Under the pieces are notes generated by a model. The model ran no database searches. It was not told the origin of the DNA and saw only the letters and a list, made by a program, of their open reading frames with translations. The position numbers were made by a program, and so were the translations under genes. A DNA stretch of 64,000 nucleotides from an uncultured Eubacteriales bacterium (GTDB lineage Bacteria > Bacillota > Clostridia > Christensenellales > Aristaeellaceae): NCBI GenBank assembly GCA_902778055.1, contig CACYWL010000004.1:62406-126405 (forward strand). Direction: 5' to 3'. Below are positions 1 through 64,000 of the stretch, piece after piece (position 1 is the stretch's first letter; each line of letters begins with the position of its first letter).

Positions 1-3
1 GCG

Positions 4-924
4 ATGAGCCGGAGACACCCGGGAGCGGTCAGCCTGTACGTGGGCTGCGTGCTCCTGCCGGTGATCTGGGGGATGAACCCGGTGACCGCGGGAATCGCGC
101 TGGCCTCCGGGGTTACCCTGCTGCTGCTCCTCGAGCCTTCCGCCGGGCGGAAAAGCCTTCTTTTCTACCTGCCAGCCGCGCTGCTCTGCGGGATCGTCAA
201 CCCGCTGTTCAACCATCACGGAAAGACGGCGCTGTTCTTTCTGAACGGGAATCCGGTCACGCGGGAGGCCATCCTGTACGGCCTGGTCATGGGTATGATG
301 ATCGCGGCGGTGATGATCTGGTTCCGGTGTTTCTCCGCCATGATGGACACGGACCGGCTGCTGACGCTGACGGCGCTTCTGAGCCCGCGGCTTTCCGTCG
401 TGGTCAGCATGACCCTGCGCGCCATCCCGATGCTGCGGCGGCAGGCGGAGAAGACCCGGGAGGCCCAGAAGGGACTCGGCCTGATCCGGGAGGAGAACGG
501 ACTGGACCGCGTGCAGGGCGCGCTGCGGGTTTTTGACGGGCTGGTCACCTGGGGACTGGAGAACGGGATCGTGACGGCGGACAGCATGGCGGCCCGGGGA
601 TACGGATCCGGGAAACGAACGCGCTACCGGCTGTACCCGTGGAAGAAGGCGGATACCCGGACAGCGCTCTTCAGCCTGGGGATCCTGATCCTGACCGCGG
701 CGTCCGCCCTGGCGGGATGGACCCGGTACATATGGTATCCCGAGATGATCAGCCCGGGGCTTACGGTACGGTCGGCCGGGACGTATCTCTGCTACGCGGC
801 CCTCAGCTGGACGGCCTCCTGGATTGAAATCGCGGACAGAATCAGATGGAAACGTCTTCGGAGAGAAATTCCGGAAAAGCCGGATCCGGGACGGGGAACA
901 GAGGAACACGGATGGAAATGCTGA
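4..924 (+). CDS. ecfT: ECF transporter transmembrane component (EcfT/CbiQ family)
   Basis: A 306-residue polytopic membrane protein. It would be the energy-coupling T subunit that passes ATP hydrolysis by the EcfA ATPases to a substrate-binding S subunit in the membrane. Hydrophobic blocks alternate with a charged central cytoplasmic stretch, and an Ala-Arg-Gly signature (AARG, about residues 196-199) of the kind that docks on the ATPase is present. The next two genes encode the ATPase pair and an S subunit, so this is a dedicated (group I type) ECF cassette. The stop overlaps the next gene by 13 nt, implying translational coupling. The ATG at position 4 is the first available, but the window edge hides any upstream start or promoter. 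Confidence 0.85.
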   Translation: MSRRHPGAVSLYVGCVLLPVIWGMNPVTAGIALASGVTLLLLLEPSAGRKSLLFYLPAALLCGIVNPLFNHHGKTALFFLNGNPVTREAILYGLVMGMMIAAVMIWFRCFSAMMDTDRLLTLTALLSPRLSVVVSMTLRAIPMLRRQAEKTREAQKGLGLIREENGLDRVQGALRVFDGLVTWGLENGIVTADSMAARGYGSGKRTRYRLYPWKKADTRTALFSLGILILTAASALAGWTRYIWYPEMISPGLTVRSAGTYLCYAALSWTASWIEIADRIRWKRLRREIPEKPDPGRGTEEHGWKC

Positions 925-2549
925 AAGTCGACAGCCTGAGCTTCACCTACGCGGGAGAGAAGGAACCCGCGCTCCGGGAGGTTTCCTTCACCCTGGAGAC
1001 CGGGGAATTTGCCCTGATCACCGGCGAAACCGGGTGCGGAAAATCCACGCTGCTGCGGCTGCTGAAAAGGGAGCTGGCGCCCCGGGGCCGGAGGGAGGGC
1101 CGGATCCTGATCGGCGGCCGGGACGCGGAGGAGCTGACCGCGCGGGAATCCGGGAAAAAAATCGGCTATGTGGCCCAGCGTCCGGAGGAGCAGACGGTCA
1201 CGGACCGGGTCTGGCACGAGCTGGCCTTCGGGCTGGAAAACCTGGGGATTCCCGAAGCGGAAATGCGGCGGAGGGTTGCGGAAACAGCCCAGTTTTTCGG
1301 GCTGGAGGACTGCTTTGATGCTTCCCCCGAGGAGCTGTCGGGCGGAAAGAGGCAGCTGCTGAATCTGGCGGCGGCCACGGTGATGATGCCGGAGCTCCTG
1401 CTGCTGGACGAACCGACGGCGAAGCTGGATCCCATCGCGGCGAAGCAGTTTCTGGCCGCGCTGGAGCGGCTGAACCGGGAGACGGGCATGACGATCCTGA
1501 TGGCGGAGCACCGGCTGGAGGACAGCCTGAGCCGGGCGGGAAAGCTGATCGTGATGGCGCAGGGCCGGGCGGTGAATCAGGGAAAGCCGCGGGAGGTCTG
1601 CGGCAGCCTTCCGGAGGGGAGCACCGCGGAGGGCGCCCTGCCCGCGGCTTCCCGGCTGTGGCGGGCCGTCGGAAAGCGGGGGGAATGTCCCCTGAATACC
1701 GGGGAAGGCCGCAGATGGATTCAGGATCATTATGCCGAAAAAAGCCTTTCCGGAAGCGAAGGACAGCCGGCCGGGGAACGGGAGGAAGGCCGGGAGGCGG
1801 CTCCGCCGGCTCTGCGGATCCGGGACGCGTCCTTCCGGTTTGAGCGCGGCGGAAGGGATATCCTCCGGGACGTCTGCCTGGAGATCCGGACCGGGGAGAT
1901 CTTTGCGCTGCTGGGCGGAAACGGCAGCGGAAAAACCACGCTGACGCGCATGGCCGCCGGGCTGATCCGCCCCTACAGCGGAGAAATTGAACTGTTTGGG
2001 AAAAAGCTCCGGGAGTGGAGAAACGGCGATCTCCGACGGGAGGGCGTCGCCATGCTGCCCCAGGATCCCCAGACCCTTTTCCTCCGGGCCAGCGTCCGGG
2101 AGGAGCTGAAGGACGTCGGGATGCTCCGGGAGGAGCTGCCCTTTGACCTGCACGCCCTGCTGGACCGGCATCCCTACGACCTCTCCGGGGGTGAACAGCA
2201 GCTGCTGGCGCTGACCATGGTGCTGGCGGGACGGCCGAGGCTGCTGCTTCTGGACGAGCCCACGGGCGGGCTGGACGCGGGCTGGCGCGGGAAGATCCGG
2301 GAGATGCTGCGGGAGCTGAAGAAGAAGGGGATGTCCATGCTGCTGGTGACCCACGACGCGGAGTTCGCGGCGGAAACGGCGGACCGGTGCGGCCTGCTGT
2401 TCCGGGGAGCGGTCGAGGCTGCGGGGGAGCCGCATGCCTTCTTTCGGGGCGCGAGCTATTACGCGGCCCCGGCGGCGCGGCTGGTTCCGGGATGCGTCAC
2501 CGTGGCGGAGGCCGCTGAGCGCCTGATGCACGGAGGAAAAGATGCTTAA
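912..2549 (+). CDS. ecfA: ECF transporter ATPase, two ABC domains fused (EcfA-EcfA')
   Basis: A single 545-residue chain carries both ABC ATPase domains that other bacteria split between EcfA1 and EcfA2. Domain 1 has Walker A GETGCGKST (about residue 38), signature LSGGKRQ (about 141) and Walker B LLLLDEPTAKLD (about 162). Domain 2 has GGNGSGKTT (about 335), LSGGEQQ (about 425) and LLLLDEPTGGLD (about 443). A low-complexity linker of roughly 80 residues joins them. An upstream in-frame ATG exists at 846, but 912 matches the conserved ABC beginning and follows a GAGGAA site, so I chose 912. The gene overlaps ecfT upstream and the S subunit downstream (start 2542). It powers uptake through the EcfT/S membrane pair. 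Confidence 0.88.
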   Translation: MEMLKVDSLSFTYAGEKEPALREVSFTLETGEFALITGETGCGKSTLLRLLKRELAPRGRREGRILIGGRDAEELTARESGKKIGYVAQRPEEQTVTDRVWHELAFGLENLGIPEAEMRRRVAETAQFFGLEDCFDASPEELSGGKRQLLNLAAATVMMPELLLLDEPTAKLDPIAAKQFLAALERLNRETGMTILMAEHRLEDSLSRAGKLIVMAQGRAVNQGKPREVCGSLPEGSTAEGALPAASRLWRAVGKRGECPLNTGEGRRWIQDHYAEKSLSGSEGQPAGEREEGREAAPPALRIRDASFRFERGGRDILRDVCLEIRTGEIFALLGGNGSGKTTLTRMAAGLIRPYSGEIELFGKKLREWRNGDLRREGVAMLPQDPQTLFLRASVREELKDVGMLREELPFDLHALLDRHPYDLSGGEQQLLALTMVLAGRPRLLLLDEPTGGLDAGWRGKIREMLRELKKKGMSMLLVTHDAEFAAETADRCGLLFRGAVEAAGEPHAFFRGASYYAAPAARLVPGCVTVAEAAERLMHGGKDA

Positions 2550-3228
2550 AAGGATCCGAAGCGTGCTGCGCTGGGCGATTCCGCTGGTCCTGATGCCGCT
2601 GTTCGTCGTGCTGGGCGGGGGCCTGATGGGAGAGCGGTTCTATGCCTGGGGCATTCTGGGCATGGTGCTGCTGACGCAGGGGCTCTATTTTGTCAGCTTC
2701 GAAAAAAGAAACACGGGAGCCAGAAGGCTGGCCGTCGCGGCGGTGATGACCGCCCTGAGCGTGCTGGGGCGGATTGTGCTGGCTCCGATTCCCGGGTTCA
2801 AGCCGATCACCGCCCTGGTGGTGCTGACGGCGATCTGGATCGGCGGAGAGACGGGGTTCCTGGTCGGCGCGCTGTCCGCGCTGATTTCCAATTTCTTTTC
2901 GGGACAGGGCCCGTGGACGCCCTTTCAGATGTTCGCCTGGGGCATGCTGGGACTGCTGGCCGGTGTGCTGGCGGAGCCGCTGAAAAGGAACCGCCTCCTG
3001 CTGGCAGCCTACGGGGTGTTTGCGGGAGCGGCCTACTCCCTGTTCATGGATGTCTGGACGGTGCTGTGGTACAACGGCGGCATCAACTGGCCCATGTACC
3101 AGGCCGCGGTGCTGACCGCCCTTCCCTATACGCTGAGCTATGCGGCGAGCAATGTGGTTTTCCTGATGGTGCTGGGAAAACCCATCGGGGAAAAGCTTCA
3201 CCGGGTCAAAATCAAATACGGGGTTTAG
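2542..3228 (+). CDS. ECF transporter S component, substrate unknown
   Basis: A 228-residue membrane protein with about six hydrophobic segments. The core has the look of substrate-binding S components: a PGFKPITAL stretch followed by a glycine- and alanine-rich helix and GQGPWTPFQM. It starts inside the end of ecfA (8-nt overlap), so T, A and S are co-translated. The substrate cannot be named from sequence: no upstream riboswitch is visible because the cassette begins at the window edge, and no cobalt, biotin or queuosine gene lies nearby. A 7-bp hairpin without a U-tract follows the stop. Confidence 0.8.
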   Translation: MLKRIRSVLRWAIPLVLMPLFVVLGGGLMGERFYAWGILGMVLLTQGLYFVSFEKRNTGARRLAVAAVMTALSVLGRIVLAPIPGFKPITALVVLTAIWIGGETGFLVGALSALISNFFSGQGPWTPFQMFAWGMLGLLAGVLAEPLKRNRLLLAAYGVFAGAAYSLFMDVWTVLWYNGGINWPMYQAAVLTALPYTLSYAASNVVFLMVLGKPIGEKLHRVKIKYGV

Positions 3229-3247
3229 CTGCCCCCCTGCGGGGCAG
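3229..3247 (+). other. GC-rich hairpin after the ECF cassette
   Basis: Perfect 7-bp stem CTGCCCC/GGGGCAG with a 5-nt loop, starting directly after the ecf S-component stop. No T-run follows, so it is a weak terminator at best; it may protect the 3' end of the transcript. Confidence 0.35.
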
Positions 3248-3263
3248 ACCGTGTCCGGAATTC

Positions 3264-3292
3264 TTGAAAAAGCCTGAATAATGATGTATCAT
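3264..3292 (+). promoter_or_regulatory. sigma-A promoter of parAB
   Basis: TTGAAA at 3264-3269, a 17-bp spacer, and TATCAT at 3287-3292. The predicted start of transcription near 3299 coincides with the left edge of a dyad at 3299-3322. Confidence 0.75.
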
Positions 3293-3298
3293 GTACCC

Positions 3299-3322
3299 TG
3301 TTGATTTATGCAGAAATCAACA
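3299..3322 (+). promoter_or_regulatory. 24-bp dyad at the parA transcription start (operator or 5' hairpin)
   Basis: Perfect 9-bp arms TGTTGATTT and AAATCAACA separated by 6 nt. It lies from about +1 to +24 of the predicted parA transcript, just before the ribosome site. It does not resemble the canonical parS sequence. Either a repressor operator or an RNA hairpin would fit. Confidence 0.55.
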
Positions 3323-3342
3323 GGAAGGGAGCATTTGCGTCC

Positions 3343-4113
3343 ATGGCGAAGATCATCGCGGTGACGAATCAGAAGGGCGGAGTGGGGAAAACCACGACCG
3401 CCGTCAACCTGTCCGCCTGGCTGGCGGAAATGGGGAAGAAGACCCTGATGGTGGATCTGGACCCGCAGGGCAATACTACCAGCGGCCTGGGAGGAAAGGT
3501 CCGGGATCAGCATTCCATCTATGAAGCGATGATGGGGCAGGCGAAAATAGAGGACTGCATCCAGAAAACCGGGGTGAAGAAGCTGAAGCTGATCGGCGCG
3601 GATATCCGGCTGGCCGGGGCCGAGGTGGAGCTGGTCGGCGTGGAGAGACGGGAATATTATCTGAAAACGGTGCTGGCTCCGCTGAGGGACCAGTTCGAGT
3701 ATATTCTGATCGACTGTCCGCCCAGCCTGAGCCTGCTGACGCTCAACGCCCTGGCGGCCGCGGATTCGGTGCTGATTCCGATCCAGTGCGAGTACTACGC
3801 GCTGGAGGGCGTGACCAGCCTGATGAACACGATCAGCCGCGTCAAAAAGACGATGAACCCCCATCTGGAGATGGAGGGCGTGCTGCTGACGATGCTGGAC
3901 GGCCGGACCAACCTGGGTCTCCAGGTGGTGGAGCAGGTCAAGAAGCATTTCAAAAAGGAAGTGTTCTCGACCACGATCCCCCGCAATGTCCGGCTCGGAG
4001 AGGCGCCGAGCCACGGGGAGCCGATTCATCTGTACGATCCGAAGAGCGCCGGCGCGAGGGCCTACGAGTCGCTGGCCAAGGAAGTCATATCCCGGAACCG
4101 GAAGAAAGGATAA
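3343..4113 (+). CDS. parA: ParA family ATPase (Soj), chromosome partitioning
   Basis: A 256-residue deviant-Walker ATPase. The start MAKIIAVTNQKGGVGKTTT is typical, with the signature lysine K11 and the Walker A block through T18; VDLDPQGN and the IDCPPSL block follow. It should bind DNA as an ATP dimer and interact with ParB to position replication origins. An in-frame TTG at 3301 lies inside the dyad at the transcription start, so the ATG at 3343, preceded by GGAAGGGA, is the better start. parB follows after 16 nt behind AAGGAGG. Confidence 0.95.
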   Translation: MAKIIAVTNQKGGVGKTTTAVNLSAWLAEMGKKTLMVDLDPQGNTTSGLGGKVRDQHSIYEAMMGQAKIEDCIQKTGVKKLKLIGADIRLAGAEVELVGVERREYYLKTVLAPLRDQFEYILIDCPPSLSLLTLNALAAADSVLIPIQCEYYALEGVTSLMNTISRVKKTMNPHLEMEGVLLTMLDGRTNLGLQVVEQVKKHFKKEVFSTTIPRNVRLGEAPSHGEPIHLYDPKSAGARAYESLAKEVISRNRKKG

Positions 4114-4129
4114 GGAGGAAGGCTGAAAA

Positions 4130-4984
4130 ATGGCAAGAAAGGCGCATGGCCTGGGCCGCGGGCTGGACTCCCTGTTTGCGGAAACCGGGGACTGGGAAAG
4201 CACGCCGCTGCAGGAGATTCCGATCGGCGAGCTGGATATCAATCCGGATCAGCCCAGGAAAAGCTTTGATGAGGAGAGCATCGGCCTGCTGGCGGAGAGC
4301 ATCCGGGATCAGGGCGTGCTGCAGCCGCTGATCGTGGTCGCGTCCCCGGGAGGACGGTACCGGATCATCGCGGGGGAACGCCGCTACAGAGCCTGCCGGA
4401 TGGCGGGCCTGGAAAAGGTGCCGTGCATCGTGAAGGACCTGGACATCGTCCGGCAGATGGAGATCGCCCTGATCGAAAATCTGCAGCGGGAGGATCTGAA
4501 TCCCATCGACGCGGCGAAGGGAATCCGCGCGCTGATGCAGCAGTGCGGCTACACGCAGGACAAGGTGGCGGCCCGCCTGGGCAAAAGCAGGCCGGCGGTG
4601 GCCAACCTGCTGCGGGTGCTCGGGCTGCCGGAGGAAATTACGGACATGGTCCGGGAGGGACAGCTGAGCGCCGGGCATGCCCGGGTGCTGGCCGGGCTGA
4701 CCAGCCCGGAGGAACAGCTGAGCCTGGGCCGGAAGGCCGCCGCGGAGGGGCTGAACGTGCGCCAGGTTGAAGCCCTGGCGGCGCAGATGAAGGCTCCGGC
4801 CAAAAAGAAGCCCCCGGCCAGAAAGCCGCTGGAGCCGGAGCTGGCGGAGCTGCAGGAGAGGCTGCTGGAAAAAACGGGCATGCGCGCCACGCTGACCGGA
4901 ACGCCCCGGAAGGGAAGAATCGTGCTGCAGTACGGAAGCCTGGACGAGCTGAACCGGCTGTCGGAGATGCTGGAGAAGATCTGA
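4130..4984 (+). CDS. parB: ParB/Spo0J CTPase, parS-binding partition protein
   Basis: A 284-residue centromere-binding protein. The N-terminal HGLGRGLDSLF segment is the ParA-interaction region; the CTP-binding core contains GERRYRA (residues 82-88) and ENLQRE (116-121); a helix-turn-helix spans about 141-165; the last 45 residues form the dimer domain. An Ala/Lys/Pro-rich linker (about 220-245) precedes that domain. The gene is directly downstream of parA. I searched the window by eye for a 16-bp parS palindrome and saw none, so the binding sites presumably lie elsewhere near the origin. Confidence 0.95.
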   Translation: MARKAHGLGRGLDSLFAETGDWESTPLQEIPIGELDINPDQPRKSFDEESIGLLAESIRDQGVLQPLIVVASPGGRYRIIAGERRYRACRMAGLEKVPCIVKDLDIVRQMEIALIENLQREDLNPIDAAKGIRALMQQCGYTQDKVAARLGKSRPAVANLLRVLGLPEEITDMVREGQLSAGHARVLAGLTSPEEQLSLGRKAAAEGLNVRQVEALAAQMKAPAKKKPPARKPLEPELAELQERLLEKTGMRATLTGTPRKGRIVLQYGSLDELNRLSEMLEKI

Positions 4985-5029
4985 GAAGGGAAACGAGCCG
5001 GGAAGAGAGCAACCGGAGAAGCTGAAAAA

Positions 5030-5716
5030 ATGAGTAAGAAGGATTTGCCGAAGCTGCCGTATCTGGACGGTCCTCTGAGCCATCCGTTCTACAGCCACAC
5101 AGTCAAGCGCGGGATTGATCTGCTGCTGGCTCTGCTGCTGCTGATTCCGGGGGCGATCCTCATGATTCCCCTGGCGGTCTGGGTGAAGCTGGATTCTCCG
5201 GGACCGGTGATCTACAAGGCGGTGCGCGGAGGGTATCACAACCAGCCGTTCTACATCTACAAGTTCCGGAGCATGGTGGTGGGCGCGGACCGGACCGGCG
5301 GCACGACTGCGAAGAATGACAGCCGGGTGACCCGGGCCGGACGGATCATGAGAAGATTCAAGCTGGACGAGCTGCCCCAGCTGTTCAACATCCTGAAGGG
5401 CGACATGAGCTTTGTCGGGCCGCGGCCTGAGCTGCTGCTGTACACGAATCAGTATACCCCAGAACAGCAGTGCATCATGTGGGTCCGGCCCGGCGTGACG
5501 GACCGGAGCAGCATCGAGTACATCTCCCAGGACGAAATCGTCGGGGAGGAGGACCCGGTCGGGAACTTTGAGCGGCTGATCCTGCCGAGAAAGAATCAGC
5601 TGCGGGTGGAATACGCGAAGAACCAGAGCTTTGCCCTGGACTGGAGGCTGTTCTGGGAGACGATCGGCGGCGTGTTCCGGAAGGCGGAAAAGGCGGCGGC
5701 GGAGAAGCGGGGCTGA
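5030..5716 (+). CDS. Bacterial sugar transferase (polyprenyl-phosphate hexose-1-phosphate transferase)
   Basis: A 228-residue small monotopic phosphoglycosyl transferase. One hydrophobic segment (about 28-52) ends in SPGPV, followed by YKFRSM, the catalytic Asp-Glu pair in KLDELPQLFN (DE at 113-114) and the family block GDMSFVGPRPE (about 124-134). Such enzymes move a sugar-1-phosphate onto undecaprenyl phosphate at the inner membrane face and start capsule, teichoic-acid-like or glycoprotein glycans. The neighbours (split transketolase, LicD) suggest an envelope glycan cluster. The donor sugar cannot be predicted. Confidence 0.9.
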   Translation: MSKKDLPKLPYLDGPLSHPFYSHTVKRGIDLLLALLLLIPGAILMIPLAVWVKLDSPGPVIYKAVRGGYHNQPFYIYKFRSMVVGADRTGGTTAKNDSRVTRAGRIMRRFKLDELPQLFNILKGDMSFVGPRPELLLYTNQYTPEQQCIMWVRPGVTDRSSIEYISQDEIVGEEDPVGNFERLILPRKNQLRVEYAKNQSFALDWRLFWETIGGVFRKAEKAAAEKRG

Positions 5717-5758
5717 GGCATACGGGACCGCAGAAACCGCGCCGGAGGGAGAAGAACA

Positions 5759-6646
5759 GTGGAGAGCAGTCTGAGCAGCTATGAGAGCAGGGTGCACAGC
5801 GCGTTTGGCGGAATCAGGCCGGATGTCAGCGATCCGAAGGTGCTGGCCTGGCTGATCCGCAGGAACGGGCTGGAGATGACCCATCTGAGCAGGGGGAGCC
5901 ATATCGGCAGCATTTTCAGCGCGGCGGAGATTATCGCCGTGCTGTATACCTCCGTTCTGCGCGTGGATCCGGAGAATCCCGCCTGGCCGGAGCGGGACCG
6001 CATGATCCTGAGCAAGGGGCACGCGGGCAGCGCCGTTTATTCCGCGCTGGCGGAGCGGGGCTTCTTTCCGGTTGAGGAACTGAAAACCCACTATCAGGAC
6101 GGTTCCCGGCTCAGCGGACATGTCAGCCACCGGGGGGTCCCCGGGGTGGAGGTGTCCACCGGTTCGCTCGGCCACGGCCTGGCGATCGGGGCGGGACTTG
6201 CGCTGGGCGCGAAAATGGACGGAGCCTCCTGGCGCACCTTCGTGGTGCTGGGCGACGGGGAATGCGACGAGGGCGAGGTCTGGGAGAGCGCGCTGCAGGC
6301 GGCCCAGTTCGGCCTGGACCGGCTGACCGCCGTCGTGGATTACAATCATATGCAGAGCCTGGACTTTGTGGACAGAACCCTGCGGCTGGAGCCCTTCGAG
6401 GCCAAGTGGCGGGATTTCGGCTGGAACGCGATGAGCTGCGACGGCCACGACACGGAGGCCCTGAAGGATGCCTTTGCATGGGCGCGGAAGAATGAGGGGA
6501 GCGGAAAGCCTTCCGTCATCCTGGCCCATACGGTGAAGGGGAAGGGCGTCAGCTTTATGGAAAACAACATTCTCTGGCATTACCGGACGCCGCAGGGAGA
6601 GGAATACGAGGCGGCGCTGAAGGAACTGGAGGCACAGCGGCCATGA
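5759..6646 (+). CDS. Transketolase, N-terminal (TPP-binding) subunit
   Basis: A 295-residue protein equivalent to the first half of a transketolase. It shows SKGHAG (about 86-90), GSLGHG (about 135-140) and the thiamine-diphosphate motif starting GDGECDEGE (165) and closing with N196. It begins with GTG behind GGAGGGAGAAG. The partner half starts in a 4-nt overlap at 6643. Together they would transfer two-carbon units between sugar phosphates. Being wedged between a sugar transferase and LicD, the pair may make an unusual sugar for a surface glycan and not serve the pentose phosphate pathway; that is inference. Confidence 0.9.
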   Translation: MESSLSSYESRVHSAFGGIRPDVSDPKVLAWLIRRNGLEMTHLSRGSHIGSIFSAAEIIAVLYTSVLRVDPENPAWPERDRMILSKGHAGSAVYSALAERGFFPVEELKTHYQDGSRLSGHVSHRGVPGVEVSTGSLGHGLAIGAGLALGAKMDGASWRTFVVLGDGECDEGEVWESALQAAQFGLDRLTAVVDYNHMQSLDFVDRTLRLEPFEAKWRDFGWNAMSCDGHDTEALKDAFAWARKNEGSGKPSVILAHTVKGKGVSFMENNILWHYRTPQGEEYEAALKELEAQRP

Positions 6647-7569
6647 GAGATGCATTTGTGCGGGCCCTGCTGGAGGAGATGGAAAGGGATTCCCGGGTGG
6701 TGCTGATCACGGGCGACCTTGGCTTCGGCGTGCTGAGGCCCGTGCGGGAAAGATTTCCGGACCGGCTGATCAACGCGGGCATCGCGGAGCAGAGCATGGT
6801 GGGCCTGGCCGCGGGACTCGCGATGACGGGCCGGAAGGTGGCCGTCTACTCCATCGGCAATTTTCCGACCCTGCGCCCCCTGGAGCAGATCCGGAATGAC
6901 TGCGCCTATCACGGCCTGGACGTGAAAATCGTGTGCGTGGGCGGCGGGTTTGTTTACGGCAGCCTGGGCATGAGCCACCACGCGACGGAGGATATGGCGG
7001 TGATGCGGGCGATTCCGGGGATCACCTGCTTTACGCCCGGGGATCCGGCTGAGACGGAGGCCGTGGTGCCGGTGATGTTCGATACCCCCGGAACCTGCTA
7101 TCTCCGCCTGGGCAGGGGAAACGAACCCCATGTCCATCAGGAGCGGGTGGAGAACTGGACTTTCCCGGAAGCCATCCGGGTGCGGGAGGGAAAGGATATC
7201 GCCCTGCTCACCGCCGGAGGAATCCTGATTGAGGCATGGCGCGCCTCCTGCCTGCTGGAGGAGCACGGCAAAAACGCAGCCGTCTGGAGCTTCCCCTGCC
7301 TGAAACCGATCGATGAGAACCGCATCCGGCAGCTGGCGGAGGAGTACACGGATCTGATCACCGTGGAGGAGCATACGATTGAGGGCGGATTCGGAAGCGC
7401 CGTCTGCGAGATCGTCGCGGAATGCGGATCGGGATGCCGGGTGCACAGGATGGGACTGAAGGACTGCTTCGCTTCGAAGGTGGGGACGCAGGCCTATCTG
7501 CGGCACTGGTACGGAATGGACGCGGAGGGAATTGAAACCCGTGCCGAACAGATTCTGCAGGGGAAATGA
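6643..7569 (+). CDS. Transketolase, C-terminal subunit
   Basis: A 308-residue protein covering the pyrimidine-binding and C-terminal domains of transketolase. The catalytic glutamate sits in INAGIAEQSMVG (E49), and the EEHTIEGGFGSAV block near residue 245 is typical of the C-terminal domain. It overlaps the N-terminal subunit by ATGA, so the two are made in equal amounts. Split transketolases of this size are known from archaea and many Firmicutes. The stop overlaps a possible LicD start at 7566, so the cluster is translated as one unit. Confidence 0.9.
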   Translation: MRDAFVRALLEEMERDSRVVLITGDLGFGVLRPVRERFPDRLINAGIAEQSMVGLAAGLAMTGRKVAVYSIGNFPTLRPLEQIRNDCAYHGLDVKIVCVGGGFVYGSLGMSHHATEDMAVMRAIPGITCFTPGDPAETEAVVPVMFDTPGTCYLRLGRGNEPHVHQERVENWTFPEAIRVREGKDIALLTAGGILIEAWRASCLLEEHGKNAAVWSFPCLKPIDENRIRQLAEEYTDLITVEEHTIEGGFGSAVCEIVAECGSGCRVHRMGLKDCFASKVGTQAYLRHWYGMDAEGIETRAEQILQGK

Positions 7570-7622
7570 AGGAAGGAACGGCGGCTCCCCGGGCAGGGAC
7601 ATGCCCTTTCGGGAGGCCGGGA

Positions 7623-8372
7623 ATGAAGATGAAAAAAGAGCTGACGCTGGAAGAAATCCATGAGGAGCTGCTGGAGCAGCTGCGGGATATCACCGCGGTC
7701 TGCAGCCGGCACGGCATTCAGTACAATCTGATGTGCGGCACCCTGCTGGGCGCGGTGCGCCATCACGGCTTCATCCCCTGGGATGACGACGTGGACCTGC
7801 TGCTGACCCGGGAGGAATTCAACAAGCTGAGAAAGGTTTACCCGGAGGAATGCGACCGGCGATTTGAGCTGACGTATCTGGATACCTGGACGCCGCGGGT
7901 CATGAACCGGGATCCGGAAAAGGCAGCGGCCTTTACGGACCTGTTTATCCTGGATCCGCTTCCCCCGGAGGGATGGCGGCGGAAGCTGCATCTGCTGCAC
8001 CTGCATCTGCTGCAGGGGATGATGAAGAAAAACGTGGATTACTCGCGCTTCGGACTGAAAAACCGGATCCTGCTGCGGGCCACCCATCTGATGGGTCTGC
8101 CCTTTTCCTACCGCTGGAAGGCGAAAAGGTATGAAAAGGTCTCCACCAGGGTTGCTTCGGGCCGGGATCTGCACATGAGCAACGGCGCCTTTGAGCTGAT
8201 GACACACGTCTGGCATCCGGAGCAGTTTGCGGAGAAGATCACGGTGCCCTTCGAGGATGTGAACTGCCTGATTCCCCGGAAATACGACGAGGTGCTGACG
8301 GTTCTTTTCGGACCGGATTACATGACGCCTCCGCCTCCGGAGGAGCGGGTCGCCAAGCACCTGGACCTGTAA
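7623..8372 (+). CDS. LicD family nucleotidyltransferase-fold phosphotransferase
   Basis: A 249-residue LicD/FKTN-type protein. The diagnostic segment runs from YNLMCGTLLGAVRHHG through PWDDDVDLLL (catalytic acidic residues near 54-58). LicD proteins add phosphorylcholine or another phospho-substituent to teichoic acids or surface glycans at the cytoplasmic face of the membrane. An in-frame ATG at 7566 overlaps the transketolase stop, but the ATG at 7623 is preceded by GGGAGG and followed by the conserved MKKELTLEEIHEELL beginning, so I prefer it. No choline uptake or activation genes are in view, so the attached group is unknown. Confidence 0.85.
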   Translation: MKMKKELTLEEIHEELLEQLRDITAVCSRHGIQYNLMCGTLLGAVRHHGFIPWDDDVDLLLTREEFNKLRKVYPEECDRRFELTYLDTWTPRVMNRDPEKAAAFTDLFILDPLPPEGWRRKLHLLHLHLLQGMMKKNVDYSRFGLKNRILLRATHLMGLPFSYRWKAKRYEKVSTRVASGRDLHMSNGAFELMTHVWHPEQFAEKITVPFEDVNCLIPRKYDEVLTVLFGPDYMTPPPPEERVAKHLDL

Positions 8373-8422
8373 GGGCGCCGCCCGGAAAAAGCCGCGAGAC
8401 GGCGGAACAGGATGTACTGAGC

Positions 8423-9265
8423 ATGGAGATGTATTTTTGCCCTCTGTATTCCGGATCCAGCGGAAACGCGCTGTTCTGCCAGTATGGCAGCACGCGGCTG
8501 CTGATCGACGCGGGCAAGCCGGGAAAACAGATCGAAGAGGCGCTTCGGTCGATCGGCGTGGATCCCGGCACCCTGGCCGGGGTGCTGATCACCCATGAGC
8601 ACAGCGACCATATTCACGGGGCGGGCATCCTGTCCCGGAAATACCATCTGCCCCTGTACGCGACCCCGGGCACCTGGGAGGCCATGGAGGGAAAGCTCGG
8701 CCGGATCGAACCGGGCATGCGCCGGGAGATTATGGCGGGGCGGGACTTCTATCTCGGGGAGATCGGGGTCGTTCCCTTTCCGATTCCGCACGACGCCGCG
8801 GATCCGGTCGGATACCGGCTGTACGGCGGAAGCCTGAGCGTTTCCACGGCGACGGATCTGGGCCATTTTTCGAGATTTGTGTATGATCAGATCGCGGGGA
8901 GCGATCTGATTCTGCTGGAGAGCAACCATGATCCGGACATGCTGAGGGCCAATCCGCACTACAATGCCCGGCTGAAGGCCAGAATTCTGGGAGACCACGG
9001 TCACCTGAGCAACGAAAGCTGCGCCGGTGCGCTGATCCGCCTGATTGCGGCGGGAACGGGAACGGTGCTGCTGGGCCATCTGAGCGGGGAAAACAATACG
9101 CCGGAGCTGGCAAGGCGGGTCTCCACGGAAGCCCTGGCCCGGGAGGGAATCCGGGCCGGACAGGATGTTCAGCTGAATGTTGCGCTCCGGGATACGAGGG
9201 GCGCGGTCTATACGCTTCGCAGCCGGAGCAAACAGGAAAACCCGGGCGGGGACGGCATACATTAA
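8423..9265 (+). CDS. yycJ: MBL-fold metallohydrolase, YycJ/WalJ type
   Basis: A 280-residue metallo-beta-lactamase-fold protein. The N-terminal SGSSGNA, the metal site HEHSDH (58-63), PHDAADP, LLESNHD and DHGHLSNE follow the order I know for Bacillus YycJ (WalJ), a putative nuclease that in Firmicutes often lies with the WalRK two-component genes. No walRK is present here, so the gene is separated from its usual partners. The last 15 residues are a polar tail. It is 14-23 nt upstream of the ABC-F gene and may be co-transcribed with it. Confidence 0.87.
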   Translation: MEMYFCPLYSGSSGNALFCQYGSTRLLIDAGKPGKQIEEALRSIGVDPGTLAGVLITHEHSDHIHGAGILSRKYHLPLYATPGTWEAMEGKLGRIEPGMRREIMAGRDFYLGEIGVVPFPIPHDAADPVGYRLYGGSLSVSTATDLGHFSRFVYDQIAGSDLILLESNHDPDMLRANPHYNARLKARILGDHGHLSNESCAGALIRLIAAGTGTVLLGHLSGENNTPELARRVSTEALAREGIRAGQDVQLNVALRDTRGAVYTLRSRSKQENPGGDGIH

Positions 9266-9288
9266 GTTTCGGACGGTGGTTGGACAGA

Positions 9289-11187
9289 ATGATTATCTTG
9301 GCTTTGCAGGGAATCAGGAAGAGCTTCGGAACCCACGAGGTGCTCAGGAACGCGTCCCTGACCCTGCAGGACGGGGAGAAGATGGGCCTGGTCGGGGTGA
9401 ACGGCAGCGGGAAAAGCACCCTGATGAAAATCATCGCCGGGCTGGAAAACCCGGACGAGGGAAGCGTGAGCATTCAGAAGGGCCTTCGCATCGGCTATCT
9501 GGCGCAGCAGGGGGAGCTCAGCGGAGAGGAAACCGTGCTGCGGGCGCTGGAGAGCGTGTTTGACCCGATCATCGCCCTTGAAAAGGAAATGCGGGAGACC
9601 GAGGCCCGGATGGCGGAGACCGCGGGAGACGAGGAGCTGCTTCGCCGGCTGGGAGGAAAGTATGACAGCCTGACCCGGGCCTTTGAGGAAGGAAACGGAT
9701 ACGGATGGCGCAGCCAGGTGCAGGGGGTGCTGGCCGGGCTGAACCTGCGGGAATACCAGGACCAGCCCACCCGGATTCTTTCCGGCGGCGAGCGGACGAG
9801 GCTCTGCCTGGGCCGGATGCTGCTGACCCGGCCGGATCTGCTGCTGCTCGACGAGCCGACCAACCATCTGGACCTGAAGAGCATCGCCTGGCTCGAGGAA
9901 TACCTTCAGGATTTCCGGGGCGCCGTGCTGGTGATCAGCCATGACCGGTACTTCCTGGACCGGGTATGCGGCCGGATGGCGGAGCTGCTGACGGGAAACA
10001 TCGAGACCTATACGGGAAACTATACCGAATATCTGGAGAAGCGGACTGCCGTCTACGAGGTCCGGATGAAGGCCTGGCAGCTGCAGCAGAAGGAAATCGC
10101 CCGGGAGGAGGCCGTTATCGCGACCTACCGCCGGTTTAACCGGGAGAAGAGCATCCGGGCGGCGGAAAGCCGGGAAAAGCGGCTGGAGAAGATGGAGCGG
10201 CTCGAAAAACCCGCGGAGGAGGGGGAAATCCACTTCCGCTTCGAAACCCGCCGGCGGACCGGAGAGGATGTGCTGATCGCCGAGGGGCTTCGGAAGGGTT
10301 ATCAGGGCCGGACGCTGTTTTCGGATCTGCGGATGCACGTGCGGGCCGGGGAGAGAATCGCCCTGATCGGAGACAACGGCACCGGGAAATCCACGCTGTT
10401 CAAATGCCTGATCGCGCAGGAAAAGCCGGACGCGGGGATCATCCGCTGGGGAGCAGGCGTGGATATCGGCTACTACGACCAGCATCAGGCCGGGCTGGAC
10501 GACCGCAAAACCGTGCTGGATGAGGTCTGGGACAAATTCCGGAGGCTGGAGCAGTACGAGGTACGGGGTGCGCTGGGACAGTTCCTGTTTACGGGAGACG
10601 AGGTGTTCAGCCCCGTTTCCACCCTCAGCGGAGGCGAGAAGGGCCGGGTGGCGCTGACGGAGCTGATGCTGAGAAAGGACAACGTGCTGCTGCTGGACGA
10701 GCCGACCAACCATCTCGACATGGACAGCCGCGAGGTGCTGGAGGAGGCGCTGGAGGATTTCGAGGGAACGATCATCGCCATCAGCCACGACCGGTATTTC
10801 ATCAACCGGTTTGCACAGAAGGTCTGCGTGCTGGAGGACGGGCGGCTGAAGGAGTATCTGGGCAATTACGACGATTATTTCCTGAAGATCAGCCGGGATC
10901 AGGAGCCGGACGGGGATCTGCCGCAGAGGACGCGCACGGCCGCGGAAAAGGAGAAGAGGAAAAGCCGCGAGGAGCAGCGCAGGGAGAAGGAAAAGAAAGA
11001 AGCCCTGAAGGCGCTGGAGAAGGAAATCTCCGACGCGGAGAAGACGGCGGCGGAGATGGAGGCCCGGCTCGCGGACCCGGAGACCTACAGGAATCCGGAG
11101 GAGGGCGCGAGGCTGACGCAGGAGTATCACCGGATGAAAGAGAGGATCGACGCGCTCTACGAGCGGTGGGAGCAGGAGGATATGTGA
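9289..11187 (+). CDS. ABC-F family ATPase (ribosome-associated)
   Basis: A 632-residue soluble protein with two ABC domains and no membrane segments. Walker A boxes are GVNGSGKST (about 36-44) and GDNGTGKST (about 362-370); both Walker B regions read LLLLDEPTNHLD, the ABC-F hallmark. The inter-domain linker is highly charged, and the last 85 residues are a predicted coiled coil rich in Lys and Glu. ABC-F factors bind the ribosomal E site to relieve stalling or to protect against antibiotics; the sequence does not tell which. A TTG at 9280 is possible, but the ATG at 9289 gives the usual beginning. A strong terminator follows at 11223. Confidence 0.9.
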   Translation: MIILALQGIRKSFGTHEVLRNASLTLQDGEKMGLVGVNGSGKSTLMKIIAGLENPDEGSVSIQKGLRIGYLAQQGELSGEETVLRALESVFDPIIALEKEMRETEARMAETAGDEELLRRLGGKYDSLTRAFEEGNGYGWRSQVQGVLAGLNLREYQDQPTRILSGGERTRLCLGRMLLTRPDLLLLDEPTNHLDLKSIAWLEEYLQDFRGAVLVISHDRYFLDRVCGRMAELLTGNIETYTGNYTEYLEKRTAVYEVRMKAWQLQQKEIAREEAVIATYRRFNREKSIRAAESREKRLEKMERLEKPAEEGEIHFRFETRRRTGEDVLIAEGLRKGYQGRTLFSDLRMHVRAGERIALIGDNGTGKSTLFKCLIAQEKPDAGIIRWGAGVDIGYYDQHQAGLDDRKTVLDEVWDKFRRLEQYEVRGALGQFLFTGDEVFSPVSTLSGGEKGRVALTELMLRKDNVLLLDEPTNHLDMDSREVLEEALEDFEGTIIAISHDRYFINRFAQKVCVLEDGRLKEYLGNYDDYFLKISRDQEPDGDLPQRTRTAAEKEKRKSREEQRREKEKKEALKALEKEISDAEKTAAEMEARLADPETYRNPEEGARLTQEYHRMKERIDALYERWEQEDM

Positions 11188-11213
11188 ATGGACACGCCAG
11201 AAAGCGTGTGCAT
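11188..11213. repeat. 26-nt imperfect palindrome, copy 1
   Basis: Begins directly after the ABC-F stop codon. Arms ATGGACACGC and GCGTGTGCAT pair at 9 of 10 positions around a short A-rich centre. A second copy with two substitutions lies at 11314-11339, on the other side of the terminator. No further copy was noticed in the window. Confidence 0.6.
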
Positions 11214-11222
11214 GGATTGAAG

Positions 11223-11272
11223 ACAGGGAATCCCGAAAAACAAGGCTTTTCAGGATTCCCTGTTTTCTTTTT
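11223..11272 (+). terminator. Rho-independent terminator after the ABC-F gene
   Basis: Outer stem ACAGGGAATCC/GGATTCCCTGT and inner stem GAAAA/TTTTC separated by a single C-A mismatch, followed by TTTCTTTTT. It is strong and sits between the two copies of the 26-nt repeat. Confidence 0.85.
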
Positions 11273-11313
11273 GGCCTGGGAAAGAAGTCAAAACAGCCCG
11301 GGAACGGGAAATG

Positions 11314-11339
11314 ATGGACACGCCCGAAAACGTGTGCAT
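11314..11339. repeat. 26-nt imperfect palindrome, copy 2
   Basis: Matches copy 1 (11188-11213) at 24 of 26 positions, with both differences in the loop, so the arms are conserved while the centre varies. It lies about 95 bp upstream of the -35 element of the ribosomal S10 promoter. Confidence 0.6.
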
Positions 11340-11434
11340 ATGCCTGAGCGGGAAACGCAGTAAAGAAGGGAAGAGGAGCGCACCTCGAGGGAGAAAAAAA
11401 CGAAAAAAAATTTTCAAAACAGGGCTTCATCCCC

Positions 11435-11463
11435 TTGATTTGCCCTTCTGACTCGTGTATAAT
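11435..11463 (+). promoter_or_regulatory. sigma-A promoter of the S10-spc ribosomal operon
   Basis: TTGATT at 11435-11440, a 17-bp spacer, and a perfect TATAAT at 11458-11463. An A/T-rich stretch at 11396-11418 just upstream could act as an UP element. This is the only strong promoter seen in front of the 13-kb ribosomal operon. Confidence 0.85.
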
Positions 11464-11469
11464 GCGACT

Positions 11470-11639
11470 GTTGTCTGTGTAGGGATGAAGTGGTAAGTTG
11501 CCGCCAGGCCAGGCGGGTAATTATCACGGACCAGCCCGTCAATCGGGCGACGGACTCGAAAGGCCGAACCCGGAGACGCACCTGCGAGCGTCTCCCAAAG
11601 CGGCAGAACGAGAACGAAATGTAGGAGGTAAGAAAGGTA
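11470..11639 (+). promoter_or_regulatory. Structured 5' leader of the S10 operon (candidate r-protein autoregulatory RNA)
   Basis: About 170 nt separate the predicted transcription start from rpsJ. Three hairpins can be drawn: CCGCC/GGCGG (11501-11516), GCCCG/CGGGC (11534-11548) and a perfect 8-bp GGAGACGC/GCGTCTCC (11572-11595), followed by TAGGAGG before the rpsJ start. In E. coli the S10 leader is bound by L4 to shut the operon down. This leader has no obvious sequence likeness to that one, so regulation by L4 here is only a hypothesis. Confidence 0.45.
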
Positions 11640-11948
11640 ATGGCCAGCCAGAAAATTCGTATCAAGCTGAAAAGCTACGAGCACAAACTGATCGACCAGA
11701 GCGCCGAGCGGATCGTTGAGACCGCCAAGCGTACGGGTGCCCGGGTTTCCGGACCGATCCCGCTGCCCACAGAGCGCGAGGTAGTGACCATCCTGCGCGC
11801 GGTGCACAAGTACAAGGACAGCCGTGAGCAGTTCGAGCGCCGGACGCACAAGCGCCTGATCGACATCATTAACCCGAATCCCAAAACGGTGGACGCCATG
11901 ATGAAGCTGGATCTTCCTGCTGGTGTCGAAATCGAAATGAAGCTGTGA
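11640..11948 (+). CDS. rpsJ: 30S ribosomal protein S10
   Basis: 102 residues, the normal length. [25 protein letters not shown] and [18 protein letters not shown] are the S10 hallmarks. S10 sits in the 30S head and, as NusE, also joins antitermination complexes. It is the first gene of the operon, behind the TAGGAGG site that ends the structured leader, and 16 nt before rplC. Confidence 0.98.
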
Positions 11949-11964
11949 GCGGGAGGAAAGAAGA

Positions 11965-12606
11965 ATGAAGAAAGCGATCGTGGGCAAAAAGATCGGGATG
12001 ACCCAGGTCTTCTCCGAAGACGGGCGGCTGATCCCGGTCACCGTGATTGAAGCGGGCCCCTGCACTGTGGTGCAGACCAAGAATAAGGAAAGCGACGGCT
12101 ACGACGCCGTACAGGTTGGTTTCGGCGATCTGACCGAAAACCGCGCGAAGAAGCTTCTGAACAAGCCTGAGCTGGGTCATTTCAAGAAGGCCGGCGTGGA
12201 TGCCAAGCGTCATCTGCGGGAACTCCGGTTCGATGACTGCAGCGGCTACAAGGTCGGCGATGTGCTGAAGGCGGATCAGTTCGCCAGCGGCGACCGGATC
12301 GACATCACCGGCACCAGCAAGGGCCACGGCTACACCGGCGCCATTCAGCGCTGGAATCAGCATACCGGCCCCATGGCGCACGGCTCCAAGTACCATCGCG
12401 GCGTCGGCTCCCTGAGCGCGAACTCCGACCCGAGCCGGGTGTTCAAGAACAAGCACATGGCCGGACAGTACGGTGTGGACCGCGTAACGGTGCAGAATCT
12501 GGAAGTTGTCCAGGTGGACGCGGAGCGCAACCTGCTGCTGGTCAAGGGCGCTGTGCCCGGCCCCAACGAAGGCCTGCTGCTGATCCGCGACAGCGTGAAG
12601 GCGTAA
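11965..12606 (+). CDS. rplC: 50S ribosomal protein L3
   Basis: 213 residues. The start [16 protein letters not shown] and the internal [17 protein letters not shown] block, which reaches toward the peptidyl-transferase centre, identify L3, an early assembly protein of the 50S subunit. Preceded by GGGAGGAAAG and followed after 24 nt by rplD in the standard S10 order. Confidence 0.98.
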
Positions 12607-12630
12607 GGCTGAGAGGAAGGAGAAAGTACA

Positions 12631-13257
12631 ATGGCTAAGACTGCTCTTTATAATATGGAAGGAGCGACCATCGGCGAGGTGGAGATGAGCGACGCGATTT
12701 TCGCCGCCCCCATCAATGAGTCCGCGATGCATCTGGTTGTCCGCTCCTACCTGGCAGCCCAGCGCCAGGGCACCCAGAGCGCCCTGACCCGCGGAGAGGT
12801 TCGCGGGGGCGGCCGGAAGATCTACCGCCAGAAGGGCACGGGCAATGCCCGGCACCATGGCAACCGCGCTCCCCAGTTCAAGCATGGCGGCGTGGTGTTC
12901 GCTCCGAAGCCCCGGGATTATGTTGTGAACGTGAACAAGAAGGTCCGCCGCCTTGCGTTCCGCAGCGCGATGACCGCCAAGTTCAACGCCGGGGAAATCA
13001 TCGTGGTGGACAGCCTGACCCTGAAGGAAGCCAAGACGAAGCTGATGGCGGAGACGCTGAAGAAGCTGAGCGCCGAGAAGAAAGCCCTGGTCGTTCTGCC
13101 CGAGCGGGACGAGAACGTGGTTCGCGCCACCGCGAATCTGGCCCAGGCGAAAACGACGTACGTCAATACCCTGAACGTGTATGACATCCTGAACGCGGGC
13201 AAGGTCGTGCTGACCAAGGCCGCCAAGGAATCCGTCGAGGAGGTGTACGCGGAATGA
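12631..13257 (+). CDS. rplD: 50S ribosomal protein L4
   Basis: 208 residues. The extended loop with GGGRKIYRQKGTGNARHH and the following VFAPKPRDY block line the exit tunnel. In E. coli L4 also represses its own operon at the S10 leader; whether it does so here is unknown, but a structured leader exists upstream. The start of rplW overlaps its stop by four nucleotides. Confidence 0.98.
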   Translation: MAKTALYNMEGATIGEVEMSDAIFAAPINESAMHLVVRSYLAAQRQGTQSALTRGEVRGGGRKIYRQKGTGNARHHGNRAPQFKHGGVVFAPKPRDYVVNVNKKVRRLAFRSAMTAKFNAGEIIVVDSLTLKEAKTKLMAETLKKLSAEKKALVVLPERDENVVRATANLAQAKTTYVNTLNVYDILNAGKVVLTKAAKESVEEVYAE

Positions 13258-13559
13258 AGACAGCTTATGATATCATCAAGCGGCCCGTTCTCACCGAGAA
13301 AGCCTACGAGGGCATCGAGGACAAGCGCTACGTCTTCGAAGTGGATATCCACGCGAACAAGGCCGAAATCAAGGCCGCGATCGAAACCGTCTTCGCCGAT
13401 GACGGCGTGAAGGTGGAAAAGGTGAACACCCTGCGGACCATCGGCAAGATGAAGCGGCAGGGACGGACCCAGGGCAGGACACCCGAGACCAAGAAGGCCT
13501 ATGTCACGCTGAAGAAGGACTCCAAGCCCATCAAGTTCTTCGAAGGCATGGCGCAGTAA
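13254..13559 (+). CDS. rplW: 50S ribosomal protein L23
   Basis: 101 residues. DIIKRPVLTEKAYEG at the N-terminus and VFEVDIHANKAEIKAAIE identify L23, which lies at the tunnel exit and docks the signal recognition particle and trigger factor. The middle loop KMKRQGRTQGRTPETKKAYV is typical. It is coupled to rplD by an ATGA overlap. Confidence 0.98.
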   Translation: MKTAYDIIKRPVLTEKAYEGIEDKRYVFEVDIHANKAEIKAAIETVFADDGVKVEKVNTLRTIGKMKRQGRTQGRTPETKKAYVTLKKDSKPIKFFEGMAQ

Positions 13560-13580
13560 CAGCAGGGAGGAGACGAAAAC

Positions 13581-14414
13581 ATGGCTATTCGAGTTTACAA
13601 GCCGACTTCGCCCGCCCGGCGTTTCATGTCGGTTCTGACCTATGAGGAGATTACGAAGAAAAAGCCCGAGAAGAGCCTGACCGAGTACCTCAAGAAGAAC
13701 GCCGGCCGCAACAATCAGGGCAAGATCACCGTCCGTCATCAGGGCGGCGGAAACAAAATCAAGTATCGTATCATCGACTTCAAGCGGGATAAGATCGATA
13801 TCCCCGCGAAGGTGAATGCCATCGAGTACGATCCGAACCGCAGCGCCTTCATCGCCCTGCTGTTCTACGCCGATGGAGAGAAGCGCTACATCCTGGCTCC
13901 TCTGGGCCTGAAGGTGGGCGACACGGTGGTCTCCAGCGAAAATGCCGACATCAAGCCCGGCAACGCGCTGCCGATCAGCAACATTCCCGTCGGTACGCTG
14001 ATCCACAACCTCGAGATCAAGCCCGGCCGCGGCGGCCAGCTGGTGCGCAGCGCCGGCATGAGCGCCCAGCTGATGGCGAAGGAGAACGGATACGCGCAGG
14101 TGCGTCTGCCCAGCGGCGAAATGCGGAAGCTTCCGCTGAATGCCCGGGCCACCATCGGCACCGTCGGCAACACCGATCATGAGAATGTCCGTCTGGGCAA
14201 GGCCGGCCGTGTCCGCCACATGGGCGTCCGTCCGACCGTCCGCGGTGTTGTCATGAACCCGAACGATCACCCGCACGGCGGCGGCGAGGGCAAGAGCCCC
14301 GTCGGTATGCCTGCTCCTGTGACCCCGTGGGGCAAGCCCGCTCTGGGTTACAAGACCAGGAAGCACAAGAAGTATTCTAACAAGATGATCGTCAAGCGCG
14401 CCGGCAACAAGTAA
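13581..14414 (+). CDS. rplB: 50S ribosomal protein L2
   Basis: 277 residues, the usual size. The segment [18 protein letters not shown] holds the conserved histidine region close to the peptidyl-transferase centre; [12 protein letters not shown] at the start and the Lys/Arg-rich tail are standard. L2 bridges the subunits. Preceded by GGGAGGAG, 21 nt after rplW. Confidence 0.98.
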
Positions 14415-14438
14415 TCGGAAGGAGGCTACTGAGAGGAA

Positions 14439-14717
14439 ATGAGTCGTTCCATTAAGAAGGGCCCCTATGTAGAGGGCGCGCTGATGAAGCGCATTGAAGA
14501 GATGAATCAGTCCGGCAAGAAGAGCGTCGTGAAGACCTGGAGCCGCTCCAGCACGATCTTTCCGGATTTCGTCGGCCACACCGTGGCCGTGCATGACGGC
14601 CGGAAGCATGTTCCGGTCTATGTGACGGAAGATATGGTCGGCCACAAGCTGGGCGAATTTGCCCCCACCCGCACTTTCCGCGGGCATGCCGGGGATAAGA
14701 ACAGCAATCGGAAATAA
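14439..14717 (+). CDS. rpsS: 30S ribosomal protein S19
   Basis: 92 residues. [41 protein letters not shown] and [13 protein letters not shown] are textbook S19 blocks. It forms the A-site finger contact in the 30S head together with S13. Located between rplB and rplV as expected. Confidence 0.98.
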
Positions 14718-14736
14718 GGAGAGGAGTTGAAAGTCA

Positions 14737-15120
14737 ATGGCTACCCGTTCCAAGGAAAAGGCGGCAGCCCGGAAGGCGAATGCTGACAGGCGCCCGCAGG
14801 CCCATGCCAGGTACGTTCGCATCTCTCCCCGCAAGGTCAAGATCGTCATCGATCTGATCCGCGGCAAGGATGTGGATGAAGCGCTGGCCATTCTGCAGTA
14901 TACCCCCAAGGCTGCGAGCTCCGTTGTCGCCAAGCTGCTGGAAAGCGCGATCGCCAACGCGGTGAACAACCAGGAGTTGAACCGCCAGAACCTTTATGTT
15001 GCAGAGGTGTATGCCAATCCCGGCCCCACCCTGAAGCGGTACGTTGCCCGCAGCCGCGGCAGCGCATCTCCCATGCTCAAGCGCACCAGCCATATCAGCG
15101 TGGTGCTTGACCAGAAGTAA
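14737..15120 (+). CDS. rplV: 50S ribosomal protein L22
   Basis: 127 residues, slightly longer than the roughly 110-residue norm because of a basic, alanine-rich N-terminal extension before [16 protein letters not shown]. The tunnel-lining beta-hairpin region ([18 protein letters not shown]) is present; changes in this loop cause macrolide resistance in other bacteria, but none can be judged here. Confidence 0.97.
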
Positions 15121-15138
15121 GGCGAAGGAGGATTCAAC

Positions 15139-15807
15139 ATGGGTCACAAGGTAAATCCCCATGGCGCGCGCGTCGGTGTCATCTATGACTGGAGCACCCG
15201 CTGGTACGCCGGGAAAAAGGATTTCGCAGATCATCTGGTGGAAGATTACAAGCTTCGCAAGATGCTGAAGGAAAAGTACTACTCCACCGGGATTTCTCAC
15301 ATTGATATCGAGCGCACCGCGCAGACGATGACCGTGAACATCTTCACCGCGAAGCCCGGCATGATCATCGGCCGCGGCGGCGCCGGCATCGAAGAGCTGA
15401 AGAAGACCATCCATGATTTCCTGGGCCATCCGGCTCACATCAATGTGATGGAAATCAAGCAGCCCGACGCGGATGCCCAGCTGGTGGCGGAGAACATCGC
15501 CCAGCAGCTGGAGAAGCGGATCAGCTTCCGCCGCGCCATGAAGCAGAGCCAGCAGCGCGCCATGAAGATTCCCGGCGTCAAGGGAATCAAGACCGCTGTC
15601 GGCGGACGTCTGGGCGGTGCCGACATTGCCCGGACCGAGCGTTATCACGAAGGCTCCACTCCGCTGCAGACGCTGCGCGCGAACATCGACTACGGCTTTG
15701 CCGAAGCGAAGACCACGTACGGTCGGCTGGGCGTGAAGGTCTGGATCTACAAGGGACAGATCCTGCCCAAGTCCAAGAAGGCCCCCATCGCGAAGGAGGG
15801 AAAATAA
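15139..15807 (+). CDS. rpsC: 30S ribosomal protein S3
   Basis: 222 residues. [13 protein letters not shown] starts the protein, the KH domain carries the [12 protein letters not shown] nucleic-acid loop, and [14 protein letters not shown] starts the C-terminal domain that helps form the mRNA entry and helicase site. It stops 3 nt before rplP. Confidence 0.98.
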
Positions 15808-15810
15808 CCT

Positions 15811-16254
15811 ATGCTGATGCCGAAGAGAGTAAAGCGCCGCAAGGTATTCCGCGGACGCATGAAGGGCAAGGCCCAGCGCGGTAATTTCCTGGCATATGGA
15901 GATTACGGCCTGGCGGCCATGGAGCCCTGCTGGATCACCAGCCAGCAGATTGAGGCTGCCCGTATCGCCCTGACCCGTTACACCAAGCGTGGCGGTCAGG
16001 TGTGGATCAAGATTTTCCCTGACAAGCCTGTGACCGCGAAGCCCGCGGAGACCCGCATGGGTTCCGGTAAGGGTGCTCCGGAGTACTGGGTTGCCGTGGT
16101 GAAGCCCGGCCGTGTGCTGTTTGAGATCAAGGGTGTGCCGGAAGAGACTGCCCGTGAGGCCCTCCGTCTGGCGAGCCACAAGCTGCCCCTGAAGACCAAG
16201 TTTATGATGAAGGCCCCTGAGGCCAAGACTGAAGCGGGTGGTGAAGAAGCATGA
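15811..16254 (+). CDS. rplP: 50S ribosomal protein L16
   Basis: 147 residues. [41 protein letters not shown] and [19 protein letters not shown] are conserved L16 segments; it contacts the A-site tRNA elbow on the 50S subunit. The ribosome site is the GGAGGG inside the end of rpsC, and the stop overlaps the rpmC start (ATGA). Confidence 0.98.
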
Positions 16255-16442
16255 AGGCAAACGAATTGACCGAAATGACCAAAGAGCAGCTGCAGGAAAA
16301 GGTCACTGAGCTGAAGAGCCAGTTGTTTACCCTTCGCTTCCAGCTTGCGACAGGTCAGCTGCAGAACACCATGCAGATCAGCGAAACCAAGCGCGACATC
16401 GCACGGTGCAAGACCATCCTTCGCCAGAAGGAACAGGCTTAA
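16251..16442 (+). CDS. rpmC: 50S ribosomal protein L29
   Basis: 63 residues forming two helices, with the typical [23 protein letters not shown] and an internal [10 protein letters not shown] segment. L29 lies beside L23 at the exit-tunnel rim. Its start is coupled to the rplP stop by ATGA. Confidence 0.97.
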
Positions 16443-16461
16443 GAGAGGAGGCAGCTGAAAG

Positions 16462-16719
16462 ATGGAAGAAAGAGGACTGCGTAAAACCCGTATCGGCGTC
16501 GTCATCAGCGACAAGATGGACAAGACCTGCGTCATTCAGATCAAGACGCGCGTCCGTCATCCGCTGTACGGCAAGATTCTGAACCGGACGAGCAAGCTGA
16601 AGGTCCATGACGAAAACAACGAGTGCGGCATCGGCGACACCATCCGCGTGATGGAAACCCGTCCGCTGAGCAAAGACAAGCGCTGGCGCCTGGTCGAGAT
16701 TCTCGAGAAGGCGAAGTAA
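16462..16719 (+). CDS. rpsQ: 30S ribosomal protein S17
   Basis: 85 residues with the OB-fold. [40 protein letters not shown] and [18 protein letters not shown] match S17, an early 16S rRNA binder. It is the last gene of the S10 part; a structured 119-nt gap separates it from rplN. Confidence 0.98.
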
Positions 16720-16838
16720 GCTGGCAGGGGGACCCGTTCCCGGATTCATCGGTTTGTCTGAGCCTTTGCAGACAGATGCCTGCCGATGAAAACCGGGAGG
16801 AGGATTTCCCGAGGTATGAATGAAGGAGGAAAAACACA
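16720..16838 (+). promoter_or_regulatory. Structured intergenic RNA between rpsQ and rplN
   Basis: The 119-nt gap is long for this operon (most gaps are 10-30 nt). It folds into one three-tier stem: CCCGG/CCGGG (16739-16743 with 16793-16797), TTCATCGG/CCGATGAA (16745-16752 with 16783-16790) and TGTCTG/CAGACA (16755-16760 with 16769-16774). All three pairings are perfect. No T-run follows, so it is not a standard terminator. It could be a protein-binding control site or an RNA processing site at the S10/spc junction. Confidence 0.6.
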
Positions 16839-17207
16839 ATGATTCAGCCGCAAACCCGGCTTAAGGTGGCCGATAACTCCGGCGCCAAGGAAATCATGTG
16901 CATCCGTGTCCTGGGCGGCTCTTTCCGGCGCGACGGCAGCATCGGTGATGTGATCGTGGCCAGCGTCAAGAGCGCGACTCCCGGCGGCACCGTGAAGAAG
17001 GGCGAGGTCGTCAAGGCCGTGATCGTCCGGATGCGCAAGAATAAGCGTCGCCCCGATGGCAGCTACATCAAGTTCGACGACAACGCTGCCGTCATCATCA
17101 ATGACCAGAAAATGCCCCGCGGAACCCGAATCTTTGGGCCCGTGGCTCGCGAGCTGCGTGAGAAGGATTTTATGAAGATCGTCTCTCTGGCTCCCGAAGT
17201 ACTGTAA
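16839..17207 (+). CDS. rplN: 50S ribosomal protein L14
   Basis: 122 residues. [18 protein letters not shown] and [14 protein letters not shown] are the L14 signatures, as is the [14 protein letters not shown] block. L14 forms an inter-subunit bridge and is the docking point of silencing factor RsfS. It opens the spc part of the operon behind GAAGGAGG, directly after a long RNA hairpin. Confidence 0.98.
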
Positions 17208-17222
17208 GGAGGCGGAACGGTA

Positions 17223-17558
17223 ATGCACGTAAAATCCAAGGATACCGTCATCGTGATCTCCGGAAAGGATAAGGGAAAGAAGGGGAAGATTTCCGCCGCT
17301 TTCCCGAAGCTGAACCGGGTGACTGTCGAAGGCGTCAACGTGGTGACCAAGCACCAGAAGGCCCGCAACCAGATGCAGCCCGGCGGCATTATCCACAAGG
17401 AGATGCCCATTGACGCCAGCAATGTCATGCTTGTGTGCCCCAAGTGCGGCAAGCCGGCCCGTGTGTCCCACAAGGTCACCCAGGTGGCGGACGACAACGG
17501 CAAACAGCATCGCAGGATGATCCGTGTCTGCAAGAAGTGCGGCGCGGAGATCGACTGA
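17223..17558 (+). CDS. rplX: 50S ribosomal protein L24
   Basis: 111 residues. The KOW motif lies in [17 protein letters not shown] near the start. The C-terminal part holds two CxxC pairs (CPKCGK and CKKCGAE), a zinc-ribbon-like feature common in Firmicute L24. It starts 16S-independent assembly of the 50S subunit. The start lies 15 nt after rplN behind AAGGAGG. Confidence 0.97.
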
Positions 17559-17576
17559 TAAAGGAGGAGCGCCATA

Positions 17577-18122
17577 ATGGCTACCAGAATCAAGGAAAAG
17601 TATCTGGCCGAGGCTGTTCCTGCTTTGCAGCAGAAGTTCGGCTACAAGAATGTCATGGAAATCCCGAAGCTGAGCAAGATCGTGATCAACATGGGCCTGG
17701 GCGACTGCAAGGACAATGCCAAGGCCATGGAAATGGCAGTGAATGAGCTGACGACCATCGCGGGCCAGAAGCCCATGGTGACCAAGGCGAAGAAGTCCAT
17801 CGCGAACTTCAAGGTCCGTGAGGGCATGAACGTCGGCGCCAAGGTGACGCTTCGCGGCGAGCGCATGGAAGAGTTCATGGACAAGCTGGTATCCGTCGCA
17901 CTGCCCCGCGTACGTGACTTCCGCGGCGTGAGCACCAAGGCCTTTGACGGCCGTGGCAATTACGCTCTGGGCATCCGTGAGCAGCTGCTGTTCCCCGAAA
18001 TCGAGTATGACAAGGTGGAGAAGATCCGCGGCATGGAAATGATCTTCGTCACCACGGCCAAAACCGATGAGGAATGCATGGAGCTGCTGAGGCTGCTGGG
18101 CATGCCTTTTGCCCAGGCGTAA
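17577..18122 (+). CDS. rplE: 50S ribosomal protein L5
   Basis: 181 residues. [40 protein letters not shown] and [18 protein letters not shown] identify L5, which binds 5S rRNA and touches the P-site tRNA. Preceded by AAGGAGG and followed 27 nt later by rpsN. Confidence 0.98.
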
Positions 18123-18149
18123 GAACCAGGTTGAAGGAGGAAGAAAAAA

Positions 18150-18335
18150 GTGGCTAAGCTGAGCATGAAACTCAAGCAGAGCAGACCCGCCAAGTTCTCG
18201 ACCCGCGCCTACACGCGGTGCAGGATCTGCGGACGTCCCCACAGCGTGCTGCGCAAGTACGGCGTGTGCCGGATCTGCTTCAGAGAGCTGGCCTACAAGG
18301 GCCAGATCCCCGGAGTCAAGAAGGCTTCCTGGTAA
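18150..18335 (+). CDS. rpsN: 30S ribosomal protein S14, zinc-binding type Z
   Basis: 61 residues, the short zinc form. Two CxxC pairs (CRICGR and CRICFR) separated by 11 residues would hold a zinc ion. It starts with GTG behind TTGAAGGAGG. Type Z is the main form in Gram-positive bacteria, and zinc-free paralogues elsewhere replace it under zinc starvation; none is seen in this window. A 123-nt structured gap follows. Confidence 0.97.
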
Positions 18336-18458
18336 GAGGGAAGAAGGTTTTGGTAACTCGCGGATAAGCGTGCAGACAGGCACGAACTGTCCGCGGATCA
18401 CAGAACAAGCGGGTTTCCCGAACTGTCTGTGAGAGCATGATACAAGGAGGTCAAAACC
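18336..18458 (+). promoter_or_regulatory. Structured intergenic RNA between rpsN and rpsH
   Basis: A second long gap inside the operon. Hairpin 1: CGCGGA/TCCGCG (18359-18364 with 18390-18395) enclosing CGTGC/GCACG (18369-18373 with 18380-18384). Hairpin 2: ACAGA/TCTGT (18400-18404 with 18426-18430) enclosing CGGG/CCCG (18410-18413 with 18417-18420). The AAGGAGG of rpsH comes just after. In E. coli, S8 represses spc mRNA by binding near the L5 start; a comparable role for this element is a hypothesis only. Confidence 0.55.
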
Positions 18459-18860
18459 ATGGTAGTGAACGATCCCATTGCCGATATGCTTACACGCATC
18501 CGGAATGGACAGGTGGCCCGTCACGATTTTGTGACCGTGCCCGCCAGCAACACCAAGAAGGCCATCGCGAAGATCCTGCTGAGCGAAGGTTATGTCAAGG
18601 CCGTGGACATGATTGACGACGGCCTGCAGGGAGAGATCAAAATTACCCTGAAGTATCTGAACGGAAAACAGCAGCCCGTGATTGCCGGTCTCAAGCGGAT
18701 CAGCAAGCCCGGCCTGCGGGTTTACGCGAAGTGCGAGGAGCTGCCCAAGGTCCTGGGCGGCCTGGGAATTGCCATCATCAGCACCAGCAAGGGCCTGATG
18801 ACCGACAAGGAAGCCAGAAAGAACGAAGTGGGCGGCGAAGTGCTGGCCTACATCTGGTAA
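18459..18860 (+). CDS. rpsH: 30S ribosomal protein S8
   Basis: 133 residues. [15 protein letters not shown] at the start and [23 protein letters not shown] at the end are conserved. S8 binds helix 21 of 16S rRNA and is a known translational repressor of the spc operon in E. coli. It follows the structured gap at 18336-18458. Confidence 0.98.
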
Positions 18861-18891
18861 TGAACCGACACGCTATAGGAGGTGCGACAAA

Positions 18892-19434
18892 ATGTCTCGA
18901 ATCGGAAAGCTTCCGATCACTGTCCCCGCGGGCGTGACGGTTACGGTGGATGAGGATAACCTGGTGACAGTGAAGGGCCCGAAGGGAACTCTGTGCCAGC
19001 AGGTCAATCCGATCATCACCGTGAAGCAGGAGGGCAATGTTCTGACCCTCACCCGCCCCACGGACGCTAAGCCCCACAAGGCCATGCACGGCCTGTACCG
19101 GGCACTGATTCACAACATGGTCGTCGGCGTGACCGACGGCTTCACCAAGACGCTGGAGCTGGTGGGCACAGGCTACCGGGCCAGCGCGGAGGGAAAGACC
19201 CTGACGATCAACATCGGCTTCAGCCATCCCGTTGTGCTGGAAGCGCCGGAAGGAATCACCTATGAGACCCCCAACCAGACCACCATTCTGGTCAAGGGCG
19301 CCAATAAACAGCAGGTCGGCAACCTTGCCGCGGATATCCGTGCCATCCGGAAGCCTGAACCCTATCTGGGCAAGGGCATCAAGTATCACGATGAGCACAT
19401 CCGCCGCAAGGAAGGCAAAGCTGGTAAGAAGTAA
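18892..19434 (+). CDS. rplF: 50S ribosomal protein L6
   Basis: 180 residues. MSRIGKLPITVPAGV begins the protein and LVGTGYRASAEGKTLTI with EPYLGKGIKY marks the duplicated L6 fold that sits near the factor-binding site. The gene starts 31 nt after rpsH behind ATAGGAGG. Confidence 0.98.
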   Translation: MSRIGKLPITVPAGVTVTVDEDNLVTVKGPKGTLCQQVNPIITVKQEGNVLTLTRPTDAKPHKAMHGLYRALIHNMVVGVTDGFTKTLELVGTGYRASAEGKTLTINIGFSHPVVLEAPEGITYETPNQTTILVKGANKQQVGNLAADIRAIRKPEPYLGKGIKYHDEHIRRKEGKAGKK

Positions 19435-19452
19435 GAGAGGGAGTGACTGCAA

Positions 19453-19821
19453 ATGTTCAAGAAACGTGACCGGAACGAAGTTCGCGTGATTCGTCATGCG
19501 CGGGTCCGTAAAAAGATCAGCGGCACCCCCGAAATGCCGCGTCTTTCCGTGTATCGGAGCAACAAACACATCCAGGCCCAGATTATTGACGACACCAAGG
19601 GCGTGACCCTGGTGGCCGCCAGCACCCTGGATGCGGCGCTGAAGGGCCAGCTCGAAGAGGTGGACAAGAAGGGCGCCGCGAAGCTGGTTGGAAAGCTCCT
19701 TGGTGAGCGGGCCGTTCAGGCCGGCATCAAGAACGTGGTCTTCGACCGGGGCGGGTATGTATATACCGGCCGTGTGGCCTCTGTTGCCGACGGCGCCCGG
19801 GAAGCCGGACTTGAATTCTGA
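19453..19821 (+). CDS. rplR: 50S ribosomal protein L18
   Basis: 122 residues. The basic N-terminus [28 protein letters not shown] is cut short here for length but is classic L18; [28 protein letters not shown] is the conserved C-terminal region in shortened form [19 protein letters not shown]18 carries 5S rRNA to the 50S subunit with L5. Confidence 0.97.
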
Positions 19822-19839
19822 TAAAGGAGGACTACGCAA

Positions 19840-20337
19840 ATGCCCAGGTTTGAACAGGAAAGCGAGTTTAAAGAGCGTTTGGTGTCCGTGAACCGCGTTT
19901 CCAAGACCGTCAAGGGCGGCCGCAACATGCGGTTCAGCGCCCTGGTCGTGGTCGGCGATGAGAACGGCCGCGTAGGCGCCGGAATGGGGAAGGCTGCGGA
20001 AATCCCGGAAGCCATCCGCAAGGCCGGAGAGGACGCCAAGAAGCATCTGGTGAATGTGCCGATCGACGGCACGACCATCCCGCATGAGATGACCGGATAC
20101 TATTCCACCGCCAAATCGGTGCTGATGCCCGCTCCCGAAGGAACCGGCGTGATCGCCGGCGGCGCGGCCCGTGCCGTGCTGGAAATGGCCGGTATCCGCG
20201 ATATCCGGACCAAGAGCTACGGCACCAACAACCCCATCAACATGGTAAAGGCCACCATCGAGGCGCTGAAGAAGCTCCGCAGCGCGGAGCAGGTCGCCAA
20301 AATGCGCGGCAAGACCGTGGAAGAGATTCTGGGATAA
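19840..20337 (+). CDS. rpsE: 30S ribosomal protein S5
   Basis: 165 residues. The double-stranded-RNA-binding domain starts with [18 protein letters not shown], and [17 protein letters not shown] lies in the C-terminal domain. S5 helps shape the mRNA entry and proofreading sites. Preceded by AAAGGAGG. Confidence 0.98.
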
Positions 20338-20350
20338 GGAGGACGAAGAG

Positions 20351-20533
20351 ATGAAACTGAAGATTACTCTGGTGAAGTCTCCGATCGCCAGCCTTCCCAA
20401 GCATAAGGCGACGGTTGCCGCGCTGGGACTCCGCAAGGTGGGCCACACGGTAATTCATCCCGACAATCCCGCGATTCGCGGACAGATCTTCGCCGTCAAG
20501 CATATGGTGAAGGTTGAGGAAGTTGACGAATAA
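20351..20533 (+). CDS. rpmD: 50S ribosomal protein L30
   Basis: 60 residues, the bacterial short form. [30 protein letters not shown] and [15 protein letters not shown] are conserved. It lies between rpsE and rplO with a 13-nt gap and an AAGGAGG site. Confidence 0.97.
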
Positions 20534-20547
20534 AGGAGGAATAACCC

Positions 20548-20988
20548 ATGAAACTGCATGAACTGCATCCCGCTGAAGGGTCCACCACCGCGCAGAAGCG
20601 GCTGGGCCGCGGTACCGGTTCCGGTCTGGGCAAGACCTCCGGTAAAGGCCACAAGGGTGCCAAGGCCCGTAGCGGCGGCGGCAAGCGGCCCGGATTCGAA
20701 GGCGGCCAGATGCCCCTGTACCGCCGCGTCCCGAAGCGCGGTTTCAACAACATCTTTGGAACCGAGTACGCCGAAGTGAACGTGGAGCGGCTGGAGATTT
20801 TCAATGACGGCGATACCGTTACCGTGGAAAAGCTTCTGGAAGCAGGAATTATCAAGAAGACCCTGGACGGTGTGAAGATTCTGGGCAACGGCGATCTGTC
20901 GAAAAAGCTGACGGTCCAGGCGCAGAAATTCACGGCCGGCGCGAAGGAAAAGATTGAGGCCGCTGGTGGGAAAGCCGAGGTGATCTGA
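20548..20988 (+). CDS. rplO: 50S ribosomal protein L15
   Basis: 146 residues. [12 protein letters not shown], the glycine-rich [18 protein letters not shown] arm that threads into 23S rRNA, and [17 protein letters not shown] mark L15, a late assembly protein. It ends 1 nt before the secY start, so the two are translationally coupled. Confidence 0.98.
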
Positions 20989-20989
20989 C

Positions 20990-22273
20990 ATGATTGAAAA
21001 CATCCGTAAGATGTGGAAAATCGGCGAGATCCGCAGGAAACTGATCTATACCTTTCTGATGCTGGTTCTTTACCGTCTGGTAGGCGTCATTCCCGCGCCC
21101 GGCGTTGATGCCGCGCGGGTGATGGCCTCCAACGGAACGAGCAATCTGCCGCTGCTGGAGCTGGTCAACATGATGACCGGTAACAACTTCAGCCAGATGA
21201 CCGTCATGGCGATGGGTATTACGCCCTACATCAACGCCAGCATTATCATGCAGCTGCTGACCATTGCGATTCCCGCACTGGAGCGGCTGTCCAAGGAAGA
21301 AGACGGACGCCAGAAGATCAACCGGATCACCAGGTATGTGACCGTGGGTCTGGCGGCCCTGCAGGCCATCGGTCTGGTCCGCGGCCTGGGCTACATCAAG
21401 AGCGGCTGGATCAACTACGTTCTGGTCGGTGTGACCATGGCCGGCGGTACCGCCCTGGCCATGTGGATCGGCGAACGGATTACTGAGAAGGGCATCGGCA
21501 ACGGAATCAGCCTGCTGATCTTTGTCGGCATCATCTCCAACCTGTTCAACGGCATCATCTCCGGCTTCAACACGGCTGCGACCACGGGAACCACCTCCGG
21601 GTGGATCAACCTGGCGGTCATCATCGTGACGACAATTGTCATGACCGTGGTCGTGACCTTCGTCGAGCTGGGCGAGCGCAGGATTAACCTGCAGATCGCC
21701 AAGCAGGTCAAGGGACGCCGGGTTTACGGCGGACAGAACACGCACATGAGCCTGAAGGTTGTTTCCGTCGGCGTGCTGCCTCTGATCTTTGCCTACAGCT
21801 TCCTGGCCTTCCCGGGCACCATTGCCCAGCTGATCAACCCCAACGCCCAGCCCGGCTCCTTTGCCTACTGGTGGGCGACAACCATGTACACGGGATCCGT
21901 TTGGTACATGATCATCAGCGCGCTGCTGATCATTGCCTTCACGTTCTTCTACTCCAGCATCAGCTTTGACCCGAAACAGCAGGCTGAGCAGCTGCAGCAG
22001 CAGGGCGCTGTGATCCCCGGTCAGCGCGGGAAGAACGTGCGTCAGTATCTGCAGAACACCATGAACAGACTGAACCTGTTCGCGGCCCTGTTCCTGGCGG
22101 TGCTGAGCGCGGTGCCCACGCTGCTGCTCCGCCTCGCGGGCGTCAGCGTTCCCTTCGCGGCCAGCTCCATTCTGATCGCCGTCAGCGTATCGCTGGAGAC
22201 CATCCGCACCCTGCAGGGTGAGATGAGCATCCGCGGCATCGACATGGATATGGACAACGTTGGATTTATGTAA
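20990..22273 (+). CDS. secY: Preprotein translocase channel subunit SecY
   Basis: 427 residues with ten hydrophobic helices, forming the membrane pore through which unfolded preproteins pass, with SecE and SecG, driven by SecA. Recognisable blocks are FTFLMLVLYRLVG-type helix 1, MGITPYINASIIMQLL, the GERITEKGIGNGISLLIF segment and the cytoplasmic loop with GQRGKNVRQYL. It keeps the standard rplO-secY-adk order. A strong hairpin follows the stop. Confidence 0.97.
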   Translation: MIENIRKMWKIGEIRRKLIYTFLMLVLYRLVGVIPAPGVDAARVMASNGTSNLPLLELVNMMTGNNFSQMTVMAMGITPYINASIIMQLLTIAIPALERLSKEEDGRQKINRITRYVTVGLAALQAIGLVRGLGYIKSGWINYVLVGVTMAGGTALAMWIGERITEKGIGNGISLLIFVGIISNLFNGIISGFNTAATTGTTSGWINLAVIIVTTIVMTVVVTFVELGERRINLQIAKQVKGRRVYGGQNTHMSLKVVSVGVLPLIFAYSFLAFPGTIAQLINPNAQPGSFAYWWATTMYTGSVWYMIISALLIIAFTFFYSSISFDPKQQAEQLQQQGAVIPGQRGKNVRQYLQNTMNRLNLFAALFLAVLSAVPTLLLRLAGVSVPFAASSILIAVSVSLETIRTLQGEMSIRGIDMDMDNVGFM

Positions 22274-22285
22274 TTGAAAGCCATC

Positions 22286-22312
22286 AGGGGGCGAGGACAG
22301 GCCTCGCCCCCT
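22286..22312 (+). other. Perfect hairpin between secY and adk
   Basis: An 11-bp perfect stem (AGGGGGCGAGG with CCTCGCCCCCT) around a 5-nt loop, in the 65-nt gap after secY. The sequence after it is CATTTCATGG, a poor U-tract, so it should only partly terminate; it may lower adk-map-infA expression relative to ribosomal proteins or stabilise the upstream mRNA. Confidence 0.55.
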
Positions 22313-22338
22313 CATTTCATGGAAAGGAGCGCAACGGA

Positions 22339-22968
22339 ATGAACGTTATTTTCCTTGGACCTCCCGGTGCGGGAAAGGGAACCCAGGCGCAGAAGATCTG
22401 CGCGGCACTGAACATTCCCCAGATTTCCACGGGCGATATTCTCCGCAGGGCCATGAAGGAAGGTACGGAAACCGGGAAAAAGGCGAAGAGCTACATCGAC
22501 GCCGGCCAGCTGGTTCCGGACGAGGTCATCATTGACATCGTGAAGGAGCGCCTGCAGATGGAAGACTGCCGGGGCGGATACATCCTGGACGGCTTCCCCC
22601 GCACCGTACCCCAGGCGGAAGCCCTGGATACCTTTGCGACCATCGACAGCGTGATCGAGCTGGATGTGGCGGATCAGACGCTGGTGGACCGGCTGAGCGG
22701 CCGCAGGGTCTGCGTGAAATGCGGCGCGACCTACCATCTGAGCATGCTGGGCGGCGAAACCCACTGCGCCAACTGCGGGGAAGAGCTGATTCAGCGCAAC
22801 GATGACAAGCCCGAAACCGTTCTGAACCGGCTGAAGGTTTATCACGAGCAGACGGCGCCCCTGATCGGATACTACGAGAAAAAGGGCATCCTGAAGAAGA
22901 TTGACGGCGCCCAGGGACTGGAGAACACGACCAGGGCCATTCTCGCAGCGCTGGGAGCGAACGCATGA
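22339..22968 (+). CDS. adk: Adenylate kinase
   Basis: 209 residues. P-loop GPPGAGKGTQA lies at residues 7-17; the NMP-binding site contains STGDILR; DGFPRT is the Walker B region. The LID domain has two cysteine pairs (CVKCGATYH and CANCGEEL), the zinc-binding form common in Gram-positives. It balances AMP, ADP and ATP in the cytoplasm. Its stop overlaps the map start by four nucleotides. Confidence 0.97.
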   Translation: MNVIFLGPPGAGKGTQAQKICAALNIPQISTGDILRRAMKEGTETGKKAKSYIDAGQLVPDEVIIDIVKERLQMEDCRGGYILDGFPRTVPQAEALDTFATIDSVIELDVADQTLVDRLSGRRVCVKCGATYHLSMLGGETHCANCGEELIQRNDDKPETVLNRLKVYHEQTAPLIGYYEKKGILKKIDGAQGLENTTRAILAALGANA

Positions 22969-23804
22969 TCAGTCTGAAAAACGCGGGTCAGATTCAGAAG
23001 ATGCGGGACGCGGGAAAGCTTCTCTACGAAGTGGAATCCCAGGTGAGGGAAGCCATTCAGCCCGGGATGACCACGGCTGACGTGGACGTTCTGGCCGAGC
23101 AGCTGATCCGGAAGGGCGGAGGAATCCCCTCCGAAAAGGGATACATGGGGTATCCCTGCTCCATCTGCGCCAGCGTGAATGACGTGGTGGTTCACGGCAT
23201 TCCCAGCGACCGCCAGGTGCTGCAGGAGGGAGATATCATCTCCGTGGACTGTACGCTTGTGCTGGACGGCTGGCAGGCTGACTCCGCCTTTACCGTCGGC
23301 GTCGGAAAAATCACCGAAGAAGCGAAACGGCTGATCCGTGCCACGGAGGAGTGCTTCTGGGACGGGATCCGCCAGTGCGTGGTGGGAAACCGGCTCGGAG
23401 ATGTGGGACACGCGGTGGAAACCCATGCGAAGTCCTTCGGCTATGCGCCCATCAGGGATTATACCGGGCATGGGATCGGCCGGGAGATGCACGAGGATCC
23501 TTCCGTCTTCAACTTCGGAGAGCCGGGACGGGGCCTCAGGCTCCGCGCCGGGATGACCATCGCCGTGGAGCCCATGATCGTGGAGGGCGACTGGCACCTC
23601 CTGAATGATCCGGACGGATGGACGGTCAGAACGAAGGATCACAGGCTGTGCTCCCATTATGAGCATACGATCGCCATCAATGGGGAAGGCCTGCCCGACA
23701 TACTGACGCTGCCCGATTTCAGCTGGGATAATACTCCCCTGAACAGCCGGGGATATCCCCGCGTTTCCTGCCTGGCCGAGGAACCGGAGGAGGCGCAGGA
23801 ATGA
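22965..23804 (+). CDS. map: Methionine aminopeptidase, type I
   Basis: 279 residues. The pita-bread fold is clear: the metal ligands appear in SVDCTLVLDGWQADSAF (two aspartates), YTGHGIGREMHEDP (histidine), AVEPMIVEG (glutamate) and HYEHTIAI (glutamate). It removes the initiator methionine as proteins leave the ribosome. About 30 C-terminal residues beyond the catalytic domain are extra compared with the roughly 250-residue norm. Coupled by overlap to adk and to the KOW gene downstream. Confidence 0.96.
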   Translation: MISLKNAGQIQKMRDAGKLLYEVESQVREAIQPGMTTADVDVLAEQLIRKGGGIPSEKGYMGYPCSICASVNDVVVHGIPSDRQVLQEGDIISVDCTLVLDGWQADSAFTVGVGKITEEAKRLIRATEECFWDGIRQCVVGNRLGDVGHAVETHAKSFGYAPIRDYTGHGIGREMHEDPSVFNFGEPGRGLRLRAGMTIAVEPMIVEGDWHLLNDPDGWTVRTKDHRLCSHYEHTIAINGEGLPDILTLPDFSWDNTPLNSRGYPRVSCLAEEPEEAQE

Positions 23805-24103
23805 AGGAACCTTTATCCTTCGAGCCGGGGAGAGTCGTTCAGAGCCTGCAGGGCCGGGACAAGGGAAGATACTTCCTGGTGCTGGAGGAGCTGGGCGGCG
23901 GCATGGTGACGGTTGCGGACGGGCGTGCCCATCCGCTGAACCGCCCGAAAAAAAAGAAAACCAGGCATTTACATGCGAAACCGATTGTGGTAAACTTAAA
24001 AACGGTTCGCCCCGAAGGGGGAAGAATTCAGGACAGCGACCTACGCAGGGCGCTGGAGATGAATGGTTTCGCGGTAGACCGCTCGCTGTGCAAGGAGGGC
24101 TGA
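23801..24103 (+). CDS. KOW-domain RNA-binding protein (L14e/L6e/L27e-like)
   Basis: A 100-residue basic protein. A KOW-type motif lies in GRVVQSLQGRDKGRYFLVLEEL (first 20 residues of that block), followed by a lysine run RPKKKKTRHLHAKP. Clostridia commonly carry such a gene between map and infA. The precise role is unknown; a ribosome- or RNA-associated function is inferred from fold and place. It overlaps map by 4 nt and ends 3 nt before infA. Confidence 0.8.
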   Translation: MKEPLSFEPGRVVQSLQGRDKGRYFLVLEELGGGMVTVADGRAHPLNRPKKKKTRHLHAKPIVVNLKTVRPEGGRIQDSDLRRALEMNGFAVDRSLCKEG

Positions 24104-24106
24104 TAT

Positions 24107-24328
24107 TTGTCCAAGAGCGATGTGATCGAGATGGAAGGCAAGGTTGTCGAAGCCTTGCCCAACGCCATGTTTCAGGTGGAGCTGCAGAACGGTCACCAGA
24201 TTCTGGCACATATCTCCGGAAAAATGCGGATGAATTTTATCCGGATTTATCCCGGCGATAAGGTAACGATTGAACTTTCGCCCTATGATCTGACCCGCGG
24301 CCGGATCACCTGGCGCAGCAAGAATTAA
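24107..24328 (+). CDS. infA: Translation initiation factor IF-1
   Basis: 73 residues, one S1-type OB-fold. [39 protein letters not shown] and [18 protein letters not shown] are diagnostic. It blocks the A site during initiation. The only start that fits is TTG at 24107, 8 nt after AAGGAGGG; a weak start on an initiation factor is noteworthy. Confidence 0.97.
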
Positions 24329-24422
24329 AGGCTTCCGGGAGAAAAGGCATTTCCGTATCCGGGGAATCGGACCGGGAAGGCGCTTCAGGGAAAGGAAGCC
24401 GGGTACCGAGAAAAGGAGGTAG

Positions 24423-24542
<120 letters not shown>

Positions 24543-24557
24543 GAATCCTGATGGAGC

Positions 24558-24591
24558 AAAACCGGGCAGCGTTTGAGCACCCGGTTTTTTT
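24558..24591 (+). terminator. Terminator of the S10-spc operon after rpmJ
   Basis: Stem AAAACCGGG/CCCGGTTTT with a 13-nt loop, running into a 7-T tract. It ends the ribosomal operon 15 nt after rpmJ. Confidence 0.85.
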
Positions 24592-24687
24592 CCGCCCTTC
24601 CTCCGGAGCATTGCGGCAGACCTGTCCCCGCGCGGGAACGGGGCTGAACCTGTCCTGGACCCGGCGGATGAAAGACAAAGAGGCCGG

Positions 24688-24716
24688 TTGAAAAAACAGA
24701 AATCCTGTGCTATAAT
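24688..24716 (+). promoter_or_regulatory. Promoter of tRNA-Ser
   Basis: TTGAAA at 24688-24693, 17-bp spacer, perfect TATAAT at 24711-24716, 13 nt before the mature tRNA. Confidence 0.8.
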
Positions 24717-24729
24717 GCACCCACTCTGT

Positions 24730-24818
24730 GGAGCGGTATCGAAGCGGTCATAACGGGGCTGACTCGAAATCAGTTTGGCGGCAACGCCACGTGGGTTCGA
24801 ATCCCACCCGCTCCGCCA
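24730..24818 (+). tRNA. tRNA-Ser (anticodon CGA)
   Basis: An 89-nt class II tRNA. Acceptor arms GGAGCGG/CCGCTCC, anticodon loop CTCGAAA (anticodon CGA, reads UCG), long variable arm with GGCG/CGCC, T-arm GTGGGTTCGAATCCCAC, and an encoded CCA end. Confidence 0.95.
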
Positions 24819-24826
24819 GGAAACAG

Positions 24827-24866
24827 CCCGCATGAACGCTTTGTTCACGCGGGTTTTCATGTTTTT
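24827..24866 (+). terminator. Terminator after tRNA-Ser
   Basis: Stem CCCGCATGAAC/GTTCACGCGGG (one A-C mismatch) followed by TTTTCATGTTTTT. It lies just before the peroxiredoxin gene, so it may only attenuate. Confidence 0.75.
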
Positions 24867-24889
24867 GAAAACCGAAAGGAGGCAACAGC

Positions 24890-25342
24890 ATGCTCACTGT
24901 CGGAACAGAAGCTCCGGATTTTACCCTGGCGGACCAGAACGGGACGCCCCATTCCCTGTCCGAATACAGGGGACAGAAGGTCATCCTTTACTTTTATCCC
25001 AAGGACATGACCAGCGGCTGCACCAGCCAGGCCTGCTCCTTCCGCGATCTCTACCCGCAGTTCCGCGAAAAAGGGGCGGTGGTGCTGGGCGTGAGCAGGG
25101 ACAGCGTGGCGTCCCACAAGCGTTTTGAAGAGACCCACGGCCTGCCCTTCACGCTGCTGTCCGACCCGGAGCTGCAGGTGATCGCCGCCTATGACGTGCA
25201 GAAGCGCGGCAAGGACGGGCAACCCACGAAGAGCCTGATCCGCTCCACGTATCTGATTGACGAGAACGGAGTGATTGTGAAAGCTTTCGGCGCGGTGAAG
25301 GCGAAGGACAATCCGGCTCAGATGCTGGAGTCGCTTGGATGA
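24890..25342 (+). CDS. bcp: Peroxiredoxin, Bcp/AhpC-TSA family
   Basis: 150 residues, thioredoxin fold. The start VGTEAPDFTLADQNG and the active-site segment YPKDMTSGCTSQAC place the peroxidatic cysteine at C44 and a resolving cysteine at C49, as in bacterioferritin comigratory proteins. It reduces peroxides using thioredoxin, fitting an anaerobe's oxygen defence. GAAAGGAGG precedes the ATG. It lies alone between a tRNA and a small membrane gene. Confidence 0.93.
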   Translation: MLTVGTEAPDFTLADQNGTPHSLSEYRGQKVILYFYPKDMTSGCTSQACSFRDLYPQFREKGAVVLGVSRDSVASHKRFEETHGLPFTLLSDPELQVIAAYDVQKRGKDGQPTKSLIRSTYLIDENGVIVKAFGAVKAKDNPAQMLESLG

Positions 25343-25382
25343 AGAACAGCAGGGGCACATAAACCAAAGGGAAGGATAAACG

Positions 25383-25610
25383 ATGACAAAGCGCAGGAAA
25401 TACGGCTGGACGGCCAAGGGCATCGTAGGGATGATCTTTTCGCCGCTGGGCTTCTTCTTTCTGGCCATGGGCGTGCTTTTTCACCACTTCAGGATTGGAG
25501 AAAAGCCCGGAGATCCCCGGATCTTCCTTTACGTCTTTGGCGGTATGGGAGCTGCTTTTTTCCTTGCGGGGCTGTGGCCGGATCGGACGAGACACCCCGG
25601 ATCATCATAA
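25383..25610 (+). CDS. Small membrane protein of unknown function
   Basis: 75 residues with two hydrophobic segments (about 13-33 and 46-63) separated by a short charged loop, and a basic N-terminus, MTKRRKYGWTAKG. I recognise no family. A GGAAGGA site precedes it; it lies 40 nt after the peroxiredoxin and 21 nt before an ABC transporter gene, so it could be the first gene of that operon. The length and composition fit a real gene, but no function can be offered. Confidence 0.65.
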   Translation: MTKRRKYGWTAKGIVGMIFSPLGFFFLAMGVLFHHFRIGEKPGDPRIFLYVFGGMGAAFFLAGLWPDRTRHPGSS

Positions 25611-25631
25611 AAGATAAAGGAAGTCAGGATT

Positions 25632-27899
25632 ATGAAAAGATTTCTTGTTCTGCTGACCGCGCTGCTTCTCTGGGCAGCAATCGCTCAGGCGGAGATTACG
25701 GAAGCAGCGCAGCTGAATGCTCCGGGCATGACGGTGGGGGTAAGCCAGGGAAGCATCGCGGAAATCACCGTGCGGGAGCTGCTGCCGCTGGCGAATGTCG
25801 CCCATTACACGGATAGGTTTCTGGGCTTTACTGCGCTGGCCCAGGGTAAAATTGACGCTTTCGTGTACGACCGGGTACAGATGCAGTTAACGATTCAGAA
25901 CGGCCAGACGGGCGTGCACCTGCTGGAGGAAACCCTGGGCGACCCGGTCCGGATTGCCGTGGGCTTATCCCCCGTGTCCCGGATTCCCGATCTGGAAAAG
26001 AAGGTTAACCGCTTTATTGCGGAAATCCGCGCCGACGGGATCCTGGACGATATGTACCGCCGCTGGGTGATGGAGGGAAACCGGACGATGCCGGAAATCC
26101 CTGTTCCTGAATCCTCTGCGGTTCATCTGACAGTGGGCACCGCCGGTATTGTGCCGCCCTACAGCTATTATGAGTCAGACAGTCTGAACGGTTATGACAT
26201 TGAGCTGGCGCACCGTTTCGCCGCCTGGTTGGGGGCGGATCTGTCCTTTCAGGTTTATGACTTTGCCGGGTTGGTCGCCGCCGCCCAGTCCGGCAAGGTG
26301 GATGTCATCATGTCCAACCTGCAGTATACCCCGGAGCGGGCGGAGCAGCTGCCCTTCTCGGATACTCTGTTCGAGGAAATGCAGGGCATCATGGTTCGGG
26401 GAGAAGCGAAGAAAGAAGCTGTGCCTGCCTGGCAGGCTTACAATGGAAAGATCATCGGCGTGCAGACCGGCGCCAGCTTTGACAAGGCGGTGGCGGAGCT
26501 TCTGCCGGAGGCCCAGCTGGCGTACTACAACGGAAAGGCGGACCTGGTGGCGGCGCTTACCGGAAACAAGGTGGACGCCTTTGTGGTGGATGAACCGGTG
26601 GCTCAGATCCTGATGCGGGAGGACGACCGCCTTGCCAGCCTTCCGGATTATCTGGAAAAATACGAATTCGCCTTCGTGTTTCCGAAAAACGAGGCGGGAG
26701 AAGCGCTGAGAAAGCAGTACAACGCCTTCCTGGAAAAACTGGGGAAGGAAAAGCTGGAAGCGCTGGAGCAGAAGTGGTTCGGCGAGGACGAGAACGCCAA
26801 GACGATGCCGGATCCCGCGAGCCTGCCTGCGCCCAACGGAACCCTTCGGCTGGCTACGGAGTCGGGCTATGCGCCCTTTGAATATGTGCGGGACGGCCAG
26901 GTCGTAGGCTACGATATGGAAATTGCCGCCCTGTTCTGCGAGGACAGCGGCTATGGCCTGGAAATCGTGGATATGAATTTCGACGCGGTTCTTCCCGCGG
27001 TCCAGACGGGGAAATGCGATTTCGCGGCGGCCGGCATCAGCTTCACCCCGGAGCGGGCGGAAAGCGTTTCTTTTTCCGATCCGAACTATACCGGCGGTAC
27101 GGTGCTGGTGACCCTGAAGACGCAGGCGGCGGCGTTTCAGGAGGAGACCCCGACGGAGAAAAAGCCGGAAGGCTCCTTCTGGTCCAGCCTGTCCTCCAGC
27201 TTTGAAAAGACCTTCCTCCGGGAATCCCGCTGGAAGCTCTTCCTGGAGGGCATCGGCACCACCCTGCTGATTACGGTGCTTTCCATCCTTTTCGGTACTG
27301 CGCTGGGCTTCCTGGTCTTTATGCTGTGCAGGAACGGGAATCCTCTCGCGAATAAAATCACCGGCTTCAGCGTCTGGCTCGTGTCGGGCACCCCCATGGT
27401 GGTGCTGATGATGATCCTGTATTATCTTGTGTTCGGTTCCGTGGCCATCAGCGGCATTACGGTGGCGGTTATCGGCTTTACCCTCACCTTTGGCGCGGCG
27501 GTGCTGGGCCTTCTCCGGATGGGTGTCGGCACCGTGGACCGGGGCCAGTACGAAGCGGCCTATGCTCTGGGCCACAGCAGCCGGCATACCTTCTTCCGGA
27601 TCATTCTGCCCCAGGCGATCCCCCATGTGCTGCCGGCCTATCAGGCAGAGATCGTCGGGCTGATCAAGTCCACGGCCATCGTGGGCTATATCGCCGTGCA
27701 GGATCTGACGAAGATGGGGGATATCGTGCGCAGCCGCACCTATGAAGCCTTCTTCCCGCTGATCGCCATAACGGTGATTTACTTCCTGCTGGAAGGGCTC
27801 TTCAGCATTGCCGTCAGCCGGATCCGAATCAGCATCGATCCCAAAAAGCGGAAGCGGGAGAAAATTCTGAAGGGGGTGAACGTTCATGATCAGGATTGA
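25632..27899 (+). CDS. Polar amino-acid ABC transporter: multi-lobe substrate-binding protein fused to permease
   Basis: 755 residues. A signal peptide (about 1-20) is followed by three stretches of SBP-3 type binding protein: a half domain (about 30-150, the second-lobe half, ending [12 protein letters not shown]), a complete domain (about 165-390, from [14 protein letters not shown] to [10 protein letters not shown]), and another half (about 404-490, first lobe only, [14 protein letters not shown] to VSFSDPNY). A permease with the EAA loop ([20 protein letters not shown]) fills residues 535-755. The missing lobes look complementary, so the N- and C-terminal halves may pair into one domain. 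The ATPase overlaps at 27886. Substrate: probably a polar amino acid. Confidence 0.85.
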
Positions 27900-28977
27900 G
27901 CATTTGAAAAAGGTATATCCCAAAGTGACCCCCCTGAAGGATGTGACCGTGGAAATCCATGACGGGGACGTCATCTCGGTGATCGGCCCCTCGGGCACCG
28001 GCAAGAGCACGCTGCTGCGCTGTATCAACCAGCTGGAAAAGCCCACCTCGGGGCGGGTATGGCTGGACGACGTGGAAATCACGGACAGGAAGTGCGACAT
28101 CAGCCGGGTCCGGCAGAAAATGGGCATGGTGTTCCAGAGCTTTAATCTGTTCGGTCATCTGACAGCCATCGAAAATATCATGCTCTCCCCCATGGACCTG
28201 CTGGGAAAAAGCAGGCAGGAAGCCTATGACGAGGGCATGAAGCTGCTGCGCACCGTGGGCCTGGCGGAAAAAGCACTGAGTTATCCCGACGAGCTGTCAG
28301 GCGGCCAGCGGCAGCGCGTCGCCATCGCCCGTACCCTGGCCATGAATCCGGACGTCATTCTGCTGGATGAGCCCACCAGCGCCCTGGACCCCACCATGGT
28401 GGGCGAGGTGCAGGCGGTGATTCGGGAGCTGGCCAAAACCGGCAAAACCATGCTCATCGTGACCCACGAAATGTATTTTGCGAAGACGGTGTCCAACCGC
28501 GTCTTCTATATGGATGAGGGCGGCATTTACGAGGACGGAACGCCGGAGCAGATTTTCGAGCATCCGCAGCGGGAAAACACCCGCCGCTTTATCAGAAAAC
28601 TGCGGGTGCTGGAGCTGCATATCGAAAGCCGGAATTACGACTTCCCGGGCATGGCGGGTCAGATTGACACCTACTGCCGCAAAAACCAGATCCCCCTCAG
28701 AACTTCCGGCAGGATCCAGCTGGCCTTCGAAGAAACGGTCCAGATGCTGGTGAAAGCCCTGGACGAGCCCCGGATCCAGGCGGTCTGCGAATACTCCGAG
28801 GTCACGGAATCCGCGGAATGGACCATCCGCTACGGCGGAGGGAGGCTGAATCCGGCCGAGGTCGGAGGAAAGCTGGAAACCTCGCTCCTGCGGGGGATCA
28901 CGAAGGAAATCCGTTACACCTGGACGGGGGAGGAGCCGCTGCCGAATCAGCTGGAGCTGAAGCTGACGCAGGGGTGA
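27886..28977 (+). CDS. Amino-acid ABC transporter ATPase with C-terminal degenerate HATPase-like domain
   Basis: 363 residues, about 120 longer than GlnQ/HisP-type ATPases. The ABC part (1-240) has Walker [10 protein letters not shown] (34-42), signature LSGGQRQR and [11 protein letters not shown]. The C-terminal extension (about 245-363) resembles the RsbW-like ATPase encoded next door: [13 protein letters not shown] aligns with its IDEVFCNIASYAY, and [11 protein letters not shown] with DQGVPFNPLE. The N-box asparagine and the glycine-rich ATP lid are missing, so it should not bind ATP. A regulatory or docking role is inferred. Overlaps the binding-protein/permease gene by 14 nt. Confidence 0.85.
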
Positions 28978-29089
28978 ACTGTACGTTTACGGCCAGGGCG
29001 CCGTACCGGCTCGGGATCAAACGGCCCATGATCGGAGCGCACTGTCCGGACCGGGTATGGACCGCGCCGAAGCCCATCGGGTTCTTCAA

Positions 29090-29126
29090 CCTGATTCACG
29101 CTGATTCTTCAAGACAGGGAATCAGG
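29090..29126 (+). promoter_or_regulatory. Inverted repeat next to the HATPase promoter
   Basis: Perfect 8-bp arms CCTGATTC and GAATCAGG, 21 nt apart, ending one base before the -35 hexamer at 29128. It may be an operator or the end of the upstream transcript; no T-run supports termination. Confidence 0.4.
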
Positions 29127-29127
29127 A

Positions 29128-29156
29128 TTGCGCAAAACGGCAGAGAATGATAGAAT
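29128..29156 (+). promoter_or_regulatory. Promoter of the RsbW-like gene
   Basis: TTGCGC at 29128-29133, 17-bp spacer, TAGAAT at 29151-29156. Transcription from near 29163 excludes the upstream in-frame ATG at 29147 and supports the start at 29219. Confidence 0.55.
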
Positions 29157-29218
29157 GGGAGAAGAGAGAAACGACAGGGCTGCGTATGAGAGGCCGAGAG
29201 CTCAGGGAGGAAAAGGCC

Positions 29219-29626
29219 ATGAAGGAAATGACGCTGAAGGCCGTGATCGAAAGCATTCCCCGAATTACGGACTTCGTGGACGGAGAGCTGGAGGCGCTGG
29301 ACTGTCCGATGAAGGAGCAGATGCAGATTGACGTCGCGATCGACGAGGTGTTCTGCAACATTGCCAGCTACGCATACCCTTCCGGAACGGGAGAAGCGCA
29401 GGTCCGGTTTGAATTTGATCCGGCGGACCGGACGGTCACGCTGACCTTTACGGATCAGGGGGTCCCCTTCAATCCGCTGGAGAAGGAGGATCCCGATGTC
29501 ACGCTTTCCGCCGAGAAAAGAGCCATCGGAGGTCTGGGGATTTTTCTGGTCAAGAAAACCATGGACGGTGTGGAGTATGTCCGGAGGGACGGGAAAAACA
29601 TCCTGACCCTGCGAAAAAAGATCTGA
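29219..29626 (+). CDS. RsbW-like ATP-binding protein (anti-sigma-factor kinase family)
   Basis: 135 residues, one GHKL/HATPase domain. The N-box IDEVFCNIASYAYP (E43, N47), G1 box DQGVPFNP (79-86) and G2 box GGLGIFLVKK (104-113) are intact, as in serine kinases that hold sigma factors or anti-anti-sigma (STAS) proteins. No STAS, PP2C or sigma gene is in view, so the partner is unknown. It has its own promoter but sits behind an ABC ATPase that carries a decayed relative of the same domain. The ATG at 29219, after AGGGAGG, was preferred to 29147. Confidence 0.85.
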   Translation: MKEMTLKAVIESIPRITDFVDGELEALDCPMKEQMQIDVAIDEVFCNIASYAYPSGTGEAQVRFEFDPADRTVTLTFTDQGVPFNPLEKEDPDVTLSAEKRAIGGLGIFLVKKTMDGVEYVRRDGKNILTLRKKI

Positions 29627-29663
29627 CGTCCGGCCCGGAAGGAGACCGGCGCGGAGCCTGTTC

Positions 29664-29692
29664 TTTACAGATGAATCCAAATTGAGTATAAT
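29664..29692 (+). promoter_or_regulatory. Promoter of the diguanylate cyclase gene
   Basis: TTTACA at 29664-29669, 17-bp spacer, perfect TATAAT at 29687-29692. Confidence 0.75.
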
Positions 29693-29763
29693 CGAAAAAA
29701 AAGAAACAGACAGGAGCGGACGGCGCTGTTATACGGCCGGGACGCTTCCTGCAGGATGACCGT

Positions 29764-30840
29764 ATGGAGAAGATCAGAAGCTTTTTGACCAAGGAGACGC
29801 CGAAAGCGGGAAAAAACGCACCCGTCTATTACCGGCGCGCCCTGGCGGTGAGCGAGGAACTGCTTGGGCTGTATTTTCTGATCCATTTTTTTCTTTTTCC
29901 GTGGAAGACCGGAGGCTGGGAGCTGTTCCCGCTGCTGATGCTTTTCGGAGTGGGAGCGTGCGAATACTCCGTGCGGCGCCGGAATGTGCTGCTCGGTTTT
30001 CTCCTGTTCGGCGCTTTGTGCATGCTCTGGTGCGGGTGGTATGTCCGCCAGGTGGGCTGGGGCTGCGGCGGTCAGCATTTCCTGCTGCCGCTTCTGCTGC
30101 TCTGCTTTTTCAATATTTTTATGCCTCCCTGGGGGAAAATCGGCTGCTTCCTGGCGCTGATCGGCTATCGGATGCTGCTGTTCTCCTATTCGCAGTCCAA
30201 TGACCCGGTCTTTGCTCTGACGACGGACGCCGGGCTGGCTTTTCAGACCCTGAACAGCACGACGCTGTTTGTGCTGATGGCCAGCGTCTGCACGATCCTC
30301 AGCAACAGCATCCAGGAGACGGAACGCCAGCTGAGACTGGACAATCAGGAGCTCTCCAGGGAAGCGGAAACCGATCCGCTGACGGGACTTCCAAACCGCC
30401 GCTTCCTGATCGGACAGATGCAGCGCTATCTGGCCGGAGGTGCAAGGGAACCCTTCTGCGCGGCGATTGCCGATATTGATTTCTTCAAGCACGTGAACGA
30501 TACCTACGGGCATCCCTGCGGGGATTACGCGCTTTCCGAGCTGGCGTCCCTGTTCCGGCAGGCCGGGCTGGGCCGGTATCAGTGCGCACGGTGGGGCGGC
30601 GAGGAGTTCTGCTTTTTCCTGCCGGGGGTGAACCTGGATGAGGCGGGAACCTTGATGAACGATCTGGCGATTGCGGTCAGTGAGCATCCCTTCAGCTTCG
30701 AGGGAAATGATTTCACGCTGACAATTACAATCGGCGTGGCCGAATATGACTTTCTGTCCTCGCTGGAAACACTTCTGGACGAGGCGGACAAGAAGCTTTA
30801 CATGGGAAAGAACAACGGGCGCAATCAGGTGGTTATGTAA
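29764..30840 (+). CDS. Membrane-bound diguanylate cyclase (GGDEF domain)
   Basis: 358 residues. Five or six hydrophobic segments fill the first 185 residues, a short helix (about 185-205) leads into ETDPLTGLPNRR, and the GGDEF domain ends at 358. The catalytic loop reads GGEEF (about 279-283), so it should make cyclic-di-GMP from two GTP. The product-inhibition site normally found just upstream (RxxD) reads RYQC, so feedback by c-di-GMP is probably lost. No EAL or PilZ gene is nearby. The membrane part has no recognised sensor fold. Confidence 0.88.
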   Translation: MEKIRSFLTKETPKAGKNAPVYYRRALAVSEELLGLYFLIHFFLFPWKTGGWELFPLLMLFGVGACEYSVRRRNVLLGFLLFGALCMLWCGWYVRQVGWGCGGQHFLLPLLLLCFFNIFMPPWGKIGCFLALIGYRMLLFSYSQSNDPVFALTTDAGLAFQTLNSTTLFVLMASVCTILSNSIQETERQLRLDNQELSREAETDPLTGLPNRRFLIGQMQRYLAGGAREPFCAAIADIDFFKHVNDTYGHPCGDYALSELASLFRQAGLGRYQCARWGGEEFCFFLPGVNLDEAGTLMNDLAIAVSEHPFSFEGNDFTLTITIGVAEYDFLSSLETLLDEADKKLYMGKNNGRNQVVM

Positions 30841-30904
30841 GGCCTGCAGGCCCCGAGACGGGGCACCGCGCTTCCGGACAGGCATTTCCGGAGGGCTTCC
30901 AGAG

Positions 30905-30938
30905 AAAAACCGTGCGGCAGAACAACCGCACGGTTTTT
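30905..30938. terminator. Bidirectional terminator between convergent genes
   Basis: A perfect 13-bp stem (AAAAACCGTGCGG with CCGCACGGTTTTT) around an 8-nt loop. T-runs occur on both strands, so it serves the diguanylate cyclase (plus) and the helicase (minus). Confidence 0.88.
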
Positions 30939-30978
30939 CAATGCGCCGGGATTTCCGGGAAGATTCCGGGAGAAAGGG

Positions 30979-33375
30979 TCAGCCTCGGGAGCCGGGACGG
31001 AAGCCGCCCCGGGTGGCATGGCAGTGATCGAAGATGGTGTAGGGCCAGTTCCAGGGCAGCCGGTGTCCGCAGTTTTTGCATTTCCGGCCGGGCAGCTTCT
31101 GGGTGGACAGCACATGGATAATGCCGGAGGAAATCAGATCCTTTCGCTGCTGAATGGTCTGCAGCAGGGAATCCGAATCCTCCAGAAAGCGCCTCGCATA
31201 GTTGTAGCAGAGATCGCAGAGCCGGTAGTCCGCCTCCAGACGATCCAGCCGGGCGACCGTGCAGCTTTCCGGATCGATCAAATCCGGCAGCACGCTCATG
31301 ACGTCATAGTGCCGGCGGGTGGATTCCGCGTGATACATGCTTTTCCACTCGGCCAGCAGGAAGGGGTCCTCCTCGTCAAAGGGAATACAGAGAAACTCAT
31401 ACAGGAGGCGCTTGTCGGTGCCGCGGGTCTCCAGCCGGGAGGCCAGGCTCATCATCCGCACGGTGGAGGCCTTGGAAAAATAATCCCGGTCCTTCATGCT
31501 GATCCACTGGTTCAGCGTCTCCGTCAGGCTCAGCGGCAGCCCCAGCAGGGACTCCGGAAAGCGGATGACCGCCGTGGTCAGCGGCAGCGCGGGGCGGCTC
31601 AGGGCCGCGGCGATGAAGGGACGGAAGCCCAGGGCGTTGACATAGCCGATGTCATACTGCCCGTATCTTCCGGCGCGGCCGGCAATCTGACGGATTTCGG
31701 AATCCGTCAGCTGGCGGGTGATATCCCCGTCATATTTTTCACTCTCCATAAAAACCACCCGGGCGATGGGCAGATTCATGCCCATGGCGATGGCGTCCGT
31801 GGAAACGACAATCTCCGTTTCCCCGGTACGGAAGCGCTCCGCCTGGTTCCGGCGCACATCCGGAGGCAGCGCGCCGTAGATCAGGGATACGCTGAAGCCC
31901 TGCTGCTTCAGCTCTGCGGCCAGGGCGTGCACCCGGGCTTTGGAAAAGACAATCAGGGCGTCTCCCCGGCGCACGCCGGAAGGAAAATGAAAGCCGCTTT
32001 CCTCGACGACCAGCGGAGCCATCCGCTCATGACGGACGACGGTCATTTCATCGCCGCAATCAAGAATCATCGCCGTCAGCAGACGCTCCGCGTCCGGAGA
32101 GGCGCAGAGGTGGATTTCCTCCGCGCAAAGCCCGAGCACGGCCGCGCTCCATGCGCCGCCCCGGTCCCGGTCGGAGATCATCTGGCACTCATCAATGACC
32201 GCAATGTCGTACTCCGTCTCCAGATCCGCCATTTCGATCGTCGAAGACTGAATCCGGCTGTTCGGAACGGAGATGCGCTCCTCCCCGGTCACCAGGGAGC
32301 AGGGAACATCCGCGACGTTCAGGGTCTCAAACTGCTCAAAGGCCAGCAGGCGAAGGGGGCCGAGATAGATGCCGCGGCGCGCGGTCTGAAGGCGCTGGAT
32401 GCTCTCCCAGGTTTTTCCCGAGTTGGTCGGGCCCAGGTGCAGGATAAAACGTCGGTGCATCCTCCGGGCCAGGGGATACAGATCCTTCATCTCCGCGGGA
32501 ATGGCTTTGAGCAGCGCTTCCTTCAGGTTTTTCTTTTCGGCCTGCGTTCTTTCCCGCTGGCGCTGGATCGACTGAAGGGCCTGATTCTGCTTCAGATGTC
32601 TGCGAAGCCGTCCCTGGGGAAAGTGGGACCGCAGGGCGCGGAGCACGGCATCCCCGGATTCCCGCGCCTGATTTCGGACGGCGGACTCCACCGAGCCGCC
32701 TTCCTCCAGGCGGAGCGCACGGCAGCGGCCCAGCACGGGGTAGGCTTCCAGGATTTCCTTTTCAAGAAGAAGGGACAGGCTGCCTTCCGGCAGCGCCTCG
32801 TCCACAATCCTTTCCGGCAGCCCGGACCGGAAGACGGTTTTCAGAAGGCTTTCCACCACCGAACCGCGAAGCTCCTCCCGCCGGATCAGATGGGACAGAT
32901 CCCCGGCGGAAAGATAGCGCATGATTTCCCGGTCCAGCCGGCCGGCGATACGGCCGGCGTTTTTCTGCAGGCTGGCGCGGGGTTTCCCTTCCTGCAGAAT
33001 CCTCTGGGCCTGGAGGGCATCCCGAAGGGAGCACCGGACCCGGAGCACGGATTTGAGAAAATGAAGGTCGGCCTTCCGGCCGGCGGACAGCGATGCTTCA
33101 ATCAGCGGCCGGAGACGGCGGTATTCCGCCTCGTAATCCGGCGGCAGCTCCCCCTGAGCAAGGGACTGATACAGCCGGTCCTTCTTCCGGGTCTGATTCA
33201 GGGCGTTCTGAAAGGCCTTGCTCCGCAGGTATTCCGCCTTCTCCCCGGGCTGCATGCTGCGGGTGATGATCTCCGCCTTCTTCAGCGTGCGCTGATAGAT
33301 CTGCCCCTCCAGCTCCTTCAGCATGCCCCGCAGATAGGCCTCCCGGCACCGCTGCTCCGTATCCCGCGTATCCAA
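30979..33375 (-). CDS. SUV3-like RNA/DNA helicase with zinc-finger tail
   Basis: 798 residues. An N-terminal helical region of about 300 residues with no recognised domain precedes a helicase core of the SUV3 type: LGPTNSGKTWESIQRL (Walker A near 315-322), the GIYLGPLRLLAFE and SLVTGEER blocks, IDECQM in place of DEAD/H, TDAIAMGMNLPI, and QIAGRAGRYG (near 563-572). A C-terminal region follows and ends in CKNCGHRLPWNW with a later CH pair, a possible zinc ribbon. SUV3 unwinds RNA for decay in mitochondria. The minus-strand promoter puts transcription near 33402, so the upstream ATG at 33444 is excluded; TTG at 33375 behind AAAGGACGG is the best start, a later ATG is possible. Confidence 0.82.
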   Translation of the reverse strand: MDTRDTEQRCREAYLRGMLKELEGQIYQRTLKKAEIITRSMQPGEKAEYLRSKAFQNALNQTRKKDRLYQSLAQGELPPDYEAEYRRLRPLIEASLSAGRKADLHFLKSVLRVRCSLRDALQAQRILQEGKPRASLQKNAGRIAGRLDREIMRYLSAGDLSHLIRREELRGSVVESLLKTVFRSGLPERIVDEALPEGSLSLLLEKEILEAYPVLGRCRALRLEEGGSVESAVRNQARESGDAVLRALRSHFPQGRLRRHLKQNQALQSIQRQRERTQAEKKNLKEALLKAIPAEMKDLYPLARRMHRRFILHLGPTNSGKTWESIQRLQTARRGIYLGPLRLLAFEQFETLNVADVPCSLVTGEERISVPNSRIQSSTIEMADLETEYDIAVIDECQMISDRDRGGAWSAAVLGLCAEEIHLCASPDAERLLTAMILDCGDEMTVVRHERMAPLVVEESGFHFPSGVRRGDALIVFSKARVHALAAELKQQGFSVSLIYGALPPDVRRNQAERFRTGETEIVVSTDAIAMGMNLPIARVVFMESEKYDGDITRQLTDSEIRQIAGRAGRYGQYDIGYVNALGFRPFIAAALSRPALPLTTAVIRFPESLLGLPLSLTETLNQWISMKDRDYFSKASTVRMMSLASRLETRGTDKRLLYEFLCIPFDEEDPFLLAEWKSMYHAESTRRHYDVMSVLPDLIDPESCTVARLDRLEADYRLCDLCYNYARRFLEDSDSLLQTIQQRKDLISSGIIHVLSTQKLPGRKCKNCGHRLPWNWPYTIFDHCHATRGGFRPGSRG

Positions 33376-33408
33376 AGTCCCGCGCCGTCCTTTCTGTCTG
33401 ATGCGGAC

Positions 33409-33437
33409 AGTATACCAGACCCGGGGGAGGAATACAA
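33409..33437 (-). promoter_or_regulatory. Promoter of the SUV3-like helicase
   Basis: On the minus strand TTGTAT (33437-33432), 17-bp spacer, TATACT (33414-33409). It is back to back with the plus-strand promoter at 33445, with only 7 bp between the two -35 elements. Confidence 0.7.
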
Positions 33438-33444
33438 ACCGCAC

Positions 33445-33473
33445 TTGCCAATGGGTGGGGAAGGGAGTAAAAT
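33445..33473 (+). promoter_or_regulatory. Promoter of the acidic protein and ABC exporter
   Basis: TTGCCA at 33445-33450, 17-bp spacer, TAAAAT at 33468-33473, divergent from the helicase promoter. Confidence 0.65.
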
Positions 33474-33522
33474 GATCCGAGCGGAAGGAATCCGCCGAAT
33501 AAGCCGAAGGAGCGTGAGTGAA

Positions 33523-34107
33523 ATGAAGTTTTTAGCGTGGCTGATGAGCCTGTTTTTTGCGTTCAATCTCGGGGCGGAAAGCACGAAGGCGCCGAGCGCT
33601 TCGGATGATGAGCTGAAAAGCCGGGTGCAGGAGCATCTCGACGTGATCGTTGATGAAAGCGCCGCCATTATGGATGAGGTGACGGAAAGCATCCGGCAGG
33701 ATGAACGCGTGCAGCACGCGGAGGAGGTTCTCCAGGACGCCCGGGAGATTGTTGAGGAGACCAGGGACGAGCTGGAACAGGTTGGGGAGAATACCAGAAA
33801 CCGCGTAAAGGAGAAATTCGGCACGGGAGAGCCCGCGGCGGAGGTGCCTGCCGAGGAGACGGAGGGCAGCGAAACAGTCCCCGCGGCTGCGGAAACCGAT
33901 GAGAAAGCGCCTGCCGCGGAGGAGAGCGAAGCGGTGCCCGCGGCTGAGGAAGCCGAAGGGGAAAAGGCTTCCGAGGAGAAGAAACCCGAGGAGAAGACCG
34001 GAGAAGCTGCGCCGGAGCAGAATGCGAACCAGGAGGAAAAAAACGGGGTTGATGTCACCGTTCCCCCGATGGAAACTCCGGCCCCCGGTGAACCAGTAAA
34101 CGGCTGA
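33523..34107 (+). CDS. Acidic low-complexity protein, probably membrane-anchored or exported
   Basis: 194 residues. A short hydrophobic start, KFLAWLMSLFFAFNLG, is followed by a helical part rich in Glu (about 30-105) and a Pro/Ala/Glu tail with repeated PAEE-like units (about 110-190). No family is recognised. The site GAAGGAG precedes the ATG. A much longer open frame extends upstream in the same phase, antisense to the helicase, but promoter and ribosome site fix the start at 33523. It lies 17 nt before the ABC exporter and may work with it at the cell surface. Confidence 0.72.
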   Translation: MKFLAWLMSLFFAFNLGAESTKAPSASDDELKSRVQEHLDVIVDESAAIMDEVTESIRQDERVQHAEEVLQDAREIVEETRDELEQVGENTRNRVKEKFGTGEPAAEVPAEETEGSETVPAAAETDEKAPAAEESEAVPAAEEAEGEKASEEKKPEEKTGEAAPEQNANQEEKNGVDVTVPPMETPAPGEPVNG

Positions 34108-34124
34108 AAGGCCCAGGAGAAGTC

Positions 34125-36911
34125 ATGCTGACGATTCAGAATCTGCGGAAGGAATACAGAACGGGAAGCCTCGTCCAGAAAGCGCTGGACGGGGTCTCTC
34201 TGTCTTTCCGCGAAAATGAGTTCGTCGCGATTCTGGGGCCCTCCGGATCCGGGAAAACCACGCTGCTGAACATGATCGGCGGGCTGGACCGGTATGACAG
34301 CGGGGACCTGCTGATCCGGGGCATTTCGACCAGGGAATACAGCGACCGGGACTGGGACACCTACCGGAACCATACGGTCGGCTTCATTTTTCAGAGCTAT
34401 AACCTGATTCCGCATCAGACCCTGCTGGCCAATGTGGAGCTGGCACTGACCCTGAACGGCGTCGGCCGGGCGGAACGGCGGGAGCGGGCCCTGGAGGCGC
34501 TGGAAAAGGTCGGCCTGAAGGAACAGGCCCAGAAAAAGCCTGCCCAGCTTTCCGGGGGTCAGATGCAGCGGGTGGCTATCGCCCGGGCGCTGGTGAACCG
34601 CCCTGCGATCCTGCTGGCGGACGAACCGACGGGCGCCCTGGATTCGGACACGGGGGAGCAGGTGATGGAGCTGCTGAAGGAAGTAGCGAAGGATCACCTG
34701 GTGGTCATGGTGACGCACAACCCGAAGCTCGCGAAAAAATACGCCACCCGGATCGTGAAGCTGAAGGACGGCCGGATCACGAAGGACTCCAATCCCTGCA
34801 CGGATGCGGAGGAAACCGGGGAAAAGCAGCGGCTCCGGAAGCCCTCCATGTCCTGGGGGACGTCCCTGAGCCTTTCCCTGGCCAATCTCTGGTCAAAGAA
34901 AGCCAGGACGATTCTGGTGGCCTTCGCCGCGTCCATCGGGATCGTGGGCATTGCGCTGATCCTGTCGCTCTCCAACGGGGCCAGTTCGTACATTCACAGG
35001 ATGGAGCAGGAAAGCCTGAGCCAGTATCCGCTGCAGATCATGAACTCCGCCTTTTCCATGGAGGATTCCCTGATGGCATTCGCCCAGCTGCGCCAGGACG
35101 CGGCGGAGGCGGGAGGCGACGGGACCATCCGGGAAACCCAGATGATGGGCGGGCTGATGGCTTCCGCCGCAACGAACGATCTCGCTTCCCTGAAAAGATG
35201 GCTGGACAGCGGCTACAGCGGAATGGAGGACTATACCCGGGGCATTGCCTATTCCTACGGCGTGATGCCCCAGATCTATCTGGAAACGGAGAAAGGATAC
35301 CGCCAGGTCAATCCGGATCAGACCCTGTCCACCTTCGGCGTCCAGATGAATGAGCAGCTGGCCGGCATCATGGCCAACTACGGCGCAAGCGAGGTTTTCC
35401 GCGCCCTGCCGGAGAAGGAGGAGCTGTACCGGGACGAATACGAGCTGATGGCCGGCGCCTGGCCGCGGAAGGACACGGACTGCGTCGTGGTGCTGACCGG
35501 AAGCGGCAGCATCCCGGACATCATGCTGTATACCATGGGGCTGCGGGACGGAGACCGGCTGGACGAGATGATCGAGGGCGTGGTCGCGGGCAGCGAGGTG
35601 GATACCAGCCTGAAAGCGACCCGAAGCTACCGCCCGGAGGATTTTCTCGGCATTACCTTTACGCTGCTTCCGGCCTTTGAACGCTTCAGCATGGACGAAA
35701 AGCTCGGCGTATGGACGGACTGCCGGGAGAACGAGACGGCCATGAAGGCGCTGCTGCGGGAAAAGGGGCAGGAGATGCGGATCACCGGCGTGGTGAAGCC
35801 GAAGACGGGAAACTCCTTCGGCATTCTGCAGCTGGGGATCGAGTATCCGGCGAGACTGATTCAGCGGCTGATGGAAGAGGCCGCGGAAAGCCCGGCAGTG
35901 CGGGCCCAGATGAGCGAACCCGAAAAGGATATCCTGACCGGGACGGTCTTCGGCGAAACGGCGGATGCCGGCCTGGGATTCCTGATGGACATGATTGAGA
36001 TTCATCCGAAACAGCTGGGAGAGGCGGTTTCCTTCCGCTGGCGCGATCTGGAAAAGATCGAAACGGAGGAGACCCGGATGACCGCGAAACGGCTGGTCAG
36101 CATTATCCGGGAGCTTCGGCGGACAGGGGAGTCCCCGACGCTTCAGGGAATGATCGAAGCCGCGATGCCGCTGCTGATGGATCTGGTTGAAATCGATGAG
36201 GAAAAAATCGGGGAGGCCATCTCCCTGGAGATGGAGGAGAGCCGGCTGCAGGAGCTGTTCCTGTCCCGCGCCGAGGCCGCCACGGCCACCCTGAACGGAA
36301 ATCTGCTGAAATTCGGGTACTCCGAGCCGGAGCGCCCGACCATGATTACCTTCTATCCCAATGACTTCGAAAGCAAGACGGAAGTGACCCGGATCCTGGA
36401 CGCCTACAACGCGGTCATGAAGGAGGAGGGGCATCCGGAGAAAGTCATTGCGTATACGGATTATGTGGGCACGCTCATGTCCTCCGTGACGACGATCATT
36501 GACGTCATCACCTATGTCCTGATCGCGTTTGTGGCCGTTTCCCTCGTGGTATCCTCCATCATGATCGGCATCATTACCTACATCTCCGTGCTGGAGAGAA
36601 GAAAGGAAATCGGGATTCTCCGGGCCATGGGCGCCTCGAAGCGGAACGTCACCAGCGTGTTCAACGCGGAGACCTTTATCATCGGGCTGCTGGCGGGAGC
36701 CCTCGGAATCGGGCTGACGCTGCTGCTGCAGATTCCGATCAATTATGTGATCCGCACCCTGGCGAATCAGGAAGGGATCCGTGCTTTCCTGCCGCCGGGA
36801 GCCGGGGGAATTCTGATCGCGCTCTGCGTGCTCCTGAACATGATCGGCGGATTTATTCCCGCCCGGAAAGCCGCGCGGCAGGATCCCGTGGAGGCGCTGA
36901 GAAGCGAATAG
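34125..36911 (+). CDS. MacB-like ABC exporter, ATPase fused to FtsX-type permease
   Basis: 928 residues. An N-terminal ABC ATPase (1-230: GPSGSGKTT, LSGGQMQR, LADEPTGALD) is joined to a permease with a first helix near 260-285, a very large extracytoplasmic region (about 290-785, helical and acidic) and three C-terminal helices with the FtsX motif ending GASKRNVTSVFNAE and ARKAARQDPVEALRSE. These machines move peptides, lipoproteins or antibiotics out of the membrane by mechanotransmission and do not usually import. The neighbour upstream is an acidic surface protein; no two-component system is adjacent, unlike bacitracin-type exporters. Confidence 0.88.
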   Translation: MLTIQNLRKEYRTGSLVQKALDGVSLSFRENEFVAILGPSGSGKTTLLNMIGGLDRYDSGDLLIRGISTREYSDRDWDTYRNHTVGFIFQSYNLIPHQTLLANVELALTLNGVGRAERRERALEALEKVGLKEQAQKKPAQLSGGQMQRVAIARALVNRPAILLADEPTGALDSDTGEQVMELLKEVAKDHLVVMVTHNPKLAKKYATRIVKLKDGRITKDSNPCTDAEETGEKQRLRKPSMSWGTSLSLSLANLWSKKARTILVAFAASIGIVGIALILSLSNGASSYIHRMEQESLSQYPLQIMNSAFSMEDSLMAFAQLRQDAAEAGGDGTIRETQMMGGLMASAATNDLASLKRWLDSGYSGMEDYTRGIAYSYGVMPQIYLETEKGYRQVNPDQTLSTFGVQMNEQLAGIMANYGASEVFRALPEKEELYRDEYELMAGAWPRKDTDCVVVLTGSGSIPDIMLYTMGLRDGDRLDEMIEGVVAGSEVDTSLKATRSYRPEDFLGITFTLLPAFERFSMDEKLGVWTDCRENETAMKALLREKGQEMRITGVVKPKTGNSFGILQLGIEYPARLIQRLMEEAAESPAVRAQMSEPEKDILTGTVFGETADAGLGFLMDMIEIHPKQLGEAVSFRWRDLEKIETEETRMTAKRLVSIIRELRRTGESPTLQGMIEAAMPLLMDLVEIDEEKIGEAISLEMEESRLQELFLSRAEAATATLNGNLLKFGYSEPERPTMITFYPNDFESKTEVTRILDAYNAVMKEEGHPEKVIAYTDYVGTLMSSVTTIIDVITYVLIAFVAVSLVVSSIMIGIITYISVLERRKEIGILRAMGASKRNVTSVFNAETFIIGLLAGALGIGLTLLLQIPINYVIRTLANQEGIRAFLPPGAGGILIALCVLLNMIGGFIPARKAARQDPVEALRSE

Positions 36912-36950
36912 GGAAAACAGGGGAAAAGCAGAGGTTTTGCTTCCGCCGGG

Positions 36951-36979
36951 TTGCAAAGCGGGCGAAGGCGTTTTATAAT
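36951..36979 (+). promoter_or_regulatory. Promoter of folT
   Basis: TTGCAA at 36951-36956, 17-bp spacer, perfect TATAAT at 36974-36979. The start of transcription near 36986 coincides with the first stem of the riboswitch. Confidence 0.8.
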
Positions 36980-36983
36980 GTGC

Positions 36984-37083
36984 GGGTCAGAGTAGGGCCT
37001 GCTTCGTTAAGTGCCTCCGGAACGGGGAGTTGAACGGGGGACGAAGGCGAACGCCGCGGTTGCAGGCCCGCACCCGCTGATTC
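36984..37083 (+). ncRNA. Tetrahydrofolate (THF) riboswitch aptamer
   Basis: The conserved strings AGAGTAG, CGTTAAGTG, ACGAAG and GCGGTTGCAGGCC occur in the order of the THF riboswitch class. Stem P1 GGGTCAG/CTGATTC (36984-36990 with 37077-37083, with G-U pairs) closes it; P2 is GGCCTGC/GCAGGCC. It sits directly in front of a folate transporter gene, the known genetic context of this class. Ligand binding should lower folT expression. Confidence 0.9.
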
Positions 37084-37101
37084 CACATAATGAGGAAATT
37101 G

Positions 37102-37147
37102 AAACCTCCTTATGCAGCAAGTGTTTGCTCTGAAAGGAGGTTTTTTT
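37102..37147 (+). promoter_or_regulatory. Riboswitch expression platform: terminator that also hides the folT ribosome site
   Basis: AAACCTCCTT (37102-37111) can pair with AAGGAGGTTT (37134-37143), followed by T's. The right arm contains the GGAGG (37136-37140) of folT, 8 nt before its ATG. The same hairpin could stop transcription or block translation. Confidence 0.7.
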
Positions 37148-37148
37148 C

Positions 37149-38204
37149 ATGTCAGGAAAAGGTTCCGCAAGGCTTTACGATCATCCCTTCAGCAGGGCTT
37201 ACTGGCAGGATGCCGCTGCGGAGATGAAGAATACCCGGATGCTGATTTTTGCCGCCCTGATGATCGCACTCAGAGTGGCGATGAAGGCGATAAGGATCCC
37301 TGTAGGGCCTTATCTGGACATTAACACCGCCTTCCTGGTCAATGCGCTGGGAGCGATGACCTACGGTCCCGTGGTGGCCATTCTGGCGGCAGCCATCTCC
37401 GATACGCTGGGGTGCCTGCTGGTGCCAAGCGGTCCTTATTTCTTCCCGTTTATCTTCATCGAAATTGCCGGAAGCCTGATCTTTGCCCTGTTCCTGTACC
37501 GGGCAAAAATCACGGTGCTTCGGGTGCTGCTGGCCAGGTTTTCCATCAATTTCTTCGTCAATCTGGTGCTGCAGACCCCGGTGATGATGCTATATTATCA
37601 GATGGTTCTGGGGAAGAGCTATGCGATCTTTGACCTGCCCCGGATCATCAAGAACATGGCGCTGTTCCCCTTTGAAGCCCTGGTTCTGGTGATTTTCCTT
37701 CGCGCCGCCATGCCGCCCCTGTCCCGGATGGGGGTGATGCGGAGCCGGGAGGACGGGCTGGTTTTCAGCCGGAAGGGCTGGATCCAGCTGGCAGCTCTGA
37801 GCCTGCTGGGCATTGGCGTCTTTGTCGGAGGAAGCTATTATCTGCACGATCAGGTTTCTCTCTCCGCCAGCTACTCGGCCGAGGAACGGAAGGAAGCAAA
37901 CCTCAGCTGCAGGGAGATGGTGCTTGCGAAGGATCCGGAGCTGCAGGGCCGGGAAGACATCGTTGCCGTGGTCGAAGCCGCCTATCATCCCTTCCTGGGG
38001 AAGGAGGACCGGTGGACGGTGGCGGTCTATGAGATTGTCCCGGATACGGGAACCGGGGATGCCGAAGCGAAGGTCAAAACCTATGAGGACTTTGCCGGAC
38101 TGTCCAAATCCAAGGCGGCCGAAAATCCCGGACTTCACTTTTTATACCGGGTGCGGATGGTGTCGGATCCCGCGGGACAGGTGGTATCCTGGGAAAAGGA
38201 ATAA
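37149..38204 (+). CDS. folT: Folate ECF transporter S component FolT with C-terminal extension
   Basis: 351 residues. Residues 1-200 are a FolT-like S component: ALMIALRVAMKAIRIPVG, LDINTAFLVNALGAM, YGPVVAILAAAISDTLG and the GPYFFPFIFIE block. It would capture folates and dock to a shared EcfAT module. Typical FolT proteins end near residue 180; this one adds a further helix (about 213-235) and about 115 residues with no recognised fold, predicted outside the cell. A THF riboswitch upstream confirms the folate link. The EcfT/EcfA genes at the start of the window could supply energy, but their own S gene is adjacent. Confidence 0.9.
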   Translation: MSGKGSARLYDHPFSRAYWQDAAAEMKNTRMLIFAALMIALRVAMKAIRIPVGPYLDINTAFLVNALGAMTYGPVVAILAAAISDTLGCLLVPSGPYFFPFIFIEIAGSLIFALFLYRAKITVLRVLLARFSINFFVNLVLQTPVMMLYYQMVLGKSYAIFDLPRIIKNMALFPFEALVLVIFLRAAMPPLSRMGVMRSREDGLVFSRKGWIQLAALSLLGIGVFVGGSYYLHDQVSLSASYSAEERKEANLSCREMVLAKDPELQGREDIVAVVEAAYHPFLGKEDRWTVAVYEIVPDTGTGDAEAKVKTYEDFAGLSKSKAAENPGLHFLYRVRMVSDPAGQVVSWEKE

Positions 38205-38210
38205 AAGGCC

Positions 38211-38266
38211 TGTATCTGCTTAAAATGTGGGAGACAGAAAAGCTATTTTGACAGAATACAGATACA
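38211..38266 (+). other. Inverted repeat between folT and tRNA-Ala
   Basis: Perfect 8-bp arms TGTATCTG (38211-38218) and CAGATACA (38259-38266), 40 nt apart in an A-rich stretch. No T-run follows. Its role is unknown; the 148-nt gap holds nothing else apart from the tRNA promoter. Confidence 0.3.
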
Positions 38267-38310
38267 AAGTGGAATAAAAGTGGGAAAATCAACAGATTTT
38301 GAAAAAACAC

Positions 38311-38339
38311 TTTACAAACTGAACGGGTTGTGGTAAATT
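38311..38339 (+). promoter_or_regulatory. Promoter of tRNA-Ala
   Basis: TTTACA at 38311-38316, 17-bp spacer, TAAATT at 38334-38339, 13 nt before the tRNA. Confidence 0.65.
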
Positions 38340-38352
38340 ACTGCCTGTTCGC

Positions 38353-38425
38353 GGGGCATTAGCGCAGCTGGTAGCGCACCACACTGGCAGTGTGGGGGTC
38401 AGCGGTTCGAATCCGCTATGCTCCA
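38353..38425 (+). tRNA. tRNA-Ala (anticodon GGC)
   Basis: A 73-nt tRNA. Acceptor GGGGCAT/ATGCTCC (one G-U pair), D-arm GCGC/GCGC, anticodon arm CCACA-CTGGCAG-TGTGG giving anticodon GGC (reads GCC/GCU), T-arm with GGTTCGAATCC. The CCA end is not encoded, unlike the tRNA-Ser in this window. Confidence 0.94.
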
Positions 38426-38430
38426 CGGAG

Positions 38431-38467
38431 CTCCGAAGCTGAGATACGGCTTCGGAGTTTTCTTTTT
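38431..38467 (+). terminator. Terminator after tRNA-Ala
   Basis: Perfect 9-bp stem CTCCGAAGC/GCTTCGGAG followed by TTTTCTTTTT. Confidence 0.88.
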
Positions 38468-38490
38468 ACCTCTGAATCATGGACAGGATG

Positions 38491-38519
38491 TTGACGATTT
38501 GACGCCGCCCGGATATACT
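38491..38519 (+). promoter_or_regulatory. Promoter of recQ
   Basis: TTGACG at 38491-38496, 17-bp spacer, TATACT at 38514-38519; about 46 nt of leader precede the ATG. Confidence 0.75.
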
Positions 38520-38572
38520 GCAGAATAGGGCTGCATGGATATCAAATCGACTCTGGCGGTTGGTGAAACAGG

Positions 38573-40627
38573 ATGGATATCAAGGAAAAGGCAAGGGAGA
38601 TCCTGCTGAAAACCTACGGACATCATTCCTACCGCCCCGGACAGCAGGAGCTTGTTGAGGGGCTGCTGAGCGGAAGGGATGTGCTCGGCGTGATGCCGAC
38701 AGGTTCCGGAAAATCATTGTGCTATCAGATTCCGGCGCTTCTGCTGCCGGGTACAACGCTGGTGATCTCACCGCTGATCTCCCTGATGAAGGATCAGGTC
38801 ACGGCGTTGAAGCTTCGCGGACTTCCGGCGGCTTATCTGAACAGCTCGATGGATGAAGCATCCTATCAGGAGACTGTTTATCAGGCCGCCAGGGGGGCCT
38901 ATTCCATTATGTATGTGGCGCCGGAAAGGCTGCAGGCGCCCGGCTTTCTGGAGATGTGCAGGCATATCAGCATTCCGCTTGTGGCCGTGGATGAAGCGCA
39001 CTGCATTTCCCAGTGGGGGCAGGACTTCCGCCCCAGCTATCTGAAAATCCCGGAATTTGTCGCGTCGCTGCCCGTACGTCCGATTCTCGGCGCATTTACG
39101 GCAACGGCTACTCCGAATGTCAGGGAAGATATTCTGAACAACCTGAAACTGCAGACCCCGGTGGTTGTCACGACCGGGTTTGACCGGCCCAATCTTTCCT
39201 TTTCCGTTTATCAGCCCAAAGACAGGGACCGGATGCTTCTGGAGCTGCTGAGGGACAGATACCGTCAATCCGGCATCATCTACTGCGCCACGCGCAAGAA
39301 TGTGGAGGCCGTCTGCGCGCAGCTGGAGGAAGAAGGGTTCCCCGCAACCCGCTATCATGCCGGCCTGGATGCGGAGGAGCGGCGGAAGAATCAGGAAGAT
39401 TTTCTGTTTGACCGGAAACGGATCATGGTGGCGACAAATGCCTTTGGGATGGGAATCGACAAATCAAACGTGTCCTATGTGATTCATTACAATATGCCCA
39501 AGAGCCTGGAGGCATATTATCAGGAGGCCGGGCGCGCGGGAAGGGACGGCTGCGACGCGGACTGTATCCTGCTGTATTCGCCTCAGGATGTGATCACCGC
39601 CCGATGGCTGATCGATCATTCGGAGCCCAATCCGGATCTGACCCCGGAGGAACAGGCGCAGGTGAGGGAAAAGGACGAAGAGCGGTTAAAGTGGATGACA
39701 TACTATGCCCGATCCCGCAGGTGCCTGCGGAAGGATCTTCTCCGCTATTTCGGGGAAAAGGCGCCGGATGTCTGCGGGAACTGTTCCAACTGTGTTCCGG
39801 ACTGCGAACATGTGGACATTACCATGGAAGCGCAGATGATTCTGTCCTGCGTGGCCAGAACGGGGCAGCAGTACGATGAAGAAATCATTATCGAGCTGAT
39901 GCGCGGCGTGCTGCCGGATTCACTGTCGGAGGAAATCAACCCGGCCGAACTGACAACGTTCGGACTGATGAACGACATGGAGGAACCGGCTGTCAGGGAA
40001 ATCACCGGGGCCCTGCTGGATCAGGGGTATCTGGAACGGGATGACCGGGACTGCCTGAGGCTGAACGATCAGTCCAGATCCGTGCTGTACAGCAAGCGCC
40101 GGGCGGTGATGAAACGGGGCCCCAAAAACCGGAAGGAAATCGGCGGAGAAGATCTGTTCCAGGCACTGCAGAGACTGCGGTATGAGATCTCCGCCAGGGA
40201 ATATGTTGCCGCCTCCGCCCTTTTTTCGGACGTGGTTCTGCGCGATCTCTGCAGAGCCCTTCCCCGAACCAGGAAACAGCTTGCCGCTGTGGAAGGAATG
40301 GGCGTGTTCAAGGCCAACCGGTACGGGGATCAGATTCTGCAGGTGATCGGGCGCTATGCTCCCGAAGCGAAACCGGAGAAAAGCATGAGCAGCGCCAAAA
40401 CCCGGAAGGAAAGCGGGAAAGCCGCTTCAGCCGGAACCTCTCAGACCTGCAGAGACAGGGTAATCGCCAGGGGAAACACGGAAGCCTATCAATCCTGGTC
40501 CGAAAAGGAAGATCAGCAACTGGTCCGGGAGTACGAAGACGGGAAAACCATCCGGGAGATGTCAGAGATTCACAGAAGGACATCCGGAGCCATCCGAAGC
40601 CGGCTGAAGAAGCTGGGAAGGAACTGA
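38573..40627 (+). CDS. recQ: ATP-dependent DNA helicase RecQ
   Basis: 684 residues. Helicase core: MPTGSGKS (41-48), DEAH (about 140-143), TATATP, QEAGRAGRDG. The four zinc cysteines appear in the CxxC pair of CGNCSNC and the nearby RRCLRK and PDCEH positions. RQC winged helix (about 410-500) and HRDC domain (about 530-600) follow, then a 70-residue tail with a Myb/SANT-like start WSEKEDQQLVREYEDGKT. It unwinds recombination and replication intermediates. The tail is not part of standard RecQ. Confidence 0.94.
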   Translation: MDIKEKAREILLKTYGHHSYRPGQQELVEGLLSGRDVLGVMPTGSGKSLCYQIPALLLPGTTLVISPLISLMKDQVTALKLRGLPAAYLNSSMDEASYQETVYQAARGAYSIMYVAPERLQAPGFLEMCRHISIPLVAVDEAHCISQWGQDFRPSYLKIPEFVASLPVRPILGAFTATATPNVREDILNNLKLQTPVVVTTGFDRPNLSFSVYQPKDRDRMLLELLRDRYRQSGIIYCATRKNVEAVCAQLEEEGFPATRYHAGLDAEERRKNQEDFLFDRKRIMVATNAFGMGIDKSNVSYVIHYNMPKSLEAYYQEAGRAGRDGCDADCILLYSPQDVITARWLIDHSEPNPDLTPEEQAQVREKDEERLKWMTYYARSRRCLRKDLLRYFGEKAPDVCGNCSNCVPDCEHVDITMEAQMILSCVARTGQQYDEEIIIELMRGVLPDSLSEEINPAELTTFGLMNDMEEPAVREITGALLDQGYLERDDRDCLRLNDQSRSVLYSKRRAVMKRGPKNRKEIGGEDLFQALQRLRYEISAREYVAASALFSDVVLRDLCRALPRTRKQLAAVEGMGVFKANRYGDQILQVIGRYAPEAKPEKSMSSAKTRKESGKAASAGTSQTCRDRVIARGNTEAYQSWSEKEDQQLVREYEDGKTIREMSEIHRRTSGAIRSRLKKLGRN

Positions 40628-40653
40628 AGGCCGGGATGGACAGGAGGAACGAG

Positions 40654-40965
40654 ATGAAATGCCCCAATTGCGGCGCACCGATGTCAGACACCGTCTGCAC
40701 CTACTGCGGCTCCAGCCGGAATCAGGCTTCGGAGGGCGGGAAGGAGAAAATGTCCCGCGGGAAGAGAAACCTGCTGGATATTATTCTCATCGCCCTGGGT
40801 GTCCTGTGGTGCCTGATCTGTCTGGCCTGCATCATTGAGCTGGGCTTCTGGAGTCCGCTGGAGCTGTCCGCGGGGCTGCTGCTGGCCAGCCCCGGAATCG
40901 TCTGCCTGCTGATCGGTTTCAGAAGAAAGAAAGCGAAGGCTGATCCGAAGCGTGAAGAGAACTGA
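40654..40965 (+). CDS. Zinc-ribbon small membrane protein
   Basis: 103 residues. An N-terminal zinc ribbon MKCPNCGAPMSDTVCTYCG (two CxxC pairs) is followed by a polar linker and two hydrophobic segments (about 42-61 and 66-86) with a basic tail. No family name is recognised. The ATG at 40654 is 6 nt after AGGAGG and gives the usual MKCPNCG beginning, so it is preferred over the ATG at 40636. It lies 26 nt after recQ and may be co-transcribed. Confidence 0.75.
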   Translation: MKCPNCGAPMSDTVCTYCGSSRNQASEGGKEKMSRGKRNLLDIILIALGVLWCLICLACIIELGFWSPLELSAGLLLASPGIVCLLIGFRRKKAKADPKREEN

Positions 40966-41034
40966 TCCCTGAGCGCCCGGCGGTATCCGGAGCCCGGGAG
41001 AAAGCGAAAGAAAAGAGCAGCCCTGGAGGAAAGC

Positions 41035-41715
41035 ATGGAAAAGAAATCCTTTGAGTGCGGCGGGAGAAAAGCAGCCCTGTACTGCGGCGAAAAGGCGGAC
41101 GCGCCGCTGATTGTGCTGAATCATTATTCCGAGGATGACGGCGACTCCGTCCTCCGGGCCATGCGGGAGATCGACATGCCCGACTGCAGCCTGCTTGTTG
41201 TCGGAAATATCAGGTGGAACCATGACATGGCCCCCTGGGACTGCGCGCCGGTGATCCGAAACGATGCGCCCTACACGGGAGGGGCGGATGAGCATCTGAA
41301 CCTGCTGCGGACCCGGTTGATCCCGGAGGCGCTGGCCTTGACCGGCGGACGCCCTTCCTTCCTGGGGATTGCCGGCTATTCCCTGGCGGGGCTTTTCGCC
41401 CTGTACGCCGCGTGGCGGTGCGATGCCTTTGACCGGGCGGCCTGCATGTCCGGCTCCTTCTGGTTCCCGGGCTTCAGGGAGTATGTGCTGACCCATGATC
41501 CGATACGCCGGCCCGAAAAGCTGTATTTTTCCCTTGGAGACCGGGAGGCCAAAACAAGACACCCGATTCTGAAGACCGTACAGAGCAATACCGAGGAGAT
41601 CAGGGAGCACTGCGAAGCGCTGGGCATTCCCGTGACCTGGGAGCTCAATCCGGGCAATCATTTCAGCGAGGATGCACTCAGAACCGCGAAGGGAATCCGG
41701 GGCATTCTGGAATAA
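41035..41715 (+). CDS. Alpha/beta-hydrolase fold esterase
   Basis: 226 residues. The nucleophile elbow is GYSLAG (serine near 115); a likely acid lies in SLGDREAK and the histidine in NPGNHF near the C-terminus, which fits the family of putative esterases typified by siderophore and feruloyl-like hydrolases. No signal peptide, so it acts in the cytoplasm. The natural ester is not predictable. GGAGGAAAGC precedes the ATG. Confidence 0.8.
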   Translation: MEKKSFECGGRKAALYCGEKADAPLIVLNHYSEDDGDSVLRAMREIDMPDCSLLVVGNIRWNHDMAPWDCAPVIRNDAPYTGGADEHLNLLRTRLIPEALALTGGRPSFLGIAGYSLAGLFALYAAWRCDAFDRAACMSGSFWFPGFREYVLTHDPIRRPEKLYFSLGDREAKTRHPILKTVQSNTEEIREHCEALGIPVTWELNPGNHFSEDALRTAKGIRGILE

Positions 41716-41770
41716 AAAAGGCGAAACGGAGTACAAAGATCACTGAAGGATGAAAAGGAGGAAAGGGAAG

Positions 41771-41926
41771 ATGCCAGATCCGAAAAAGGAACGGGAATGG
41801 GCGGATGAGATCCCGGACGGGGAGGAAGAGGAAGAATATGAACCCACCTACCGGGACGGGAGCGCACAGAACGAATGCTGGGATGCGGACGACCTGAGAG
41901 GGCATGAGGAACGGAGGAGAGGGTGA
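41771..41926 (+). CDS. Small acidic protein (51 residues), unknown
   Basis: A 51-codon frame that begins MPDPKKEREW, has a run of five glutamates, and ends HEERRRG. A strong AAGGAGG lies 9 nt upstream of the ATG, which is the main reason to accept it. Roughly a third of the residues are acidic. No family is recognised. It lies between an esterase and the promoter of the Fbp-like transporter. Confidence 0.6.
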   Translation: MPDPKKEREWADEIPDGEEEEEYEPTYRDGSAQNECWDADDLRGHEERRRG

Positions 41927-41950
41927 AAAGGCCGGCGCGAATTTCATGGA

Positions 41951-41966
41951 TTTGCTTGTATGCAAA
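41951..41966 (+). promoter_or_regulatory. Dyad overlapping the -35 of the Fbp-like operon
   Basis: TTTGC and GCAAA flank the six bases TTGTAT that form the -35 element, so a protein bound here would cover the hexamer. Confidence 0.45.
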
Positions 41967-41985
41967 GCGGCCGGTGTGATATACT
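41956..41985 (+). promoter_or_regulatory. Promoter of the Fbp-like ABC transporter operon
   Basis: TTGTAT at 41956-41961, 18-bp spacer, TATACT at 41980-41985, with a TG two bases before the -10. It overlaps dyads on both sides. Confidence 0.65.
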
Positions 41986-41997
41986 TGACCGGTCAAG
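41984..41997 (+). promoter_or_regulatory. Perfect 14-bp palindrome at the transcription start of the Fbp-like operon
   Basis: CTTGACC followed directly by GGTCAAG, starting at the last two bases of the -10. Position and symmetry are what a dimeric repressor site would show. The regulator is not encoded nearby. Confidence 0.55.
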
Positions 41998-42112
41998 GGA
42001 AAGGAAGACAGGAGACCGCGGAGAAATCCGGGTGTTTTTTCGCAGAGAAGGGCCCGATTCCGGGAGACGGACTGTCTGCTGATTTTCTTCAGGAGCGAAG
42101 GAGGATTGTGCC

Positions 42113-43147
42113 GTGAAAAAGGTGATTATGCTTGTTCTTGCGCTGGCGCTGGCTCTGGGGGTGTGCGCGCCGGCCCTGGCCGTAAATGAGGATATTGAGG
42201 GTCGGGTGGTGATCTATACCTCCATGTATCCCTTCATGATTGACCAGATGACGGAGGCGGTGAAGGCCGAGTTCCCCAACCTGGACGCCGAGTTTTTCTA
42301 CGGCGGAACCGGCGATCTGCAGACAAAGCTGGCCGGTGAGATGGGGAATGACCGGAAGGGCCAGCTGAGCTGCGACATGCTGCTGGTGGCGGAGCCGGCG
42401 TATTCCCTGGAGCTGAAGGAATACGGCTATCTGGAGCCCGTGCAGATCGAGAACCCGGAGGAGAAGCTTCGCTTCGAATACGATCCGGAGGGATACTGGT
42501 ACCCCGTGCGCACGCTGAACATGGTGCTGGCCTACAATCCGGAAAAATACAGCCTGGACGAGGTGCCGAAGACCTTCAAGGACTTTGCGGAGGACAAGGC
42601 GAACGACGGCAAGATTTCCATGGGCAATCCGCTGACCTCCGGCACCGCCATGGCGGCCATCGTGGCGCTGTCCGACAAATACGGATATGACTACTTCAAG
42701 GCCCTTGGGGAGAACCACGTCATGGTCGAGAGCGGATCCACCGCGCTGGCCAAGCTGCAGACCGGAGAATGCAAGGCCATCATGATCCTGGAGGAATCCG
42801 TGCTGAAGATCCGGAAGGAGGAGAATTCCCCGATTACGGTGATTTATCCGGAGGACGGGGTCATTCTCGTGCCCAGCACAGTCATGACCGTGGCGGAGAA
42901 CCGGAGCGCCAACGCAAACATTGAGGCATGCGAGGCGCTGACGGAGTGGCTGCTCAGTGAGGCGGGACAGAAATGCATCCTGTCCGGATACATGCATTCC
43001 GTCCGGAAGGGCATGACCGAATATCCCTATGATTCCGTGGATACGGACTCGCTGATCCAGAAGGATATGGGTGTGAACTGGGAGCGGTGCTATAAGGACA
43101 GGGACGAGATCCGGTCAAAATTCCAGGAAGCCGTGACGCTTCCCTGA
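42113..43147 (+). CDS. ABC transporter substrate-binding protein, FbpA/AfuA-like
   Basis: 344 residues. A signal peptide of about 23 residues ends in APALA. The mature part starts EGRVVIYTSMYPFMIDQM and has the paired-lobe layout of ferric-ion or polyamine/anion binding proteins (type II, with GGTGDLQTKL and NPLTSGTAMAAIV). There is no lipobox cysteine, so it may be retained by other means. GTG start 6 nt after GGAGG. It begins a three-gene importer operon. Iron(III) is the usual substrate for the group, but phosphonates, sugars-phosphate or thiamine cannot be excluded. Confidence 0.8.
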   Translation: MKKVIMLVLALALALGVCAPALAVNEDIEGRVVIYTSMYPFMIDQMTEAVKAEFPNLDAEFFYGGTGDLQTKLAGEMGNDRKGQLSCDMLLVAEPAYSLELKEYGYLEPVQIENPEEKLRFEYDPEGYWYPVRTLNMVLAYNPEKYSLDEVPKTFKDFAEDKANDGKISMGNPLTSGTAMAAIVALSDKYGYDYFKALGENHVMVESGSTALAKLQTGECKAIMILEESVLKIRKEENSPITVIYPEDGVILVPSTVMTVAENRSANANIEACEALTEWLLSEAGQKCILSGYMHSVRKGMTEYPYDSVDTDSLIQKDMGVNWERCYKDRDEIRSKFQEAVTLP

Positions 43148-43158
43148 GGTGAAGAAAA

Positions 43159-45600
43159 TTGATCCATCAGACAAAAAAGCAGCCCGTCGGAACCGCCTTT
43201 CGGATGGTTCCGGCGGTGCTGCTCCTTTTTTCATTGCTGCTGATCCTGGCCGGCCTTCACGGCCAGGCCGGCTTTGAGCGCTCCGGTTTTTCCACGGCTG
43301 ATATCTGGACGCGGACGAGGGAGCTGGGCGGGGAGGCGGAAAGCCTGTACCGGGACTGGATTGCGCCGGAGATGAGCGGCATCTCCGCGGAGGAGCAGGC
43401 CGGAGGCCACGCGGCCGCCCGGCGGCTGCTGGCCGCGGAATGGGGCGCCGGGGAGGAAGAGCTGGCGGGGTATTCCGACGGGCAGGTGTGGAAGCTGCTG
43501 AGCATGACCTACTCCTACAGCCGGAAGAAGATCTCCTCCGCAGGGAGAAAATCCCTCGCCGCGCTTCCCGATGCGGAGGAGGCCGGCCGGCATATGCTGG
43601 CGGCCCTCGCCGCCGGGGGCGTCCCGGAGGACGATCCGGTTCTGGCCGGCGTGAAAGCGCTGGAGGGCGCGGACGGGGCCATGATCGCGCAGGTCTTCCT
43701 CGCCGTTCCGAACGAAAACGCAACGGTGCTGGACAAGGAGACCTCCCTGGCCTTTACCCGGGCTGCCGGGGATGAGCGCCGGGAGATCGAGGCAATGCGA
43801 AGCTGGGCGGACGGGGGCGTATCCCTGGTCAATGCCTGGGTCACGGAGCATGCCCGCACCGTCCTCCTGATCGGCGCACTGGGAGTGCTGGACGCGGCGC
43901 TGCTGTGGATCCTGATGCTTCAGGAGAAGAGCCGGAAGGTGGACTTCAAGTGGATCCTGATCCTGCTGATCGTTGATTTCCTGGTGGTTTTTCAGCTGCT
44001 GCCGCTCGTCTACCTGCTGATTCGGGCCTTTTTTCCGGAGGGTGAATTCTCACTGGAGATTTTCCGGCGGCTTTACGGCTATTCCATGAACTGGCAGGCG
44101 CTGACCAATACCGTCACCGCGGCGACCTGCACGATGGTGCTCGGGACGATCATCGCCTACCCGCTGGCATACCTGGTGGGCCGGACCAACCTGTACGGCC
44201 GCAGGTTTTTCCGATCCCTGTTTGTGATGACCTACATGGTTCCGCCCTATGTCGGCGCCATGGCGTGGCTGCGGCTGCTGAACCGGAATGTCGGGACGAT
44301 CAACCTGATCCTGCGGCGGCTGTTCAGCCTGCCGGTCACCGAGGGACCGCTGAACATCTATTCCCTCGGCGGGCTGATCTGGGTGCTGACGACCTTCTAC
44401 TTTCCCTATGCCTTTATCACCATCTCCCGGGCCATGGAGAAGATGGATCCCACCCTGGAGGAGGCCTCCCGGATCTCCGGAGCCAGCCCCTTCCGGACGG
44501 TGCTGCGGATTACGCTGCCCATCATGACGCCGTCGCTGATCGCCGGGGCTCTGCTGGTGTTCGTCTGCGCCGCCAGCTGCTACGGGATTCCGTCCATCAT
44601 CGGGGCGCCCGGCAACGTGCATACCGTGACCACCCGGATCATCGAATACTACGGGCTGGGCGTGCAGGGCGTCAACGATGCCACGGGGCTCGCGTTCTGT
44701 CTGATTCTGATCGCGCTGGTGGTTCTGTACATTTCGGATTTCGTCGTGGCGAAAAAGCAGTACGTGACGGTCTCCGGAAAATCCACCCAGCCGGCCTCCG
44801 TGGATCTGCGGAAATGGCGGATCCCGCTGACCGCGGCGACGGCGCTGTTTGCCGTCATCGCGGTGGCTGTTCCCTTTGCGACGATCCTGGTCACCTCCTT
44901 CAAGGTGGATGTGGGCAAATCGCTGCTGGAGGCGGGCAACTTTACGATGAACCAGTGGGGGGCGCTGATCCGGAGCGAGACCCTGGACTGCCTGAAAAAC
45001 TCGCTGATCTTCGGCGCCGTTGCGGCGACCGTCGGCACCGTGATCTCCTGCGTGATGAGCTACCTGCTGCAGCGCACCCGGATCCGGGGAAGAAAGCTGC
45101 CGGATTTCCTGATTACGCTGGGCTCCGGCACGCCTTCCGTCGTCATCGCCCTGGGGCTGATCATGACCATGCGGGGGCAGTACGGCGTCGACATCTACAA
45201 TACGGCGGCCATCCTGATCATCGCATATCTGATCAAATACCTGATGATGGGCATGCGCACGGTGTCCTCCGCCATGTCCCAGATCCATGTTTCCCTTGAG
45301 GAATCCTCCCAGATTTCCGGCGCGGGATGGCTGCGGACCATGACCCGGATCACCGGGCCGCTGATCCTGCCCTCCATCGCCGCGGGGTGGTTCCTGATTT
45401 TCATCCCCTGCTTCTATGAGCTCAGCATGACGACGCTGCTATATACCAGCGACACCAAGACCATCGGGTTCCAGCTGTACCAGTACTGGACCTTTACCAG
45501 CCAGCCCCAGGCCTGCGCCATGGCCTCCGGCATCCTGCTGTTCGTCGTGGCGCTGAACTTTGTGCTGAACAAGCTGACCAAAGGGGAATTCACCATCTGA
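43159..45600 (+). CDS. ABC importer permease, two FbpB-type halves with an extracytoplasmic N-terminal domain
   Basis: 813 residues. After a first helix (about 15-35) comes about 200 residues of predicted extracytoplasmic sequence, then a helix (about 233-253) and two complete permease units. Each unit ends in an EAA loop: EEASRISGASPFRTVLRI and EESSQISGAGWLRTMTRI. The single chain therefore supplies both halves of the membrane channel. The N-terminal extra domain is not seen in plain FbpB. TTG start at 43159 lies 7 nt after GAGGTGA; a later ATG (residue 16) would cut the first helix. Confidence 0.82.
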   Translation: MIHQTKKQPVGTAFRMVPAVLLLFSLLLILAGLHGQAGFERSGFSTADIWTRTRELGGEAESLYRDWIAPEMSGISAEEQAGGHAAARRLLAAEWGAGEEELAGYSDGQVWKLLSMTYSYSRKKISSAGRKSLAALPDAEEAGRHMLAALAAGGVPEDDPVLAGVKALEGADGAMIAQVFLAVPNENATVLDKETSLAFTRAAGDERREIEAMRSWADGGVSLVNAWVTEHARTVLLIGALGVLDAALLWILMLQEKSRKVDFKWILILLIVDFLVVFQLLPLVYLLIRAFFPEGEFSLEIFRRLYGYSMNWQALTNTVTAATCTMVLGTIIAYPLAYLVGRTNLYGRRFFRSLFVMTYMVPPYVGAMAWLRLLNRNVGTINLILRRLFSLPVTEGPLNIYSLGGLIWVLTTFYFPYAFITISRAMEKMDPTLEEASRISGASPFRTVLRITLPIMTPSLIAGALLVFVCAASCYGIPSIIGAPGNVHTVTTRIIEYYGLGVQGVNDATGLAFCLILIALVVLYISDFVVAKKQYVTVSGKSTQPASVDLRKWRIPLTAATALFAVIAVAVPFATILVTSFKVDVGKSLLEAGNFTMNQWGALIRSETLDCLKNSLIFGAVAATVGTVISCVMSYLLQRTRIRGRKLPDFLITLGSGTPSVVIALGLIMTMRGQYGVDIYNTAAILIIAYLIKYLMMGMRTVSSAMSQIHVSLEESSQISGAGWLRTMTRITGPLILPSIAAGWFLIFIPCFYELSMTTLLYTSDTKTIGFQLYQYWTFTSQPQACAMASGILLFVVALNFVLNKLTKGEFTI

Positions 45601-45615
45601 CGCGGGAGGAAAGCC

Positions 45616-46689
45616 ATGGCTGCGGTGACCATTAAAAATCTGACCAAGAGCTACGACGGTGTCCAGGTACTCAAGGAGCTGAACGTCCGGTTTCAGGACG
45701 GGGAGTTTGTGACGCTTCTGGGGCCCTCGGGATGCGGGAAAACCACGATTCTCCGGCTGCTGGCGGGATTCGAGCAGCCCAGCTCCGGGGAAATCTGGAT
45801 CGGGGATACCCTGGTTTCCGGAGGAAAGACGCTGCTGCCGCCGGAAAAGCGGAACATCGGGATGGTGTTCCAGAGCTATGCCGTCTGGCCGCACATGACC
45901 GTCGAGGAGAACGCGGCCTACCCGCTCTGCATCCGGCGCATGCCCAAGGCCGAAACGGCGGAACGGGTGGAGGCAATGCTGAGGACGGTTCATCTGGATC
46001 AGTACGCAAAGCGGCTGCCGAGCCAGCTTTCCGGAGGGCAGCAGCAGCGGGTCGCACTGGCCCGGGCGCTGCTGGCGGAGCCCAGCCTTCTCCTGCTGGA
46101 TGAGCCGCTGAGCAACCTGGACGCCAAGCTGCGGGAATCCATGCGGTTCGAGATCAAGGACCTGGCCCGGGAGATGGGGATCACCGTGGTCTACGTGACC
46201 CACGACCAGAGCGAGGCCATGACGATGAGCGACCGGATTTTCCTGCTGAACAGCGGCGAGGTCCAGCAGAGCGGGCCGCCGGCCGAAATCTATACCCACC
46301 CGGTGAACCCGTTCGTGGCGGATTTCCTCGGCAAGGTATCCTTCTACCGCGGGAGAGCGGAGAAGGGCAAGATCCGCCTGACGGACTGGGAATGCGACCT
46401 TCCCGGGGACGGAAAAACGCCGGAGGGCCCGGTAACGGTGGGCATCCGGCCCGAAAACATCCGGATCCGGAAGGGGGAGGACGGCATTTCCGGAACCGTT
46501 GAACGGATGTATTACATGGGAGACAGCACCGATTTCCGCGTGCGGGTCGGGAAAGCCTCGGTGCGTGTGATCTCGGACGGATTCTCCCATCGGGATTTCC
46601 GGCCCGGGGATGCGGTGCGGCTGGAGATCCTGGAAAAGATGGTTTTTGCAGGCGACAACCTGCAGGAGCAGCTGAAAATCCGCACCTGA
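45616..46689 (+). CDS. ABC importer ATPase with TOBE domain, FbpC/PotA-like
   Basis: 357 residues. ABC core with GPSGCGKTT (about 37-45), LSGGQQQRVALARA, LLLLDEPLSNLDAKLRE; a TOBE-type regulatory domain covers about 245-350, with TVGIRPENIRI. It hydrolyses ATP for the two preceding subunits. GGGAGG precedes the ATG, 15 nt after the permease stop. The operon order binding protein-permease-ATPase is the standard Fbp order. Confidence 0.88.
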   Translation: MAAVTIKNLTKSYDGVQVLKELNVRFQDGEFVTLLGPSGCGKTTILRLLAGFEQPSSGEIWIGDTLVSGGKTLLPPEKRNIGMVFQSYAVWPHMTVEENAAYPLCIRRMPKAETAERVEAMLRTVHLDQYAKRLPSQLSGGQQQRVALARALLAEPSLLLLDEPLSNLDAKLRESMRFEIKDLAREMGITVVYVTHDQSEAMTMSDRIFLLNSGEVQQSGPPAEIYTHPVNPFVADFLGKVSFYRGRAEKGKIRLTDWECDLPGDGKTPEGPVTVGIRPENIRIRKGEDGISGTVERMYYMGDSTDFRVRVGKASVRVISDGFSHRDFRPGDAVRLEILEKMVFAGDNLQEQLKIRT

Positions 46690-46718
46690 AGCGGCAGGGC
46701 TTTTTCACGGCCGTTCTC

Positions 46719-46747
46719 TGGACGGGAGAAAGCGAAAGGTGTATAAT
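46719..46747 (+). promoter_or_regulatory. Probable promoter of the YARHG protein
   Basis: A perfect TATAAT at 46742-46747. The matching -35 (TGGACG at 46719-46724, 17-bp spacer) is poor, so confidence rests on the -10. Confidence 0.45.
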
Positions 46748-46794
46748 GAAGCCCGAAAAAAGGGCAAAAACCGAAAGAAACGGAGGGAAAAAAG

Positions 46795-47724
46795 GTGAAA
46801 AAAGCTGCTGCGCTGATTCTGGCGCTGGTGTTCACGGCGGCGGGGCTGACCGGGCTGACGGCTGCGGGCGCGGATTCCCTGTACATCATTCCCGACAGCA
46901 ATACCCGGGAGCTGACCTACGATGAGCTCTGGGGGTATCAGTATGATACGCTGCTGTATGCCTTCAACGAGATCTATGCGCGCCACGGATACAAATTCGA
47001 GACGGGCAGCCGGTGCTACAACTGGTTCACGATGATGCCCTGGTACAAGCCCAACGAGAGCGAATCCTCCAAGAATCATCACGAGACCTACTCCCAGTGC
47101 TCGGCGATTGAGAACCGGAACGTGGACCTGATCAAGTCCGTTCGCCGGGAGATGCGCGAACTGGGAATCACCAACTCCGGCGGCAAGGGGATGCCCACCC
47201 CGCCGGCCCAGAACGTCAACAAGCCCCGGGGCTTTGAGTACGTGAACCTGAAGGCCGGGCAGAAGCTGCCGGTCTATTCCGCGCCCTCCTCCTACGCCTT
47301 CCGGGCGAACAACGGCAAGGCCCTGGTCAATACCAACGGCGCGGTATACGCCCTGGGCTGGGACAACGGCTGGATGCTGATGCTGTACGAGGCGAACTAT
47401 GCCGGACAGTACCGGGTGGGGTATGTGGACGGATCCGCCATCCGGGGGAACCGGCCGAATCTGGACTATCTGACCTGGGAGATGGAGCCCTGTGAGGTGA
47501 TTCAGGGCACCAGCCTGACGGACGATCCGGCCCTGACCGGCAACGCGATGACCTATCTGCCGGAAGGGACGAAGGTGACCTACCTGACCTCCATGTTCAA
47601 CAACACGGCGTGGGACTACATCGAGACCACGATCGACGGACAGACGGCCCGCGGCTTCGTTCCCGAGGGAACCCTGTCCATCGGCGGACCGGACATGACG
47701 GAGGAAACCGACGGGGAAGGCTGA
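46795..47724 (+). CDS. Secreted YARHG-domain protein
   Basis: 309 residues. Signal peptide (about 1-27). The YARHG segment AFNEIYARHGYKFE lies near residues 58-71, in a domain of extracellular Firmicute proteins of unknown role, often near cell-wall functions. The rest (about 130-300) looks like two SH3-like modules: YVNLKAGQKLPVYSAPSS and a second with WDYIETTIDGQTARGFVPE. GTG start at 46795 follows GGAGGG. It has its own promoter and terminator, so it is a single-gene unit. Confidence 0.8.
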   Translation: MKKAAALILALVFTAAGLTGLTAAGADSLYIIPDSNTRELTYDELWGYQYDTLLYAFNEIYARHGYKFETGSRCYNWFTMMPWYKPNESESSKNHHETYSQCSAIENRNVDLIKSVRREMRELGITNSGGKGMPTPPAQNVNKPRGFEYVNLKAGQKLPVYSAPSSYAFRANNGKALVNTNGAVYALGWDNGWMLMLYEANYAGQYRVGYVDGSAIRGNRPNLDYLTWEMEPCEVIQGTSLTDDPALTGNAMTYLPEGTKVTYLTSMFNNTAWDYIETTIDGQTARGFVPEGTLSIGGPDMTEETDGEG

Positions 47725-47752
47725 GCCGTTCCGACGGAAATCACCCCCAAGG

Positions 47753-47778
47753 GCGCTGCGGAAACGCAGCGCTTTTTT
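47753..47778 (+). terminator. Terminator after the YARHG gene
   Basis: Perfect 8-bp stem GCGCTGCG/CGCAGCGC with a GAAA tetraloop and six T's. Confidence 0.9.
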
Positions 47779-47830
47779 CCTATGCAGGGCGCAGGGGGAC
47801 GAAATGGACGGAGAAGAAATTCCGGCACAG

Positions 47831-47893
47831 AAAAACGGACGGGAAAAGCCGTCCGCTCAAAACGGAAGAGCCGCGGAAAATCAAAATCCGCGG
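47831..47893 (-). terminator. Terminator of the MATE gene with a second hairpin
   Basis: On the minus strand the stem CGGACGG/CCGTCCG (47855-47836) runs into TTTTT (47835-47831). A separate perfect hairpin CCGCGGA/TCCGCGG (47871-47877 with 47887-47893) lies between it and the gene. Confidence 0.78.
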
Positions 47894-47902
47894 TGGAAGC
47901 GA

Positions 47903-49300
47903 TTATCCGGAAACCGGGATGCTGGGATCCCCGTCCGCCGCGGCGCGCATTCTGCGCCAGATAACCCGGTTCATGGTCAGGAAGCAGGCGGTGGCGCCCA
48001 CCAGCTGGCTGATGAATTCGGCCCAGAAAACCCCGTCCACCCCCAGACCGAGAGGGGGAAGAAGAAGCGTCAGCGGCGCGACCAGGACGACCTTTCGGAA
48101 AAGCGAGAAGAAAAGCGCGTGACGGGGATAATTCAGCGCCACGAAGGTGCTCTGCCCGGCCTGCTGCAGGGCCATGAAGGGAAAAGCGCCGAAATAGATT
48201 CTCGCGCAGTCGGAGGCGACGCGGATGAGCTCCTCATCCGGGGTAAAGACGCGGAACAGGATTTCTGGCACAGACAGAACCAGCACCCACATGGCTGCGT
48301 TCATGCCCACGCCGCAGAGAAAGATAAAGCGAATGCTGTCCGACACCCGGTGATACAGCCTGGCGCCGAAATTGAAGCTCATGACATTCTGTCCGCCGGC
48401 GACCAGGGCATTATTGGGCAGGCTGATGATTTCCCGGAGGCTGTTGATCAGGCTCATGCCGCCGACATAGAGCATGCTCAGGGGGCCGCCCCAGGCTTTC
48501 AGCGTGATGTTGACCAGGGCCTGGGTCAGGCTGTTGGTCATCCGGAAGGTGAAACCGGTGACTCCGAGCCGCAGAATCCGCGGGATTTCCGCCCGGTCCA
48601 GCATCAGCCCGCGAAGCCGGAGCGGCGGAATCCGGCCGCACAGGAAGACCAGGGCCCAGACTGCGCTGACGGTCTGGGAGATCACCGTGGCCAGGGCGGC
48701 GCCCTTCACGCCCAGACCTGCGACGGAGATCAGCAGCGGATCCAGCAGGATGTTCAGCGCCGCGCCGAGAATGACCGTCACCATGCCCACCCGGGGGAAA
48801 CCCTGGGCGTTGATGAAGGGATTCATGCCCAGGCTGATCTGAACCGGAATCGTTCCCAGCACATAGATCCGGAAATAATCCAGCGCGGGGGGAAGCGTCT
48901 GCGCATCCCCGCCGAGCCAGGTCAGCACCATCGGCGCCGCCGCGTAGAAAAGGATGGTCAGCAGGGCTCCGCTGCCCGTCAGCAGGGTAAAGGAGGTGCA
49001 GAGAATCCGCTCCGCGCGGGCATCGTCCCCCCGGCCGCGGGCGATGGTGGCCAGGGTGGCGCCTCCGGTGCTGAAAAGCTGCGCAAAGGCGCCGATGAAG
49101 GTGATCAGCGGGAAACAGATGCCCAGCCCGGTCAGCGCCAGGGTGCCCCCTTCGCCCATATATCCGATGAAGGTCCGATCCACAATATTGTAGAGGACAT
49201 GCACCAGCTCAGCCAGCAGGACCGGCAGACCGAGGCGCCAGATGATCCGGGGAACGCTGCCTCTTGAAAAATCGCCCTGCCTGATTTCCTGCTCACTCAT
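47903..49300 (-). CDS. MATE family efflux transporter
   Basis: 465 residues with twelve hydrophobic segments in two homologous halves. RLGLPVLLAELVHVLYNIVDR at the start (first 20 residues), IARGRGDDARAERI and the mid-protein NPFINAQGFPRVGM are typical of the DinF/NorM-like MATE antiporters that expel drugs or metabolites using sodium or protons. The first ATG at 49333 overlaps the -10 TATAAT, so it cannot be translated from this promoter; the ATG at 49300, behind AGGAGG, is chosen. Confidence 0.9.
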   Translation of the reverse strand: MSEQEIRQGDFSRGSVPRIIWRLGLPVLLAELVHVLYNIVDRTFIGYMGEGGTLALTGLGICFPLITFIGAFAQLFSTGGATLATIARGRGDDARAERILCTSFTLLTGSGALLTILFYAAAPMVLTWLGGDAQTLPPALDYFRIYVLGTIPVQISLGMNPFINAQGFPRVGMVTVILGAALNILLDPLLISVAGLGVKGAALATVISQTVSAVWALVFLCGRIPPLRLRGLMLDRAEIPRILRLGVTGFTFRMTNSLTQALVNITLKAWGGPLSMLYVGGMSLINSLREIISLPNNALVAGGQNVMSFNFGARLYHRVSDSIRFIFLCGVGMNAAMWVLVLSVPEILFRVFTPDEELIRVASDCARIYFGAFPFMALQQAGQSTFVALNYPRHALFFSLFRKVVLVAPLTLLLPPLGLGVDGVFWAEFISQLVGATACFLTMNRVIWRRMRAAADGDPSIPVSG

Positions 49301-49331
49301 CCTTCTCAGAACCTCCTGATTCTCTGCCCCC

Positions 49332-49361
49332 ATTATAATGCCTTTTCATCCTTCCGGGCAA
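49332..49361 (-). promoter_or_regulatory. Promoter of the MATE gene
   Basis: On the minus strand TTGCCC (49361-49356), 18-bp spacer, TATAAT (49337-49332). Confidence 0.65.
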
Positions 49362-49383
49362 GGCCCGGGCAGGTTTTGAGGCA

Positions 49384-49412
49384 TTGCGGGGGAGAAACGC
49401 ATCTGCTATAAT
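49384..49412 (+). promoter_or_regulatory. Promoter of the peptidase-CapA operon
   Basis: TTGCGG at 49384-49389, 17-bp spacer, TATAAT at 49407-49412, divergent from the MATE promoter. Confidence 0.75.
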
Positions 49413-49447
49413 AGACCGAAAGCGGCCCAGGGAAGGAGAAACCGGAC

Positions 49448-50278
49448 GTGAGAAAAAGACGGATCGCGCTGACGGCCGGCCTGATCGCGCTGATGATGCT
49501 GGCGATGCCGGGCGCGGGCGGGGCGGAAGAGGACGATACGGACATCGGGGAGATTGTCGAGAACGTCCTGCTGGATGATGACGGAACGGAAATCCCGGAG
49601 GAAAATCCGGAGGAATCCGGGGCGGTGACAGAGACCGGCGGCGCGAGGGAGGATTTCATCGACCGAATCGTGGCGCTGGGAGAGAAGCTGTACCAGGATG
49701 CGGACGGAAAACGGAAGCGCGCCCACTATGCTTCGGACATCTACGTATGCAAGAATTTTACGGTGTATCTGTTCCGACAGAACCGGGACGACTTCCGGAT
49801 GGCGGAATATCCGGAGACGCCGCTGGTGATTCCGAACAACCTGCCGGCTGCGAAATGCAAGCCCTATGCCTACGGCTTTCTCTGGGAGGATATTCCCGCA
49901 GAGAAGGGAAACCCCTTTGAGGCGGCGGCGCAGTTCATCTACAATCCGGACCTGAGCCGGGAGGAGAACATGGCGCTGGCCATGGACTTCATGCGGCAGG
50001 CCCGGCGCGGGGATTTCTTCCAGATGTCCGCCGACTATGAATACGGCGTCGGGGCTCACAGCGCGATTATGCTTGGGTATGATCCGGAGACGGACGAGAT
50101 CCACTGGATGGACAGCAACATGCGGGGCGGAAAGAAGGACGGCATCCGATACGGTCTGGTGCAGTTTGACGAGGTGAAAAGCGTGGAATGGTGGGCGGAC
50201 GCCTTCTGCCACAGGAAGCGGGGCGCCACGCTGTACCGCCTGAGGGAGGACATCATTTACGCGCCCGGCGGAGAATAG
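49448..50278 (+). CDS. Exported papain-fold (NlpC/P60- or CHAP-like) cysteine peptidase or amidase, tentative
   Basis: 276 residues. Signal peptide (about 1-25), an acidic linker, then a domain with a cysteine in SDIYVCKNFTVYLF (about 100) and a histidine in YGVGAHSAIMLGYD (about 202) followed by DEIHWMDSN. A cysteine at a helix start and a histidine in a strand about 100 residues later is the layout of NlpC/P60 and CHAP peptidoglycan hydrolases. The match is by pattern, not by a known family name. GTG start behind GGAGAA. CapA follows 33 nt later. Confidence 0.6.
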   Translation: MRKRRIALTAGLIALMMLAMPGAGGAEEDDTDIGEIVENVLLDDDGTEIPEENPEESGAVTETGGAREDFIDRIVALGEKLYQDADGKRKRAHYASDIYVCKNFTVYLFRQNRDDFRMAEYPETPLVIPNNLPAAKCKPYAYGFLWEDIPAEKGNPFEAAAQFIYNPDLSREENMALAMDFMRQARRGDFFQMSADYEYGVGAHSAIMLGYDPETDEIHWMDSNMRGGKKDGIRYGLVQFDEVKSVEWWADAFCHRKRGATLYRLREDIIYAPGGE

Positions 50279-50311
50279 GGGACAGGGATGGAAGGAAAGG
50301 AGAAGACCGGA

Positions 50312-51433
50312 ATGATGAAGCGAATTCTCGCGCTGCTGTGCGCCGCGGCGCTGGCGTGCGGTCTGACGGCCGCGGGGGCTGAGAAGAACCAGTCCGTTCA
50401 GAGCGCTCTCGAGAGCGGAGACAATATTTTTGTTTTCTCCCTGGTCGGCGACTGCTGCATCGGGGACAACGCCTGGTCGCCGGGAACGAAGAGCGGCTAT
50501 ATCAGCAAAATCAGAAACGCGGGCATGGACTATCCCTTCAGCCTGGTGGCGGACATGTTTGCGGAGGATGATCTGACGGTGGCCAACTGCGAATGCACCT
50601 TTACGGAGCGCACGAAGCCCCGCAACGGCATCTATTTTCCGATGCTCGCGCCGCCGGAATTCGCGGAGGTGCTGAAGCTGGGAAACGTGGATGTGTGCAA
50701 CCTGGCTAACAATCACTGCCTGCGGGACATCGGCAAGAAAGGCGGGGAGGATACCTCCGCGGCGCTGAGCGCTCAGGGAATCGGGTATTTCTATGACGAC
50801 AACACCTGGAGCACGGAGATCAAGGGCGTGAAGGTGGGCTTCGTCGGATATACCTATCCCATGAACGACGGAAAGCTGAAGAAATATGTCCAGGGCATGG
50901 AGAAGCTGCGGGCGGAGGGCTGCACCTTTGTGGTGGCCTCGGCCCACTGGGGCACGGAGCCGACCCGGGGAAAATCCAACGGCAAGGAATACCTGCTGGA
51001 CGGGAACCAGAAATACGGCATCAAACTGATTGACGCGGGGTTTGACATGGTGTACGGCCACGGATCCCATACCTGCCAGATGATCCGCTGGTACAAGGGC
51101 AAGGTGATTTTCTACGGGCTGAGCAATTTTACCTTCGGGGCCGACGCTTCGCCCCGGGACGATGATACCGCGGTGGCGCAGATTTCCTTCGACATCCATG
51201 AGGACGGGACCATGACCGCGAGGGAGCTGTCCGTTCTTCCCTTCAAGATGCACAAGGACGGTGATTTCCGGCCCTATCCCGTGAAGGACGGGGAGGTTCA
51301 GGCGCGGATCTGGGAGAAGATGTACTACAACGGGTATCCGAAGCACAAGGCGTCTCCCGCGTCTTCCCTGCCGGAGAGCTTTCTGACGACGGGATACGTC
51401 GATTTCCGGACGCTGCCCGTCACGGAGGAGTAA
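50312..51433 (+). CDS. CapA family exported protein
   Basis: 373 residues, signal peptide (about 1-24), then the CapA/PgsA metallophosphatase-like fold: SLVGDCCIGD, VANCECTFT, LANNHCLRDIG, VASAHWGTEPTRG and YGHGSHTCQ. In Bacillus CapA/PgsA takes part in poly-gamma-glutamate synthesis or anchoring; no pgsB/pgsC genes are near, so here it is probably another envelope enzyme. The ATG at 50312 after AAAGGAGA is preferred to 50288. Shares the operon with a peptidase and an acyltransferase. Confidence 0.85.
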   Translation: MMKRILALLCAAALACGLTAAGAEKNQSVQSALESGDNIFVFSLVGDCCIGDNAWSPGTKSGYISKIRNAGMDYPFSLVADMFAEDDLTVANCECTFTERTKPRNGIYFPMLAPPEFAEVLKLGNVDVCNLANNHCLRDIGKKGGEDTSAALSAQGIGYFYDDNTWSTEIKGVKVGFVGYTYPMNDGKLKKYVQGMEKLRAEGCTFVVASAHWGTEPTRGKSNGKEYLLDGNQKYGIKLIDAGFDMVYGHGSHTCQMIRWYKGKVIFYGLSNFTFGADASPRDDDTAVAQISFDIHEDGTMTARELSVLPFKMHKDGDFRPYPVKDGEVQARIWEKMYYNGYPKHKASPASSLPESFLTTGYVDFRTLPVTEE

Positions 51434-51437
51434 TTCG

Positions 51438-52778
51438 ATGGACGAGGAACGCAGGAAGGGAACGGAACCGGCCCGGAACGAGCCGGCGCCCCACCCCTTT
51501 CAACGGAAGAAACTGAAGGAGCGGCCCGGCTTTCAGGCCCGGGGGATGAGATGGCTCTACCGGGTGCTCTACCCCTACTTTCACTGCCGGGTCCGCCTGC
51601 CGGAGGAGCTGGAGAACAGCGAAGAGCCGGTGGTCTTTATCGCGAACCACTACAATGTGTTCGGCCCCCTCAGCTTTGTGCTGTCCATGCCGCTGGTTTA
51701 CAATATCTGGATGAATCAGGAGCTGGTGGATCAGGAGACGGCGAAGGTGAGCCTGCGGCCGGGAATCCGGCGGTTGCTGCCCTTCCTCCGGGAAACGCGG
51801 GTGGAATGGCTCTGCGAAAAGATTGCCGCCTTCATCTCCTACGTGCTGCGCCAGGTCGGCATGATCCCCGTGGACCGGAATCAGCCTTCCAGGCTGATTT
51901 CCACCATGCGGCAGAGCATCGCCGCGCTGGAAGAGGGGCACAACCTGCTGATCTTTCCCGAGACCGGGGATCCGGAGTATTCCCTGACCTCCGTGACGCC
52001 CTTCTATTCCGGTTTTGCCATGCTGGGCCGGCTTTACTACCGAAAGACGGGAAAGGTGCTGCGGTTCTGCCCCTGCTATATCGACGAGCAGCATCACCGC
52101 ATCCGGATCGGAGAGCTGGAGAGCTATGACCCGGAGGCGGAACCCGCCCCGGAAACCGAACGGGTTTCGGAGACGCTGAACCGCCGGATCCGCGAAATGG
52201 CGGCGGAAAACCGCGGAGTTGAGAAGGAGGACAGCACGCCGGTCCGCCGGACCATTCTGTTCTTCTGCAACCTGGTGCGCCTGCTGCTGCTGATTCCGCT
52301 GATCACGATGCTGGGGCTGGGCAATCGGGAAATGATCCTGGTTTTCTATGGGGTCAGCCAGGGACTTCGGATCCTGTTCAACGCGGTCTGCAACACCTAT
52401 GCCTCCTCCAACCGGCTTTCCTTTCTTTTCTCCCACGCGGTGGGCGTGATGACGGACACGGCCATGATGATCTCCCTGGCGGCGCAGATGCCCCGGATGA
52501 GATGGCTTCTGTATACGCTGATCCTCAACGGAGCGGTGATTCTGATCAGCAATATCCGGACTTTTTTCCGATTCCGCCGGTGCGCCGGGGTCAACTACTT
52601 TGACACCCTGTCCGCCAACCTGCTGTGCATCCTCTGCCTGCAGCAGATCCTGCGGATTCCCTTCAACAGGATGGCTGTCGGGCTGCTTGGGCTGGCCGCG
52701 GCCGTCTTTCTGATCTTTTCCGCCGGGTTCTCCGTGGCCTTCAATGCCCGCATCGGCCTGGAGGAGGATCAGGCCTGA
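51438..52778 (+). CDS. PlsC-like acyltransferase fused to a multi-helix membrane domain
   Basis: 446 residues. The N-terminal 225 residues have acyltransferase motifs, IANHYNVFGPLSF (about 69-80) and LLIFPETGDPEY. The catalytic HX4D motif reads H-YNVF-G, a variant I know from Clostridial homologues, so the aspartate is absent. From residue 265 on, five or six hydrophobic segments form a second domain with no recognised family. It would add fatty acid to a lysophospholipid or another envelope lipid. It lies 4 nt after the capA stop. Confidence 0.72.
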   Translation: MDEERRKGTEPARNEPAPHPFQRKKLKERPGFQARGMRWLYRVLYPYFHCRVRLPEELENSEEPVVFIANHYNVFGPLSFVLSMPLVYNIWMNQELVDQETAKVSLRPGIRRLLPFLRETRVEWLCEKIAAFISYVLRQVGMIPVDRNQPSRLISTMRQSIAALEEGHNLLIFPETGDPEYSLTSVTPFYSGFAMLGRLYYRKTGKVLRFCPCYIDEQHHRIRIGELESYDPEAEPAPETERVSETLNRRIREMAAENRGVEKEDSTPVRRTILFFCNLVRLLLLIPLITMLGLGNREMILVFYGVSQGLRILFNAVCNTYASSNRLSFLFSHAVGVMTDTAMMISLAAQMPRMRWLLYTLILNGAVILISNIRTFFRFRRCAGVNYFDTLSANLLCILCLQQILRIPFNRMAVGLLGLAAAVFLIFSAGFSVAFNARIGLEEDQA

Positions 52779-52791
52779 GGGGGAAAGAGGT

Positions 52792-52821
52792 TTGCAATGG
52801 GCGGGGAAAGCATGGTATAAT
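52792..52821 (+). promoter_or_regulatory. Promoter of the CNNM/CorC gene
   Basis: TTGCAA at 52792-52797, 18-bp spacer, TATAAT at 52816-52821. The 110-nt leader contains GC-rich inverted repeats. Confidence 0.72.
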
Positions 52822-52931
52822 GCCCGCGTTTCCAGAAAAAGTATTTTGGACGGCTTCTCCGGGATGTTCGCCCGGACCGGATCCCGGGTGATGGGGGACA
52901 GCGGAAGAAGCGGAAAGGATTTGAAACTGAC

Positions 52932-54269
52932 ATGGGCCTATGGATTGCGCTGATCGCATGCATCGCGCTGTCTGCCTTTTTCTCGGCGACGGAGACGGCT
53001 TTCTCCGCTGCCAGCCGGGTCCGGCTGAAAACCGTGGAGGGGGAAAAGAAACCCCGCGCGCAGACGGCCCTGCACCTTCTCGAAAATTATGATTCCCTGC
53101 TGACCACGGTGCTGGTGGGCAACAATGTGGTCAACATCGCCGGCACCTCCATCGCGACCATTCTGTTTACACGGATCATGAACGGATCCGAGGATCAGGG
53201 AGCCACGGTGGCCTCCATTGTCATGACGGTCGTGGTGCTGTTTGTGGGCGAGGTTGGGCCGAAAACCCTGGCCAAGCAGCAGCCGAACCGCTTTGCGATT
53301 CTGGCAACTCCCGTCATCCAGGTGCTGATGACGCTGCTGAAGCCGGTCGACTGGCTTTTCTCCCTGTGGCGGAAACTGCTTTCCTCAATGATCCGGGCTG
53401 AGCCGGATGAGCCCCAGATCGAAGAAGAGCTGATGACCATGATCGACGAGGCACAGACCGAGGGCGACCTGGAGGAGGAGGAGAGCGAGCTGATCCGCTC
53501 CGCGATTGAGTTCAACGATCAGGATGCCTCCGATATCATGACGCCCCGGGTCGATGTGACCGCGGTGGAGGACAACGCCACGATCGAGGAGGTGGCGGAG
53601 ATTTTCCGGACTACCTTCTTCTCCCGGATTCCCGTGTATCACGAGGACCTGGATCATATCGTCGGCACGCTGCACGAGAAGGACTTCTACAAGATGACCC
53701 ACGAGGGGTGCACGGAGATCACCCGCATCATGAAGGAGCCGGTCTTTGCCCCCGCCACGCTGCCCATCTCCAGCCTGCTGAAGCAGTTCCGCACCTCCAA
53801 GACGCACCAGATCATCCTGCTGGACGAGTTCGGCGGGACGGACGGGATCGTGACGCTGGAAGATGTGCTGGAGGAACTGGTCGGGGAAATCTACGACGAG
53901 CATGACGAGGTGCAGGAGGAGATCGCCCTGACGGAGGACGGCGGCTGGAGAATCAGCGGCGGCACCCAGCTGCAGGATCTGCTGGAGCAGTTCGGCCTTG
54001 AGGACGGCGGATATGAGGCGGACACCGTCGGCGGATGGGTCGGCGAGATGATCCGCCGGGTTCCGGAAATCGGCGACAGCTTTGAGACAGCCGGATACCG
54101 ATTTGAGGTCACGGATATGGACGGGTTCCGCGTAACGGAGATCCGGGCGGAAAAAATGCCGGAGAAGGAAGCGGAGCCGGAGGAAAACACGGAGGAAAAC
54201 ACGGAGGAAAACGCGGAGGAGGAACGGGAGGAGCCGAAGCAGGCAACCCGGGAGGACTCCGGAGAATAA
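52932..54269 (+). CDS. CNNM/CorC (hemolysin-family) transporter, DUF21-CBS-CorC_HlyC
   Basis: 445 residues. Four-helix DUF21 domain (1-175) with FFSATETAFSAASR and GEVGPKTLA; two CBS domains (about 195-335) with IMTPRVDV and ILLDEFGGTDGIVTLEDVLEELVGEI; C-terminal CorC_HlyC domain (about 345-415). These proteins move magnesium or sodium, or regulate such transport. The last 40 residues are acidic with a short repeat ENTEENTEEN. ATG at 52932 with weak site GGATTTGAAA. Confidence 0.9.
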   Translation: MGLWIALIACIALSAFFSATETAFSAASRVRLKTVEGEKKPRAQTALHLLENYDSLLTTVLVGNNVVNIAGTSIATILFTRIMNGSEDQGATVASIVMTVVVLFVGEVGPKTLAKQQPNRFAILATPVIQVLMTLLKPVDWLFSLWRKLLSSMIRAEPDEPQIEEELMTMIDEAQTEGDLEEEESELIRSAIEFNDQDASDIMTPRVDVTAVEDNATIEEVAEIFRTTFFSRIPVYHEDLDHIVGTLHEKDFYKMTHEGCTEITRIMKEPVFAPATLPISSLLKQFRTSKTHQIILLDEFGGTDGIVTLEDVLEELVGEIYDEHDEVQEEIALTEDGGWRISGGTQLQDLLEQFGLEDGGYEADTVGGWVGEMIRRVPEIGDSFETAGYRFEVTDMDGFRVTEIRAEKMPEKEAEPEENTEENTEENAEEEREEPKQATREDSGE

Positions 54270-54410
54270 AAGCGAAGGAACAGAGACCGGGACCGGGTCC
54301 GGAAGCTGTGCGGCAGTGCCTTTGAACGAAAAGGAAAACGCAGATGATACGGGCGGAGACCGGGCCGGGAAGCGACAGGGAAGGAAAACCGCAGAAAAGG
54401 GGAAAAGACG

Positions 54411-55535
54411 ATGGGAAGAACGGTCATGGGATACTGGGACTGCCCGGTCTGCGGGCAGAAGGGCGTCGCAGGGAATGTGATGAACTGTCCTTCCTGCGGA
54501 CGGGCCCGGGGCGATGTGCAGTTCTACATGAAGGACGGCGCGGAAAACTCCGTCCGGGAGGAGGACGAGCGGGGGGACATTGAGTACCTCAGCGAGGAGC
54601 AGGCCCAGGAGATCGGAAAAAATCCCGACTGGTACTGCTCCTTCTGCAATTCCCTGAACAAGGACAATGCCGCCTTCTGCACCAACTGCGGAGCAAGCCG
54701 GGAATCCTCGGAGAGCAACTACTTTGATCAGCTGAAAAAACGGAAGGAGGCGGAGGCGGCGGAAAAGGCCGCGCAGCCTCAGGTCAGCACGCCTCCGGCC
54801 AGGAAGAAAAGCCGGTGGCCTCTGTTGCTGATTCTCCTGGTCGGTGTTTTTCTGCTGGTGAGGTACCTGAGCGGGAGCAACGTCTCGGGCGACCTGAAGG
54901 TGACCGGGCTGAACTGGAGCCGGGTGATTCCGATTGAGCAGAACCAGGAGTTCACCGAGAGCGGATGGAGCATCCCGGAGGGCGGAACGGAGGTCGGCCG
55001 CCGGCAGGAAATCCATCACTACGACCAGGTGCTGGATCACTATGAGGACGTCGAGGTTCAGCGGTCCCGGGATGTGCTGGACCACTATGAAACCTATTAC
55101 ACCTACAGGGACAACGGGAACGGCTCCTTCGAGGAGATCCCGCATGAGCGGCCGGTCTACCGGACGGAATACTACACGGAGACGGAGTCAAAGCCGGTCT
55201 ACCGGACCGTACCCCGATACGCGACGAAATACACCTACACGATCTGGCGATGGGTAAAGGTCCGGGAGGCCGGGGCGTCGGGAGAGAACCACGACGCCTT
55301 CTGGCCGGAGCTCATCCTGGAGGAGAACGAGCGGGAGGGTTCCCCCCGAAGGGAGGAGTACGGCTTCACCGTCACCGACAGCAAGGAGAAAACGGAGACC
55401 TGGGTGCTGACGGAGGAGGACTGGCGGAAAATCAACCTGAACGACCGGCTGACCATTTCCACGCAGCGGGCCAGCGGGGAATCCTGGATCGTGGATGAAA
55501 AGGGAAACCGGCAGATCCGGGTTTACCGGAGGTGA
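54411..55535 (+). CDS. Zinc-ribbon membrane protein with extracytoplasmic repeat domain
   Basis: 374 residues. Two zinc motifs: WDCPVCGQKG...CPSCG near the N-terminus and a RanBP2-type WYCSFCNSLNKDNAAFCTNCG near 80-100. A charged region leads to a hydrophobic helix (about 136-152). The outer part (about 155-374) is rich in Tyr, Glu and His with HYDQVLDHYEDVE and DHYETYYTYRD, then YRTEYYTETESKPVYRTV. I recognise it as a recurring Firmicute type, not as a named family. The role is unknown; zinc-dependent signalling across the membrane is a guess. Confidence 0.65.
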   Translation: MGRTVMGYWDCPVCGQKGVAGNVMNCPSCGRARGDVQFYMKDGAENSVREEDERGDIEYLSEEQAQEIGKNPDWYCSFCNSLNKDNAAFCTNCGASRESSESNYFDQLKKRKEAEAAEKAAQPQVSTPPARKKSRWPLLLILLVGVFLLVRYLSGSNVSGDLKVTGLNWSRVIPIEQNQEFTESGWSIPEGGTEVGRRQEIHHYDQVLDHYEDVEVQRSRDVLDHYETYYTYRDNGNGSFEEIPHERPVYRTEYYTETESKPVYRTVPRYATKYTYTIWRWVKVREAGASGENHDAFWPELILEENEREGSPRREEYGFTVTDSKEKTETWVLTEEDWRKINLNDRLTISTQRASGESWIVDEKGNRQIRVYRR

Positions 55536-55543
55536 CGGGAGAA

Positions 55544-55759
55544 GTGGCACAGACGGAGGATTTTCCCCGGGGAGAGGAACTGGAAAGAAAAATGGCCCAG
55601 GCCTATCGGGTCTATCAGGCGAATGTCCGGGCGGCGGACGAGGGCATCTACACGCTGACCATGGGCGCGCGGAGCGGCGTCCCGGAGGGCAGGCTGCTTG
55701 AAATCGCGGTGGACCTGCTGCATAAATGCCAATACGGAACGGAGGAGAAGGGGGCCTGA
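55544..55759 (+). CDS. Small unknown protein (71 residues)
   Basis: A predicted helical protein (start MAQTEDFPRGEELERKMAQA). GGAGGTGA lies 8 nt before the GTG at 55544, a better fit than the GTG at 55532 that overlaps the preceding stop. No family recognised. It lies directly after the zinc-ribbon gene. Confidence 0.6.
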   Translation: MAQTEDFPRGEELERKMAQAYRVYQANVRAADEGIYTLTMGARSGVPEGRLLEIAVDLLHKCQYGTEEKGA

Positions 55760-55767
55760 GCCCCCTT
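55748..55767 (+). other. Perfect hairpin over the stop codon of the small gene
   Basis: AAGGGGGC and GCCCCCTT pair perfectly around a 4-nt loop that contains the TGA stop. The following CTTCTTCG is a weak U-tract, so partial termination is possible. Confidence 0.45.
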
Positions 55768-55855
55768 CTTCGTCCGCGGAAAAAGGCGGGGCCCGGAAAA
55801 GCGGCTGGACTGCGTGCGGGCTTCGTGCCGGGACGCGCCGGCAGGGAGGAAGAAG

Positions 55856-56296
55856 ATGGGCAGAGTGCTGCTGTTTAATCTTACGGAGGAGAGCCGCCGG
55901 AAGAAGGTGAAGGCGGCGCTGTTCCGGTGCGGCCTTTCCGGACGGGAGGTTCTCCCCGAAGAGCAGGGACGGACCCTCGGCGCACTGCTGGATTCGGAGA
56001 GCGGCAGCACGGCGGAGGAAACCCCGGAAGCAGTTCCGGAGAAGCCCTTTCCGGAGGAGATGATCGTGATGCACGGGCTCTCCCCCCGCCAGTTTCACGG
56101 CTTTCTGGAAAGCCTGAAGGCGCAGGGAATCCGGATTCCCCTGAAGGCGGTCACCACGGAGCACAATCTCCGATGGACGGCGGAAACGCTTCGGCGGGAG
56201 CTGCTGGCCGAGCATGCGGCCATGGCGAAGGGAGCAGGAGAATCTGTTCACGCGGGCAGCCGCGAAAAGAAGGAGGCCGGAGGATCGGATGGATAA
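55856..56296 (+). CDS. DUF3783 family protein
   Basis: 146 residues. The diagnostic region is EEMIVMHGLSPRQFHGFLE followed by IRIPLKAVTTEHNLRWTAE. DUF3783 proteins are small cytoplasmic proteins of unknown role in Clostridia. The ATG at 55856 after GGGAGGA is preferred to the in-frame ATG at 55814. The stop overlaps the next start (56289), so the two are coupled. Confidence 0.75.
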   Translation: MGRVLLFNLTEESRRKKVKAALFRCGLSGREVLPEEQGRTLGALLDSESGSTAEETPEAVPEKPFPEEMIVMHGLSPRQFHGFLESLKAQGIRIPLKAVTTEHNLRWTAETLRRELLAEHAAMAKGAGESVHAGSREKKEAGGSDG

Positions 56297-56984
56297 ACGG
56301 CCGGCCCCGGAGATCGGAATGGCGGATCTGACACCCGGGGGAGAGCGGTACCTCAGCCTCTTTCAGCATCCGCCGGCGATGGAGACCGCCCGGCTCCGGC
56401 TGCGGAAAATGCGAAGGAGCGACGCGGAGGATATCTACGCATGGGCCTCGGACCCGGAGGTGGCACGGTATGTGCTCTGGGACGCGCACGGAAGCCTGAG
56501 GGACACCCGGGAATACCTGAGGTACATCCGCTGGCTGTACCGGCACCGTCTGCCCGCCTCCTGGGGCATCGAGCTGAAGGAGACGGGAAGAATGATCGGG
56601 ACCATCGGCGTCATGGCCTGGGTGCCGGATCATCACTGTGCGGAGGTCGGGTATTCCCTCGGCCGGAAATGGTGGCGTCAGGGCTACGCGTCGGAGGCCC
56701 TGGCCGAGCTGCTGAACAGGCTGTTTGCGGAGCCGGGGGTCAACCGGGTGGAGGCCATGTGCGATGTGCGCAACCCGGCCAGCGCCCGGGTCATGGAAAA
56801 ATGCGGGATGCGCCGGGAAGGAATTCTCCGGCAGCGGGTGTACAACAAGGGCGAAGCGGTGGATGTGCTGCTGTATGCCGCGGTGCGGAGCGACCGGAGC
56901 AGGCCGGCGTTCCGGGAGACGGCGCGGGCGGAATCCGGCGCTGCGGAGGACACAGAAGGCCGGAGGAGCGGAGCCGGGGAATAA
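56289..56984 (+). CDS. GNAT family N-acetyltransferase (RimJ/RimL-like)
   Basis: 231 residues. METARLRLRKMRRSDAEDIYAW opens the domain (first 20 of that block), EVGYSLGRKWWRQGYASEAL is the acetyl-CoA pyrophosphate loop, and NPASARVMEKCGMRREGILRQ closes it. Such enzymes acetylate the N-terminus of ribosomal proteins or small amines. A 40-residue polar tail follows. Overlaps DUF3783 by 8 nt; the start at 56289 matches the spacing of GGAGGATCGG. Confidence 0.86.
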   Translation: MDKRPAPEIGMADLTPGGERYLSLFQHPPAMETARLRLRKMRRSDAEDIYAWASDPEVARYVLWDAHGSLRDTREYLRYIRWLYRHRLPASWGIELKETGRMIGTIGVMAWVPDHHCAEVGYSLGRKWWRQGYASEALAELLNRLFAEPGVNRVEAMCDVRNPASARVMEKCGMRREGILRQRVYNKGEAVDVLLYAAVRSDRSRPAFRETARAESGAAEDTEGRRSGAGE

Positions 56985-57003
56985 CAGGAGAGGAAAGAAG
57001 CAC

Positions 57004-57762
57004 ATGCGGATACTGCTGATCCGGCACGGCGAGCCGGACTATACGACGGATACGCTGACTCCGACGGGAAGACGGGAGGCGGAGCTGCTGAGCCGGCGGA
57101 TGGCGGCCTACCATATCCGGGATTACTATGTCTCCCCGCTGGGAAGGGCGCGGGAAACCGCGGAATATACCCTGCGCGCTGCGGGACGGGAGGCGGAAAT
57201 ACTCCCCTGGCTGGCGGAATTCCGGGCGAGATACTACGACGCCGAGGCCGGCCATGAGCGAATCTGCTGGGATCTGAAGCCGCGGGTCTGGACGGCTCAC
57301 CCGGAGCTGGCGGATCCGGAGAACTGGGCAGATTCTCCCGTGTACGCGGGCGGCAATGCGCGGGAGGTCTGGGAGGAAACCAGAAGCGGGGTGGATGCCC
57401 TGATGTCCCGGTACGGATTCCGAAGGGACGGAGCGGTCTGGCTGAGCGAGCATAACTGCCGGGATACGATCGCCCTGTTCTGCCATTTCGGGATCTCGAT
57501 GGCCGTGCTGGCCTGCCTGCAGGGCTGCTCTCCCGTGCCGCTGTGGCATCGGATGATGACGCTGACCTCCTCCCTGACGGAGGTCGTGACGGAGGAGAGA
57601 ATTCCCGGCGAGGTGTTCTTCCGGGTGACCCGGCTGGGAGATATCTCCCACCTGGAGTCCGCCGGGGAAAGAAGATCGACGGCGGGGCTCTTCCCGGAAT
57701 GCTACACCGGAGTGGATTCCACGGATCCCGGGACCAATCTGGAGAAACCCTGGGAGCTGTAA
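57004..57762 (+). CDS. Histidine phosphatase family protein
   Basis: 252 residues. LLIRHGEPDYT at the start carries the phospho-acceptor histidine (R7-H8-G9), the second active-site histidine lies in ALFCHFGISMAVLA (about 164), and YVSPLGRARETAEY is the conserved arginine region. It dephosphorylates small phosphate esters; the substrate is unknown. The ATG at 57004 lies behind GGAGAGGAAAG; longer open reading upstream belongs to the acetyltransferase in another frame. Confidence 0.87.
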   Translation: MRILLIRHGEPDYTTDTLTPTGRREAELLSRRMAAYHIRDYYVSPLGRARETAEYTLRAAGREAEILPWLAEFRARYYDAEAGHERICWDLKPRVWTAHPELADPENWADSPVYAGGNAREVWEETRSGVDALMSRYGFRRDGAVWLSEHNCRDTIALFCHFGISMAVLACLQGCSPVPLWHRMMTLTSSLTEVVTEERIPGEVFFRVTRLGDISHLESAGERRSTAGLFPECYTGVDSTDPGTNLEKPWEL

Positions 57763-57790
57763 AACGCAAGGCTGCCGGAAGCAAAAAATC

Positions 57791-57821
57791 GGATGACTGT
57801 TCCGCGAAAAAGCCGTCATCC
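57791..57821 (+). other. Hairpin before the esterase-mutarotase gene
   Basis: Perfect 7-bp arms GGATGAC and GTCATCC, 17 nt apart, in the 108-nt gap after the phosphatase. No T-run. It may be a weak attenuator or processing site. Confidence 0.3.
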
Positions 57822-57870
57822 TGCGGGACGGGAACACGATGCAATTCTGAAAGAGGAGGAGAGGAAAGAC

Positions 57871-58860
57871 ATGCGTACGATTTATCTGATCGGAGATTCC
57901 ACGGTGGATGACAATCAGCCGCCCTTCCGGGGATGGGGATGGGCGCTGCCCAGGTTTGTGCGGGAGGACGTCACCGTAAAGAACCATGCCCTCAGCGGAC
58001 GATCCAGCAAGAGCTTCTGGGATGAGAAGCTGTTCGAACCCGTGGAGGCGGAGATGGGAGCGGGGGATCTGCTGCTGATCCAGTTTGGCCACAACGACGA
58101 GAAGGACGATGCCGAGCGGCACACGGATCCGGAAACGACCTATCCGGAGTATCTGAACCGCTATATCGACGCCGCGGTGCGGAAAGGGGCCCAGCCCGTG
58201 CTGATCACCCCGGTGGCCCGGCGCTTCTTCGCCGGGGAAAGCAGCGTGCTGTATACCCACGGGGAATATCCCCGGGCGGTGCGCCTGCTGGCGGAGAAAC
58301 GGGGGATTCCGCTGATTGAGCTGAAGCTCCGCAGCCGGGAGCTCTATCTGAAGCTGGGGCAGGAGGGCGCGGCGAAGCTCTTCGTGCAGCTGAAGCCCGG
58401 GGAGAATCCGGACTTCCCGGAGGGGCACGATGACAAGACGCATTTCAATGCCTACGGCGCGGATCGGATCGCGGCCCTGGTGGCGGAGGAAATGAGGAAG
58501 ATTCCGGAATGCCGGGACTGGGTGAAGCCGGAGGAGAACCGGATGGAAAGGTTCGCGTGGAAGGGAAGGATCAAGGAGGGCATGCAGGCGGAATACAAGC
58601 GCCGGCATGACGAAATCTGGCCGGAGATGCTGGCCCTGCTGAAGAGCGCGGGCATCAGGAACTACTCCATCTGGAGCGACGGCCGGGATGTATTCGGCTA
58701 CTATGAATGCGAGCAGGGCATCGAATTCGCGGAGAAGACCCAGGCGGGAAGCCCGATCGTGGACCGGTGGAACGAATACATGGATGACGTGCTGGAGCTG
58801 GTCATGGATCCGGAAACCGGCGCACAGCCGAAGCTGAAGCAGATGTTCTTTCTGGAATGA
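57871..58860 (+). CDS. Fusion: SGNH rhamnogalacturonan acetylesterase and L-rhamnose mutarotase
   Basis: 329 residues. Part 1 (1-215): SGNH esterase with YLIGDSTVDDN (S10), GRSSKSF, QFGHND (71-76) and DKTHFNAYG (D188, H191), as in rhamnogalacturonan acetylesterases of pectin breakdown. Part 2 (about 224-329): a RhaM-type L-rhamnose mutarotase, with YKRRHDEIWPEM, NYSIW, the segment DVFGYYE and RWNEYM, followed by the conserved FFLE end. The two steps, removing acetyl groups from pectin and turning released L-rhamnose, are linked in one polypeptide. No signal peptide, so it acts inside the cell. Start at 57871 after AGGAGGAGAGG. Confidence 0.9.
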   Translation: MRTIYLIGDSTVDDNQPPFRGWGWALPRFVREDVTVKNHALSGRSSKSFWDEKLFEPVEAEMGAGDLLLIQFGHNDEKDDAERHTDPETTYPEYLNRYIDAAVRKGAQPVLITPVARRFFAGESSVLYTHGEYPRAVRLLAEKRGIPLIELKLRSRELYLKLGQEGAAKLFVQLKPGENPDFPEGHDDKTHFNAYGADRIAALVAEEMRKIPECRDWVKPEENRMERFAWKGRIKEGMQAEYKRRHDEIWPEMLALLKSAGIRNYSIWSDGRDVFGYYECEQGIEFAEKTQAGSPIVDRWNEYMDDVLELVMDPETGAQPKLKQMFFLE

Positions 58861-58883
58861 GAAATGAGTCCGGAATTTGCAGG

Positions 58884-58912
58884 TTGCGGCTTCTGGCAGG
58901 AAGTGCTATACT
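58884..58912 (+). promoter_or_regulatory. Promoter of the GH94 gene
   Basis: TTGCGG at 58884-58889, 17-bp spacer, TATACT at 58907-58912. Transcription near 58919 rules out an upstream ATG at 58877 and supports the start at 58949. Confidence 0.7.
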
Positions 58913-58948
58913 TTCAGGCAGCAAAAAATGAATGTGGAGGGGATTCCC

Positions 58949-61390
58949 ATGAAATTCGGACATTTTGATGACAAAGCCCGGGAATATGTGATCGAGACGC
59001 CCCGGACGCCGTATCCCTGGATCAACTATCTGGGATGCGAGAAATTCTTCGGAATCATCAGCAATACGGCCGGCGGATACTGCTTTTACCGGGACGCCCG
59101 GCTGCGCAGAATCACGCGGTACCGTTATAACAATATGCCCGTGGACAACGGGGGCCGTTACTTCTATATCAAGGACGGGGACACGGTCTGGAATCCGGGC
59201 TGGAAGCCCGTCAAGACCGAGCTGGATGAATACTCCTGCCAGCACGGCATGGGCTATACGATCATCACCGGAAAGAAGAACGGGCTGACGGCCAGCCAGC
59301 GCTCCTTCGTGCCCATGGGCTTCGATGCTGAGGTGCATCAGATCACCCTGAAGAACGAATCCGGCGCGGAGAAGGACGTGATCCTGACCAGCTTCGTGGA
59401 ATTCTGCCTGTGGAACGCCCAGGACGATATGCTGAACTTCCAGCGGAACTTCTCCACGGGCGAGGTCGAGGTCGAGGACGGCGTCATCTATCACAAGACC
59501 GAGTACCGCGAGCGGAGAAATCATTATTCCTTCTATGCCGTGAACACGCCGATCGACGGGTTTGACACGGATATGGAAACCTTCCTGGGCCTGTACAACG
59601 GCTTCGAGAATCCCCAGGCCGTCCTGACCGGGAAGATGGGCAATTCCATCGCCTCCGGATGGCAGCCCATGGCGGCGCACCAGATCAAGGTGCACCTGGC
59701 GGCCGGCGAGGAGAAGAAATTCAACTTCGTGCTGGGCTATGTGGAGCTGCCGAACGAGGAAAAGTGGGCGGCCCCGGGCATCATCAACAAGAAGCCCGCG
59801 AAGGAGCTGCTGAAGAGCCTGACCACCGACGCCCAGATCGAGGAGAAATTCCAGCAGCTGCGGAAGCACTGGGACAACCTGCTGAGCGCCTATACGCTGA
59901 AGACGGACAACGAGAAGCTGGGCCGGATGGTCAATATCTGGAATCCTTATCAGTGCATGGTGACCTTCAACATGAGCCGGAGCACCTCCATGTTTGAGAG
60001 CGGCATCGGCCGGGGCATGGGCTTCCGCGATTCCAGCCAGGATCTGCTGGGCTTTGTGCACCAGATTCCGGAGCGGGCGAGGGAGCGGATTCTCGACATC
60101 GCCGCGACCCAGTTCCGGGACGGCGGATGCTACCACCAGTATCAGCCCCTGACCAAGAAGGGCAACAATGACATCGGCGGCGGCTTCGGAGACGATCCGC
60201 TGTGGCTGATTGCGGGCACGGCCGCCTATATCAAGGAGACCGGGGATTTCGGAATCCTGGACGCCACGACTCCCTATGACTGCAATCCCGAGGACTGCGG
60301 GACGCTGCTGGAGCACCTGGAGGTCAGCCTGGAGCACGTGATTCAGAACCGCGGCCCCCACGGGCTGCCGCTGATCGGCCGGGCGGACTGGAACGACTGC
60401 CTGAACCTGAACTGCTACAGCGATACGCCGGATGAGAGCTTCCAGACCTTCTCCAACCCCAACGCGCCGGACGATCGCGTCGCGGAGAGCGTGCTGATCG
60501 CCGGCATGTTCGTATCCATCGGGCCGGAGCTGGTCGCCCTGGAGCGGAGGCTGGGCCGGACGGAGAAGGCGGAGGAGTATCAGAAGGCCATCGACGACAT
60601 GACCGCGGCTGTCGAGAAGGACGGCTGGGACGGCGAATGGTTTGTCCGCGCCTATGATGCCATGGGCCACAAGGTGGGCTCCAAAGAGTGCGAGGACGGC
60701 AAGATTTACATCGAAAGCCAGGGCTACTGCGTCATGGCCGGCATCGGCCTGCAGGACGGCAAGGCGGAGAAGGCGCTGGAGAGCGTCCACAAATACCTGG
60801 AGACCGAACACGGCATCGTGCTGCTGCAGCCGGCCTATAAGGAATACCATCTGGAGCTGGGCGAGGTGAGCTCCTATCCCGGCGGATACAAGGAGAACGC
60901 GGGCATTTTCTGCCACAACAACCCCTGGATTATCGCCGCCGAAACCGTGGTCGGACACGGGGACCGGGCCTTCGACCTGTACAGCCGGATCGCTCCCGCC
61001 TGGCGGGAGGAAATCTCCGATCTGCATAAGATGGAGCCCTACGTCTACAGTCAGATGATTGCAGGAAAGGATGCTCCGCATTTCGGTCAGGCAAAGAACT
61101 CCTGGCTGACGGGCACCGCGGCCTGGAACTTCTACGTTATCAGCAATTACATTCTCGGCATCAAGCCGGACTGGGACGGACTGAAAATCGATCCCTGCAT
61201 TCCGCACGTGTGGGACGGCTACTCCGTCAGCCGCCGTTTCCGCGGCGCGGTCTATGAGATCGAGATCAAAAACCCGGCGCATGTCTGCCGGGGCGTGAAG
61301 CAGATCACCGTGGACGGAAAGACCGTGGACGGGAACGTGATTCCCGCTTTCCCGGACGGAACGCATCAGGTGGAGGTTATCCTGGGATAA
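58949..61390 (+). CDS. Cellobiose phosphorylase-type glycoside phosphorylase (GH94)
   Basis: 813 residues, the usual length of cellobiose phosphorylase. The start [15 protein letters not shown], the YPWINYLG segment, the catalytic DWND (480-483, aspartate as general acid), GFRDSSQD and [16 protein letters not shown] are family blocks. It splits cellobiose with phosphate into glucose-1-phosphate and glucose in the cytoplasm, saving one ATP. Its promoter and ribosome site (GGAGGGG) place the start at 58949. It sits next to the pectin enzyme, consistent with plant cell-wall use; specificity for cellobiose over similar disaccharides is inferred from close length and motif match. Confidence 0.92.
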
Positions 61391-61406
61391 TCAGGGAAAA
61401 GCAGAG

Positions 61407-61441
61407 GGACGGTTCCGCGAGGGACCGTCCTTTTCCCTTTC
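61407..61441 (+). terminator. Terminator of the GH94 gene
   Basis: Stem GGACGGT/ACCGTCC with a 10-nt loop followed by TTTTCCCTTT. Confidence 0.78.
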
Positions 61442-61712
61442 GTTCACGGTGCCTGCGAAATCCGCCGCCGGGGCGGCGGCATGCCTGTTTTGGGGAGCAA
61501 CGGAAGGGAAAAAAGAAAAAAGCAAAACCGGACGGAACTTTTTTCCGAACCCCGCGTCTGACAGGATGTAAGGGGGAACGGAGCGAAAGCTCAGCCGGTA
61601 GCGGAAGCCGGGAGAGGCGGGCAGGCAGCCCGGCAGAGGAGAACCGGCCAGGGACTCCAGGATGCCTGAAAAAGAAAACGAAAAGAAAGAAAAGAAAACG
61701 GAGGACAAAAAC

Positions 61713-62150
61713 ATGAAGAAGCTGATGGCGATGATGGCTGCGGTGATGGTGCTGGCTGCGATGACGGTGACGGCGGGCTGCGCGGAAACGGACGGGACGG
61801 CCCTGATCCTGGAGAAAATCGGCGAGGTGAAGCTCGGGGAGAGCACGGAAGGACTGGAGCCGCTGAAGAATCAGATCGGCGAGCTGACCCTGGGGACGGA
61901 AGCGGGACTGACCGGGGAGAAGCACGCGGTGATGACCGGCGGAGCGACCCTTACCCTGCATGGAGAACTGATCCCGATTCTGGACGAGGATCCCTTCGGG
62001 TTCGGGAAACTGGTGAACCTGGACCTGAACCTCAAATCTCTGGAATCCCTGACGGCCGGCATCCGGGAGGACGGTGCGAGAGACATCGGAAGCAGCCTGC
62101 TGAACGGTATCCTTACGGAAAATGTATCCGATTTGATCAAACCCGAGTAA
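61713..62150 (+). CDS. Small exported (possibly lipo-) protein, unknown
   Basis: 145 residues. Hydrophobic signal (about 1-23) ending in TAGC, followed by AETDG, so either a lipoprotein cysteine or a normal cleavage site. The mature part is polar with Gly, Glu and Leu. No family recognised. The ATG at 61713 behind ACGGAGG is chosen over the in-frame ATG at 61662. The 322-nt gap upstream (61391-61712) holds the GH94 terminator and a GC-rich inverted repeat (61462-61480); I saw no gene or clear promoter there. Confidence 0.68.
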   Translation: MKKLMAMMAAVMVLAAMTVTAGCAETDGTALILEKIGEVKLGESTEGLEPLKNQIGELTLGTEAGLTGEKHAVMTGGATLTLHGELIPILDEDPFGFGKLVNLDLNLKSLESLTAGIREDGARDIGSSLLNGILTENVSDLIKPE

Positions 62151-62168
62151 ACGAATGCAGGATCCATG

Positions 62169-62197
62169 GCGGAGGCGCGGAGGCGCTTCCGCTTTTT
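62169..62197 (+). terminator. Terminator after the small exported protein
   Basis: Two-tier stem: GCGGA/TCCGC outside, GCGC/GCGC inside, one bulge, then TTTTT. Confidence 0.78.
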
Positions 62198-62298
62198 GGG
62201 ATTATCTTCCGGTCCGCCCGGAACATGCTTCGTCTGCGCCGAAAACTGCTTTTTCCGGAGAAGAGCCGCGGCCGGGCCATCGTTTTCTTCGATTATCA

Positions 62299-62328
62299 TT
62301 GACAACAGAGAAAAAACTGATATATAAT
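62299..62328 (+). promoter_or_regulatory. Strong promoter of the exported-protein/clostripain unit
   Basis: TTGACA at 62299-62304 (perfect), 18-bp spacer, TATAAT at 62323-62328 (perfect). It is the closest to sigma-A consensus in the window. Confidence 0.85.
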
Positions 62329-62389
62329 CCGGTTAGATTCCTTCCGGATTGGGAAGGTGAAAACAGAACGAAGAAAGGCGGAAAAAGGG

Positions 62390-63109
62390 ATGAAGAAAAT
62401 TGTTGCTGTTTTACTGGCGCTTTTGATGTGCGCTGCCTCGCTGACCGCGTTCGCGGAGCTGGGGTTTGATTTCTCGCAGGACGAGATCAAGCTTGACGGA
62501 ATCGGCATTGCTGAGCTTCCTGAGATTGAAAAGGATGAGAATGCCCGCGCCGTGACCGCTACGGACTCGGTGGTCAATCAGGACGGAGTGTACGGTATCC
62601 TGACGAAGACCGGGGCTCTGATCGTTTTCGATCCCCGGGGCCTGAGCTTCATGACCCTGACCCAGGACTACAAGGCTTCCTACGATGTGTACAAGCTTTT
62701 CAAGGACACGGCTACGGTGCAGCAATACATCCAGTCGATGGCCGAGGATGATTTCCACATCATCGTGTGGGATCAGTACGACGCCTTTGATCTGATTGCG
62801 CTGGATACCTGCGGCAGCGACGGGCTGACCCAGAAGGTGGGCAACCTGAACCGGCTGAGCGAAAACGACATTCATACCGTCGCCTCCGCACTGGCCCAGG
62901 CCAACGGCCTCACCAGCTACGATCTGTACGGCTTCAACAACAATATCTGGATTCAGCTGAATGCCCAGACCCTTGTCACCATCGTCAACGGTGAGTATCA
63001 GAGGGTCTATTTCAAGCCGAAGGGGTCCAGCATGACGAGCGAGGATTTCACCGATTTCTCCAACTTCATGCGCTCTCTGCTGATCCTTGGAAAGGATGAG
63101 ATCGAATGA
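62390..63109 (+). CDS. Exported protein of unknown function, upstream of clostripain
   Basis: 239 residues. Signal peptide (about 1-23, cleavage after TAFA). The mature domain mixes strands and helices: FDFSQDEIKLDGIGI, LTKTGALIVFDPRGLSF, FHIIVWDQYDAFDL, and a C-terminal region ending FTDFSNFMRSLLILG. No family recognised. The ATG at 62390 follows a G-rich site; the in-frame ATG at 62357 is less likely. It overlaps the clostripain start by ATGA, which suggests a linked job such as chaperone, propeptide or inhibitor; this is inference. Confidence 0.72.
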   Translation: MKKIVAVLLALLMCAASLTAFAELGFDFSQDEIKLDGIGIAELPEIEKDENARAVTATDSVVNQDGVYGILTKTGALIVFDPRGLSFMTLTQDYKASYDVYKLFKDTATVQQYIQSMAEDDFHIIVWDQYDAFDLIALDTCGSDGLTQKVGNLNRLSENDIHTVASALAQANGLTSYDLYGFNNNIWIQLNAQTLVTIVNGEYQRVYFKPKGSSMTSEDFTDFSNFMRSLLILGKDEIE

Positions 63110-64000
63110 GAAGGAATCGAATCAAGGCCTGGATCAGCCTGCTTCTGATCCTGGCTCTGGCGATGGGCTGCATCGGCGCCCGCGCGGAAACGCCCCGGAA
63201 AAAGGTGACCGTCATGGTCTACATGAGCGGAGCGGACCTGGAGCTGAAGGCGAGAGCCGGAAGCCGGGTGATTTCCCAGATGTACGCCACCCGCTTCAAC
63301 CAGGACGAGGTCAACGTCATCGTCCTTTGCGGCGGCAGCAGAAAATGGTATTCCGGGCTGAGCACCGAGGCCCTGTCCGTGGTGGACGTGGGCAAGGGCG
63401 AGCGGCGTTCCCTGTTTGTGGCGGAGGAGCTTCCGCAGGCCAACATGGGAGAGCCGGAAACCCTGACCGCCTTCCTGAACCTGTGCGCAGAAAAGTACCC
63501 GGCCGAAACCTATGACCTGGTGCTGTGGAATCACGGCGGCGGGCCGCTGTACGGCGTCTGCGGCGATTATCTCCATGGGGAAGACTATCTGACGACGCAG
63601 GAGATGATCCAGGCCCTGAGCGGCAGCGTACTCGGAGAAAAGGGCATCGATCTGATCGCCATGCATGCCTGCCTGATGGGATCGGCGGAATTTGCCTATG
63701 CCGTGGCCCCCTATGCGAAGTACTACATCGCTTCCGAGGACAGCCAGTTCGGCCTGGACTACGGATGGCTGAGCGGCATTGAAAACGCGACTCCCCTGGA
63801 AACCGCGCAGAAGATGGTGGACGGCAGCTTCGCGTTCAACAGCAAGGTGATCGAGGAGCAGGACGAGAGCGAGACCAACTCCTTTGCTGTGCTGGATCTG
63901 AGCAAAATGCAGGCGGTGAGCGAGGCGGTCGACGGGTTCTTCTCCGAGGTGACGGCGACCATGTCGGACGACACCCTGAACACCCTGTCCGGATACCGCC
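63106..64000 (+). CDS. Clostripain family cysteine peptidase (C11), cut by window edge
   Basis: At least 298 residues, open at the right edge, so the C-terminus is missing. Signal region with LLLILALAMGCIGARAE (a cysteine near residue 22 could be a lipobox or a cleavage zone). The catalytic histidine lies in LVLWNHGGG (H143) and the cysteine in MHACLMGSAEF (C189), both C11 hallmarks; the ASEDSQ segment follows. Clostripains cut after arginine or lysine outside the cell and often need calcium and self-cleavage. Start overlaps the upstream gene by 4 nt, so the two are co-translated. Confidence 0.9.
   Translation, partial: MRRNRIKAWISLLLILALAMGCIGARAETPRKKVTVMVYMSGADLELKARAGSRVISQMYATRFNQDEVNVIVLCGGSRKWYSGLSTEALSVVDVGKGERRSLFVAEELPQANMGEPETLTAFLNLCAEKYPAETYDLVLWNHGGGPLYGVCGDYLHGEDYLTTQEMIQALSGSVLGEKGIDLIAMHACLMGSAEFAYAVAPYAKYYIASEDSQFGLDYGWLSGIENATPLETAQKMVDGSFAFNSKVIEEQDESETNSFAVLDLSKMQAVSEAVDGFFSEVTATMSDDTLNTLSGYR

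Follow-up and report, generated by a model that had tools for sequence, protein, structure and literature searches.

A CE12-type rhamnogalacturonan acetylesterase and an L-rhamnose-mutarotase-type domain joined in one reading frame of a gut bacterium

L-Rhamnose mutarotases of the RhaM/YiiL/RhaU family (PF05336; solved structures 1x8d and 2qlw) are normally free proteins of about 105 aa, and RhaM/YiiL proteins form dimers. The rhamnogalacturonan acetylesterases (RGAEs) belong to the CE12 enzymes, exemplified by the Aspergillus aculeatus enzyme (1deo), Bacillus subtilis YesT and YxiM (2o14). In PMC10189120, YesT is named as a CE12 enzyme and appears as a rhamnogalacturonan acetyl esterase in a cited title. 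PMC3870299 describes the place of the mutarotase in the rhamnose pathway as well as RhaEW, a bifunctional rhamnulose-phosphate aldolase/lactaldehyde dehydrogenase.

Here, we analyse a 64,000-nt stretch of DNA (the window) from the draft genome of a gut bacterium (G000, 52 contigs), in which an RGAE and a RhaM domain occupy a single open reading frame (ORF). The enzymes are ordinary and their combination is new; the fusion is real, rare and recurrent. We found no report of an RGAE::RhaM fusion in the open PMC literature, outside which most subscription journals lie.

One frame, two domains

The fused gene and its surroundings comprise the following features:

57004..57762, + strand, histidine phosphatase (branch 1; PF00300), the upstream neighbour
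57853..57861, + strand, Shine-Dalgarno (SD) sequence GAGGAGGAG of the fused gene, with an anti-SD duplex of -12.0 kcal/mol (start at 57871)
57871..58860, + strand, fused ORF RGAE-A::RhaM, an uninterrupted frame of 329 aa plus stop
57871..58527, + strand, CE12-type RGAE domain, residues 1-219 (PF13472/PF00657; Foldseek match 1deo)
58528..58542, + strand, junction or linker PEENR, residues 220-224, including the rhaM SD GGAGGAG at 58530-58536
58543..58857, + strand, L-rhamnose-mutarotase-type domain (RhaM), residues 225-329 (PF05336), beginning at the ancestral rhaM ATG
58949..61390, + strand, GH94 phosphorylase (PF17167/PF06165), the downstream neighbour

An earlier note on this DNA had read the ORF as a pectin deacetylase fused to an L-rhamnose mutarotase. 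The presence of both domains in one chain is confirmed: a Pfam search returned PF13472/PF00657 together with PF05336, all above the curated cut-offs, and in this genome as well as in a second one (G014) the two domains share one uninterrupted frame. Although an upstream ATG at 57793 would also keep the ORF open, its SD pairing is weak (-3.5 versus -12.0 kcal/mol), and we therefore prefer the start at 57871. Since each half matches separate genes of related genomes, at 57-73% identity for RGAE-A and 81-92% for RhaM, the pairing is not a chance one.

Within the esterase half, residues 4-203 match PF13472 (5.8e-12) and PF00657 (3.9e-07) above the curated Pfam cut-offs. The SGNH residues G8, D9 and S10 (GDS), G43, G73 and N75 (GHND) and D188 and H191 (DKTH) are invariant across the 15 rows of alignment A3, so that the GDS serine, the block II glycine, the GxND asparagine and the DxxH aspartate and histidine of CE12/GDSL acetylesterases are all in place. 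In the structural model, residues 21-220 mostly reach a pLDDT of 85-98, values being lower around 11-20 and 121-130, and Foldseek placed Aspergillus RGAE (1deo) as the best solved match (E 1.5e-14; TM 0.79 by target length), a protein also matched by sequence (phmmer, 4.5e-10). The esterase call of the earlier note stands, and "pectin deacetylase" is better replaced by CE12-type rhamnogalacturonan acetylesterase. Because the GDS motif already lies at residues 8-10, a signal peptide could not be accommodated, in line with the proposed cytoplasmic location. However, the unfused RGAE-A relatives in A3 likewise begin at the GDS motif, and the absence of a signal peptide is therefore not special to the fusion. 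On genome context, deacetylation of RG-I is the putative activity of this half.

The C-terminal half matches PF05336 over residues 227-326 (5.8e-24; 84.8 bits versus a cut-off of 23.4), covering profile positions 1-103 of 105. As its score lies below the cut-off of the L-rhamnose mutarotase equivalog TIGR02625 (59.5 versus 99.6 bits), we file it as a PF05336 domain with L-rhamnose as its putative substrate, which qualifies the original annotation. A3 holds no other RhaM rows, which explains the low confidence of the RhaM half in the A3-based model; the domain was modelled separately and reached a mean pLDDT of 91.7. Segment 223-233, at the junction, is a low-confidence stretch of the A3-based model. 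(The modelling alignments were A3 and A5; the mixed-row A2, in which RGAE C termini were misplaced, and A4 were left out.) E. coli YiiL with L-rhamnose (1x8d) was the best Foldseek match (E 9.8e-08), and an L-fucose mutarotase (7byu) ranked third behind YiiL. Tyr18 and His22 in YiiL numbering, which we take to be active-site residues, are invariant in the 22 rows of A5; His246 of the fused protein aligns with YiiL His22. The predicted activity of the RhaM half is α/β anomerisation of L-rhamnose.

The usual locus in relatives and the empty slots

In the genus, rhaM and RGAE-A are normally separate and lie at opposite ends of one rhamnogalacturonan locus, with the order rhaM-GH105-ABC-ABC-SBP-polysaccharide deacetylase-PL22-like-RGAE-A-(TIM)-RGAE-B in most genus loci read. 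Relatives thus carry both genes beside a GH105 enzyme, an ABC importer and a PL22-like protein, which bears out the proposal that both domains are tied to one polysaccharide. The GH105 gene was identified by PF07470 and by its solved GH105/YteR relatives. The PL22-like gene, directly 5′ of RGAE-A in many relatives, gives a partial match to PL22 oligogalacturonate lyase (PF14583, 7.4e-12; L149:11444-12514). GH105 is immediately preceded in this locus by a GH112-type gene of the lacto-N-biose phosphorylase family (PF09508; L196:7866-10052), at this position presumably a galactosyl-rhamnose phosphorylase.

In the window's genome, this locus lies on another contig (C20) and runs unbroken from the GH112-type phosphorylase (PF09508) via GH105 to RGAE-B, with neither rhaM nor RGAE-A. 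About 120 bp separate the GH112-type gene from GH105 where rhaM would be expected, and about 120 bp lie between the PL22-like gene and RGAE-B in place of RGAE-A. The sole rhaM found in the genome is the fused copy on contig C4, and no second copy of RGAE-A was found there; rhaD, an isomerase-like gene and rhaB are located on contig C33.

The GH94 gene downstream of the fusion has matches at E <= 1e-100 in 43 of the 45 genus genomes. An empty site was seen in G044 (L200), in which the window's upstream genes stand directly before GH94, with neither the histidine phosphatase nor the fusion; it is the single genome, among 12 GH94 regions (L199-L210), to keep this upstream block. The histidine phosphatase was absent from the other GH94 regions read as well, and it may have been acquired along with the fusion.

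A whole-protein search gave matches in 36 of the 45 genus genomes. By hand count from the match table, rhaM is free in 30 of the 45 and fused in two, and a full-length search recovered the fusion in the same two of 308 family genomes (G000 and G014). The RGAE-A::RhaM form itself occurs in the window's genome only. In an order sample (396) and a phylum sample (398), the fusion appeared only in the window's genome, G014 not being among the matches; among the matches listed in a contig search (79 loci), it appeared only in L003. Having the same length (114271) and gene order as G014 contig C58, L003 was treated as the same genome, and L023 likewise as the same genome as G107.

Several candidates were discarded. 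Long rhaM frames in G061, G240 and G297 carry upstream parts that by eye are low-complexity shadow sequence and lack an RGAE match. L028 and L030, matching query residues 1-309, are RGAE::GH105 fusions truncated at contig ends, and in L030 rhaM is a gene of its own. In five loci examined among the longer RGAE frames (351-420 aa) of the phylum sample, the extra sequence is N-terminal and is not RhaM. Nor is the fusion tightly linked to a replaced isomerase: the isomerase-like gene occurs in 17 of the 45 genus genomes, mostly unfused. This 474-aa protein, encoded between rhaB and rhaD (L141:12324-13748, L197:5810-7231), scores 29.2 bits against a Fucose_iso_C cut-off of 29.3, and phmmer gave no solved relative. 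Among five genomes examined, RhaA (PF06134) was found in G021, G032 and G007 and not in G000 or G014. The 474-aa protein is a candidate L-rhamnose isomerase of an additional type.

A second fusion and translated ribosome-binding sites

The search for the same architecture that the earlier note had called for was rewarded by G014, in which RhaM is joined to the paralogue RGAE-B, 39% identical to the window's RGAE, with an unfused RGAE-A just upstream. Here, too, there is one rhaM match in the genome. Downstream follow a deacetylase gene, rhaB, an isomerase-like gene and rhaD, the last scoring above the cut-off of NF002963 (rhamnulose-1-phosphate aldolase). This second fusion in another genome makes a frameshift or an assembly join, which the note had named as its refutation, unlikely.

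In the RGAE tree, the window's copy groups with the RGAE-A rows (SH-aLRT 100) and the fused copy of G014 falls into the RGAE-B set (97). The two fused RhaM copies are not sisters in the RhaM tree; as this tree is poorly resolved (105 columns), the case for independence rests on the RGAE halves. Since different paralogues are involved (A in G000, B in G014), the RGAE::RhaM fusion very probably arose twice, as judged from these sequences. Two independent events are the simplest reading; alternatively, a single fusion may have been followed by exchange of the RGAE half.

Members of the RGAE-A family are also fused, at the same end, to GH105. This RGAE::GH105 protein (576 aa; L023:10001-11731, also L024, L026 and L027) was found full-length in seven genomes (G107, G220 with two copies, G252, G057, G247, G187 and G273) upon searching 300 family genomes, with one more copy cut by contig ends (G131). 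Its carriers belong to genera g25 and g14, other than that of the window, and the RGAE parts of six such loci form one tree group (SH-aLRT 93).

Every junction examined passes through the ribosome-binding site (RBS) of the downstream gene into an intact ATG. In the window, GGAGGAG AACCGG precedes the rhaM ATG at 58543; in G014, AAGGAGG AAGGAAAC precedes it; and in RGAE::GH105, of which four junctions were scored (L023, L024, L026, L027), AAAGGAG stands before the GH105 ATG. As the junction bases are thus the SD sequence in front of the downstream ATG, the linker is a translated RBS. The window's internal SD pairs at -9.5 kcal/mol, a value inside the span of 43 free rhaM starts (-13.4 to -7.3 kcal/mol). 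Of 300 other in-frame ATGs inside window genes, 11 pair equally well or better, making the site strong but not unique. Because both SD and ATG of rhaM are intact inside the ORF, it is plausible that free RhaM is also made from the internal start at 58543.

For the RhaM half, pairwise dN/dS is about 0.1 in two comparisons, with a free copy and with the fused copy of G014 (dN 0.07-0.08, dS 0.71-0.73); dS was unusable in a third, again with a free copy. For the RGAE half it is 0.14-0.25 in three comparisons. All these values include time before the fusion.

Origin, benefit and relation to known systems

Taken together, we consider it probable (roughly 0.7) that this is a real, lineage-specific fusion in which loss of the stop codon of RGAE-A ahead of rhaM gave rise to a bifunctional protein, with joint production as the likeliest benefit. 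We infer the activities and substrates, the order of events, the dual products and the benefit as follows. The cytoplasmic RGAE paralogue A would have lost its stop codon directly 5′ of rhaM, such that translation continues through the rhaM RBS into rhaM. The N-terminal domain would deacetylate imported rhamnogalacturonan oligosaccharides, letting GH105 and rhamnosidases work, and the C-terminal domain would interconvert the α and β anomers of the finally released L-rhamnose for the isomerase. The cell would most likely gain joint production in a fixed ratio, and RhaM might in addition dimerise the esterase. Substrate channelling is less likely than joint production, because the two reactions do not follow one another directly.

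The fusion could instead be a neutral accident, a tolerated read-through in a cell that mainly uses RhaM from the internal start and derives no special benefit from the fused protein. The intact SD and ATG at the junction, a short acidic linker that is simply the translated RBS, and the rarity of the fusion (2/308) fit such an origin. Yet the family holds at least three kinds of RGAE fusion, in each case with a partner from the same pathway, and two genera have retained RGAE::GH105; we regard neutrality as a serious though doubtful explanation.

Alternatively, the RhaM half might act on another 6-deoxy sugar such as L-fucose, in which case the two halves would not serve one polysaccharide. The missed TIGR02625 cut-off and the membership of the L-fucose mutarotase 7byu in the same fold family leave room for this. 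However, in relatives the free rhaM belongs to the RG-I locus and in several loci adjoins rhaB, and the G014 fusion lies close upstream of rhaB and rhaD, which renders a different sugar improbable.

That assembly or binning joined two separate genes into a chimera is very unlikely: although the sequence comes from a 52-contig draft and the RGAE-A join is unique among the 45 genus genomes, the join is in frame and falls exactly at the rhaM RBS and ATG, the RGAE retains its usual full length, an unbroken contig of this genome shows both usual positions vacant, no second rhaM or RGAE-A was found in the genome, and the same architecture recurs with the other paralogue in another genome. Finally, a RhaM part serving mainly as a dimerisation module, its mutarotase activity not needed, would exploit the dimeric nature of RhaM/YiiL and a short linker able to hold two esterases together, but the fused copy retains the counterparts of YiiL Tyr18/His22 along with the other invariant columns, and no further rhaM was found in this genome, making this highly improbable.

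Beyond the preferred reading of stop loss with joint production, we tentatively suggest RGAE to be a recurrent fusion hub, in which at least three fusions arose by read-through of a downstream RBS and may code for both a bifunctional protein and the free downstream enzyme. If true, one catabolic locus would show how adjacent operon genes can repeatedly turn into a fusion protein via a two-product intermediate. The recurrence with another paralogue, together with the parallel fusion to GH105, offers natural material for testing how neighbouring operon genes become fused and whether the RBS within the junction stays functional.

With regard to described systems, the window's protein resembles the CE12 enzymes in its SGNH fold and catalytic residues and differs from them by the C-terminal RhaM domain; CE12-like proteins with extra sequence read in other Bacillota bear an N-terminal extension that is not RhaM. 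It shares with RhaM/YiiL/RhaU a full-length domain, the fold and the conserved Tyr and His, whereas its copy is joined to an esterase and scores below the TIGR02625 cut-off. RGAE::GH105 (L023 and others; genera g14 and g25) is alike in its RGAE-A family member, fused at the same end via a translated RBS, with GH105 (PF07470) rather than RhaM as the partner. RhaEW (PMC3870299) is similar in being a fusion of two rhamnose-catabolism enzymes; however, it joins consecutive steps, whereas a polysaccharide esterase and a monosaccharide mutarotase do not act consecutively. The fusion adds a domain combination that links a monosaccharide mutarotase to breakdown of the pectin backbone: bifunctional catabolic fusions were already known as a kind, and the pairing of RGAE with RhaM is a new and recurring form of it.
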